Below are positions 1-64,000 of a DNA stretch of 64,000 nucleotides, one piece after another. The stretch lies in the NCBI RefSeq assembly GCF_002775205.1, contig NC_036461.1:10949015-11013014 (forward strand). Direction: 5' to 3'. The DNA is from Xiphophorus maculatus (taxonomy: Eukaryota; Chordata; Actinopteri; Cyprinodontiformes; Poeciliidae). The position numbers and the translations under genes were made by a program. The notes beneath the pieces are model-generated. The model had not been told where the DNA came from. It saw only the letters and a list, made by a program, of their open reading frames with translations, and made no database searches. Each line of letters starts with the position of its first letter. Position 1 is the stretch's first letter.

Positions 1-606
1 TACCTGGAAAGCTGCAATATGTAACATGGAAGATCCTTTTAAGTCTAAAGTAGCTAGGTCCCAGTAAGGTTGCAGAAATGAACCATTAAGAGTTGAGGTA
101 AAATATAGATTGTTCACTTATGCTGAAGTGTTGGCACCTAACAATTGTTGTAAACTTATGTACCCCTGCTGGTGGTATGTGACCATCACATCCAACCAGC
201 TACTAATATGCAGAAGAAACTAAGATGTGCAACTTCCTGAACCTGATAAAAAGTATTTATTCCTATTGTGCTGCAGATGCTTCATAAACATACAATTATT
301 TTTTTGTGGCTCACTTCTTGTTGAAATGATTTAAAAGAGCCAGTGAAGGTCCAACCAATCCAGTATGCAGAGAAAAAGCAGACATGTCAATGCAAAAGAG
401 CTAAAAGTAGTTAATTATATGTGTTTCTATTTAATTGTTGTATTCATGACCAGTTAGACAGTGATGCAATGTCATTTCATCTCTCTATATAACCCGTCAA
501 TTAAAAATATGAAAACAGACCATTGATACTGAGACGATGATGCAAAACAACCAGACAAGTAAACAAAAATAATTAATGTTATATTAATTCAAATTCTTCC
601 TATTTT
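1..606. other. 3' flank of ISG12 copy A
   Basis: No coding region is supported here. On the minus strand this is the sequence downstream of the copy A stop codon and probably holds its 3' UTR. A minus-strand AATAAA lies at 256-261. The rest is AT-rich with no recognisable repeat. Confidence 0.5.
256..261 (-). terminator. candidate poly(A) signal of ISG12 copy A
   Basis: The plus strand reads TTTATT, giving AATAAA on the minus strand about 350 nt past the copy A stop codon. Position and motif fit, but the hexamer is common in AT-rich DNA. Confidence 0.3.
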
Positions 607-3600
607 TCATTTTTGTCTTTCTTCTTCTTTCATTTGATCCTTTTTTCTCTCCTCCTCCTCCTTTTGTTTGCGTGTTTTTCCTGCCAGTCGCCCTACAGCA
701 GCTCCAACACCAGCTCCAACACTGGCCACAACAGCAGAGGCTGCACCCGAAAGACCAGCAGCACCTGCAGAAACCCAAACAACAGTTTTGTTCAAATGAT
801 CAAGCAGCAGATGAGCTCTGATGGGTCCCGCTTGAAACAAATTAAACACAGACTATGGAAAGCAGGCTATGCAACATCTGAGACTTAAGTTACATTTAAG
901 CTGGGTTAAAAATGTCTTTATTTATCCTTTATTGAAAAAAAGGAATGCCCCAATTTATTTACACCCTTTTTAATGATTATGGAAAAAACTTTTATTGAGA
1001 TTAGAGTAGTGTAAGGTTTGATGCTGACCAGCATGTTTTCACTGCTATTTTGGGTGATGAGCTCCAAGTGTAGCTGCAACTCACTGGTCCTTACATCTAA
1101 CCTGTGGCTCTGTGAGGTGGTCAGTAAAAGCTTACTGACACCAATTTTTTGTTTTTGGTGCCGGGGATATTTCCTGTGGGGCATAGTAATCTAAAATACA
1201 AGACGCAATCCTTGAAGTACTTCACTCTGTGTCATAAATCTACATGTGAGTTTAACCTTTTGAAATGAATGCCAAAAAATGTACTTTTTTTTTTTTGACA
1301 TTGTAATTTTAAGATGTATTTATTTTTTAGAGATAAAGAGAGAAATGGAAAAGAATGATATAATAGGAAAAACTGAAACAAAACCTGGTCCTGACATTTA
1401 GCATAATTATCCTTTAAAATGAAGGATGCATTCTACACTGAATAAGACTTTATTTCTTTAAATTTTGTGTCCTAATGTGTATTTATTTTATTGTATTGTA
1501 TAGTGCAGTTTCAGATGGAGCAATTGTTTTGATTATGTAAAACCCCAACTAGAGACAAGAGTTGAAAGTAAGCAGTAGGTGTAAACTCTGTGTAAAGCGC
1601 ATATATTGTACTCTAAGAATTGTCGCTATGTCTAACTGTACTGTTATTATAAAAGCACAATTCTATTATTATAATCAAGTGTCGGCATGTTGGATTCACA
1701 GCACATTTTAGCAGATTAATGTGTTCAGAGGTCTCAGTCTTGAAGCGTTAGTAAACCCTCTGAGCCTTGTTTGTAAGTCATAGCAAAAAATGTCACATCA
1801 AAAATGGATGTGACAATAATTGAGCATTTCAATAATGCTCAATTATTGAAAATGATGTAGCATTTTCAAATAATGCTATTGAAAATGCTTTTTCGATAAC
1901 AGCATTTCAACAATAAAATCCAGGAAGAGGGCTGTTGTTATAGCAACTAAGCAACTATTCTGTTAACTTCTTAGTCACCATTTGCTTTCACCTTTTCTCC
2001 TTTGTCTCTGACAGGGTTTAAACTGATGCAATGTTTTAAACTATCAGAGGAAGCGACTCCTCTCCAACACTTATTCCAAATTTCTAGGCTTGCCATGTTA
2101 ATCAAAGTGTAAGAGAGTTCCCAGCTACAGACTTCCTGTACCACCCATAGCACCAACTGAATTAGTGTTACCATTGGACTATGTTTTTTTTTTTAGACCC
2201 AAATTTACTTTCATCTTCTGCAACAACATACCTGCAGATTGTAAAACCGCCACCAGGCCTCCTGCTGCCACTCCTCCTCCGTTGGTAATGGCAGCAGCAG
2301 ACATCATGCTCGCAGCGAAGGAGCCCGCTGCTATCCCAGCAGAGGTGAAACCGATGGCCCCCAAGGCCACTGGAGCTAGGGCAACTGTACCCACACTTCC
2401 TACAACTTATGAACAACATACAAAATACTTATGAACAAGAAACATTTGTTGTCAACACGTTAATCTGATTAAACCGAAAAAACATGATTATAAAATGAGC
2501 AGGAGTTTTCTTCAAGCAATATACGAGTCTCAGCAACATTTCTTGCTGTAGAATTTTGTGCGTCATATCTTTTCATATTCTAATGGGCAGCGACGCTTGT
2601 GGAAGTCATTGCTGATGTCTTTCCATCTTGGTATTGTGCCAGGACTCTCTGGTATGCTACAAACCAGCAAGTGGCCAAAACTGTGAAATTATTTAACATT
2701 TTTCTGAATACTTGTTGAAGGAGAAATAAAATCATTATGTTTCTATTTGTCATGACACCATAAAAAAGGTTTTGTACCTACAAACTATCCCAAAAAAGCA
2801 GCATTTCTGATATTTTGTCATACAATTTATATGTGAATTGTACTGGAGCATGAGCAATTCCTAAAGACCGTAGTCATATAATTTTGTGGCCAGTTTACAA
2901 TTATTCTATAGATCGGGGTGTCAAACTCCAGTCCTCAAGGGCCGGTGTCCTGCAACTTTTAGATGTGCCTCTGCTGCACCGCACCTGAATAGAATTAGGT
3001 CATTAGCAAGACTCTGGAGAACTGATCTACACAAAGAGGAGGTAATTAAGCCATTTCATTCCAGTGTTTTGTACCTGTGGCACATCTAAAAACTGCAGGA
3101 CAGCGGCCCTTAAGGCCTGGAGTTTGACACCTTGCTATAGATCAAAAACAAAACCACACTACAAAAGATGTTGTTTCCTACTTTCTGAATAACTAAAAAA
3201 AAAAAAAAAAAGTAATACAATCTTTTTTGTTTTTTATGCAAAGGAATTGGTGACCAAGGTGATAGGATCTATTTATTGTCAGAGTTAAACATCATGACTT
3301 ATCAGCTGCCTATTTCAAGATAACAACCATAAAAAGCAGATGTCATACCTGCACCTCCGGTAATGACAAGAATCTTTCCTGAAACACAAGCAGTTCATTA
3401 TGAGTTTATTACCTAGCCTTTTTGCCAACTTTAATATTTACGACTACTATTACCTAATAAATCTATGTTAAGAACACTGCAGAACATTTAAAATGATCAC
3501 TAAGTATGTTCAAAAGGATTTGTCTTTCGTTTGTTTTTCTCTTTGTTTTATTTTTAATATTTCAAATCAACGCTTTAAAATCAAGAAACGTATTGCCATG

Positions 3601-3617
3601 TACTCACTGAGACTCAT
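607..3617 (-). CDS. isg12: ISG12/IFI27-family protein, copy A (121 aa, 4 coding exons)
   Basis: Coding exons on the minus strand are 3608-3617, 3349-3378, 2232-2399 and 607-764. All junctions are GT-AG and phase 1, giving 122 codons including stop. The protein starts [14 protein letters not shown]. It then has the family's Gly/Ala-rich hydrophobic core ([20 protein letters not shown], then MMSAAA and NGGGVAAG) and a second small-residue helix. It ends in a Lys/Glu-rich tail of about 25 residues. Mammalian relatives IFI27 and IFI6 are small membrane proteins of mitochondria, ER or nuclear envelope, induced by type I interferon and linked to apoptosis and antiviral defence; the fish role is inferred from these. 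A perfect ISRE lies 70 nt upstream of the ATG. The 10-bp first coding exon is the least certain part. It is supported by phase, by a GTGAGT donor and by the same 10-bp arrangement in copy C. Confidence 0.85.
1814..1848. repeat. short-loop inverted repeat
   Basis: Perfect 15-bp arms (1814-1828 and 1834-1848) enclose a 5-nt loop. It lies in the last intron of ISG12 copy A, and the DNA just downstream repeats related motifs (AATGCT, CATTTTC). No target-site duplication is visible. Confidence 0.7.
2914..3134. mobile_element. hAT-like miniature transposon (MITE), 221 bp
   Basis: Imperfect terminal inverted repeats share the core GGTGTCAAACTCCAG at the left end and its complement at the right end. 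They are bounded by a perfect 8-bp direct duplication CTATAGAT (2906-2913 and 3135-3142), the target-site length of hAT elements. There is no coding capacity. It lies in an intron of ISG12 copy A. The ends resemble a family I remember as common in teleosts; I could not check this. Confidence 0.8.
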
Positions 3618-3671
3618 AGTTTATCTACAGACCCGACTAGAAGTTCACATTTGAGGAGGAACATTGTATGT

Positions 3672-3700
3672 TTTGCGTTTAATAGAGAAAATGAAACTTC
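3672..3700 (-). promoter_or_regulatory. interferon-stimulated response element and TATA-like box of ISG12 copy A
   Basis: GAAAATGAAACT at 3687-3698 matches the ISRE consensus GAAANNGAAACT exactly; the element works in either orientation. On the minus strand a TATTAAA-like box lies between the ISRE and the ATG at 3617. This is the site where IRF and STAT1/STAT2/IRF9 complexes would act and fits interferon induction of this gene. Confidence 0.7.
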
Positions 3701-5263
3701 CTGTTGGTGCGTTCACTGTCACTCGGAAGTAAAATCACAAAATGATATCACGCTTTATTTCAACAAATAATTTTTTCACAATTTTTCCTTCTTGCAATTA
3801 ACGATATAAAGTATAGCATATTTTGGTTGACTTGTTAGCACACTCGTCCGCACCGCTGAATAAATTTGAAATTCCAGCTGCCTACAAATGCAACACCACG
3901 TTGTGGGTCAAGGCTGCCGCCCAAAACTACAAAAGTGCAACAACAACAAAAAATTGGTTTGTTTGGACAAAGTTTCAGTCAATGGATGTGTTGATTTTCT
4001 TTCCCGAAAGGATACATAACAATTAAGTTACGTTCCATGTAAGTATTTTTAAATACTCAAAGCTACTTATCTTAATCATGACAGCTTTTTTGTTCTTGGC
4101 AAGTGTTTTCTTAAGCTGTTGTGTTTAATTAGTAAACGCAGTACATCAAATTGTACTGCGGATTTATTAGTTTTTATTTGAAAGATCTTGAAAAAGTTTC
4201 ATTAGTTATGCTTTTTGTGCAGATGATGTGGCTTTGACTCCTGCCCCCTCTGGCTGTGTGAATCTTACATTGTTGTATGAACAAAACAATGTAAGAGGGA
4301 AAGTTCCAGAAAGTAATCATAAAATTATGTGAAACACATTATTTGATGTAGAGATGCGATATATTTCATAGTTATTCATTTTAACACTTATATCAAACTT
4401 CATGAGCTGTATTGATCTGCGAGTTACTATAGGTGCCGGCAATGCAACCACTTTTTCGTCACAATCAGTCATATATAGAAGAGACTACAGTACAGTTTCC
4501 TGAACCTCAGAGACATTGTTTATGTTGTTGAGCAGACTCCAAGGAATCACCTAGGATTGATAGTCCTGCTCAAATGAAACATTATCTAATCTCTGCTAAT
4601 GTTGGTGTGTTTTTTTTAAGTTGAGTCACACAAGCTGTTGTAAATATCTAGTGAGGAAATAATAGAATACTAAGTTGTGATGTGAATTAAAAAAAGTAAT
4701 TTATCACCACCTGTTTTCCAAGTATGACATGACTGTGTTAAAATCTTTCTCACTAAGCTCAACAAACTGCATTTTCAGATTTTTGAGGAACCACTGAAAA
4801 GGTTGATGACCAATTATACATTTTGTTTTTCCTTTTAAGACACACACAGTACTACAAAAGTAGATTTTAAAAATTACAAGTTTATTACACAAATAGTTTA
4901 AAAGAAACAAAACAGGATGATTGCTTTAGATTTTGGCATTTTGTCTCATTTCTTGTTGAAACAAAGTCCAACATGAAGGCAAGAAAACATGTTAATGCAA
5001 AACTGTAGTTATTTACATAATGGACTATAATTACATAGTTAAATGATTAACAGTTTTGTTTCAATAATATTAGAAGTTGTGTGGTGTGAGGTCTCTTGAA
5101 TTACATAACCAGTAAGTGGTAAATGTAAGGATAGACTGTCAATACTGAGACAACTTGATGCAGATTAGTAAGTGAAAAAAACAACCTATTCATGTGGGGA
5201 CAAGAATAGCAACAAAACTTTTCTAGTTCTTGTCTTTTTATTTGATCCTTCTTTCTTCTACTT
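3701..5263. other. intergenic region between ISG12 copies A and B
   Basis: No coding region is supported. It holds a 12-bp-arm inverted repeat (4263-4274 and 4285-4296) and, at 4881-4886, a minus-strand AATAAA. The right part is probably the 3' UTR of copy B. Confidence 0.5.
4881..4886 (-). terminator. candidate poly(A) signal of ISG12 copy B
   Basis: The minus strand reads AATAAA about 380 nt past the copy B stop codon. Only motif and position support it. Confidence 0.35.
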
Positions 5264-6390
5264 CTATTTTTTCTTCTTGTACTCTCTGTCTGACTCCTCT
5301 TCCTCCTCATTCTTCTCCTCTTTCTCCTCCTCCCCGTCATTCTTCTCTTCCTTATTCTTGTTCTGCCCCTCATTTTTCTCTTTCTTATCCTTGTCCTGCC
5401 CGTCATTCTTCTCTTCCTTATCCTTGTCCTGCCCATCATTCTTCTCTTCCTTATCCTTGTTCTCTTTGCCTTCCTCATTCACCTCCTCTTGCTTGTTGGT
5501 GTTGCCTGCCAGCAGCCCTGCAGTGGCCCCAATACCAGCTCCAACACCAGCTCCAACACCAGCCACAGCTGTCGAGGCGGCCGCAGAGAGACCAACAGCA
5601 CCTGCAGGAAATGTCAAATGGTGTTCATATGTGAGATGGTCTGAGGGGTACAGGATGAACTGACTTCAACAAGTCTCAGGATTGGGCTGGTCACTCCATG
5701 CAATTAATGCTCACCTTAACCCAACACGTTTTTCTAACAAGGAAACTCAAAGTACAACAGCGCCTTGATTCTTGGTCCTCTTCATATGTTTACTTCAATC
5801 AAATATTTAATCATGCTTCATCTTATGAACAAACTGGAATGACTCATTTTACTTAGATTTCCAGAGAGAAATGCACAATAACCATTATAGTCATAAGAAT
5901 TAAACAAAACCCAACCTTGATACACACAGATGAATACATGTGCACCAGCATATATGCCATGTCTGTTGGTTTTCTGTTCTTCTACTTCCCCTACTGGTAA
6001 ATTATCATCCAGGTAGGAACATAATTTCTATCAAGAACATTACCAAATCCTGTAAGTGATGTTGGACTGCTACTATTTTGAACAGTACTGTACTTTATCC
6101 TGTTTTATTACAGCAAGTACATTAAGTAGCTACAACTAGAATCAAGTCAAAGTACCTGCAGATTGTAGAACCGCCACCAGGCCTCCTGCTGCCACCCCTC
6201 CTCCGTTGGCGATGGCAGCAGCAGACATCATGCTTGCAGCGTAGGAACCCGCTGCTATCCCAGCTGAGGTGAAACCAACGGCCCCCAGAACAACAGGAGC
6301 CAGCGCCACTGCACCGATTCCCCCTAAGACTTGGAACAAGAAATATTTGACATAAACATGTTAATAAAGTACAAAAGCAGAAGGCTAAGG

Positions 6391-6455
<65 letters not shown>

Positions 6456-8683
6456 CTACTCTGTGGTTAAATTGCAAACTGTCTAAACAAAATAAAACAT
6501 TGATTTTAGAAAACAAATCAAAATGTTTCTGCAGAATAAGTAACAAGATCTATTTATGGTCAGTGCTAAATTTCATGATTTTTCACACACACAGCTGTAC
6601 TTTCTGTCAGACTGAGAACACCTCAGTATATCAAGATAACCAGCATAAAAAGAAGAAAAAAAAAATGTCATACCTGCAGATCCTGCTAAGAAAAATATTC
6701 CTGAAACACAACACCAACATAAAATGTTAGTTTTCACCTGAGGCCAGGACTAGATTGACTTGTATTAATCAGCAGCAGCTCTACCTCCAGCAGAAATTAG
6801 TGCTAGCCACAGATCGGTGAATCTCTAAACATCGTCTTTATGGTTTTTACTTTAAAGCACCATTAAAAACACCATGTACAAAAACAAAACCGGGGATTTT
6901 TTTGTAGAGTTTTATCATCTTCTGTGATATGTCTTTCTCCTTTAAAAAAAAAAGTCTTTGTGATTCATTACAATTATTTTGAAAACTTAATCTGATAGGG
7001 TCTGAATAATTTTGGGGTTCAGTTTGTATACTTAAATCAGCTACAGAGTTTATTGTTGCAGTGCAGACCTTTAAAGTTTGCGACCATCTACATCAAGCAT
7101 CAGCATTAAAGACATTATTTATCCACTTTCAACACATTTTCCATCAGTTCTATTTTAATAGCAAAGAATTACAATAAAAATGTGTTAATATGAAAATATA
7201 TAAAAAGTCCAGATCATGTAACTTAGATCTACCTGCTGGCTTTGAGAAGAAGTTTCCATTGCTGCTTCCTGATGGTGACTTTTTATCAGCAGAGTCCGGA
7301 GCTGGTGGGTCCTGTTGCTTCTGAGGATCTAAAAGAGAGAAAAAGTCTAATTCAGAGGGAGACATACTCTTTCAAATACATGTTCCTTTCTGTGATATTA
7401 CCCCTCCTCTGCTTACAGGAACAGAGGAAGGGTTACTGTGGTTTATTTTCAGATAGATAAACAATCTTTATCTGAACACAAACAACTTAATGAAAAAACA
7501 TAAATGTAAAAGATATATTATCAAAAACTTCATTAGAACGAAAATGTCAAATTTTATGCAACTTTTGGAGAACGTTTTTTTGTTACATGTTAAAACAGAT
7601 GTCCTAATAGTATGTTTTGAAAGTGGGCCACGAAGAAAAATACAGTATCACTCCATATTTTCACGCAAAATGAAACTATGCTAGTGCTGGCTTGATTGCT
7701 GGTTCTGAAATGTAGGCTGACTTGTCACTGGGTGTCACTGTCCAGGTGTGCAGGTGATGTTTACCCAGTGTTCTTGGGTAAACATTTACCAAGGGAACAT
7801 TTGTACATAAATTGCTTCACGTAACTCGAGTCTCAGAAGTATTTTTATATCTGATATGAGTGGAGAAACCTCTTCAGCTAATCAATGTTCACCTTATAAC
7901 ATCTTTTTGAACGGAGAAGGGTTTCATTGTCTTAAGGATTGCGTATTTATCAGTTTCAATAAACCTTAATCTATTTGTTTACATAGGTCACTGTATGACA
8001 CATCAGAATTAAAATACTGCAAGAGAGACTTGTCCCCCATGAAGCCTTAAGTCTCTGTTTCTGAGGAGAAACAAAGTTGCAGCATTATTTAATCAAAAAA
8101 TCAGGTCACACACACTAGAAGAGGGACTCCTCTTACCATTTTCTCTTTCTGTAGGTGATTCTGCTGGTGTTGCAGCAGTGGAGAGTCTTGCTGGAGAGCA
8201 ATCCCTGTCCGTTTGGGACATGGGGGTATGAGTGTCACTGTCCAGGTGCGCAGGTGATTGGGTATTGACATTGCTGGTTGTATGTGTTGGCTGAAAGGGA
8301 ATGTCTGTATCAGGAGGAGCAGATTCCCGGTCTGAATAGCTGAGATTAGGACATCCAGACTGACTGGCTGATCCATCTTGTGTTCTTAAAGGTGTGGATG
8401 GGTCATCACCAGCTGCACCAACATTACAGGCAAGCAGGTCACTAATCAGGTCATCCAAGAGATGCAGCTGAGTCATGCCTTCATCCTCCAATGAGCTCAG
8501 TTGTTCACTTCTGATGAAGTGAACAATCAGGTTGTACAGTTCTCGTGCACTTAAAACATCAACATTATGAATGGGACCATCGTCAGTTAAAGACGCAATC
8601 ATCTGTAGTTGATCTCTGCTCAATGAAATAAGCTTTTTCTTGAGGTTGGATATCAGTGCTTGTCGTGGAGTGTTGCTGGCCAT
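5264..8683 (-). CDS. isg12: ISG12-family fusion protein with unrecognised helical N-terminal domain and repeat tail, copy B (391 aa)
   Basis: Minus-strand coding exons are 8137-8683, 7233-7328, 6674-6700, 6156-6323 and 5264-5601; all junctions are GT-AG and phase 1, totalling 392 codons with stop. Residues 1 to about 90 are predicted helical and charged, with segments such as [17 protein letters not shown] and [14 protein letters not shown] do not recognise the family; a death-fold-like role is only a guess. Residues about 92-213 are rich in Ser, Thr, Pro and Asp. Residues about 215-315 are the ISG12 core ([24 protein letters not shown]) and a second Gly/Ala helix. Residues about 327-369 are four 11-residue charged repeats, followed by a Glu/Lys tail. 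Other ISG12 proteins, including neighbours A and C, are 120-135 aa without the N-terminal extension. The long first exon joins exon 2 in frame (G plus AT gives Asp). A probable untranslated first exon and an ISRE promoter lie near 10.0 kb. Confidence 0.75.
5333..5464 (-). repeat. in-frame 33-bp minisatellite in copy B
   Basis: Four head-to-tail 33-bp units start at 5333, 5366, 5399 and 5432 with a few substitutions each. On the coding strand each unit encodes an 11-residue charged block of the type [11 protein letters not shown]. The length is a multiple of three, so copy number could change without breaking the frame. Confidence 0.9.
6156..6323 (-). CDS. isg12: ISG12 core exon of copy B
   Basis: This 168-bp phase-1 exon encodes the Gly/Ala-rich hydrophobic core from [10 protein letters not shown] to VAVLQSAG. 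The matching exons of copy A (2232-2399) and copy C (12719-12886) have exactly the same length and near-identical ends. Intron sequence beside it also matches copy C (for example CTAGAATCAAGTCAA near 6136 and 12676), showing that B and C duplicated with their introns. Confidence 0.85.
6394..6451. repeat. (AT)n microsatellite
   Basis: About 29 uninterrupted AT units lie in an intron of ISG12 copy B. Confidence 0.95.
7233..7328 (-). CDS. isg12: linker exon of copy B
   Basis: This 96-bp phase-1 exon has a clear acceptor (cttttag) and donor (gtagat). It encodes a Pro/Ser/Lys-rich linker ([20 protein letters not shown] and onward) between the N-terminal domain and the ISG12 core. No matching exon is seen in copies A or C. 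Confidence 0.75.
8137..8683 (-). CDS. isg12: first coding exon of copy B: unrecognised N-terminal domain
   Basis: The exon opens [20 protein letters not shown] at 8683 and ends at a GTAAGA donor. A plausible acceptor (ccaaaacag) lies about 17 nt upstream of the ATG and would receive the 5' UTR exon. Residues 1 to about 90 alternate hydrophobic and charged positions in several predicted helices, including the block [17 protein letters not shown]. Residues 92-182 are low-complexity Ser/Thr/Pro/Asp. No motif that I can name is present. Confidence 0.75.
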
Positions 8684-9970
8684 GTTGATGTCTCACAGAC
8701 TGTTTTGGGTCACTGGATGATATATTCAACGCAGCCTTCCCTGAAGTTTTATCAAACGTCTCCTGTTGTCTCGGTGCCAACCTCTCATAACAGGAGACTC
8801 AAAATCCAGGACGAGACCCCAGTTATTACTGCTGCCAAACCTGGGGGAGATCTGGACCGGTACCAAGCAGCACAGTGGCAAGAGAGGACTGTGTACCCAT
8901 TACACAGAACACACTGTGGATCACAGAGAGAGAGAACTTGTTTATTCTGAGGTGCACTCTGTGCATAGCACACTTGTCACAGAAATACAACCAAACAAGG
9001 TCCTGAGTGCTCATTACTTGCAAAAAAGAAAATCAAAACCTTCACAAGTAAAAGAAGAAATAATTAAAATAGAAAGTACAACACAGTCGCAGGATTGCAA
9101 TGGGCTGAAGCCCATCTCCAGCAGCCATCGGGTGACTGCTGTATAAACTATAAATATCAAAATTATATTTTACAAATGAAAATCAGCATCAATTAACCTT
9201 AAATTAAAAAATAATCTAACAGAGAAAAGGTACTACATTTACAAAAAGTTTACATATTTTCCAGGCACATAGTGTCATGTCGTAGCACAATCAAGTAACT
9301 TACCTTCAGTTGTTACAGAAATGTCAGATATTAAAAAAAAGAAGAAATTTGACTTCTCAGTTCAACACCTTGAAATTGGGCCTGTGCCTCTTTAAGAAGA
9401 TCCAGCTCTTTCTGACACTCAGTTTTCAGCATGTCACACAACAACATTTCTCCATTAAGAAGCAACAAATGGTGACATTTGATACTATGCATCTTTTTTG
9501 CTACCTGGACCTATTCGCATGCTGTCACAGCCAGGAAACTGTTCAACAGGAACCGTCTTCAATCAGAGGTCTCTTCAGATTTGTTATGCAAGACTGAAGA
9601 CTTACTGGATGACATGAGTTAGGACATTTAATTACCCTTTGCGACAAAAGAAAGTCTTTTTAAAGTGAATTAAACTATGTCAGTTAAGTATGCAAGTAAA
9701 ATCACCGTGCCTCTGCTACGCTTGAAAGAATGCTGTGTATGGAACGACACAAACAGATGTCTATTCAACACTTAGCGGTAAATAAATACATTCGTTTATG
9801 CCTTGGCTAAGTTCACGGGAATGAAATCCGCTTATTTTGATGCCTTCAGCTGAACCATAGATTCTAAATAAATATCTAAATTTTCTTCTTCACAAAACCA
9901 ACATATAAAGCTTACAAAAATAAGCTTTTTAGACAGATTTAGATCGATTCTAAACTTTAGATGTACTCAC
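8684..9970. other. probable 5' UTR intron of copy B
   Basis: No coding region is supported. The stretch lies between the probable untranslated first exon near 10.0 kb and the coding start at 8683. It contains a LINE-like fragment at 9085-9150. Confidence 0.45.
9085..9150 (-). mobile_element. fragment of a teleost LINE-like 3' end
   Basis: Read on the minus strand, the piece containing GGCTGCTGGAGATGGGC and CAGCCCATTGCAATCCTGCG resembles the 3' end of a common teleost LINE-type repeat. A related copy lies at 38014-38131 on the plus strand. It is truncated and non-coding. The family assignment is from memory. Confidence 0.5.
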
Positions 9971-10091
9971 CCATATAAGACGGTTCTTATGTCTGGTTGG
10001 ATAGTCTATTAGTAAGCTGAAACTCAGCTTCTCACAGACATAAATACTCACGCCGAGTCATTTGTGCTGCCCAGTGTGGGGAAAACGAAAC
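9971..10091 (-). promoter_or_regulatory. promoter and probable untranslated first exon of ISG12 copy B
   Basis: A perfect ISRE (GAAAACGAAAC, 10081-10091) lies upstream of a TATA-like TATTTA box (10041-10046 on the minus strand). Below these, a GTGAGTAC splice donor at 9963-9970 could end an untranslated exon starting near 10015. The coding exon at 8683 is preceded by a matching acceptor, so the whole arrangement fits an interferon-induced promoter. The exact start site is not determined. Confidence 0.55.
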
Positions 10092-10616
10092 AAATATGGT
10101 TGCTCCATTCACTAAACCTCGGAAGTACCACTACAACGCGACAGAAGTCCTTTACCGACAGGAATGTAAAAAAAAAAGAAAAGGAACTTTGAACGCATCA
10201 TGAAGAAGCCGTCGTCTAAAAAAATACTGCTACTTTGGTTTGACTGAGTTTCGATTTCCTTAGCCAGAGGTGGAGTATCCGAAACTAATTCAACATATTT
10301 CTACTCAAGTTAAAGTAAAGAGTAGCCGTCCAAGAAATTATTCAGTAAGAAAAAAGTATCCCGTAAAACTCAAATACTGAATTTAACTAATAAGATTTAA
10401 TGCTTAATGACATAATTGGAAAAACTAAACGTATAAAATTATCTTTTTACTTTTTGTTTGTCGTAGCTTATGTGCATTTTCTGATATTTTAAAGACAAGT
10501 GAAAAAAAATTATGCAAAAAATTGCAATAAATTTCTAGCAGAAGAAAATGTTCAAATCCTTTTTTCCTGTTAAGATTTTTTACACCAATACTTACAATAC
10601 AGGTTAACGTACTTCA

Positions 10617-10772
10617 TTAACATGCGTTTTCAGCGTGGCCAGCACCTCCAATGCTGGCCACAACAGTGTTGGCGATCGCTGTAAAAATAGATGCACCTGC
10701 AGGGAAAAAAGCCCATAAACTAACCAAACAGGATTATTGAAGTTGTAAGAGGAAAAACATAAGCTCTAGTGG
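10617..10772 (-). pseudogene. ISG12 last-exon fragment D
   Basis: Positions 10641-10772 repeat 12218-12349 of copy C (132 bp, only about four to five substitutions), covering the start of the last exon, its acceptor and adjacent intron. After the acceptor the frame reads [20 protein letters not shown], then diverges and stops at 10617-10619. No core exon is found within the following kilobase, so this looks like a recent partial duplication and not a working gene. Confidence 0.7.
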
Positions 10773-12073
10773 CGCAGCTGGTTCAGCAGACAGAAAATAG
10801 CAAAGCTTATATGTACAATCATTTTTAAAAGAAAGTTTAGAGGTATGTCTGTATCGTATGCATTTTGCCTTAAAATGTTTATTATCAAATGAAGTTCATT
10901 GTAGTGAGAAGATTATGTAGAATTTTACAAAATGTAAAGTAAGTTTAGTAAAATTACTCCTAAAAGTAAAAATTATGCAAGTAAATGTAACCACTACAAC
11001 TGGGATTAATATGCATCACTATGAATATCTGAGCAACAATGACACAACCAGTTTTATTCAGGAATTTTTTCCAAATTTTCTTGGAAAAACAAATCCAAAT
11101 AATCCTGTTTCAAAATAAAGTGGTGCATTAGTGTGTTAATTAATTCCTGTTGTGTTTTTGTCCCCGCCCTCTCGCATTCTCACTCCCAACTCGTCATGAG
11201 AATGTGCTGTGCACTCCGGTTGATCACCCTTGCTCTCCTTTCAGTTCCTCTTTTTCCCCAACCTTTCCTCTCCCATCTACTTGAGACACATTACACCTCT
11301 ACAGGTCAACAACCTTCATTAAACTCTGACCAACTTTAACTGAGCTTATAGGTCATTTCTAATTCGCAAATACACTAAACATGATTGTTACTGATTATTG
11401 TTAAAATTACCAATAAGTAATGCTGCTTCACAGTACTTTTACACGGTAGGCCAGTCAAAATAATATTTCCTAATTTCACATAACCTTTTGTTATTTCAAA
11501 ACATTTTTGTTATTTAAATACTCCTTCAACTTGGACTTCCCATGGGAGGGAGGCCAAACACGACACACGACACTCCATACCACTTACCGGAATAAATATT
11601 TTCTTTATTCAGGTAGTAAGGGATTATTTTCCTTAAATATGTAAGATTCCATGTACAGTTGAAACCAGAAGTTTACATATACGTACTTATTTGCTACATG
11701 TAAACTTATGATTTCAACTGAAAAAAATCAAAATCAAAAAAGTAATTTCAAATCTGTAGCGCAAGGCAGCTCAGGAAAAAGAAAATACAGACCCAGAGGG
11801 GAGTGTATACAAATTTAGTTTTACATTATAGCCAATTATAGCCATGAATCATGATTCTTGTATTTCACAACTATGCTTTGTATTGATGCATCACACAGGG
11901 TAATAATATATTTTAAACTTTATGTAAAGATATTAATGAAATTTGATTTCTGTCTCATTTGGTTAACTGGAGCACCAACGAAACAGAAATGAGATGATGA
12001 AGTGGCTCTTTTAGTTCCCCACCAATAAAATGTATAGCGTGGGTCACCAATACTGGGAAAGCAAGAATAACAA
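10773..12073. other. intergenic region between fragment D and copy C
   Basis: No coding region is supported. It holds a tiny Tc1-type remnant at 11656-11720 and, at 11604-11609, a minus-strand AATAAA about 465 nt past the copy C stop that could serve as its poly(A) signal. Confidence 0.45.
11656..11720. mobile_element. 65-bp Tc1/Sleeping Beauty-like terminal-repeat remnant
   Basis: The left end CAGTTGAAACCAGAAGTTTA follows a TA and resembles Tc1/Sleeping Beauty-type termini. The right end, GTAAACTTATGATTTCAACTG in outline, is its imperfect complement. Almost nothing remains between the two ends, so this is an extreme internal-deletion derivative. Confidence 0.6.
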
Positions 12074-13611
12074 TTAGCGTTTTGACCACAAAAATAAAGC
12101 TCCTGCAGCGATGCCAAACAGAAAGGCTTCAATCTCTTCCTCCCTTTTTTTTTGTTCCCTTCGTTTCTGAAATATGTTTGACAGCCATCCAAATCCAGCT
12201 CCAACAAAGGTTCCAAGAGCACCTCCAATGCTGGCCACAACAGTGTTGGCGAACGCTGTAAAACCAGATGCACCTGCAGGGAAAAAAGCCCATAAACTAA
12301 CCAAACAGGATTATTGAAGTTGTAAGGGGAAAAACATAAGCTCTAGTGGGTTTCTTCTTTATTTTAAGCAGAGTTTGCGAAGCTGAAGTCAGGTTACAGT
12401 AAACATAGTTGTGTGATAAGCCTTATTAATGCCAGTATACATTTCAAATGTTCCCCATTTGATGTGAACAGGAAGAAATGTGTATTTGCTGCTTCCTTGT
12501 TTATGGATGTTGGAAAAAGTGCAATATTAACAAACACAGTAGGAGATTAGGGTGTGTCAACTGTATAAAGTTAAATGAACTAAATCCCTGCTGTTGCTAC
12601 TACTAGAAAAGTAGCTGCTATTTTGAGCGGAACAGTATTTTATCTAGTTTAAAAAGGCAAGCAAAATTCTTAAAACTAGAATCAAGTCAACTATAGCGTT
12701 GACTACAGCCTTAGATACCTGCAGATTGTAGAATCGCCACCAGGCTTCCTGCTGCCACCCCTCCTCCGTTAGTGGTGGCAGCAGCAGACATCATGCTTGC
12801 AGCGTAGGAGCCTGCAGCTATCCCAGCTGAGGTGAAACCGATGACACTCAAGGCCACAGGAGCCATGAGCACTGCACCCATTGCTCCTACTGCATGCAAA
12901 GCACATTTTACTGATGTTAGAATATATTTTGATATTCCTTTCAGTTCACCAAGAAAATTATTTCATTTGAAGCCAAACGGAGTTGATGCTTTATTTCCGG
13001 GAAGCTCTAAATGCAAGATGTGTCCTGAGTGACCTTTGATAGGTCCTCATCTCATCAGGATGAGATCTAAAAAGATTTTGTCCTTGCACCTGTAATCAGA
13101 TGTTCACACTTTTTTTTTTTTTTAAAGAAAAAAAAAGATGCACAAACTTAAAATTATCTAACTTTTTTTCACAAGGTTGCAAAACTAGATATTACAAATA
13201 ATATGTGTAGCCCCATTTGTCCTGTTATGGTATGAAGAAACTGATAAACCCGGGCATCTACCTGCTCCTCCTGTGATGGCAGCAGTTTCTGTTAAAAAAG
13301 AAAAATAAAATAGAAAATGTAAAGTGTAGTAAAATAATAATAGATTCATATACAAATTGTATAACAATATAAATTATATAAGGAATCTCTATCAGCAGTT
13401 CTGATCCGGGTGGACTAAGCTGCGGTTCTGGGCTGAACCTGAACCTGAACCCGAGTACAGTACAGGTCCTGAGCGTCTCAAGTCTTCAAAAATATTGGGA
13501 ACCCCTATTAGTAGTCTAAACCGCTTCTGACAAAATAATAAATAATACATAGTATCTATATCATTGCAAATAATAAAGTATATTCTACTCAACACACTTA
13601 CCAAGACCCAT
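12074..13611 (-). CDS. isg12: ISG12/IFI27-family protein, copy C (134 aa, 4 coding exons)
   Basis: Minus-strand coding exons are 13602-13611, 13262-13288, 12719-12886 and 12074-12273. All introns are GT-AG and phase 1, totalling 135 codons with stop. The protein starts [20 protein letters not shown]. It carries the core [32 protein letters not shown] and a second small-residue helix ([20 protein letters not shown]). Its end differs from A and B: a basic stretch ([12 protein letters not shown]) and then a short hydrophobic segment ([14 protein letters not shown]) before SKR. By family, the protein is probably an interferon-inducible organelle-membrane protein. No perfect ISRE was seen within about 300 bp upstream, unlike A and B, so its regulation may differ. 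The 10-bp first exon has a good GTAAGT donor. Confidence 0.85.
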
Positions 13612-14159
13612 AACTTGCTCTTAAGCAGTTTGTTTGTTACCAGCAGACAGAGAAACCTGTTCTCGCAACCGACAAGTGCTATTTTAGACAACTGTTCTAA
13701 TTCGTGTTGCATTCAATGCAACTCGGCATTCTGAAATAAAGCAAAAACATGTTGCTAGTCGAGGATAAAAGGTCTACATTGATTTTTATTCAATGTAGAA
13801 CAGTAAACACTTTCTAAAAAATTCTTAAATGTATAACAAAACCACCTTGCATGGACAGCTAATTTCATTTATTTATTTTAGATTGTTCCCAATGCTCTCA
13901 AACACAACATAAATATTAGTTACCTAATAAAAAAACAGAGGAGACACGCTCTCCTTTGCCAATATTGTAATTAATATCTCGTCTTTTATTCTTATTTCTT
14001 TTTTTGTTGACTGTTTGGCTGCAAAGGAACTTGCTTCAAACTTTTAGCACACATTCAGATTATTTTCAAGCATACGTGTTGTTTTCTGAGCAGCAGTAGT
14101 TGAGCATATAAAAACAAGCCTGCTGTTTTCATATGTAAGGCTGATCACATGGTAGATTG
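13612..14159. other. divergent intergenic region between ISG12 copy C and lgals8
   Basis: The promoters of a minus-strand gene (copy C) and a plus-strand gene (lgals8) must lie here or at its edges. A hairpin with 10-bp arms lies at 13773-13799. I searched by eye for GAAANNGAAA in both orientations and found no perfect ISRE. Confidence 0.5.
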
Positions 14160-14171
14160 TGCGCATGCGCT
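14160..14171. promoter_or_regulatory. NRF1-like palindrome upstream of lgals8
   Basis: TGCGCATGCGCT differs from the NRF1 consensus YGCGCAYGCGCR only at the last base. It lies about 145 bp upstream of the lgals8 ATG, in the only locally GC-rich stretch, which is typical of a TATA-less constitutive promoter. Confidence 0.5.
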
Positions 14172-14313
14172 GCTCGTTGATGGAGTAAATATGGCCACTC
14201 GTACCATCAGCTGGTAGCGCAGCAAAGCCCAAAGCTGCCGCTGTTTGCTGCAGAAACCACCGACTGTCAGCTGTCCGTCACCCGCTGCAGTTTGTCAGGA
14301 CACCCGGGGCTCG

Positions 14314-17300
14314 ATGTCTGTGGCCAATGCAAAACACACCGTTCTGGATCCGGTAAGAGGTTTCGTTTATTGTTGATGTTCACAGCCGTTCCTAATGAAC
14401 TCTGGTAATTTCTCAGCTTAAGCCGCTACTGTTTTCATTTGATTAATCTGTCTCGAGTATGAGGGACGTTTTAGCTCTCAAATATTAAGCAGAAGCCAGA
14501 CCGTCAGTATGACACAGTGGTTTTAACTTTACTTTCCTTTTTAGGTGATCCCGTACACTGGTCCCATACCTGGAGGCCTGCATCCAGGGGAGATCATCAT
14601 CATCCAGGGTACTGTGCCACCAGAAGCTGACAGGTGATTTTTCCAATCAAACTGAGCAGATGGCATTTATAGAGCTGTCTGTTGTGTTTAGAAACATTTA
14701 AACTCGAACCTTTTTACTAGAGCCTTCCCAACTTTCCACACCTATTGGTGATTCTGCATAAATTAGAGTATATTTAATAATGACGTAAAGCACTTTGAAA
14801 TGCTTTGCTGCTGAAATATGCTGTACAAATAAAATTTGATTTTGATTTGATCTTTGAAAACTTGACTTAGTTCAGTGAAAAGGGAATTGCAACAAAAGTA
14901 TGTCAGCCTACTAAAAAAAGCATATACACAGCATATACACTGTGGAGAGTATATGCACTCAATACAAGGCTCCTGTTGCATGAATTACTGCATCAGTGCA
15001 GCATGGCATGGACACCATCATCCTGTGGCACTGCTGAGAAGTTTAAATGGATGTATGTATGTGCCTGAGCGTGTGTTTATAACTTTAACCATGACTTTGT
15101 GTGTTCGTCCTCTCTGCAGGTTTCAGGTGGACCTGTCAAGCGGCTGCAGCACCAAACCACGCTCAGACGTCGCTCTCCACTTCAGCCCTCGTTTCAGTGA
15201 CTCCCCTTGTGTGGTCTGTAACTCCCTGCTGCAGGAGGAGTGGGGTAAAGAGGAGACGCTCCACCAGCTGCCCTACAAACGTGGAGCCCCCTTCGAGACC
15301 ATCATTCTAGTAAACAAGAATGGCTTTAAGGTGAAGCAGCCCTACATCAGCCTGTGTGTGCTGTAGCTGAAGAACATAAACTAACTGAATGTCTGGCTTT
15401 ACCTGTAGGTGGCAGTAAATGGTACTCACCTGCTGGAATACAAACACAGAATTCCTCTGACCAGGGTCGACACGTTTTCTATTTCTGGGAATGTCAGGGT
15501 TCACGCTATTGGCTATATCCCAAACTCAGTAACTAACTCCTTTCTAATTTTCTTTTTTTTTTCCTCTCTCTCTTTTTCTTCTGAATCATTTCTAAACATG
15601 TTTTTCTCTTTTAGGCAATATATTCAGAGTCGGGTGATTTGGTGAGTTTCTTCTGTTTTTTTAGCGGGTCCATGAAGTTAGAATTTTCTTGGTGTCTTAT
15701 GACGCAATAAAAACTGCATCACACGTCCTGAATGTTTATGGGTCTGTGGTCACCCAAGCTTATTTACCATGCTGTAGACTTTATTACAGTTTCTTTGGGC
15801 AGGTATTCTCAACGAATCCTACAAATCAAAGTAAGGATGATGTAAATAAGCTATAGTTGCTATGGTTGTTGCGTGGTGAATAATTCAATTTTTCAAAGTT
15901 TCATCATCATACTTTCTTTTAAAACCTAGTCTAAACTCAATGATTGGTTAATTCTATCAACTGATTACAAGGTGCGTATTTTTTTAAAATTGTTTTGTGT
16001 ATCAACCGTAGTAGACAGTGTCACGCGGTCAATCACGTCCTTCACTAAGACGGGAATTTCTGTTGACTCATAGTCAACAGAAATTCATAGTCACTCTCAT
16101 AGTCACTCTCAGCAGCTGAATCGGTCACTCTTAATCTAAAACTCTGAGAATACAGGCCCTTAACTTTATATTTGCGCTACGTGTAAATAGCGGATGCCCT
16201 GTGCATCCGGAAAGGATACACAGCACTTTGTTTTTCCTTAATTTGTTACATTACAAACTTATTCCTAATTGTAATAAATTAATCTATTGCATAAAACTTC
16301 TACACACCAAATACCCCATTATGACATTGTGGAGCTTTTTGCAAAACTATAAAACTAAGAAAGCACATTTATCCACAGCCTTTTAAACTTTTTTTCCACA
16401 TTGTCATAATGGAGCCTTTGTGTGTAGAATTTTGAGACATGAGGTCAGTACAACTTGGAATAAGACTGACATAAAATGAAGCGCTGTGAATACTTTCCAT
16501 ATGCAGCTCAGTCATAGAAGCTCATGTGACAAACTTGGAGAAAAATAATAGCGACAGTTAACGTTGTTGTTACAGGGTCTTCCTTACAAAGGCAGTATAC
16601 TCAAAGGACTGAACCCAGGACAGCACATCACAATAAAAGGACAGGTCAGCATGTACCCTCACAGGTATGCAAATGTATTCAAATTCTTTGAACTTTTCAT
16701 TTGTCACATTACAATTATTAACGTTCTATGGAATAATACAAATTGTGTGATGTAGCTGAATTATTTTAGAAATACTTTTTTTTCTAAATCTAATATCCAT
16801 TACATTCTATAAAAAAGAAATAAATATTTTTACCTGTGTTCCAGTTTCACTGTCAACCTCTGCAACAGCAAGACGGAGAACATTGCTCTCCATCTGAACC
16901 CCCGGATGAAGTCGGGCGTGTTCATCAGGAACTCGTACCTGGACGGATCCTGGGGTCAGGAGGAGAGGGAGCTGCCCTTCTTTCCCTTCTCGCCGGGCGA
17001 ATACTTTGAGGTAGGAGAAATCAGCAACTTTCAAGATTTTAGAGACGCACAAATTAGTTTTCCCATTTTTACCTTAAGAGCTATCATTGACCACATAAAT
17101 ATTACAAATGAAAACAGAATCATTCACTGACGACAAAAAAAAAGTGGCCCAATTCTGGTCAGTTCATCTTTGAACTTTCACCTCGGTGCGTTCTGGATTA
17201 GTATTCCTCAACATTTCTTCCCTCTCCAGATGCTCCTGCTCTGTCAGCCCCATCAGTTCAAGCTGGCAGTGAACGGGTCACACCTGTTCGAGTTCAGGCA

Positions 17301-17379
17301 CCGGGTGCAGGACCTGAGCAGCATCGACCAGCTGGAGATCATGGGAGACCTGGAGCTCAATGATGTGAAGTTATGGTGA
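14314..17379 (+). CDS. lgals8: galectin-8-like tandem-repeat galectin (296 aa, 8 coding exons)
   Basis: Exons are 14314-14352, 14545-14633, 15120-15330, 15409-15528, 15615-15641, 16576-16664, 16845-17010 and 17230-17379; all junctions are GT-AG and in frame. Two carbohydrate-recognition domains (residues about 14-153 and 163-296) are joined by a 9-residue linker from a 27-bp exon. The C-terminal domain has the full galactoside signature: H208, N210, R212, N221, W228, E231. The N-terminal domain has H63, R67, N77, W84 and E87, but Ser65 where the signature has Asn. Arg57 and Gln45 align with human galectin-8 residues known for binding 3'-sialylated or sulfated lactose, which supports galectin-8 over galectin-4 or -9. 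Galectins lack a signal peptide, and none is seen. Known roles are cell adhesion and detection of damaged endosomes. Whether this is the a or b teleost paralogue cannot be told. Confidence 0.92.
14790..14853 (+). repeat. interspersed-repeat 3' tail
   Basis: A sequence containing AAAGCACTTTGAAATGCTTT is followed by TGCTGTACAAATAAAATTTG and a TTGAT-rich end. It resembles the 3' terminus of widespread fish retroposons. It lies in intron 2 of lgals8. The family assignment is from memory. Confidence 0.5.
16054..16086. repeat. short-loop inverted repeat
   Basis: Perfect 15-bp arms (16054-16068 and 16072-16086) enclose a 3-nt loop. Two direct copies of CATAGTCACTCT follow immediately. It lies in intron 5 of lgals8. 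Confidence 0.75.
16200..16505. mobile_element. Tc1/mariner-like non-autonomous element
   Basis: Imperfect inverted ends (GGAAAGGATACACAGCACTT at the left, and the complement of GGAAAGTATTCACAGCGCTT at the right) enclose AT-rich non-coding DNA with motifs such as CCCCATTATGACATTGTGG. These are familiar from abundant teleost Tc1-related MITEs. No open reading frame of use is present, and the exact target-site duplication is unclear. Confidence 0.6.
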
Positions 17380-17791
17380 CTCAAAGCCAACGCGTTATTG
17401 GTCAGGGTTCAGTTAGCTTACAAGTTTATTTGACCCAGATGATAGACGTCAGGTTTGAATTTCAGGTCTAAGCTAATCTAGCACTGTTATTGTGGTTGAT
17501 GAGGTTTGTCTTTGTGGTCCTGATTGGACAGATTCATGGATGACAGAAAACAGGACACACATATTTAAGCACTTAAGCTTAGCTTATAATTTAAATTATA
17601 TTCAGGTTTTAAACGGAGACAATGAATATTCGTTTTTTGGTGCAATGTGCAATACAGAAAAACAAAACATCTGTATAACTAATCTCATCTTTGCACCATC
17701 ATTGTGCACGATTGTAGTTTACATTTCATTAACGTATTTTATCAAAAAACTAATTTTCGAATTTAAAAGAGCCCATTCTTTATCCTTTTCA

Positions 17792-17797
17792 AATAAA
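17792..17797 (+). terminator. candidate poly(A) signal of lgals8
   Basis: AATAAA lies about 410 nt after the lgals8 stop codon, with no other plus-strand AATAAA noticed between them. A GT/T-rich stretch follows. Confidence 0.5.
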
Positions 17798-19816
17798 CTT
17801 GTTTAATTTCTGTAGAAATATCAGATGCACTTCATACAACGACTCATGTGAAGACTCAGCCAATATTAAATAATCTGTGGTCCAGGGTGACTATTTAAAA
17901 TCTAATATATCTCTAAAGTCAAAAATAGATATCAATTCTGGATTGTCTGTATTGCCTTCTGTAGTGAAGAAGAGAAATAGCTCTTGTATCCTCCATGTTT
18001 TGATAAATAAAAGACAACCGAATGTCTTACTGATATTTTGTATTCTTGGGTTTGAGTTTAAGCTTTAAAAATTACAGCTGCTGCTACACAACGGCACAAC
18101 TCTTAAGTTGTGTGCTTTTACCACAAACTGTAAGGCCTAAGGTGAAATGCAGAATCATTGAACTCCATGGCTCTCTGCTTTGACTGAAAATTCCTGTACT
18201 GCTTACTTTATTGTTTAGCTGAATACATGTTTACTAACCAATTCTAAACTCAGACTAGCAGAAAGGTTGATTTTGAAAACACTGCAGATCTAACTGTGAA
18301 ACTCAGACTTTAACATTAAACTTGCAAACATTGAAGACAGGAAGGACAGAAAAGTGACAGACAAGAAGGATGAACACAGTAGAATATTTACACACACAAA
18401 AAAATGTGAAAGCTCTTCAATCCTTTGCGTCAATTTTAAAATATGAAATGTTCAATATGAAAGTATAGTAGGTTTTTTACATGGGACATTGAATATCCAG
18501 AAACTGGAAGGATGAATGGATACAAGGAATTGGACGACGGAAGGCAAAGAGGGACCACAAGGACAAAGAGGAAAAAGATAAAAAATAATATAAAGAGAGA
18601 GAGATGGAGGGAAGACACAAGGAGGTAAGGTCACTACATTTTGACAGAGAGAATAAAGTATGGAAATAATATTTATCATCCAGATCTGGCTGTGAAGTAG
18701 TGAAAGTCCATATTTCTTTGGTTTGGAAGACAGAAGTGATGAAGGATGAAAAACATGGAAGAATTAAAGTGGAACAAATGTTATAACGTTTAGAAAACGT
18801 GTCAAGAAATACAAATCTTTCTGCCTGGTCTGTCCATATTTACCCAGACCTAGAAAAAATAACTGATATCAGTTTCAAACTTCTCCAGAAAGTAGAACAA
18901 CCAGAAAGGAGAACCAACAGATGCAACAGGCTGACTACAAGGTCAACACGCAGCAGACACGACATACTCACTGATCCTGAGGTTGGACTCTGAGCTGAAA
19001 GGGAACATCTCTATATTTAACCCTGCTGATACAAACAACGCTGTTACCTGCAGTACGTCTGATCAACCACAAAGTGGCAGCAGAGAGCTAATAGTTTTTA
19101 CCTTCCTCTGGAAACTACTGGAAAAAGATCTTAAAATGAGTGGGCACAATACAAACTCACCATACACATGCTTTAAATTTATATGCACTAGAATCTGGTA
19201 AAAAGTTGGTGTTTTATTAATATCCACAGGAAATATAATTTGTAAGAGTTGTAGTAACTATGGTACAGTACCACAGTCTGATTTCTTTTACATAGAAAAA
19301 GCAGGATGATATGCAACATAATGACATAAACCATCACAATGCTGAGAATAAAGGCAGGAGACATGGTCAGATCAGCAACAGGCAAGTCGGTTCAATTATA
19401 TTTAACAAAAATCCGGTCCGATCCAGTGGCAGAAATGCAGCTTTCTGACCTGAAGTGTTGAATCAGTTCCTTTGTTTTTGCTCAAAATGGCTTACAGGCA
19501 TAGATACCGCTTTGAAAAGCAAAGTCCAGTTTGCAGATTATCAAATTAAAGTTGTCTAATCTTCCCTTGAAGTACAAAATAAACCCAACAGTTTATCTCT
19601 GAGTTGTCACACACAAGCTGTAACTTTTCTCTCTCAGTTCCAGCAGACAGGTTTGGCAACATGATGGCTGAGGAAAACACGTTTTTCTGCACTTCAGATA
19701 GCTTCAACACAGTTCTAGCAGCTGGAGTCTGTAATTCAAGAGGAAGTCAGCCAATACCAAAGCAGCTCAGGAGAGTTTTAAGTCTTCAGAAGGAGTTGGG
19801 TTTATATATCCCACTG
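17798..19816. other. convergent intergenic region and zdhhc14 3' UTR
   Basis: lgals8 (plus) and zdhhc14 (minus) end facing each other here. No coding region is supported. The part next to 19816 is the zdhhc14 3' UTR, with a possible minus-strand AATAAA at 19213-19218. Confidence 0.5.
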
Positions 19817-20281
19817 TCAGACAGAGCTGAGCTTCACCAACCCCCTGACCGAGTCCTCGTGTAACGAGTCTTGGCTGGCCGGGTTGTAGAAACTGGCCTG
19901 CACCGTGTGGCTGTGGCCCAGCGGGCTGCCGCAGTGAAGCATGCCCGGCGGTGACGGCACTTCCTCTGGCGTGAGATAGTGGTGGAGGGCTGCCTGCTCC
20001 TGGAGGGGGTGCGTGTGGTTTAGTGTGTGTCCGTGGATCGGCAGCATGTCTGCGGCCTCGTGGCAGCTCAGGCTGGGGGTGGACGTCGGCGGGGTTGGCT
20101 GGCCAAGGGGCAGCGAGGTGCAAGGCCCGCCCAGCGTGAGGGAGGCCCGGGCGGGTAGAGACGTCCCGTTTTCAGGGGAAGACGTTATGATGACTGGCTC
20201 GCTGCTTTGCTGCTGGAGGAGGGGGGTGGCGGCAGCCTGCAAAACGAATTTGGTGCTCTGAATGCACTGGTCTTGATCACA
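19817..20281 (-). CDS. zdhhc14: zdhhc14 last coding exon: C-terminal tail
   Basis: It starts in phase 0 at [20 protein letters not shown] and runs 154 residues to a stop at 19817-19819. It is a Ser/Pro/His-rich cytosolic tail typical of ZDHHC14. It is less conserved in the middle (a His-rich [20 protein letters not shown] stretch), with a strongly conserved end. The last residues, SSV, fit a class I PDZ ligand. Confidence 0.92.
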   Translation of the reverse strand, partial: CDQDQCIQSTKFVLQAAATPLLQQQSSEPVIITSSPENGTSLPARASLTLGGPCTSLPLGQPTPPTSTPSLSCHEAADMLPIHGHTLNHTHPLQEQAALHHYLTPEEVPSPPGMLHCGSPLGHSHTVQASFYNPASQDSLHEDSVRGLVKLSSV

Positions 20282-23200
20282 CTGAGGAAAAACAAAACAG
20301 CAACATGCAAGGGAGTGGCGGGGGTGTACAACGCACAAAGACAGACAAGACACCATACAGACGACAGGAGAAATGAAGGAAATCAGAACATGAAGGGGGA
20401 GGTGATTGGATAAGAGGGAGAAAGAGAAATAAATGTTAGTAGCATTGTTAGAAATGCAGAAAACACAAAAGAGAAAACCCAAAGGCAGAGCTACTCAATC
20501 CCCACTTCATGGTTTATTTATCTGTAATGTATCGGTCTGGGTTAGGACTTCAACTTTGCTACAGAATTAGCTTAAACCCCAACAGCCAGTTATCACCAGA
20601 GTGTAATCATCAGCTGAACAAAGGTGACAGCCTTTCATTCCACAGCACTCAAGAGACCTTCTGACGAAAAGAGCAAAGGTCAGGCCTCAACTGCTCACCT
20701 TTCTGTCTCAATGTCACTGACCTAAAAAGAACAGATGACACTTGTGACTCCAAAACAACGGAACTCGTTTCCCCCCCAATAACATTTCTATTAATGGCTC
20801 TTTATAGGTTTTCACATGTTGTGGTCAGATGTATTTAACTGGGATTTTAACCAACAAACATGTACGTTGTTGTGAACTAGAAGAAAAGGAATACATGGTT
20901 TTCAAAATGTTTTTCCAAATTAAAGCTGAAGTTTTCAGCATTTGAATTCACCTCCATTTACTCTGATGTTCCTAAAATAAAATCCAGAGCAAGTTTCAGA
21001 ACTTATCTACGTAGTAAAAAGACTAACGCACGCAGCAGGTCAGGGATAAAGTTGTGGAGAAGTTTTTAAAACATCCCAATCTCTGAATCTCTCAGAGCAT
21101 TATTCAATCATCTAGACAGAGCATGGCATACTAAAATGGGCATCGACATAAACATAGAGGCTTGACAAGAAGAGCTTCATTTAAAGAAACAGAAACGGAT
21201 TTTTTTTGCCTATATACAAAGTCCCTACTGTATGTGTGGAAAGAAAAACACTGCATGTTGCAGGGAATAAAGTGTTAGATGCTGCAAAAGATTTAGTTCT
21301 GCAGGGAAGCTTCTGAAGAAGTACCCAGAAACCCAGAGGTTTAGATCAAAGCATGTTCATAGTTCTAGTTAAAGTACAGACATAATGGGCAACAATTTCA
21401 GCTAAAATGTGCAAATCGATGAAGATATACCCCAAAAGTACCTATAGGTATTATCATAACTATAGGTCAGTGTTTATTTTCAACGGTGAGTTGAAAATAA
21501 ATTGACCTCACAGAATTTGGATTTTTATTTGTTAAAAAATTGACACAGCCATGAATATTTGTTTATTCACTACACAATTCTTCACACCTGAAATCCAAAC
21601 AAAATACAGGCAAATTTGTGGTTTTTAATGTTATGAAAAGTGCCGCATTCTATGTGCAATACAGAAACCTCAGTCTGCTGTGTTCGCACCTTTAAGTAGA
21701 AAAAGAAAGTCAAACATCACTTAATTTTACTTTCCTTATAAACAATATTAACCAAGCGCCTCAGCACTTTCCCTTAGAAGCAATCGACAGAACAAGCAGG
21801 GACAAGACTGCTCAGACCAGCCTTGAACTGCAGGTGATCCAGAGAAAATGTGTTTTGGTTTGCTGACATGCAGCCATGATGACACAACAAACGTTTATAT
21901 TTAAGAACTTAAGCTTTTATTTATGGTTCTCCTCTGCATCCCAACTTCACTCAGTTTCACCGATTACCCTTGGAAAACGGCATAGTCAGACTGCAGCATG
22001 GAATTCATTTCTCAGTATTTTTCTTTTTTTGTTTGTTTCATCATCATAGATTGTTGTCATGTATCCGATCGCTTCAGAGTCATAAATTGAGATCCAAGAT
22101 ATTCATTTGAAAAGACCACTTAAAAAATGCATTACAAAGGTTTCTGGTGAAGATTTATTTATTTTTAAATCCATTGTGAATTAAAGATCTTCACTAATAT
22201 AATTTAATATTAGTAGTGAGTATAATATATTCTGCAGTGGTATGTTGGCATTTTAAAACCTCTGGCATGTGGTTGCATTTCTTTTACTTCAACTCCTTTT
22301 ATACAGTAAGATTGATCAGATTTATATGTCTTAAAATCTATAAAAGATTTTCAAGCCAAATCTTGTATATAAATTCTCTTGTGAGGGTTTGGGAAAGGCA
22401 GCAAACTCAGCAATAAAATCACTTTGACATGTTTATTTGTTGCTTTGTCTTAAGGCCCTTGTAGTTCCATCACAGCTGTACTATCTAGAAGGTTTGAGAA
22501 ATTAATACCAATAAATTCCTCTGAGAATAAATAAAATGACAAAAAATGTGATGCAACAAGTCAGATGTTCACACTTCAGAGCTATTACAAGGTTTTTGCA
22601 GGGAACTTGGAGTTAAATCTTAAAGTTTGAAATCAGACCAATTTAAATTTAAATAACTGAACTAATAATGCATATTTAACTTCACAAGGCAAGAAAACAT
22701 TTTTAAACCTAAATTTGTGTGCTTTGGCAAGTGAGCTTTAGACCAAAGCGGTCAAACTTCAGCACAAACCCTGAGCAGTTAGTTTCATAAAAGTTACTGG
22801 TGCACATTTTAACAGAATACTGAACTAGATATAAATAAACCCATCCTGGCTGAAGAAGGCAGTGGTGAATAATGTAAGAAGACTATGTTGATTTTAACTG
22901 CCTAAACATTCAATAAATTGGTTTTAGCAGTAGTGGAGAAAGCTGCATTTCTGGGGATGAATTTTTGTTTCCTTCATTCTCACAGCAGAACATCCACATA
23001 CTGTACCTCTGCCAGAACTACAAACCATGAAATTTGTTTTTTAAATTAGTTATTTTTCCTTACAAAAGTACAAATTTAATATTTCTACTAATGTAATTTA
23101 AGACCTAGTAACAATAAGTTGCCTCCATTTAATTAGAATTACAAAATGTAATATTTTTACAAGATCTTGCAGAAACCCTGTGGTACAAAACATCCGTTCC

Positions 23201-26200
23201 CCATTTATTTACTTACTTACTTAGTTTGTAGTTATTCAATTTTAAAAGGTCTTAATATGAGACAAACCTCACAAGTCAGTGATGTTTATCTCCCATTTAG
23301 GTTTTCTAAATGGAAGATAAACACTTTATAGAGTCCAGCCTGAGCAAGAAACTAGAATTAAAAACTGTCTCTTTCTGAGTGACATTTTTCACTAGAGATC
23401 TGAGCTGTTATGACAAAGAAAAAGTCATGCAACTGAAGGAAGGAAATTGGGCAGTAAAACTGAAAATAATGTGGGTTTAACAGTCTCTCATGGTGAAATG
23501 ATCAACACAGAAATAGTGGTTGACCACATTGGTCTCTGGATGTCAGAGACCAATGTGAAAGGAAGTAAGGGTGAAAACTGAATCATGACATAAACAACAG
23601 GTTTTTTCCATCCTACTCAGAGATGTTTAGATTTTATCTAATTAAAGACTGGAGTCAATGTTCAGGTGGCGACACAAAGAAGTGCTTAGGCCTCTCCTCA
23701 ACTGAGGCGAATCCAGAACGGAGGGGTTTGTTATCAAGGTGTGACGTGCCTTCATATTATCCATCGTTACCATAGCAACAGCTTAAAAGGCCCCTCTCTG
23801 CATGGCAGCCTGTCAGGCTTCTGAGCAGCTTCACAGACAAAACACATCACAAGGAAGCGGAGCTTTCATCGTCAGACAAATGGAAACATCTAGATGCGTT
23901 TTGAAACTCCGCTAAAAATGGCAAACCCAACATGCGACAAAACAAGGGAACATATGCGATTTGTTTACTTGGCTCCAAACACATCTTGGTGTTACATAAT
24001 AGAAGTGGACTATTGTCTGGATGACTGGTAAGAACTTTTGTAATGCGATGCAATGTTTACAGGCCAGCTATAGCAGACAGATGGCCGTTATTTGTGGATG
24101 CACTAACGTAGGGGAATGCACCTTCGGCTTTCCTCCCAACACACACATCCGACGTTGAGACAGCTCACACTCATGAAAAAGCAAGTATGATGAGGTCAAG
24201 ATTGGTGAGAACAAAGAGGACAACTGTGGTGCACAGTGGAAGAAGTGAAAAGGCGAGATTGCAATGTGTGAGGTAAACACCAGTTGCCTCCATTCAAGCG
24301 TCAGAGTGACACAGACATCGCCTGAACAACACCAACTACATTCTCCCAAACTGACGCTACTTTAAAGAAAAGGGTTGTTGACTTTTGGAGCACAATGGAC
24401 CGACTCATTGTCCAACTCATGTCGCTCTGCAATGTGGAGATTTTCAGCGTGGTGGCAGGGAAAAAAAACCCAAAACACTCAGCACTGCTTCTGTTGACCT
24501 AATTTACAAGCAACACTGAGCGTCTCCTACTCAGCTGAAATTATTGCTGACTTGCTCGCTGGAATCCAGAGCAAAACCATCAATTTAAATCTAGAGAGAA
24601 ACACCAACTAGATTTACTTTCTCTGATGTGAGCAATAAAGATGAGTGGAGTTTGTTGTGTGGTGGGTTATTTAGTGAAATTAACCACATGTGGACAAATA
24701 GCTTAAATTATCTTGGGTTGTTTTGTAAAAATATGCGCAACATCTTCAAATTTAAGCACGTCTTTTCCTGTTTTCAGTCAGTTACGATCACCAAAATTAT
24801 TTATATTTGTTATATGCCAGAAAAATAAGGCAACTTAATGCTTGCACACTAAAATTAACCCACCTTTACACAACTTGGAAAAACTCAGAAGATCATGGGT
24901 TTGTAAGCCACTGATAAAATAATCCACATTATTTGAGTTTATCGGAGGCACGCCTATTGACATTTTTAAGGCAACACCTCAAACACACTCCTTCCTTGTG
25001 ATATCATAAATACAAGAAAACTAAAGAAATCAGCTAAAACACCAGGAACACAAGTCATGGCTCCAAACGTGTGGTTCAGCAATAAATTAAACAATTTATT
25101 ATCTTTAATTATCTAGCTATGAACAATACACAAATCTGTGTGTGTACCCTTAGAAGTGTTTCCTTATTTTAGCATATTTAGAGTTCTTCAAAACCAGTAA
25201 TACCTTTATGAAATGTTCCCAAATCCTAAGAACCCTCCACAAACTGCAGTGTGTTGTGTTAGGATTTGTGTCATAGCTTAACACAGAATAGAGCATAATT
25301 TTGAATTGAAAGAAAAGGCATGCATCAATGATTAAATACAATAAAAAATATCTGAAGTATGGGCATATTTGTATTTTATACGTTGTAAAACAACTTTTCA
25401 CAGCAATTACAGATGCAAGGCCTAAGCAATTCTATTATGTATATGCTTTGATCTAAACCAAAATCAACAAACCAGAGAGGCATTTTTGCCTTTGGTTCAG
25501 CTAAACATAATGTGCTCAGAAGGAATCTGAAAAAAAAAATAGCTTATTTTAACTCGTACCCACGATATGAAGATTTAGATTTTTCAAGTAAAGAACAATT
25601 TTATTCTTATTTTTAGTTTTCAAACATTTTTCTTCAAAAGAATATTCAATCTTTAAAAAAATTACTTTATAAAAAAGGAATATTTTTTATAAAGTATTCT
25701 TTGTCATTCTTTGTGGAAATATTGAACATATTGCTTGAAAACACCTTAGAAAAACTGCAAAAGTTAGGATTTATTTTTAACCATCTTCACATTTTAAAAT
25801 TAAATTCTTTGACCAGAGCTGCCAAGAGCGATGTTACTAAAGTGTCACATGCAGTTTGCTGCTCTGTGCAACAGAGATTAGAAAAGATTTGTTCAATTGA
25901 AATAGTGAGATGGCAAGGGGATCCTGTTTTCACCTCTGCTCCATTTTTGACAAAACTCTGCACGTAAACCAGCTGAGCACAACTGTATAAACATCCACAT
26001 CAACTGGTGAAACGCAAATCTGTATTTTTCACTTTTATTAAATCTCCCTGAGGAAACAAGAGGGGTCTCAGGTCTGTGTCTTACCATGTGGCTTTGCTGG
26101 GAATGGGTGGCACCATACATTGTGATGCCATTGGTAGGAGGTGCCATCTGTGGTGCGTCTGCTTCGATGAAGCCTCGTCTGTCAATGAGACTGCAGAGAA

Positions 26201-29200
26201 ATGCAAGAATAGATGAGCTAAAGGTAACACAGCAAACAGCATAGCAGAGCAGCAAGACTCAAAGATTATCTTTATTAAAACCATGATAATCTAATAAGAC
26301 ATTAAAGTTAGATAAACCGTCATAATTCCTTCAAGGTAGAGAGAATTATGACAGGTGAAATGACCCTTTATGTGCAAACACTGTAAATACTTTGATGCAT
26401 AAAGTTGTGCACAAACTCTATTATTCAAGTCTTGACCAAGAGAGAGGCTGAGCGAGCACAGACCCCCATATTTCCGCCAACAGAGATCCATAAAACCAGA
26501 ACTTGGTGATAAATCACTGCAGTCCTGCAGTGGGGCAGTGGAGTGAATCATTGTTTCTGTCCCATCGTTAATGCTGCAGAGCCCTGACGCGGCTGCTTAG
26601 ACACCAACCTGCTGAACTCTGGTATGCACATGCACACGTGAGCGCTAATGGGCTACATACAGCACACAGAGGCCATTTATCAACCAGACAGAGGTTGATC
26701 AGATACAGAGTAATATCTAGCAGACAAGCATGCAGCTAGAGAGTTGTTAAACTGCATAAACAGGATAATCATTTCACACAAGGAAGTCTGGACAGACAGT
26801 TTCAGTGGGGCTGAGTTGGCTGCAGGGAAAAATGTTTTTCTCAGAATCAGAAATCAACTAAAAGGAGAACGCAGCAGCAGCCTGAGTTACATTAAAACAC
26901 ACATTTAAAGGCACCATTCAAGGTCTCAGCAGAGAATGCTAAACGACGACCTGCGCATAAGAATGTGAGAGGCGGTACTGCTTGCTTGGACTTTAGACGA
27001 GGGGAGATGTTCCCATAATACTGTTGGATCCAGCTGCATGGTGCCTGTGGCCACAAACACAGACACAAATGCCCAGATGGCAGCCACCTGTGCACTGAGG
27101 ACTCTCCTCACCACCCACAGGAATCATTACTGGAGATTTATTGCTTGAGACGGCCAGAGCACAGTGCACCCAAACGGCTTATTAGGAAAGTCTCTAAAAG
27201 CCTTCAACAGAACTTTTCTTAGTTTGCATTATGGTGTGGGCATCTATGGATACATTTATATGACAAACATATTACAGAACCACAAAGTCTTGGGCGTTTG
27301 TAGTAATTTTAGAACACCTTCAGCTTTTCAAGGATTCAGATTGTCACAACCAGTAATCACCACTGTGGTAAATTACCAAAGGGAGCTTTTACATCCCTTC
27401 GTAAGGTGCTGGACTGTTTAAAGTTTTTTTTTTTTTTTTTTTTTTACATCTTTTGAGTCTCATTTCTTTAAAAAAAAAAAAGAAAAGGGAACAGCAGTCA
27501 GGAAAGACACTCAATAACAGCTATCTGTTCAGTCAGTGCTCAGTAATCAGGGAAAGGCCACCAAGAACCACAGCTTGAAAGAAATCTGAACGGTTGTTCA
27601 AACTACTGAAGCAATGAGCAGTGCTTAAAGTCACATGGAGAGGAAAACATAGCTGTGACAGCTGGCTCGTAAATGACCAGAAAAAGGATGAAATCTAACA
27701 AGTCTAAAAAGCTTTGATCTTGGATGTGGTTAGAATAGGCCTGAAATTGTTTACACTCTTCCTGTTTCGTCTTTGCTAAGTTTAGAAAAAGGCTGCCTGG
27801 AGGCTCATTTCAAAGAAGTTCCTCACATCAAACAGAGTCTTAATGGACCGTTTCAAAGTTGGCCTCTGGAGAAAACTAAGAATTACAATGAGGGGAAAAA
27901 GGAGTTAATTATTTCAGTAAAAAGAGAAAAAAATACATAAAATAAGACAGACAAGGACCTCAAAATCCAGGACATATCTTGAGTGAGACCTTTAAATGTC
28001 ACTTTCACAGTGGGGTTGCGAAATAGATTGGCTCTGTTTATATGATGGGTGACAACCATGTATATGCTGAACAGGTTATAATGTGGGCATCTGGAAACTT
28101 GCAAACAAGCTCATAAAAACACATCGACACACTCGTCATACCTTGGTGGCAGGGGTCCACAAAGCGCCATACAGCAGTTGGTGAATATATTGCCAGAGCT
28201 GTAAGGGTTGTAGTTGTCCTTCCCTCTTTTAGAAGACCACGACCCTTTTATCTGGAAGAGATGGCACATCTTAAACAAGCAGGCATTTAGAGTCATGTCC
28301 AAACAGAACATGTGATGCAGTGTTGTATGTGCCACCAACACTGAAAGTGTTGGTGGCACATACAGAGTTCAAGTAAGTGTCCTTGACATTATTAACAACA
28401 TGCAGTAGCGAGCAGAATGGACTGCACCAAGCTGCGATAACATTTTCTCTGCTCTGAGTTGAAAAGAATCCAGAGCTCAAGCTGTGTGCACATGTTAGGA
28501 GTGAGCATCAACAAACTATATTTCTCGTGGAGCCTATCCTACGGCAAGGTTACTCATGTCAAGTAAATAAACACAAACTAAGGATACATTTTGAGTAGGA
28601 CTTGTTCATAAAACATGAGTTTTTACACTTTAAATAACTGGTTCCCAAACCTTGCAGACTCTTTCACCTACAATAGCAGTGGGACCCTGTTGTAACCAGG
28701 GGTTGACACCAGAAACATCATCAATTATTAATATATTATATTTATTCTTTTGGGAATACTCATTTATTTTTATTTGTTATAACAGATCTGGGAACATCCA
28801 GCCATTTAAAGGTTTTCAATCTACCCGCATTAATAAAAACAACAACAACACCAAAAAACATAACTCTGAATACAATTCCAAATATCCTACTTTGATTTAG
28901 AAAAAAAAACCTGCATTTATTTTAAGTCTTTTTTTAAAAGGCAGTGCCACCAAATACTAGAGATTGTATGGAATAAATAGAAAAATTCACTAAAATATTT
29001 CCCGCTATTTGTGCATATAGCAAGCAGAAATAATGTTGGTAAACAGGAAAGGTTTAGTCAGATTTAATGTCAGACAGTGAGTATAAAGATCTCCACTCCC
29101 ATTTTATTTCAATTTAATAATACCTAATTAATCCAAAAACATCAAGAGCAAAACATGTTGATTTGTGATCGATCACAAATCGCCTTGAATAAATACTTTT

Positions 29201-32200
29201 GTAAAACTCATTCAATGTTCATACTCACATCTTCATTTGTGGTCTGATTGGAGCTGATCAGGTAGGTATGGAAGCCTGAGAGGCCCACTATGGACCAGAC
29301 AGAGAAAAAACACACCACCACCTCCAGCACAGTGACACCATCAAGGTTAAGGAATCATTTTCAACAACACTACGGACGACAATGTTAAAAGCTCAGACTG
29401 GTACATAACAGACCCATTTGGAGCCAAGATGGACTATAAAAATGCAGCTGTAGCAGAGACTATACTGACCTACAGCCTGAAGGCCGTCCACTTGCCAACA
29501 CTTCCCAGTTAGCAGTTCATTTGGATCTAGCTGTAGAGCGCAACTCATTTCATGTGCTCACTTGAGAGCCCACAATACATAAACACTTGGAGAAAATCAT
29601 TTCACATTAACAGAACTCAATGACAAAGACCCCTTAGGCCGGGCATGTACTACATCTTAGGGTAGTCTCTGTAAGAGTGTATTTTATTCTGAAAACACAC
29701 AAAGATTCAGATTGTACTACTTCATAATTTATTGTCTCAAGGAAGTGCCAGAGGTGGTTACTCACAGACATAGAGTCTGTACTTTAAAATCCTTCAAAAC
29801 TCAATTAATCTTTAACCTTGTGTTTTTTTTTCACCCATCAATATCTTCCCTGCAAGCAAAGTCAAAGCACATCACTAATTTATTGGTACAAAGAATTGCA
29901 CTGATACTAACAACAGTCATTTTTCCTTTGGCAGGACATCATCAGGTTAGCAAACCCTCTGCCAGAAAAAGTTCTCACTCAAGAACAGAGAAAGGGGATA
30001 TTTAAATATTTAAACATGCTGTCTACTGTATGTCATTAGGAGTGAATAATTTGCACACCTGGCATCCTTTACATCCTATATTAAAAAAATATATCAAAGT
30101 CCTCATCTCTTTTGTTCTGGATAAACCTGGCATATTTTATTGTTTTGATTTAAAGGCAAAACAGCTTTTTATCAAACTTCCACAGAATAGCTGGCAAAGA
30201 TTTAATTAAAATGGCAACGATTAACAGCTGAAAGTCAATTCCAAACGGTATGAGGAGAAACTTTGCTGCAATTAGTGTCTGGATCCCACAAAGTTTAACA
30301 AAAACATCTTTAATGTTGCATTAAGTCTTATATTATTGTTAAGAGAGAAAAGCTAATGAAATCAGTGTCATTTTAAAATTAAAGAAAACAAAACAGAGTT
30401 GCTTGTGTTTGTTTTTAGTAAGCTCGAAAAACAATAAACAGATGCAGGTTGTTCAAACAGGCAGTATAACAGCATACAGTTAATAGAGAAGCAAAATTAA
30501 TTGCAATTTGATTTAGAGTAACTGGAAGTATATCAGAAAGATGATGAAGGTGTAGACAAAGCTACATATTTCTGCCATAAATGTAGTAGGTACTAAAATG
30601 GAAACAAAGTTATACAAGAAAAAAAACATGCATTTTATCCTGGTGAAAATAACATCCACATACAGTATGTAGCATCCTCCAAAATAGATCTAATAAAATA
30701 AATTTAATTCAGGATGTTTTAGATTAACAAAATCTGTTGCAACTTTTAAAGAAAAATGTTGCAGACTGTCAAACAAACAGAACATATAGTAATGTGAAGA
30801 CAGGACGTTGTTTCCAGTCATGATAGATATTTTTAAACTTTGAAGTCTGAATCTAAAATTATTTTAGGGGAAAAAAATATATTATTGGTTGTTTAACAAA
30901 GCATTGCTCTGTTTGCCACAAGCCCTCTCCTGATTGGCTGATCAGGTCTTTCTGATGTCTCCTCCCCTGAGAGCTCCAGATCTTAAGACTCAATCTCCAT
31001 CAGACACTGCATTTATTTTTGAATAAAACTGCACGTCTGTGTCATGTACCCTGGACGTGCTTAGTGTGCTTCCTTCAAATCCAACTCAATCCCAACCGTA
31101 AAGAGAGATACCATAAAGACACCCAGACTACTGACTCAGGCAGAAGTTTTGAATGAAAAAGCAGCAGCTTGAACCAAGATTTCCGCATTAGTCAAGCTGT
31201 AGATGGCAGTGAGGGAACCACAGCACAGATGTTTCTGTAAATGAGACCACAGAACAATTTCAGGTCATATAAATCACTCTTCAGTTCTATTCCTGCTGTT
31301 CTGGTGCTTAAAGCTGATGAAACAAATTATTTTGAAGCCTCGGTCATCTCCCTTTTTAATTTCCCTTCTTAAATAAATGCAGAATTTAGACATAAAATGA
31401 TGCCTGCGGGGGTTCCAATCCTCAAAGCAGTCATCAGGGGGTTTGATTCCCGACCCTCAGACATCTGCTCCATGTCTTTTCCATTTCTCTCTCTGCCCAT
31501 TTCCTGTAAGATCACTGCCAATAAAGACCACTAACATCACAAAAAAATGTGTGTCGAAAAAACCTATTTATTCACACTAATAAAACCTGAAGCTCTTGGG
31601 AAAAGTTTTGTATGTTTCATCAGTTTAGAGAATATTCTAGACATTACTTCTCTAATCATAAAACTTTCATTTGACCTTGTAGTTTTGGAGTATAAATAGT
31701 TTGGTCTGTCTTTATTATTGTGGTCTTATGGTGGTATTCTATTTTTTAACTTAATTAATAATAAATACAATCTAATAATAATAGAATGGATTAATAATTT
31801 CTTGTTGATTCTTATTTTCTCAGTCGAAGTATAATTATCCTTTGTTGAATTTAAATATATTCCATTCTGAAAATTAAAAGGAAATCTCCACATTTCTCTG
31901 TAAATATGTCAGATTGCTAGATCAAAGGGTCAACAATTTCTGTAGCAAACTGATGTTTAATGATTATGACAGATTGTGGGATTGACTGGGTTTAAAGTCA
32001 TAATGTAATTTAAGATAACTTAATCATACTACAGCCATGATGTTTATTCTGTGGAAGCTGGAAAACCAATTATTTATGGCATTGGCAAAATGTACTGTAC
32101 TGTAATACATTCAGTTTGATGTCCATATTCAGACCTGAAAAAAAGCTGCTGCAAAGTACAGTCAATAATTAAAAATATATCCTATCAGTCACTTTCTTTA

Positions 32201-35200
32201 TATTTTTTGCATTTAGTGCAAAATAACATTCTACTGGCCTTTTTCCAGTGGATTAGAATTTTCTTTGTTGCTTCGTTTATTTATGAAACTGCAGAAAATC
32301 TTTTTTCCAAAAGTGTCATAATTAGCAGTATTAAGGCAATAATCAGACATCAAAGAAATCACTCTTATAAAGCAAATATTCATCAGCTCACACTGTTCAG
32401 GGTTTGGCAAAAGGATATCTTGCAGGACTTTCTTTAAGTGCAGTGAGGAATCCTTTTCGATATGAACCTGTGAACACAGAAAAGCACTTTTTGTGAGACA
32501 TTTAATGCAGTTGCTTTTCTGGAGCATGTGCAAAAGCTCTGGATGCAGTGCTCACTTATAGTATTGTGAAGCAGTAAGTATTTACCCCCTAAACATTTCT
32601 TCTATTTTTGGTTCTGTAAAAAAGCACACTTGCATGTTTCAGATCAAACATTTTTTATGAGACAAAATTAACCTGAGTGAACACAGAAATGCTAGTTAGT
32701 CTTTTGCATCACTGTGTTTTAGCACATTCTTCTTACTGAACCACACTGAATGGTGTTCAAGCATGTGCAATTACTACTTAATTAGATTTAAGTCCAGGCT
32801 TTGACTTTTAATTGTTTGTTTTTATTCCCCCAGAGTCATTCAAATGCAGACTTGCTTCGGACCATTGTTCTGCTGCATAATACAGCAGTACTTGACCTTA
32901 AATCTATGAACTGACACACTCCAGCAGGATTTTCTGCTAGAGAGCAGGATTTATAGTTCTACAGCAAGTTGCCTGAAGCAGTAAAGCAGACCCAAACCTT
33001 CAGACGACCAACACCAGGGTTTGATTGTCTCCATCATGTTCTTTTTCTAATATTCTCCATCTTTTACAGTTTTTTGTTTTTATTTTTAGAACTGACATTG
33101 TCAGGTGTTATACAAGTCACAATACACCTTCATTGGTCCAGTCTTATTTCATTGAAAAACATCTAGAGAGCAGATTTCATAGTTCTACAGCAAGTTGCCT
33201 GATGTGGGATTTGTCAGTCAGCCCTCTCTCATGGCAGAGCAAAAAGGGACGGTGGCCAATATTCACACCTTTGTAGAGGTAGATAACATCGCTTTTAGAT
33301 GCAAGTATCAGCCGATCACCCAAAACATGAGGAAACTGAGAGCAGATGGATCGATGTAGCCCTAAATAGCGGGCAGGCTCTTATTCAGCTGCATGACTGT
33401 GGCAGCTATGTGTGAACTTGATGGATCTTAAAGGTCTCCTTCCTACTGAATTCCTCTATTTTCTCTTGTCCAAACTTTCTCCTCAGATTTAAGGAAGGTA
33501 TTTAGAGCGCAGAACCTGCTCCAGTAAGAAAACTCTTCAGAGAAAGACACTAATGAAGAGCTTGATAAAATAGACTTCTGTATTGCAACATATAATAGTC
33601 TATTATCTGTGTTTTAATATTTCCAGAATCTAGAAAAGTTTATTACTGTTCCAAGTTTTCACCTTTTATGCATCATGTTTTGCTGTGTGGTTTGCCGAAG
33701 TCCCAAATCTTATTAAAGGACCTTAAAACTCCTTCCAGTCTGACAGAGGTAATAACTTTATTTCTCTTGCATTCTTGAATAAATCTGGATTTAGGCAATG
33801 TTGTGGCTTTTTAACATATTTTAGTCTACTTCAGCTGAACTCAGCTTTTGACAAAATGTGCCAAAATTACTTGGAACGTGTTTTCCTCTTTATATATCAA
33901 ACCAGTGTTTACAACTGTTTGATGATCTGAAAGCCATAAATCTTTTACCTGCGGCAAGAAAAGCAAACAGAGAAAATTTGTAAGGAGACAAATACTTTAG
34001 CTTTACTCTAGCTTTAGGAGACAGTTTTAGGAGACATCTTTAAGGTCAATTTTATACTTAAAAAACATCATCAACCATCAGTTAAGCACTATTTAAACAT
34101 CAACTAATACTCCACTACCAATGAGTTGTGGATAAACTAGGTAGGTTTTATCACAACTATATATAACAAATGTAGGACTGAGCTGTGACTCATGGGATCC
34201 AGTGGGAGTAAATCTATAAGTTCCTCAGTAATTGCTCTCAAGAGTTTATTATTATTATTTTTGCTCATTTTTTCCGTCCTCAGATCAAGTTTACACCATA
34301 AAGTATGATTCAAAACCACAAACCCAAAAAGGGCGATGTACTGAGCTGTAAACTGGCTGCTCCCAGCTGGAAGGCCGGTAACGAGCCAGAACTCTGCAGC
34401 TTTTCACACCGCCCACTTACAACCTGCTGGCTTGAAATACTCTGAGAGCGCAGTCAGGAGGAGAGTGTGTGTCTGCACTGTGCCAGTGAGCTACTTACTT
34501 AAAATGATGTGTGTGATGACAAAGGCGAAGATGAAGATGGTGAGGAAGGAGAGGGAAAGGATGAACATGTAGAAGAAACGGTAGTTCCTCCTTCCCACAC
34601 AGTTTCCCACCCAGGGACAGTGGTGGTCAAAACGCTCTGCAAGGACACAGAGAGGGAGATCAGAAAGTTATTGGTGACACAATGAAAACACTGAAGTTTG
34701 AGATCCATCCAAAGCTTAAACAAGAAAAGAAAAGAAAAGAAAAAACAAGATTATAGATGGTTATATAACCCTTGCTGAGAATTTGTGTAAGCCAAAGTCT
34801 TACTGCAAATTAAGCTTCACTGATTGGAGAAAGGGATGCCCCCATCTTGGCTTAGAGATAGACATAACAGAAGTTTAAGATTGACAAGTTGGTCTGAATA
34901 TCTGAAGAATAAGTGTGAATGTTTGTGAAAATAAATAGAAAGATATATTTAAAAAATTACATACGCCAAAAATGGATTTTTTTTTAAAATTTAGCAAATA
35001 CAAGCTGACTGGCGTGGCTATCACGGGACAGAAAATACACCACCGTAAAACAATCAAGATGGTTAATCAAACACTTTCGCAACTTAAGAAATGAAGTGGT
35101 AGTCTTGGTACGTCAATCTGTGAATATTTGACCACATGAGAGATGATAACAAACCAGGTAGAAAGTGTTTAAAAATATTCCACTGAGCTGAAAAGACGTT

Positions 35201-38200
35201 TTCTGTAGTGTTTTATAGATCAGCAATGTTTTATTTAATCATTAAGCCATTTTATTGCTCTTATTTCACTGATTACTCTGAGAAAGAAGTATTTGGTGTT
35301 GTTATTTAATCCCCACGAGTAACGCAGTCTAATCTCTGAGTGCAGACTACGTGCCGTGCTCAGTGGTAGCTACTTAACTAATTAATTAGATCCATTATTA
35401 GCTTAGTGAGGTGAAATGACCTGCTTTTGTCTCCGCTGATCAATGCCTGACTGAAACACGTCTGGAGCTGGAGCCTCCTCTGAGAAAGGACAGCTACAAC
35501 TAGTCGAAGCTAATTGCGACAGTCTGTCAAGAGTTTCTATGAAGTGACCAATGCAGGTAGAAGAGAAGGTGAAGCTTTTATTGTCAGATTCTTCTTCTAC
35601 TTTCTCTGGAAACCATAAACATTTTATGTTAACGTTATATCATAGTTGGTAAAGAACAAAAAACATCTAATAAAGAATGTTGAAACTACTCTGTAGCAAT
35701 ATATGGTTTTAAAAAGGAAACAATACCTCTAAATGGCTTCATAATAATGCAATATATTCCTATTTATTTACCAGAATTCTTTTGATGCATTTATTTTCTG
35801 CTTACATAACTACACAAATCCCCCAAAGGGCTTATTGCAGCTATGAATGTCCTCAAACTGAAGCACATCAAAAGAGCAATAAAATTACCATTAAAATCAA
35901 TTATTCAATTCCAACCCTCTGTTAACTCAGACAAGCAGCAGCATTCATCCAGACTTAAAAACACAGAGAGCTGCCAGTTTAAACCACACAGGCAATAGTA
36001 TGTCATAATTCTGTGCATGCCATAACCTTCTTCTATCATACCCAAAGGGATAGAAGAACCTTAATAAAAAGGCAGTGAATCTTCCATGTTATTACCCTGG
36101 ACAGCCACTGGGGTGAGGATATCCATTTTGGCTTCTTACTTATTTAACAGCATGTTATCCCTCTGGCTTTCACAACACCACAAGCAGAAAAACTTAGAAA
36201 CACATTCCTTACTTTTTTTTTATTGGAACAAGAAAACTTTTTAATTTTTAGAAGAAATATTACCCCGCTTGTTCTCAATGATAACCATTTAGAGACACAT
36301 GACCTAAGGCTGATAAAATGTTACAGTTACTACATGTTTAGAAATGAAGGCGTGAAAGTTTTAGGGAAATCTACAAAAAAATAAGCATTTTTAAATTGCA
36401 ATTTATAAAAAGAAAACATTTTAATAAAAGATTTAAACTGCCGAGTTAGAATATTTACTGCCTTTTTAACTAAAAACACACATTTTACTTTTAAAACATG
36501 TATTTTAACACTTGTACCTGCATCAGTACTATTTCACCTCATAATCCTAATTAAAGTTAGAGGACATGGTAGGGTTGAACTGCAGTCTAAGTTAATCACA
36601 GAGCTTTGCAGGTGTATACAGTTTTCTTCTGAAAACATTCATTCACCCTTAATGTGATCTTCACAAAGCTGTATTTTTAGTTCCAGAAAACACCAGAATC
36701 TGTTAAGAAAAAAAACTGCATCATCAGGTCAGAACATCTGAAATCACAGATGAGAAATTGGCCACAAAAACCCCAGATCTTTTAACAACAAGCCGGATCT
36801 CTCTTTATTCTTTTCAACCCAGCGGATATGCTGTCCAGGATTTCCAAAATGGTCTAAAAATAGTTTTCAGATTTAGCCCTGAGAAGGGAGCTGCATGTCT
36901 GGTTTTTGTTTATATGTGCTATTTGTCTTTGGCTGGCAGAGCTAAGACTTGTAGCTCTGGATTCAGAGATGGAATGTGTTTACTGGGAACAGTTTTCTGC
37001 AGGGATTCTGCACTCATGCTTATAAATCCATTAGAGTCAATATACTGTCCATTTAAATTCAGTTCTGCCCAAAGGCCTGCGGATTACAACCTACTGTTGC
37101 TTTTTTGCTATTTTTGTTATTAATCTTGTCCCTGTCAAACATTTTAAAAATTGCAATGGTGATTCTGTTGAGCTTCAGGAAATTTAGTAAATTTACCACC
37201 AGAAATTGTGAAATTTTTTCCCCAGCTTGTACATGGACCGAAAAACGGAAATAATGAACTTTCAGATCACAACAGTTATTTTTCAGTCATTATCCCAGTT
37301 TTTATAAATAAAAAAATATTACACACGGCTTGTACACAGGGTTCCAGTCATTTCTTTTAAATCTGTGTTTTGTTTATATTCAGGTTTTATATTGCATAAT
37401 TACTTTTTAAAACTAAGGCTAACGAGTTAAGAAAAGACGTATTTGTGACCAGCCTGGAATGCTTTTCTTATTAATAGATTAAAAAGTTATTTTCAGAAAA
37501 CTCAACCTCAACCGTGTCACTCAACCTAAATAATCTAAATCTAAATTTGTGGCAGACTCTCCTGCTTTGTTTCCCTCCAGCTTCTGCTGAAGGTTTCTTC
37601 CTGTTATAAGGGAGTTTTCCTTTCCGACATTCGGCGTGAGGAATTGATGCAAAGTCAGCAACACAGTGCAAGAGACACCGCACCACATGCTCACCCAGGA
37701 GGAGTGAATGATGCAAATTCAGTGGCTCGATCAGCAATCAGCAGGGTTTCCTTAGACAAAAAAGTTTTAACCAATTTAAATAATAATTTAAACTTGACTG
37801 CATTGTTAAATAGCCAGGAGTGAATATTGGAATGAAGTTTAAGTTGAATCTGAATCTTTGTATAAGTTTGGATTTAATTGACTGTGTGTATATAAATTGT
37901 ATGTTTTTTGTGTGCAAATGTCTTTAGAGGGCATTCCTTGTGAATCGATGCAATATTATGCTCCAATCTGTGTCGTGCATTTATTTCAATTCACAAACTA
38001 AAATCTACAATGGCATGGCAACTTGTCCAAGATGTGTATCTCGCCTCTCGCCCAATGGCTGCTAGAGATGAGCTCCAGCCCCCCTGATGTCGCTGCAGGG
38101 ATAAGTGTGTTTAGATAATGGATGCATGGAAATTTAAATTTGTGTTTAAACAATGCAGACAAAGCATACAACTGTAACACTGCAGGTCTTTGTCAATGTC

Positions 38201-41200
38201 ATTTCAGAAATCAATTCATCGCAGCCTGGATGCAAACCTCCTGCTCTGTCTCATCTTAAAAAAAATAAATGAAACAGAACAGCCATGTCTCATTGGTTCT
38301 TTTTATTAGACATGAATCATCTGCTTACAATATTCATAAAATATAACTTTATGTAAGAATATAAATTGCCTGTCAGCTGTTCTTCCATCTTTGTGAAATT
38401 GTCCTTCCTTCATTTCTCCCAGTGTGCACAAACTGTCTGATTACCATCTTTTCATCGTTTTCTTTTATAGGCTCTTTATCTTTGTCTCAAATGTTGCCCA
38501 ACTGCTCTAACAGGGAAACAGACAATGAAACACAGAGCTGACTCTAAAGAGTGGGAAGGCCTGACCAATGAGGCTTCTGATAACTGTTTCTTTTAACACA
38601 TCTTTTGCATAGTGTTTTATTAAATAAAAAAGAAAATGAATCTTTACATTTTCTCCTTTTTATGAAGACTGTTTTTCCATTCAATTGAGGGATGAACTGA
38701 GTATAATTTCAGTAAACAAGTTTTCAATTGATGCCCTTTTCCAAGCAGGTCTGCGTCATATTCCAGATATTTAGCTTGACTTCAAGTGACAATCTTTCCA
38801 AAATCAATGTGAAGTCACAGTGGTCTCCATCCACATACTGTACTCCATTATGAAATAAAATATTTCACCCATCAGATCTGTGATTTTTTTTTTTTTTTTG
38901 GTAAACTTAGCAAAAGTATCCAATCAAAAAATGCTAAATATCAAATAAAGATAACCTTTGTCAACACAAAAAGTTTTAAAATTATTTTATTTAGAGAAAA
39001 AGCTAACTAAATCGACCAGACACCACACAGAAACAAATTGTCCACTAAAACTATTGAGTACTTCCAATAAATTTCTAACAGGAGTTGTTGAATATGAAAC
39101 ATTTAAGAGAAACTAAAGAGCAAGAGCATATTTTTACTGCATAAACAATGACCTTCATTTCCATGTAAAAAACAAAAAGAACAAATGGAATTTTGTTTTT
39201 ATAAATTTGTTTGGTTTCTTTCCACAACTATTTTTTAAAGAGAACTTTTCATTTAACTTTTATGATTAATGTTTATGTTCCAAGTGGAGAAAATTAATTT
39301 CTTGACTTTTCTTTGGAAGTGTGATACAAATTCCAAACTACAGAGAACATGCACTTACATGCTAAAAGCATGCAGGACTAAAATTTCCAGCTAAAACTTA
39401 GAAAACGCCATAACTCACCCACACAATTGTCGCAGAGGCTGCAGTGGGAGGCACGTGGTGGTCTGAAGATTTTGCATGTGAAGCAATACTTTAACTTGAC
39501 TGTTTGGCCATTGATGACAACCTCTTTGGTCCTGGGAGGAGGCCTGTAGCCTGTGGTGCCGTTGGCCACATCTGGGCAAGAGAAAAGAAAGAGGGAACCA
39601 AAGAAAGGCATGAGAATCCGTGCAGAGCTCGGTGCATGAGGCTTTAATGTGTGCATGAATATTTTTGTGGGACACAAGTAACACCTAATTTTAAAATTTT
39701 CCTATGATGTAGAGGTGTGATGCTGATTGACAGATCAACAATAATTTCCCCGACGGGTGAGCTTTTGAAAGAACCAAAAGCGACTGGCAACATCACATCT
39801 CAAAACTGGGATGGAGTCCCAGTGGGGACTCCTGGATGTGCTTGAGGATTGAGCTGAGGGAAGGGGCGGGGGGTCTCTATTCAGACTGTTAGGATGGATG
39901 GCTTCTCCATTGAAGCTTTTTTTTTTTACTGAGCGGTATGCACCGATTATCTGGCTCCGTTTTAAACCTATAATGCTGGTTCAGGTAACATTAGCATCAG
40001 TTAGAAATATAATAACTGAAACATCACTCTATAACCCCTTAAGAAGCTGCTGTGAATGATTTTAGGACTAAGAAAGCAGTTGTGAGAGGCTAAACAGCAA
40101 GGATGAAAGCAATGACAGTAATTTTTTATGAGATAAAAACTAGAGCATGTATCCTACCACTGTTGTGCCTCCTCAGAGAACTCTTATAGAGAAAGAAGGA
40201 AATAGTGTGTGTAGGAAGATAATTTTGAGATCCCGGTGAAGCCTGTGTCTTTAAAGTAGAATATGTGTGTGTGTATTAGTGGGGAGGTAGGGACTGCAAA
40301 GCTTATGTGGGTGTTTGACATTTCTAAAAGAGAGCATTGGAAATTCAGCTTCTATTGAATGTGCCCCTATTGTGAGGAATGCCTACAACATGCTCTCTTC
40401 TCTCCTCCGCTCCGATCGCCTGCCCTCAGAACATTCAGAGGGACAATAATGACAAACTTGAGAGCAATTTGGGGGATCTGCTTTCACAGCTCCTGCTAGG
40501 AGATGACCATGTTTGGGTTATTATACCAATGTAAAACCAAACCAAAAACCAATTTCTTTCAGAAATATTAATGTCCCTTGAAGTCGTCCACATTTTGTCC
40601 TGTTGCGACTGCGAATCTCAATACAATTTTATGTTCTAGCCCAACACAAAGCTGTCTATAAATTCTTGAATGAATTTTGAATACATGTTTAACTTTCTGA
40701 AAGGAACAGCAAAAAAAATATTAAAATTTTTTATGATATTCTTTTTTTTTTTTTACTGTACCAATATACACACTGGAAACAAAGCCATCAGTTTCTGCCG
40801 GTTTTATATCAAATGACCCTAACAGGTATTTCATGCACAGTAATGTGTGTGGTTCAATTTGATTTTTAATTTGAAATGGAAATATTTAACATACACAATG
40901 TGATTTTGAGTGATGTGAATTCAGGACCCGAAACAAGGAAAACACATCACTTGAAGGCAGAATAAATGAGGGTTTATATTAATTGTTAAAGTTTAAATTA
41001 TTAAGATTTTTTGGTAATAAATATTTTACAATTGAGTAGAATATTCAATATATACATGTGCTGATAAAGTAGCCACCAAAAAGTAAAATTGCACACCACC
41101 ACCTGATAACCTAATAAAATAAATGCTCTGCATACAATAAGGCTTAGAAGGTCAAGTTTTCTAATTTCTGCAAATCTACAGCATGAACCTTACTGTTGTA

Positions 41201-44200
41201 CTCCTTGGGCAAACAGTCCACATGTAGTGAAGTAGTGTGAAAGCGGGGGTGTCAAAGTAGCTTTTTTCCTGAACAAAGCCATTTGTACACTTAGCTATCC
41301 GGGCAGCAATAGTTTAGCCTTACATCAGTGCCTAGAGGGAGATTCCCTAGAGAGACAGGCCAGGTCTAAGAGCTTGAAGCTAAAAAACAAGGCCAAGTTA
41401 CAATGGAGAGTGATGTAACAGCACTTATATATGCACGCTCATGGCATACCCACTCATAAGCACAATCATCATTACAGGGTCACATCTCATAGGATTCGGA
41501 TGCAATCTCATAAACAAGACAACTTAAATTTTCTTTCTTATTTGGCAATTTAACAGCCTAGTTAAATTCCTGCTGTTTTAAAAAGACTAAGTTCACCATA
41601 CACCCTCTAAGCAGCCTTAACATGAAACTATTGTCTTCCGTCTTACCTTAATCCTCACATTGTAAAGGAATGCTGTTCCAGTGGCATTAACAGTATAATT
41701 AACAATGGCTTTAGCTAATTAAATTACATCAATCATGTTGAGACCTTATGCAACATTGAAGGCTGGACTTTGACCGAGCAACAGAAATGCTTTTCTTTTC
41801 CTTTCCATACACTGTCATGTAAATAAATTGTACCAAGGACTTCATAGTAACCACAACTCCACTTTCCTACTACCATAGTTACATTCACTATTTTGTTATG
41901 TTGCTGAATACAAGGGACCTGCAAAAATGTAAGATTAAAACAATAATAATTAAGCCATCTATTCTCAAGTTTATCATTATTTTGAGACACACAACTAGAT
42001 CTAAATATCTAAACTTAGTCATACAGGATTGCTACCGGTATATATGCTGCCCATTGGTCTCATTGTGATTCCACAAAATGCCTAAAAACCAACATGCCTA
42101 TTTTAATTAAATATCCTCACGCTAAGATTTCCCCTTACACTCATGAAAGGTATTTCTCATTCAGCTGGAGGTGTCTACTAATAATAAAAACTGAGCAGGT
42201 TAGAAAAAAAGATGAAGTTTTGCTGAACAGTTGCCACAGTGCAAAGCTTGTGGGATGCCATTTTATTTCATTGTTTTTCCATGAGGATTCCTGATTACTG
42301 TTTGCTGAGCTAATTAGATTTTTCTGTGCTTGCGCTGATGTGCCCACACTGCATACAAAAAAGGTAGCATTTGTAAAAGCTCCTGAAACTGAGCATTCTT
42401 TTCAGAGGTGATAGTTTATTAAACAAAAAAGCTGATTTTTTACAGATTTTCAACATAGTAAATCATCAACTAATTGCTGTCTAAACCAGCCATCTTGTTG
42501 GGTACAGTTTATATTTTAAACCCAATTTACCAAATATAAGGCACCTTAAAGCACCTGTTAGTACAAGATGGGATAAATATATACACAAATCTCATTATAT
42601 TTAAGACAGAATGAAAAGAAAGATGGCATAAATAAACCCAACATCGGTGAGAACCTTCTGTCCAGAATAGTACAGAGTCAGAATTGTCGTCCTCTGGTCC
42701 ACAAGGTCTCCAGGGAGAAATGTCTTAACTGAGACCATGAAGTCTCAGTTCAGTCATTAGACCAGAGGGAAGGGGCATTTTGTTCTAAAAAGGATGCCAG
42801 TGAAGGCGGCTTCATGCAGAACATCTGGATAAAAGAAGGATGAGAAGACTAACATGAAAAATGTCTCAGCTAATATATATGATGTTTACAGCAGGTATAC
42901 TTTGTGTTTCAGCTTAAATAAATTTAGATGTGTCTTGCTCAAAGATAAAATGGCTGGTTTAGAGAGTATTTGCTGACAAGCATATCCTTTCAGTCTAGAC
43001 CAGGAAAAATTTTCTAACAAGTTTTTACTTAAACAGCTCTACAGTGACAGCTCTATTCTTATGCTTCCCCCAGCAGCAGCTCTGTCCCAAACAATATTCC
43101 CTTTTCAGTCCATCTTTTTCATGTTCCTGTCACTGCAAATCCAACAACACAGAAGAAAAGGAGTGAAAAAGAAAACAGCTATTTCTTACTCATGCACTTT
43201 CAAGACTGTAAAATGGCTGATAAAGAGTGTCAGCAATCCTTTAAAATTAAAGGATTATTGATGTACCGGTATCTATGCAAAATAATATTGTGCCTGATGA
43301 TGAAACTTCATCTCAGTCAAGAAATCCCAAATGAGCTTTTGAATTGAAAATGGCATTTTTCTCATTGAGAATAAAACACCACTCTTTAAGTACTACAAAA
43401 TGTTCAGCATTACGTTTCTTTCAAAAATGCTTATAATAGAAGTCAAGTATTTAAAGCCTCGTCTTCCATCCCACAACAATGTTGCATTGTGGCCCTGTCC
43501 CACCAAGAGGCATCAACAACCCTGAGAATGGAATTCAACTTTTAGTGAAGCAGGCTTTAATTCACAACTTTGATTTATGATAAAAAAAATTCCTTCCATA
43601 AAAATTGAGTGAAGAATACAGTGTATACAAGTTTTCAACTAAGATGAAAAGGTTTTGCACAAGAAAGCTGCAGAAAAGCATAATTTCTTTATAATCATGT
43701 CAATTAATCAGACATTACTTTTAGCAGCTGAAGAAGCCCTAGTCTTCAATATTTATATTTTAAGGTTATAATTTAGCCAAGTATGTTCCTTTAGTACATA
43801 AATTATATGTACTAAAGGAAAGTGAGGTTTCCTTTAACTTTCCTGTTAAAGGAAAGTGAGGTGGACATTGATTGCTATGTGCCATAAAGTAAAGGGATCT
43901 CAGTGGTGGTGGAAATAAACATTAATTATTGTTAATTATTGTGCAATATCATTATTGCACAAGCATTAAACAGGTCAGACAGGTGCTTAATAAAACACTA
44001 CATACATCCCCATATGCCCAGTTACTGAGAGGCTCATGTGAGATCATCATGAAGTCAATGATTTATTCTAACTGAAATATTTTACTAATTTTTCATGCAA
44101 GGCTCAAAAGAACAGGATACAGTCAGGTGACTGACTAAAATAAACTTTGACATCAATAAAATTTGTGATCAACACATATTCGTTACATGGCAATTCAACT

Positions 44201-47200
44201 GGCCATATAACTCAAATCAACTCAGTGTTGGCTATTATGTTATGATTTACCAACCCAATGAAATGGTTGCAACATGTCTGCAACAAAAATCCTCTGTTAT
44301 TGGACCAATGTAATATTTATTAGATGCAAGCCATAGTATTAAAAATGAACACACTTGAAATACATCATACTGTACATCATACGTATTAAATAATTGAATC
44401 AATATTTTCTTGATATTTTACGTCACTGAAATTTCCTTATAAATAAAAGTCTTGTAAAAAATACATGACATTTAGTTCTTACACACACAGATGACTCAAA
44501 GTCAACCACGTTAATGCATCTGTGCTGTGGTCTCAAAAATCCAGCCAGGGCAAATTCAAGATTTAGACCTACAAGGCTTTTAAATCCAACAAGCTTCTTT
44601 ACAGAGTCTCACTGCAATAGAAAAAAACTGCATCTAATGCCATAAAACTGTCTCTGCTCTCTGAAAAAGAGACTCTAGCTGGTCACTCTGTTTTCATAGG
44701 ATATGTATTCAAATTTGGCAACTGAAATAGTTTTCCTACAAGAAAATGAAGCAAAACAAAAGACATCAGTTAAAAGTTTTAACAGGAAAAACAAGCTTCA
44801 ATCCCCACAGTTTTCTGTCATTTTAATGATCTGTAAACACATCAGTCACAATTTTTTCCTGTATCAACCCACTGTAAATGATTTCTAAAATTAGAAATGT
44901 TAGAATTTTGGCATGTTCCACCTGCGAATCAAATCCCACATGTCAAGATCTATTTCCTCCGATGGGAACAGAAGAAAGAAAAAAAATACAGCACTTGTGC
45001 TGGAAAATCAAAGGGAGGCTCTGACCATTTCAGAGTAAAGAAAGAAACAAGCTGTCTGATCCATCCTTCTCTCTGATTGCTGCTTCAGAGAGGATTTTGA
45101 ATCTGGCATATGGAAGTTGAAATCACGCCAGCCTGTCTAGCTCCGACACATTGGGAAGCCAGACATGCATGGACATGAAATGCAGTAGGGCAAGGGGAAA
45201 CTCAGAATGTTTTTTTTTTAAACAAATATTAAACAATATTGGCCACATCCTTAATTGCTGTACATATTTTTTTCTATTGCATTCAGCTCATTGACAGGAC
45301 AGAATAGTAAGACATGATATATATACAGTACAGACCAAAAGTTTGGACACACCTTCCAATTCAATGGGTTTTCTTTATTTTCATGACTATTTATAAGGCA
45401 AGAAATCCCACTTATTAACCTGACAGGGCACACCTATGAAGTGAAAACCATTTCAGGTGACTACCTCTTGAAGCTCATCAAGAAAATGCAGAGTGTGTGC
45501 AAAACAGTAATCACAGCAAAAGGTTGCTACTTTGAAGAAACTAGAATATAAGGGGTATTTTCAGTTGTTTTACACTTTTTTGTTTAGTGCATATTTCCAC
45601 ATGTGTTATTCATAGTTTTGATGCCTTCAGTGTGAATCTACATTGTCAATAGTCATGAAAATAAAGGAAACTCATTGAATTAAAAGGTGTGTCCAAACTT
45701 TTGGTCTGTACTGTATACTTAGCTATCCACTCTAACATGAACCTAAGTGTTTGGCAGTCAGCAGAGATATCAAGTTTCCCTTCTGGAATATGGAACGTGA
45801 GAGACCTAAATGTCCCCATACTGTTCACAGATTAGGCCCAACACCGCTTAGTCAACAGATCGATAAGATGTGTGCTGAACCTGAGCCTTGTGGTATTTTG
45901 TTTTGAAAACACTGTCATCTACTTACAGGACAGGTCTATTCCACAATGACAAGAGGGTTACGGATAACAAATTCTGCTCAATGCAGCGCAAAGACTAGCT
46001 GATAAGAACAGGAATCTGATTTTAAGATTAAAGATACAAATGCATCAACAGCCAAACACTTACGTAGAATTGAAATTTATACTAATATATATGGCCAAAA
46101 CTGCTTTTGTTCTGTAGATCCTCAACATTCAAGGTGTATTTGGACACATTTTAAAGAAACCACACTACTACACCCAAAGCAGCATGCAGAGACTTGATGT
46201 TAAGAGAAGAAAGTAGGAATTAAGGGAGTTTATGGGCGACCGAAAGGCCAGAGGTGTGGTTAGAAATGTGAAACTAGTGCAAATGTGTTTAAATGCTAGA
46301 TAATGTCTTACATCTGGAAATACTTAGAATTTTATGTGCAAAATGAACATGTGGCTCATCTAACAGGCATGTTCTAATGGCAGCACTACAATTCTGAACA
46401 TCCAACAGCCAAATGCTAACAAAAACAGTTTAACACCAGTAGAAAAAGATGTTTAGGTTTTTTTCACACTTCTGAGGAAAAATTAAATGGTAAAAATGTC
46501 CACAATTAAGAAGAAGTTTGTAATCACAATTATTTAGTTACTAATGTAACACTGAGAAGCATGGTTGAGAACAAAGATGGTTGAAGAATGGAAAGTGAAT
46601 TCATATCATATAGCATAATAATATTTTGTGGCTCTACTTTAAGCACCAAAGCAATCATTAACATATAGTTGTAGCAGCCAAACACATTTTTATAGAAATC
46701 TTAAAAATAAAAACTACTTTGCTAAAAATCAAGACAAGATATTTGGTAATAAAATGTATTTGACAGCTCTCGTTTAAATTCAGTTGCAGACAACAATACT
46801 CAAAGGAAAAATAAAATACTCAACAACCAAAGGAATTCAGATTTAAGCCAGAATATTTTAATTCCTTTTTTTATTTAAAAAAATAAAAAAAATGTTACCA
46901 TAAAATGGTAATTCTGCACTCTATGTCTCTACCACTGCTACTGGTTTTCGGTACTCTAACTTTCCTCCAAAGGCTTTTAAGTCTCCTAATGAGATTAATT
47001 AAGCTAGCCCAGAGTTTGTTTAATGAGGCCCTAATGGCCTGAAGCACAGAAGAGGACGATGGCTGAGAAAAGTTTCACATTCCAAGCAAAGCTATACAAT
47101 TACACAGAACATTTTAAGTCAGCTAAACTAGTGAGCTAAGCTGTGATAATCCATTTAGCTACTGGGCAGCAAGACACCAACAGATCCTTGAGAGTTGGTC

Positions 47201-49964
47201 ACTAAACCAGCACTGATGTTTGAATCATGAATTGGTTAAGTCAGAGAAGCAGGAAACGTAAAGGAAAAACAGGAAAAAAAAAATGCACTGGGAGTCACTG
47301 ATACTGAATATATGTTTTACAACGATGACATAGTCACTAACATCTTACAAAGCATTTTAGCAAACCACAATAAATCCTAGAAATAAAGTCAATGGGCGGA
47401 TGGATTCTTGCTTGTACTGACAACAAATGTTGACCCTCTTGTTAACTTACTGTGAAGGAACTTTCCCGCAGCTAATCATTAAAAGGATATTTACCATCTT
47501 TATTAGCCAAGAAACTAACCTCTAAGGATGACATCCCTTTGTGTTTCACACATTGTGCTTTTTCTGGCCCTCAAATCTTCCTGACATCACCTTAAGCTAA
47601 GGCAACATCCATTTGAGATGAGCCATCACTATTATCAGCTGCTTCTGTCTATTTATAAAGCAGTACATTTAGCTCTGTGATTTTTTGTATGTGTGACTAG
47701 TAGAAAAAAAATTGTTCCCTGATTTAAGTCACTGCTTTGTCTTTTCCTGCAACATTTCATAAGATCGACCTCTAGATCATCCAATCCTATCTTACACTGT
47801 TTAGTTTAACGGCCAAGGAAAAAGGTTGAATTTGTGCCTGGTTAATCGTTCTGAGTAAATTTGGTCATTTGTTATGGATCATTAACCTGTAGTAAGACCC
47901 GGTGACGACCCAATTTCTGTTTACTTGCAGCGTTTGTTCTTTAAAACCTCGAGCTATTTCAAATAGTCTGATGTCATGCTGTCCAAAGTTAGGAACCGGC
48001 CCATCAAAGAATTTTCCAACTACTCATTCTTTGTTTCACACCACACCCACCTGGAGTGTTTGGGACTTGAGCTGAGACTGCAGATTTTCCACAGTGATCT
48101 TTATCATACTCATCATTTTTATACTTGTGATGATTGAACAGAAAATGATTTTTTTTTTTCTTGTATCACTCCCACACAACTGGCACGTACACACTGTCTA
48201 ATGGTTGTTATGGACATTTAGTGACCCCCAAGATGCTGTTCTTTGCTTCAGTTCTCCCATAATGAGCTATGAAGATTTTTATTACCTCTTTTCCCTACCT
48301 GCTTACTGTGCAAGGTGGTAAAGTAAATACGGACCCTCATCCAATCTAGTTTCCTGTGACTAAGTGATGGGCCTCCATGTCATGTCACCCTTCTAGGACA
48401 AGAAAACAGAACGATGTTCTTAGAAATTAGGCTCAACTTCAAAAACAATCCTACAGCTGAATACATTTTAAAGGGATTAATATAGGAGGTATTAATTGCA
48501 CAAGGAAGATTATTCCATGTTATGAATTGTTTCCTAATATGGGATTTTTTTCCAGACTGAACAAATTTACTAAAATTAAGTATTGAATTTTTCTGAAAAT
48601 CCTCATAATTCCTGTTAATTCAATATTAGTGCTTCCTAATGCACCAATAGGTTTACTTGTGCCAACATATATTAGATAAAATATTTATCAAATGGCAATT
48701 TATGACCAAGTAATTCATCAAAAAGGGGGTATTTGGAGAAGCTTTTTTGAAATAAAAAGATCGGAGGTCATTTGTGCAGAGCAGTTCAGTGCAGTACCAA
48801 TAATTCATCCCAGCAAAGATGAAGAGTGCCTTTAAAGTCAATTGAAGCCCCTATTTCTTTGGCTGTGCAGATTTACCAAGGACACCTTATCCAGTTAATG
48901 TCAGGGAGGCAGTAAACACCCACACAAAAGCAGAATACAGCTACGCATGGAACATTTTCTCAGATAGGGGAGATGAGACGGATGGGAGCTGTGTAAACAG
49001 GACATGCACAAAAGATTCCTCTAACATACAAAGGAGAATCACTAAAGGATCCCATATCCTTCATCTGATGCCGAACAGTTGACACACAGTCACATGGTTG
49101 CGAACTGTTTGTTTTCGCATACACCTTTCATACAGACCACCTGGGGGACACCCCTCCTGTTTCAGTATACGTCCCTACTCACCAGGGTTCCCCCTGCTTC
49201 CCTCCATCCTTGGTTATGTTTTTATGTAGCAGTCACAAAGAGAGCATCACACTTTCTACACACAGCCTCCTCTGTGGAAAACAATGTTACAATTTCCATC
49301 CAAGAGTTATTAGCCATTTGCCATTTTTCTAGGAGATTTTTAGTGAAGAACCGTAAAAATGTACATAATTTCTTATCACATCTGATGAGTGTTCCTCAAA
49401 ACAAATGTTGTGTCTCCTGCTGCAAGATGGTGGAAGCAGAATAGTTGAATAGAAATATCAACATTGTTGTCCGAGCCCATTTAGGCATAAAATACGGCAA
49501 CAAACTTCTGACCAGTCACGCAACACTTTGCACAAAGAGCAAAGTGTTGCTTTCTGGTTCGATCCAGGCCTGGAGTAGAGTTTGGTAGGCGGATATTTCT
49601 CTTGGAACAAAAATGACACAATTTTCATCATGTGTTTACACTGAGACCAAATTTCAGCACTTCGAAGTAAGTATGTAGGATCTCAGTATATTTGTGGCAC
49701 TATATACTGGCGCAAAAACAATAAAAAAAATACAAGGAGAGAAATGAAGATTTTAACATAGACTTTGTTCTTTAAAAAAAATGATTGAAATGAAATCGCT
49801 TACCTATTTGTCTCTCCAAGTCCGCTGCCTCGTCAGGAGTGGCCCTAGGCAGGACGCCGGGGTCACTGAAGCTGGTTCTCAATAGAGTCCCCAGTACAAA
49901 CAAAAACAGAGCTCCTCCTAAGACTGGGATGATGGGGGTCAGCTCCTGTGCCAGGAACGGACAA
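19817..49964 (-). CDS. zdhhc14: palmitoyltransferase ZDHHC14, 5' partial (427 codons in 8 exons)
   Basis: Minus-strand exons are 49804-49964, 39419-39571, 34499-34636, 32419-32467, 29229-29331, 28142-28251, 26085-26190 and 19817-20281. They join in frame to give 427 residues after a split codon. The Cys-rich domain ([16 protein letters not shown] through SLCDNC) leads into the DHHC catalytic motif in [15 protein letters not shown]. This enzyme class takes palmitate onto the DHHC cysteine and passes it to cysteines of membrane proteins at Golgi or ER. Hydrophobic spans lie before the Cys-rich domain and on both sides of the cytosolic catalytic loop. The TTxE motif (TTNE) and the [11 protein letters not shown] motif, characteristic of the family, follow. 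The C-terminal tail ends [18 protein letters not shown], which I recognise as ZDHHC14-type. The N-terminus (roughly 60-80 residues, with the first membrane span) is not in the window. One intron is AT-AC. Confidence 0.93.
23284..23322. repeat. short-loop inverted repeat
   Basis: 17-bp arms (23284-23300 and 23306-23322) have one mismatch and a 5-nt loop. Confidence 0.7.
23525..23557. repeat. short-loop inverted repeat
   Basis: Perfect 14-bp arms (23525-23538 and 23544-23557) enclose a 5-nt loop. Confidence 0.75.
23766..23779. promoter_or_regulatory. RFX X-box motif
   Basis: GTTACCATAGCAAC matches the palindromic X-box bound by RFX factors (GTNRCC, spacer, RGYAAC) at every position. It lies in the zdhhc14 last intron within a locally less AT-rich stretch (about 23650-23830). 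X-boxes drive ciliary and some immune genes. Use here is an inference. Confidence 0.45.
26085..26190 (-). CDS. zdhhc14: zdhhc14 exon: post-transmembrane segment
   Basis: The split Ser codon (AG plus T) opens [20 protein letters not shown], and the exon ends QSHM in phase 0 at a GTAAG donor. It matches the ZDHHC14 family segment after the last membrane span. Confidence 0.92.
26191..28141 (-). other. zdhhc14 intron
   Basis: GT-AG intron with no supported coding region. A 22-nt T run lies at 27424-27445, followed by an A-rich stretch. Confidence 0.85.
28142..28251 (-). CDS. zdhhc14: zdhhc14 exon: PaCCT-type motif
   Basis: It encodes [20 protein letters not shown], then [16 protein letters not shown]. 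The motif with its conserved Asn (NIFTN) is typical of DHHC enzymes after the fourth membrane span. It enters in phase 0 and leaves in phase 2. Confidence 0.93.
28324..28364. repeat. long perfect inverted repeat with 3-nt loop
   Basis: Arms of 19 bp (28324-28342 and 28346-28364) pair without mismatch around GAA. No target-site duplication is seen, so a transposon origin is not indicated. Confidence 0.8.
29160..29181. repeat. perfect 22-bp palindrome
   Basis: Two 11-bp arms meet without a spacer at GATCGATC. It lies about 50 bp inside the intron from the donor at 29228. Confidence 0.8.
29229..29331 (-). CDS. zdhhc14: zdhhc14 exon: fourth membrane span and TTxE motif
   Basis: It begins with the last base of a split Ser codon, then [20 protein letters not shown], and ends in NQTTNED. 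The acceptor before it is AC, not AG; see the intron entry 29332-32418. The reading frame is fixed on both sides by strong family similarity. Confidence 0.92.
29332..32418 (-). other. AT-AC, U12-type intron of zdhhc14
   Basis: Read on the minus strand, the donor is ATATCCTTTT (from 32418) and the intron ends in CAC (29332). A perfect U12 branch-point sequence TTCCTTAAC lies at 29346-29354, about 15 nt from the 3' end. No minus-strand AG exists between the branch point and the exon, so a GT-AG solution is excluded. The resulting protein (KESPAS then VLEVVV) matches the family without gaps. The 3.1-kb intron also holds a SINE remnant at 31401-31547. Confidence 0.9.
31401..31547 (+). mobile_element. 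tRNA-derived SINE remnant
   Basis: A Pol III B-box-like GGTTTGATTCC (31440-31450) is followed by a pyrimidine-rich body with TTTCTCTCTCTGCCC. It ends CAATAAAGACCACTAACATC and then an A run. The layout resembles an abundant fish SINE family. The 5' part with box A is degraded. Confidence 0.55.
32419..32467 (-). CDS. zdhhc14: zdhhc14 49-bp exon between a U2 and a U12 intron
   Basis: It encodes the luminal-loop segment [17 protein letters not shown] (first and last codons split). The acceptor is a normal cacag; the donor side is the U12 ATATCC. Length and phase (1 in, 2 out) are required for the frame. Confidence 0.9.
32468..34498 (-). other. zdhhc14 intron with repeat remnants
   Basis: GT-AG intron with no supported coding region. 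About 32556-33250 looks like a decayed DNA-transposon-type repeat. It contains a direct duplication of about 25 bp ending in AGTTCTACAGCAAGTTGCCT at about 32956-32975 and 33180-33199. Confidence 0.75.
34499..34636 (-). CDS. zdhhc14: zdhhc14 catalytic exon (DHHC)
   Basis: A split Glu codon is followed by [20 protein letters not shown], containing the DHHC active-site motif. A hydrophobic span follows ([20 protein letters not shown]), then THIIL. Phase 1 in and 1 out; the donor is GTAAGT. Confidence 0.95.
37550..37900 (+). mobile_element. decayed teleost retroposon fragment
   Basis: The segment beginning with CCAGCTTCTGCTGAAGGTTT and CTTCCTGTTATAAGGGAGTT resembles the 3' region of a widespread fish repeat, remembered from other teleost sequences. 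It is diverged and non-coding. Confidence 0.45.
38014..38131 (+). mobile_element. LINE-like 3' end fragment
   Basis: It contains GCCTCTCGCCCAATGGCTGC and CAGCCCCCCTGATGTCGC, then GGATAAGTGTG and TGGATG. This is the usual 3' end of a common fish LINE-type repeat. A related antisense fragment lies at 9085-9150. Confidence 0.55.
39419..39571 (-). CDS. zdhhc14: zdhhc14 exon: Cys-rich domain
   Basis: A split Asp codon opens [20 protein letters not shown], then the zinc-binding Cys/His motif [20 protein letters not shown] up to NCV. It ends in phase 1 at GTGAGT. Confidence 0.95.
43786..43855. repeat. adjacent inverted repeats
   Basis: One inverted repeat has 15-bp arms (43786-43800 and 43806-43820). 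A second has 11-bp arms (43828-43838 and 43845-43855). The motif AAAGGAAAGTGAGGT occurs after each as a direct repeat. Confidence 0.7.
45326..45713. mobile_element. Tc1/mariner-like MITE, 388 bp
   Basis: Termini CAGTACAGACCAAAAGTTTG and its complement (CAAACTTTTGGTCTGTACTG) are flanked on both sides by TA, the Tc1 target duplication. The inverted repeats extend inward with mismatches (ACACACCTTCCAATTCAATG against TTCATTGAATTAAAAGGTGT). No transposase is present. Confidence 0.85.
49520..49550. repeat. short-loop inverted repeat
   Basis: Perfect 12-bp arms (49520-49531 and 49539-49550) enclose a 7-nt loop. Confidence 0.7.
49804..49964 (-). CDS. zdhhc14: first zdhhc14 exon in the window: second membrane span and DPG motif
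   Basis: It begins with the third base of a split codon, then [20 protein letters not shown] and [20 protein letters not shown]. It ends in LERQI plus G at GTAAGC. The DPG motif after the second membrane span is typical of DHHC enzymes. The preceding coding sequence (GRNKFY-type segment and first membrane span) was not found in the window. Confidence 0.93.
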
Positions 49965-50777
49965 CTGGTGAAATAAAAACAGATGATGAAGAAAGAGCAG
50001 CGACAAACCATAAGCAGAAATGCAGAGTTTTATGTTCCAGCACATCAAAACTTCATTTACCCCCATTTCAACATTAGCACAAAAGACAACACTTGGAAAT
50101 TACTGAGGAAGGTATTTAGGTTAAGGAAAGTAACATTCTTGCTTAACAACTAAAGGAAACTAACCACAAAACAGAGTCAAACAAAGGTTCATGAATAAGT
50201 CAGATCCCTATCCAGTCTAAGTAGTGTCTTTCAAAATTTACTATTTAACAGGTTAGATTGGCTAGCAAAAGTATACCCCTGTAACAACTTTTAAAATTGT
50301 TTAAAAATACAAATATTCATACTTGTTATGATACTTGTTTATGTAATAAACCAACAAAGTAGTTCATAACTGTAAAAGGAAACATGGATAAACTTGAATT
50401 TTGAAGATTGATTTGTTTTTCCTACACTTTCACAATTATGTTCCACCCTATGTTCATCCATCACATAAAATATCTCCCAAAACACAGAAAAGTTAAAAAG
50501 TTATGACTTTTTTAAATACACTGCAGCTGGTTACGGCACAAATCATATTAAGTATCACAGGGGTGGGCCTAGGGCACTCTGTGCTTTTTGTTTACGAGTT
50601 TCTGGTATTTTATGAACTTGATGCTGTCTTTTTCCCATGATGCATTCCAGGCTTCTAAATGATACAACATAGATATCACATATTTTTCTCAAAAACATTT
50701 ATTCTGATGAAACTGATTCAAGTTTCCTGTGCTGACTGCTAAATGATTGCTAAAGACAAACGTCAGCACCGTCCACC

Positions 50778-50823
50778 TAATGAACGAACTGTCCTAATAA
50801 CAGTTAGGACAGTTCGTTCATTA
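50778..50823. repeat. long perfect inverted repeat
   Basis: Perfect 19-bp arms (50778-50796 and 50805-50823) enclose an 8-nt loop. There is no visible target duplication. Confidence 0.8.
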
Positions 50824-53644
50824 CTGCAGAGATTAATTACTAAGTGAACCATCTAAACTTGCAGCAAGCCTTACAGCCACAAAGCAAACATACAGCCAAA
50901 CTTAATACAAAAGTATTTCAACACTAAACTTAACCTGTTTTCCAAGCCAGTTAAATATCGAAGAGAATGAATCATTTATGAATCACACCTAAATGTGAAG
51001 CTGGTCAGCAAAATGTGTTTAGAGAAATTTTAAAAAACTGAAGCTATAATCCTAACATCTCTATGAACATTGACCTGTAGAAACCTGAGTGGAAACATGC
51101 AATCCAGCTGCTCTCTACAAATGAATGTCTGGGACATCAGCAGGGGGAAGCAGGCAGGGCAACACAGTTCAGCAAAAACATTTTTTTTAGGTTTAAAAAA
51201 AAATTGGCCATTTTTTGTGTCATTCCTAAGCTATTGGTTGCATTTGCTCAAACAGCCTCCACCTCTGATTTGGTGATTTAGGATCGTGACTTTCTAAATC
51301 AAGATATTGACGCCAGACATTATTGCCTATTTTGAGATATGAGTGCCTCATAACTTATGATAAAATTGCTTTATATGTTAAAATTTACAACCTACAGTTA
51401 TTTGTGTAGGTGAAAAAAATTAAATAAAAAGGCATTCAATGTGATAACCTGGCAAACTGTGGCTATGTGCAGCTAAAGGTGCAGAAAGGCCTAAAATGCA
51501 AGCAAATATTCACTTTTTCTGTTTTCCTTCAGAGGAAAACCCTGAGCCATTTATGTAAACAAACTTTTTCAAACTTATTTTTAACAGGAGTAAAGCCAAA
51601 ATATAAGCACAGATATCATCTATACTGATTTATGGCATGACATTATGTTTCTAAAAACAAAATCCGCTGATCCACTGATCCCAAATCTGTTTGACTGTAT
51701 CATTAACTGAGTCCTCATGTCTGTGTTACAACATCAGCTCAGGCCACATTAGATGAAAAGCCCAACACTGTGGGAGGTTGTGGCAACACTTCATGAAAAA
51801 GGATCTGAAAAAGAACAAAGCGAAATCAGCAAAACAGCCAATGCTGATCAGAGATGAGTCCAACAACAGATATAAAAGCAACTGCTACTTAAACAACTAG
51901 CTTATAGTAAATAGAACATCAGTAAACATACTGTATGTAGCAAGCCTTCTTCTTAAGTAATGGTTTTAAAGTTTAGCTAAAATGTATATTTGTTCGTCTG
52001 TTGGAATAATCCCAGATATTTCCCTGCAAAGTTTTGGCATTTATCCGGCTGTCTGTGACTCTGCTTAAAAATCAACTAAAGCTCAACTTTAGCAGCTTCA
52101 ACAAGTGTACATTAATTTGCACCAAAAGTGAATTTGAATTACTCCTACAATCCAGTGTGATTCAGTTTATCTTGATTACAAGGAGATAAAAATAAAAGTG
52201 TCTCTAAATCTAATCAGAAACGCAAACACAAAACCTTGTTGAAATACGACAGAAAAACAGTAGAAATTTCAGCTTCAGAAAAGGATTAACATCTCAACGG
52301 AGACTTCAGAAACGTCCATTCAGCATATGGCGTCGCTGACATTCCCCTCCTAAATGGATACTCAGAGTTCTACAAAATAATTTAAAAAAAAAACTTTGGA
52401 AAAAATTGCTCATCAAACTAAGTTATATTTTTATTTACCTTGACAGTGTAACTAGAATCTAAGTGTTGTTCAGAGTCTAACTGAGCTCCATGTCTGTTTG
52501 GAGTCACACAAGGTTGTGCCCGACTTCCTTCAACAAAATGTGACCAACTTTATAACTGAGTACATACTGATTCAGAACTTCTTAGGTTGTTCAAAGCTTA
52601 TCCATACACAGCAACAGTCTACAAAGCAGCTAATTAAGCTAGCATCGATAATCAGTGGCAATTTCTTCAGGTGGCCCTTGCAATATTTAAGAAATGAAGG
52701 CCCTGCTATGCTTAGTTTCTTGATGTTTTCATTAGCATTTGCTTTGTGAAAGACCATTTGTTCCACAGGTTGGTCCAGAGGTTATGAAAATAATTTTTTG
52801 CAATGCACAATGGATTGTAGAAATAAGGTTGACTGGGTCAGAAGCTGTGTATTTTTCCCGAATGCCTTTTCGAGGCATAAGCGTGCTTGCATGCTTTTGT
52901 GATTCTGCTGTTAGGTTTTCCGTCAACAGATACTTTTGGTAAGAGAGGGCCCAGTCCAATTTGAGACTTTCTCAACGTGAAAATCAGGATTTACTTGTAA
53001 GTCAAGATGGCAGGATCCTGTTCTTAGGAGCAAGCTTCACAAGAGATTCAGTGGCTACAACACTGCTTAAATGGGAATTACAGAAATCACCAGTTTGTAC
53101 AGTTCCTCTGAAAACACTCCTCCCCACCGAAGAGTCTATACAAACAATGACGAAAACAGGAAATCTAATAATCCAAAAAATGAACAAAAAAACTTCAGTT
53201 GGACACTTTAGGGTTAGTCTTTACACACGCAATGAAATTAAGTGGTGACAAGTAAACATGACTAAAAGCAACACCTAGTTAAAAGTAGGCACTGTACCTT
53301 ACTTAAGCTTGTTTTTCTAATTAGCCGGCTGCCATTTACTATGGTTAATTATGCATCATGGTATTGCATATTAAAAGGTGAAGAAACAGCAGACTACTTT
53401 GCAAGACTCTGTTCTGTGTAAACAATCATTAAATTCAGAAGCATCCGTTGCAAAACAAAATTTCAGTTACAAAATCTGCAGATTTTTGAAGCCAGTTACT
53501 GTTGGTTCCCTGCTGAACAAGGCATTAAACTTGATAAAACAAAATAAAGCAGAAGAAATTACCCCCCAAAAGTGGATGGCTAAACATTGGCTTTCTAAAT
53601 TTAGACATGTTTTAGGTATCGTTTCAACTATATATATATCTATA

Positions 53645-53663
53645 CACACACACACACACACAC
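53645..53663. repeat. (CA)n microsatellite
   Basis: About nine CA units follow a short ATCTATA-type run. Confidence 0.85.
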
Positions 53664-54819
53664 CCCACCACAAAGTCCTCCACATTAATTCCCTAATATA
53701 ATTTCTGAATTTTAAAATCTTAAATAGGACATTAGTGAAGGCTAAAACTTACAGCTTTTTTTAACTGCCAGTAATCTGCAATTGCAGAACCAAAAAAAAA
53801 AAAAAAAACATATTTTGAAAGTAACTCCACACATGGAAGGGAAAGCTTTTTAAAGACAACATAGATCATGGATAAAAGTAATGATTTGGCAAGAAATGTA
53901 CTGAATCCAGCATTGGAACCACAATTAATACTATGTACTTTGTTGAAGAGATGTGGTGCTCAACCTCCTGTAACGTAAAAATCCTGTCATACTTCAAAAC
54001 CTATCCACTGACAAACAGATAATTTAAAAGAAAGTGGAAAAAAAATACACTACAAGCAACAGCATCTGTACTTTAAGAGCGACGTTTCAATGAGTCGTTT
54101 CAGTTACATAAAGAAAACGTGATCAAGTGTGGCATAAAGCGACACTTGACACAGATTAAACACCAAACCCACCTGGGAGAAAGGACATATCCATTAACCC
54201 CACTCCTCCTGTGAATCTTTACTCAGGCATGTCTATGCGCTGCAGATATACAAAAACTTGCCCAGTCAAGCCCCGTCAAATGAAACATCTCTGACATTTA
54301 TCTTCATCTGTCGATGAACAGCGGTAGTAAGACTACTTCAGCAGCTCCCGTTCCTAAGAAGACTTTGAGAGAGCAGAAACGAACAAAGTCACATTGTCGT
54401 TTTTATTTTCTTCCAATCCACTTCTTATATTTACAGAAACTTTGGAGGCATCGTTACCATAGAGACGGACGGCATGCAATGTCAGACATGGTAAGTTTCA
54501 AAAGGGGCTATGGTTACCCCGGAAACAGCCACATCAGTGAGTTGAAGCCTCATAGGAAAGGAGCAGCAGACTTTAACCAATTTTTTAGTCTGTCTTGTTG
54601 AAAGAAACAAAAAGATTTAGTGAAAAAAACAAGGAGGACATCTAATAAGGCCAAAACCAATGAATACACAGAGGCTGAAGTGAAGACTAAAACAGGACAA
54701 ACCTAAGAGTTGAGAAGCTTTTTGCACTAATTACACCAAGTCTGGGTTGCAGTGAAAGCTGCATCTTTAATGGTCACAGTCTCATCATCGATACGTCAGG
54801 TGAGGGAGAAATCAATATT

Positions 54820-55190
54820 AGGGATGCACAGATATAAAAATTTGTGCCGATATTGATATTGGATATTAATATTGCTGTTGTGGCCGATATCCGATATTGA
54901 CCTATGTATACATTTCACAACCCTTGCCATACTGTGGGGAGAAAAGGAAACCACAATGCTGACTTCACCACTCCTTTTCTGATTCAGTTAAACTCCCCAC
55001 AATTCTGTGCTGCATCACTGTCAGTCACATGACCAAACAAATACCACATGACCAGAAGCAAATAACAAATTGGAAATAAATATTGGTTAGTAATCTTAGA
55101 CCAGTTGTATTTATTGGATCGATACCTGTATATTAAAAAATGACCAACATCAACTGATACTCAGGTCATTGCCAATCTCTTGTGCGTCCC
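54820..55190. mobile_element. hAT-like non-autonomous element
   Basis: The left end GGGATGCACAGATA and right end CTCTTGTGCGTCCC are imperfect inverted repeats. The interior is rich in GATATTG/CCGATATC motifs, as in an abundant fish hAT-type repeat. The flanks CAATATTA and CATTATTA suggest an 8-bp duplication with one or more changes. Confidence 0.65.
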
Positions 55191-58100
55191 ACATTATTAT
55201 CGCAGCTACTGTACATCTGAAAGTTGGTCCATTTAACAAAGTTATGTTGAGTTCTACTCAACGTGCCATGTATGTACAATTTAATGTTAGCATTATTTAG
55301 AAATAAGACGTGAAAAAATATATTCAGGACAGTGACAGTTAAAAATTTATTTTGGTGTGATATGCAAAAGACACCCTTTTCTCACCACAGAGTAGTCATT
55401 ATATTGTTTTGTAATGGAAATATTATAATACTATTGTGGATGTAGACAGGAAAAGATTATATATTGTCACTGGGAAACCTTCAGCTATTCTTACAGAATA
55501 TACAATGGACACCCGAATACTCACTGTTGAGTATTTATTTATTATTTTTTTATGAGGAACATAACTCCAAATTATTTTGATTTCTTGTAGAGGACATACA
55601 AAGTTTTCAAACGAAAATTCAGCTTGGGAACATAAAATAGGTGTAATGATACTTAACATGTTATTGGCAAGATTTTGCTAAGCACCCAATCCAGGAACAC
55701 AGATAAGATTGTGGATGTTAGCCTGTGTGGTAGCCTATTAAACTAGGCAGCTATCAGCATTTTTAAAAGTGGTTATATGTGGATTTTATTCATACATGGC
55801 TGTGGTCCCTAACCCACATGCCCCTTCACTGCACTGGAGATTGGAAATATAGAAGTATTTTCAAATACATTTTGAAATATTTAACCAGAGATTAAAAAAC
55901 AAAAACAAAACAAAAAGATCTCATTGCTGTATCTTTAGGGTAACGTCAAATGAAGAATAAACTTAAACCATTTTCCAAGTGTTTTCATCTCCCTAATGGA
56001 AAAAGCAATAAGTAAAAGTTAAAAGTTAGGGTGGAGCAACAGGACCACAAAACTCGACTGCCAAATGGAACAAGTTAAAATATGGTAAACTTTGCCAAGT
56101 CTGAAGAGCAAAAGTAACGCTTCACTTCAGTAAAATCTCACAAGGTCACATGTATTTGCTTTCCAAAGGGTTAAAAACCTATCATTGAATGTGCTTACAA
56201 TGTAAACAATCATGACTCAAATCTAATGTCATCAAGCTTGTCAAGACTCCACTGGAAGTTAATCATTGAGGACTTTCACCTGAGCTTTATTTAATCAAGT
56301 AAAACTTGCTTCACTCGGCACTGTTCCCAGTTTGTCCTCCGAGATTAACAGGTCTCTTTTTTCTTATGGTAACTCTAAAAACAGCAATCCACTGATCTGT
56401 GAAAAACAAAATGTTTGTCATGCAAAGTTAACAGCTGTTATCTGAATCTGCAGTCGGTTTTCAGGGTGATTACCCGATAAGAAATGTCAACATTAACACT
56501 AAAAGGAACTTCAAATATGTTTAATGCCATGTTAAAATACCTCTCTGGCCTTCCAGGTTACAGTATCATTAACCATCCGTTACATGAAAACAAAGGCTTT
56601 GTCTTCTTGGGTTTTTATAACGTTTTGATTGGGTTTGATAGCAGACCAGGGCAGAATATGAATCTCCTCATAGCCATAGGCCAACTCATTTGTCTGCAAA
56701 ACAAGAGAACATGACAAGCTTTTGCAAACAATTGCATTTTTTACCCAAACTCCTCCACAGTCTCCAGAGATTTTCATCCAGATTTCAGACAGATGCCAAC
56801 TGCAAAACATGTGTCACTCATGTTTTCCAAAGACCTACAAATTCTTGAGGTCTAACCATTCAGCCTCGTTCTTGCACTCAATCACCCCTGGAAAAAGGGC
56901 CTGGATGTACCTTGGAGGAGGGGGTTGACAAACAGAGAGTGCAGGACTGATTAAAGACTTTAAGCAAGCCGGGGAAAGAAATCACGCAACACACACAAAA
57001 AAAAGCGAGAGGCCAGTGGAACTGGTGGTGGCACTGGAGTTTCAGAAAAAGAAGTGTGCTTATATTATTCTACAATAATCTACATCTGCAAGTCTAACTT
57101 TTAAAGTTTCAAGTTTGATAACTCACTCGAAAGAGTGAGTTATTTTTTCCCCCACATTCAACCACCCATTTGAAAAACGATAAGGCAGTTAGACAAGATT
57201 TAAAGTGGCACTGTACTGGTGTGAGAGGAATGTTTTTTTGTTTCCTTATGCCTAGCAATGGGTGTGACTGTTTGAGTTATGTGGACAAAGTCTGTTTCGC
57301 AACTATTTGCCTGACAACACTCAAAAAAGGACTTATTTTCTTGATCACCCATGCGGCAAACCTTTTTTCCACCCATTCTTTCTGGGAATTTTCTACAAAA
57401 AGCTAACAATATCGAGGATAAGAAAAAGCACAAATTTTTCCTTTTTTAAGTGCATGTTTGCAAAGCCATCTTGAGAGTAATTGTATGCATTCAATGCTTT
57501 GGGTATTCATTAAACAGATTTTCTTTCATGCACTTTGGGGCATGTTTCAAAGGAGCTACACCTGAAAGTACTTTAAAGCATTTTTAACAACCCACTTAAT
57601 CAAAACTGAAGGCAGAGACTATTTGTTTGGTTGAGAGAGTTACTGGGCAAATGTGAAATGTGGGCAGTTTTAGCTTCAACAACCTCCAAAACATTTCAGC
57701 TGCATGGATTAGCCACAAAAGCAAACCTGTCAAACACATGGACAAAACTCAGTACTCCATCCATATTTCAAGAACACTGTTGCCCAAAGTGAATCGGTTG
57801 TGTTAAGAGTTTGATGTAAGTTAATGCTCATCAAAGCGCTGCTTATTTTAGCCGTTTTAATACATGTACCTGATGGGAATCATAACAGGATCACTGTAAC
57901 TCTGCATCTGTCAGGCAGATGAAAAGCAGAATAGACAGCTTCCCATAAATTAGGTTGAAGGGGAGCAAAAAAAAAAAGCTAACATGCAGCGACATTTTTG
58001 TAAATGTTTAATGCAGCTGTCAACCTTTTAGCTATAATGCAGTAAAAAAAAAAACAACTAAAAACTACTAATAAAGCTAGACTTTTTTTGATGAATCTGT

Positions 58101-58936
58101 CAGACAGACGAGATAAATGACTGATTTCTGCACCTTTTCTTGCACAAAATGAGGATGCATTTCTTCCTGAATGAAGCGTGTCAGACAGGGGTCCTAAACA
58201 ATGTTCAGTTCCCAACAGTCTATAAATAAGCAGCTGCAGTGTTTACTGGGGGTATTTAAAAAAGCCTTACAAATGTACACAACACTAAACATAAACTTTA
58301 AAGCATTCCTGTACCATGTAACTGCACAGATGTTTATAGAATGCACTGTGAAAACAATGATTCCCAAATTGCAGATTAAATTATCTGCTTTCTTCTTGAA
58401 TATCAGATAAAAATAACCTCACCAACTGTTTTCAAATTATGATTTTATTTACTAAGAGAAAAGACAACTATCCAAAGCAACCTGGCCTGATATAAAAAAA
58501 GATTATCCCACTTGCTAAATCATTATTTACCTGCAATTACCCTAATGCGAGAGTTCAGTTTTATTAGAAAGTCCAAATCTAACGACTGCCAGACCTGTAG
58601 AATGAAGAAACCACTTGAACAGAGCACATCTGACAACATGAAATAGGACAAAAAATCTCAAAAACAACACATAATGTCCCGAGATAAAATTCAAGAATTG
58701 ATATTTGCTGAAAACGTTGACATTTACTGGCCTGCAAAGTCTTACAAAGACATTTCTAAAGTTTTGGATCCCAGAAAACCACACTGACAGCTAATTGTCC
58801 ACAAAGGCAGAAAAGACAGACATTTTCTTAACATCTTAATTGAAGACAACTAAGAACCCGTTTACCATTTCGCATGCAAAGCATTTAACTCTGTTTAACC
58901 CCTTAACTGTCACCTCCAATATGCCTACATGTTCAT

Positions 58937-58995
58937 TAATGGGTGACAGCTGAATCACCCATTACAAAGTAACCTATGTTACTTTCATAGGTTAC
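58937..58995. repeat. two adjacent hairpins
   Basis: Two perfect 10-bp-arm inverted repeats stand side by side: 58937-58946 with 58955-58964, and 58969-58978 with 58986-58995. Confidence 0.65.
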
Positions 58996-61900
58996 CAGAT
59001 AAAGGATCGTTTGCATTATTTTTGACAAACTCTCAGCATTGAGGTGAAAAAAAATTGTGCCATGCCAACTCTTAAGAAAAAAAACGTATATATGATAATA
59101 TCACATACATAAGTGCAGAGAAACATGAAAAATGTATTAAGTCTATTCAAAGTTGTGTGTATGTTGACCCTGTGTACACACTAACAAAAAAAATGTGAAC
59201 CACAGAGATGTGTTGTATTTCTGTCTCCAGTTCATACGCAAAGAGTTTTTAAAGACTAATCCATATCCGTCTTGCTTTGTCATTTTTCTGTTTCTATTAA
59301 ACTTCAAACAAAATCTCAATAAATTATGCGACTGAAAAGCAAGTGTAGACTGTGTCAAAACAAAACATAAGCTGTGATTCTTTTAATCTTTTGGGGTCAT
59401 GCAGATTTATACGTGCTCTGGATCCTCTTTTGAACTTTGATATTGTTAATGTCAATGTTGTTGCCATTTTCTGACGTTAAATGTGCCGTTTTTTTGATTT
59501 AAGTCCCAGACAGAGAAAGATTTACTTTATCCAGAGTACAGCCGCCAGAGCCTAAATCACATTTGCTGCTCCATTCATAAATATGAATGTTGGATTGCCA
59601 AGCCAATCAACAAGAAACACTGTTGTATAAAAAGAAAATTTATATGCTGGATTTATGACAAAATGTTTGCAAGAAACAAATGCACACAAAAAAAATGGTA
59701 AGTAAATACTGTCAGAGAACAGAGATTTTTAGAAATTCAGAATACAAAAGACAAGTTCCAACAAGTTAGTGGTATTAAAAAAAACACATAAAAATTAGAA
59801 AAGGATCAGTTGTAATACTCCTGCAGCATAGCATGATAAAAAAAAGTTATAGCACTACACACACCACTAGGTTCAAACCCATTTTCCAGTTTTTCTTACT
59901 TATTCAGGCTTAAATCTGAAAAAGAAGCTTGTATTTGAATATTTTAACACAAAACCTGTACCTAGATGGGTTTTACAATCTGCATGTCCTGCTAACAGTG
60001 AAAGCAAACTACACTCAAGTTGGTTTCCAATTTTGCAAGACAGTAAAGGGGCATTTCATGGTTCTTCTCTCCTTATTTGCCCCCTGGAATGCCTCAAATC
60101 AACACCCTTTCAGATATAACACGTCGTTTTGCTCTGTTTGGACTCTAAAACAGACCTATTTGAAGAACAAAATGTCAATTTGAAAACCCTGATCTATGAA
60201 GCACTGCAGTTTTCAAAAGCAGTGAAATGATCCTTTTTTGTGGATTCTGTGTCAGAAACTGGGGGCGGGAGGGGTCAGAGTCTCTCCCCAACAGTCATGT
60301 GCCTTTAGCGTTCCAATTTTCCTCCTCATCTCCAGCTGAGATGAAAGACAAACTGTTAGGCACAAATAATAAGGAAGGCTGCACAATCCCAGTCCAATTA
60401 GTGAGATTCATAAGGTGGCTTTTCACATTGGAAAAAAAAACCACAATTATAGGAGTAACATTGTTGAGTCAGCAAAAGCAAAATACCAAGATAATTCACA
60501 AGGATAATGTGAATTTGCAAACCAAGCTGAAAACATTCTTACACAAGAAGAAAAACCTTTGCTTAAAAAAATAAAAATCATCGCAAACCCAGATCTGGTG
60601 TCAAATATCCATGAACTAGATTAGTGGCTTTATATCCTGTGCAATTACTCTTGCACTTTTAGTCTCATCACATTTGGAGATTGCTTAATACTGATGTGAA
60701 AAAATACTCTTGTTGGACTTTTCAACAAGCTCATATATGAAATGATCCCTGTTCATAAAGAAGTATGAATCCACTGTTGAGGACTAGTGCATTTCCTGTG
60801 GCAATATCTAATATATCCATGAACAGCAACTTCTGTCTGCAGCCCTGATGGAACTTCACTTCAAGTCACGCTTGGAGTCTTTACCTTAAAGAGGAAAATA
60901 ATCAGAGAAATCTAATTTTGAGACATTACTCTGAACCTCATATCAAAAGTTCAAGCCAGCATAAAATTTATCACCAGCAAAAAAACTTCACACCCAACAT
61001 ATTTTCACTTACAACTATTGTATATTTGAATATCTATAAATATCATGACATTACTTACAATGTCCTTCAGACTTTGGCCTCAGTGAACTTTTATGACACA
61101 TATGGGACAGAAAGCAACATGTGAAACAACAAGCCACATAGGCATCTGGAGGGGACCAGAAACAGAATAATAAACAGGCCGGTTTACTGTGCATGGCTGA
61201 GCACCCCTCAGACAGAAGGAAAGAAAACAAGTATAAAGAAAGACCGCAAATGGCCTCATCCCTAAGATTTGTTTCTGCAGAATATGATCCGGCAGCGTGA
61301 TGGGAAACATTGTGCAAAAGAAGAAAGCTCTGCAAAGTGAATGAGTAGCTGCAATCCACTTTGCTGACAACTAGTGAATGAGCTTAGGTATACACAACTA
61401 ATCGAAACACATTACTGTTAATGACAACATAAGCCAATGTGTGGGTCTGCTGACCGTCGCCCTGTCTGATGAATGTCTCCCTTCAGCTGATGGAAGAGGG
61501 GTGGGAAAGTCAGGAGGACTCAGCCAGCCTTCGGGCATGGGGCAATGCTTAGCTGAAACATTGTTTTATGGTGTTCCTGTAAAATGTCCCTGTGTAGTCA
61601 CAACAAACATAAGATAGAATGAAGAGTCCTGCTCACACCGTAGGAAATGAAGCCATCTGTGGAAACAGCAGGAGAGCTATCATCAGGAAGCATCTGACAT
61701 CCTACATGTAGATGCAGAGTAACTTCCAGGTTTAGATAAAAGCTCCACAATGTCCATCTCCCTTTTTTTAGGCGTTTCATGTTTAGGGTAGTTTAGTCTC
61801 AGATCTTGCGGTGCTGTGGCAGGCTGCCCTTTGGTCATGGGTTATGTTCGTATCTATGCTCAAGTGACAATGCGCTGAAAGCTGAAGTGGTCCAGAGGTC

Positions 61901-64000
61901 ACTGCTGATGGATGTACAGCATTGAGGTTGGAAGATTTTAAACACAAGCCATACAACACAGATACGCAGGAATGAATTTCAAAGGGCATACATATATTGT
62001 ACCTACAGTAGTTTGTTTTGTTTTTATCTATTAAAACAAATAATCTCTCTAAACTGTAGAGTTGTTAAACATAAAAAACAACATATAATAATACTACTGC
62101 TAAATCCTAAATTGAAGATATCGATTATAACTGACAAATTAATTTCTGTCTTTTCCTCAGTTCTTTGACACTTAAACTAAAGAATCAAGGCATTGAATAA
62201 AAAACTGCATTCAAGCAATTCATTGCATTTCCAAAAATTAAGATTGTAATAATGGTTACAGTCTAATGTTTACTGCAGCTCTACCAGAAACTACCAATAC
62301 ACATTAATGTTCTCTGTATAGAAAGTACCAAACAAATGTGTAAATCAACTCTCAGAATTTTCAATGTCTTGCAATTTATTGCTCTTTAAGTTCAGAATTC
62401 TGCTAAAAACTAATCCTTCTCTTCTTCATTTCTTAGCCTATGAACCTATTTTAATAGCACTGCAAGTTGCTATGCTTAACAAATCACTAATGAGATTATT
62501 CCATGTAGCTCTTTTCTTAAAGCAACATAATTCTGATCAGACTCCAAGTATAAACCATATCCTTAGCCAGCCAGGCATTGTGTGGACAGATAATGAAATT
62601 AAAGTTGTTTTTGCTTCCCACAGCTTGTAAAAAAGTGCATTTGAGGTTCGATATATATGCAGTGGATTATCTAAAAAAAAATCTGGACTCCATCAATGGC
62701 CTCCATCTGCTCTGCCAGGAGCTAATGTCAAATAAGATACTATTTAACCGTTTGATTTATATGCAAATTTGTTACCCACTTTATCTATTGGGACTAAATT
62801 AACCCTTTAACTATCACCCTCAAAACGACAGCGTGCAATTCAATGGGTAGATGAGGACACCATTGTCCTGATGACATTTAAGGAGTTTTTAAACTAATAA
62901 TACTCAGTTGTACAAAGTAATACAATTGGTTCCACTTTTGGCACAATGCCATCACCAATGTAGCCTTAAACTGATGATACATGCAATAATTTATCTATAC
63001 AAAAGAATTGTGATACAAACCTTTTGCAAAATTACATCCCTACACCCATATAGAAGAAAAGCAATACTTTAAAAGTAAGTTTAAGTTTAAAGTTCGCTTG
63101 GCAAACTAAAAAATAAAAAACAAAATCATGAATGGGGCACCTAATGTATTCAGATTTCAGAGCAGCAGAATTTCAGAAATAAATCTTAAAAAATTGAAGG
63201 TCAGTACAAATATAGTGTAATGTAGTACATGCTGTCTTTGCTGTGCAGACAGAGTGCAGGAGGCTTAAACCACAGCACAATTTTCCCCATAAAGCATCCT
63301 CTGGCTGTGAAGCACTTTATCGTGATGAAAACACTGACCAACTCCACAATTCTCATGACAGAGCAGGACTCTTATCTACTATAGAAGGGGGTTTCTGACA
63401 TGATAGATGACAGAATGATGGGCTAACGACCAGAGAAAGAATGCACACTCGCTTGTCAGACTCTCCAGCGATGGCAGCACATCAGCCTTTATACACATAC
63501 TGCTTTATGCAGTCCACTCAGTGGAAAGATGAGGACATCTGGGGGAGAGTAGCATGTAGAGGGACACACTGTACGTTTATTGACAATTGTTTTAAGCGCA
63601 AGAGGAACAATGCTCTTTTAACGACACTGAGAATGTAATTAACTGAACCCGTGTAGCATTATTATAGAAAAGTCAGCTTTCTGAGCATTTATTACAGCAT
63701 AGAAATGCATAAGAAAAATAAAAATAATAATATTTTAGTTTTCACCAGTACAGGACTTTGGTTATAGAAGAGCTTTATAAATAAATGAATTAAATTTTTT
63801 TTTATCTTAGTCACGGACAAGATCTTGATAGCAGTTGAGCGATTGTGTAACCGCTGATAAATAACAACTGCACTCTCTCAACGCTTTGTGGCCTACTATC
63901 GACACTTAAAGGGGATGTATTCTGTACTTTCTAGGCACATTTTATAGCACAATTAAGTAACTATATTACCTTCCGTTATTAAAATGCTGTACATATCAAA

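Follow-up and report, generated by a model that had tools for sequence, protein, structure and literature searches.

Probable capture of the start of a retrotransposon gag gene as exon 1 of an ISG12-type gene in Xiphophorus maculatus

Introduction

One of the ISG12/IFI27-type genes of Xiphophorus maculatus, here called copy B, carries 214 residues ahead of the exons that encode its ISG12 core, in an extension that includes a helical domain of no recognised family. This raises the question of where such a domain came from, and whether it has a role in the gene that carries it. Copy B lies on the minus strand of the window (the whole 64-kb stretch of DNA analysed here), in the same cluster as copy A, a plain sister gene that serves as a control for the fusion.

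Gene model of copy B

Splice modelling on the DNA gives copy B five exons with GT-AG borders, in which all introns are in phase 1 and 393 codons are open (Table 1). The residues ahead of the core exons are supplied by exon 1 (182) and exon 2 (32). PF06140 (Ifi-6-16, ISG12; cut-off 29.1) matches the frame that includes exon 4 at 86 bits. The earlier note had described about 215 residues before the core, a frame open through five phase-compatible exons, and a predicted helical domain of roughly 90 residues followed by a Ser/Thr/Pro linker, and all of this is borne out by the model. An in-frame stop codon (TGA, 8695-8693) stands four codons upstream of the gag ATG; thus, translation of the fusion must begin at that ATG. 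The charged tail encoded by exon 5 corresponds to a 33-bp tandem repeat (4.8 copies, 5307-5460), and its length varies among orthologs.

Copies A and B have in common the core exons, the exon order and the phase-1 pattern of plain ISG12/IFI27 (PF06140) genes. They differ in that copy B (393 aa) has the gag-derived exon and the extension ahead of the core, whereas copy A (123 aa) begins with ATGAGTCTCA, continues with three exons, and lacks the gag domain.

Table 1. Positions in the window of the copy B gene model, the retrotransposon remnant, the upstream motifs and the copy A exons.
Feature	Position	Strand	Remarks
Exon 1	8137..8683	minus	Gag start codon and N-terminal helical domain (8683-8420); Ser/Thr/Pro linker (8419-8137)
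Exon 2	7233..7328	minus	32 residues; no clear Gag match
Exon 3	6674..6700	minus	matches exon 2 of copy A in place and phase
Exon 4	6156..6329	minus	Ifi-6-16 core, PF06140
Exon 5	5264..5601	minus	glycine-rich end of the core, charged repeat tail, stop
Splice donor GTAAGA	8131..8136	minus	within the Gag stretch directly before the capsid
Gag capsid start remnant, intron 1	8024..8128	minus	32.3 bits, one in-frame stop
Further Gag capsid remnant, intron 1	7795..8013	minus	other frame, 38.9 bits, four in-frame stops
Primer-binding site, tRNA-Pro type	8804..8821	minus	16/18; 120 bp before the gag ATG
AATAAA, possible LTR polyadenylation signal	8941..8946	minus	from the sequence; spacing to the primer-binding site would fit an LTR
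Putative micro-exon, Gag-less start	9971..9974	minus	ATGG, then gtgagt; phase 1; modelled on ATGAGTCTCA, then gtgagt, of copy A
ISRE-like motif, probable host promoter	10078..10092	minus	one or two mismatches to two consensus forms; weak alone; read from the layout
Second ISRE-like motif	10247..10258	minus	exact GAAANNGAAACT
Copy A, plain ISG12	3617-3608, 3378-3349, 2405-2232, 764-607	minus	four exons

Identity of the N-terminal domain

Sequence matches identify the helical domain of copy B, which had gone unrecognised, as the N-terminal domain of an LTR-retrotransposon Gag. A search with residues 1-100 retrieved full-length Gags at E-values of 2e-17 to 1e-11, and many teleosts, as well as a frog, have Gag-type proteins with this domain. 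Against a small Gag library, the linker of exon 1 matches Gag linkers (best E 1e-8), and the splice donor falls where the six Gags aligned beside copy B read GRxS. Exon 2 was also considered as Gag-derived and was not accepted (best E 0.042 against the same library). In a Gouania willdenowi protein (LOC114477122, P0004, 203 aa), the linker that follows the N-domain runs directly into the final residues of Gag, without the capsid. This joint is at roughly the position of the copy B donor, which hints at a donor common to the element family.

Profile and structure databases add little to this assignment. The sole Pfam match to exon 1 was DRE2_N, below its cut-off (E 0.12; 13 bits, cut-off 23), and no Pfam model exceeded its cut-off over the pre-capsid part of Gag in the proteins scanned. 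A PDB sequence search gave zero matches to exon 1 up to E 10. For two of the Gags (P0009 and P0010), the same search gave weak nucleocapsid-knuckle matches (E of at least 1.4) among other chance matches, and with a Gag profile 12 of the 13 matches, none below E 0.06, were to nucleocapsid or Gag of retroviruses. Viral contigs yielded 120 pattern matches and zero confirmed relatives. Within the 64-kb window, tblastn located no second copy of the N-domain, the other matches under E 1 being chance-like (E of at least 0.4).

The first ~90 residues of copy B are modelled as all-helical, with five helices (mean pLDDT 76.9), as are residues 1-88 of a modelled Gag. The N-domain is acidic overall (net charge -5 over 88 residues), yet carries +4 in its first 22 residues. 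In structure comparisons, with SAP domains and death folds among the candidates considered, the model resembles no fold clearly, and it had no match at 0.001 in a viral structure library. A death-fold adaptor, with the first 90 residues forming a CARD-, DED- or PYD-like module, had been put forward as one reading of this region, and we regard it as very improbable. The earlier note's interpretation is borne out in part: the region is identified as a Gag N-domain, which may serve as a contact module, and the death-fold option is unsupported.

Retrotransposon remnant around exon 1

Exon 1 is flanked by further parts of an element. The primer-binding site upstream of the gag ATG, scored against a tRNA-Pro consensus, is unique in the window even when three mismatches are allowed, and none appeared in 100 dinucleotide shuffles. 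Downstream, part of the capsid, which is absent from the copy B protein, lies broken in intron 1, as two pieces in two frames with five stops in total, and both pieces score above the best of 60 shuffled introns (26.2 bits). Homology, collinearity and the primer-binding site together establish, at the level of sequence, the Gag origin of exon 1. Self-comparison of the 64-kb window (E 1e-5) revealed neither a second LTR nor exact LTR borders; since no LTR pair flanks the exon, the structure is classed as a remnant rather than a complete LTR retrotransposon. Rfam gave nothing at gathering score in the 64-kb window. A 30-base piece of the gag linker (8229-8258) recurs in intron 1 at 7729-7758 with 93% identity, 500 bases away, which suggests rearrangement or a second gag fragment.

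Upstream motifs and a possible Gag-less form

An ISRE-type promoter had been placed in the position expected for copy B. ISRE-like motifs are indeed present, but they lie ~1.4-1.6 kb upstream of the gag ATG rather than adjoining it. Exact GAAANNGAAACT matches number two in the window against 0.42 expected, a signal that is weak alone, as 2 of 100 shuffles also reach two. In copy A, the ISRE has no mismatch (3698-3684), and its first base is 81 bp from the ATG. The layout upstream of copy B is of the same kind; thus, the gag exon probably lies within a former intron 1. Spliced in frame to the putative micro-exon at 9974-9971, exon 2 would give a product of 212 aa and exon 3 one of 180 aa; together with the candidate ISRE, the micro-exon could still make a Gag-less ISG12. 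Because such a start is likely, the fused form may be a minor one. When the promoter region was compared with the rest of the window, the matches listed, beyond the region itself, were short and mostly T-rich.

Fusions in other fish

The prospect of further teleost fusions, raised in the earlier note, led to five predicted models with a PF06140 core, from Xiphophorus couchianus, Gambusia affinis, Poecilia formosa, P. reticulata and Anableps anableps. A search with exon 1 (E 0.001) contributed 5 proteins out of 107 candidates and one with residues 1-100 (E 0.01) contributed 10 out of 136; combined, they comprise the five fusions and six proteins without the core. The nearest record is the X. 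couchianus model (393 aa), whose first 100 residues are 96% identical to those of copy B, and the Anableps model carries two cores. Identity of the N-domain to the five orthologs is 95, 86, 75, 75 and 71%, and the sole indel is a two-residue gap at the start of the Anableps sequence; identity of the core (exons 3 and 4) runs from 97 to 85%. The linker differs in length among orthologs. Residues at the joint of exons 1 and 2 are kept in four of the five, the P. formosa linker being shortened up to the joint.

In a midpoint-rooted tree of the N-domain (77 sequences, 90 columns; 3 of 80 alignment rows were dropped for gaps), the six fusions form one clade (support 100/97) that recurs in 100% of 200 bootstrap trees. 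Anableps is outermost within this clade; Gambusia and Xiphophorus group together, with the two Poecilia as their sister. Anableps is a relative of the poeciliids, and a single fusion clade fits a common ancestor of the two; by the tree, one capture of the Gag exon probably gave rise to all six fusions.

The P. formosa protein (isoform X2, P0001) combines the Gag exon and a copy-B-like core with a last part like the last exon of copy A (83% identity to copy A vs. 48% to copy B). Gene conversion could explain this, as could splicing that leads from copy B to copy A.

Proposed origin and role

We explain copy B, with high confidence, by capture of the start of Gag from an LTR retrotransposon into an ISG12 gene, with chimeric phase-1 splicing. 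Before the Anableps and poeciliid lineages split, an element would have landed, in the sense direction, in intron 1 of a gene of the ISG12/IFI27 type. The gag start codon, N-terminal helical domain and Ser/Thr/Pro linker would have become exon 1 of a chimeric gene because the donor before the capsid joins the ISG12 exons in phase 1, and part of the capsid would have been left broken inside intron 1. Splicing of the gag exon to the ISG12 exons is predicted both in copy B and in the models of the five other species. The transcript may begin within the LTR remnant, or it may begin at the ISRE promoter of the host gene and take in the gag exon.

The product would be a Gag contact module carried on an ISG12 membrane protein, and the module would most likely act by binding or oligomerising, either with itself or with the Gag of related elements. 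Some Gag-directed role for the fusion is possible, and we propose it tentatively. A more specific version is distinctly unlikely: the protein would be an interferon-linked decoy that joins Gag of retroviruses or related elements during assembly and brings it to ISG12 membranes, while the same gene also makes ordinary ISG12.

Alternative explanations

The Gag piece might have no role at all, as a tolerated exonisation or a minor LTR-driven form, with Gag-less ISG12 from the ISRE promoter as the working product. This explanation, which we regard as somewhat unlikely, has the same origin as the capture proposed above and differs from it in role alone. It agrees with the features that would allow a Gag-less form (the candidate ISRE, the ATG micro-exon and its in-frame joins) and with the unequal linker lengths of the orthologs; in addition, a neutral simulation (tree branch lengths, indels not simulated) left all six tips stop-free in 167 of 4000 runs. 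However, the N-domain of the five other fusions is 71-95% identical to that of copy B with no indel bar the Anableps gap, and it is intact while the adjoining capsid has five stops and a change of frame. A kept N-domain next to a decayed capsid fits selection on exon 1, although the argument from conservation is biased to survivors, since only intact ortholog models could be found. Taken together, ortholog conservation and the simulation mildly support constraint on exon 1.

The fusion itself would be mistaken if a gag relic and a separate ISG12 gene had been merged by annotation and were never part of one mRNA. The fusion is predicted from DNA and gene models, and automatic gene prediction can favour long frames; nevertheless, the phase-compatible GT-AG joins, the fusion models in five further species (two with isoform numbers in their names) and the conserved joint residues make such a chimera improbable. 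The direction of transfer could also be reversed, with a retrotransposon taking the domain from a host gene. We give this almost no credence: beyond logical possibility nothing was found in its favour, whereas the domain is present in Gags of many teleosts and a frog, the fusions form a small group in the midpoint-rooted tree, the exon is flanked by a primer-binding site and a capsid remnant, and copy A lacks the domain.

Comparison with known Gag-derived genes

Several Gag-derived host genes have been reviewed (PMC3424704). Domesticated metaviral capsid genes (PNMA, RTL, ARC, SCAN) have a capsid domain in the protein; in copy B, the capsid stretch detected is broken and intronic. Among the PNMA family, the CA-less genes CCDC8 and PNMA8A/B/C keep the Gag N-terminal domain without the capsid (PMC11011659), and copy B likewise keeps a metaviral Gag N-domain in a host gene without capsid. 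Copy B differs from these genes in that its N-domain is predicted to be spliced to an ISG12 gene. That paper gives the PNMA N-domain a mixed alpha/beta fold and a putative RNA-binding role (PMC11011659), whereas that of copy B is modelled as all-helical. The capsid of the Gag modelled here is closest in fold to MOAP1 and PNMA2, with no Foldseek match reaching E 0.001.

The SCAN domain resembles the C-terminal domain of a capsid; copy B, in contrast, took the pre-capsid part, and its partner is an ISG12 protein. Fv1, a mouse restriction gene, is largely a whole Gag-like gene. SCAN-domain DNA-binding proteins have a Gypsy/Ty3 Gag piece at the N-terminus of a host protein, as copy B does (PMC3424704), and Fv1, Gag-derived like copy B, offers a model for interference with related elements (PMC3424704; PMC4977317). 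Most of the Gag-derived host genes in these papers are mammalian, and most retain the capsid (PMC3424704; PMC4977317; PMC11011659). Copy B places pre-capsid Gag in an antiviral-type gene of fish, with a primer-binding site and a broken capsid readable on either side. With it one can test whether immune genes acquire parts that bind Gag from the very elements concerned, and it puts a name to the N-terminal domain of a Gag family that occurs in many teleosts and in a frog. Among the literature matches listed, with subscription papers mostly outside, no title or abstract opening describes an ISG12/IFI27-Gag fusion.

Other features of the window

A further ISG12 core (79.9 bits) belongs to copy C (12074-13288, minus strand). 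Around the start of its last exon, 132 bp (12218-12349) recur with 97% identity at 10641-10772, which, by its sequence identity, is a partial copy lying between copies C and B. In an intron of copy A, 237 bp (2905-3141) match their own reverse complement at 71%, and this stretch is perhaps a hairpin-type mobile element.
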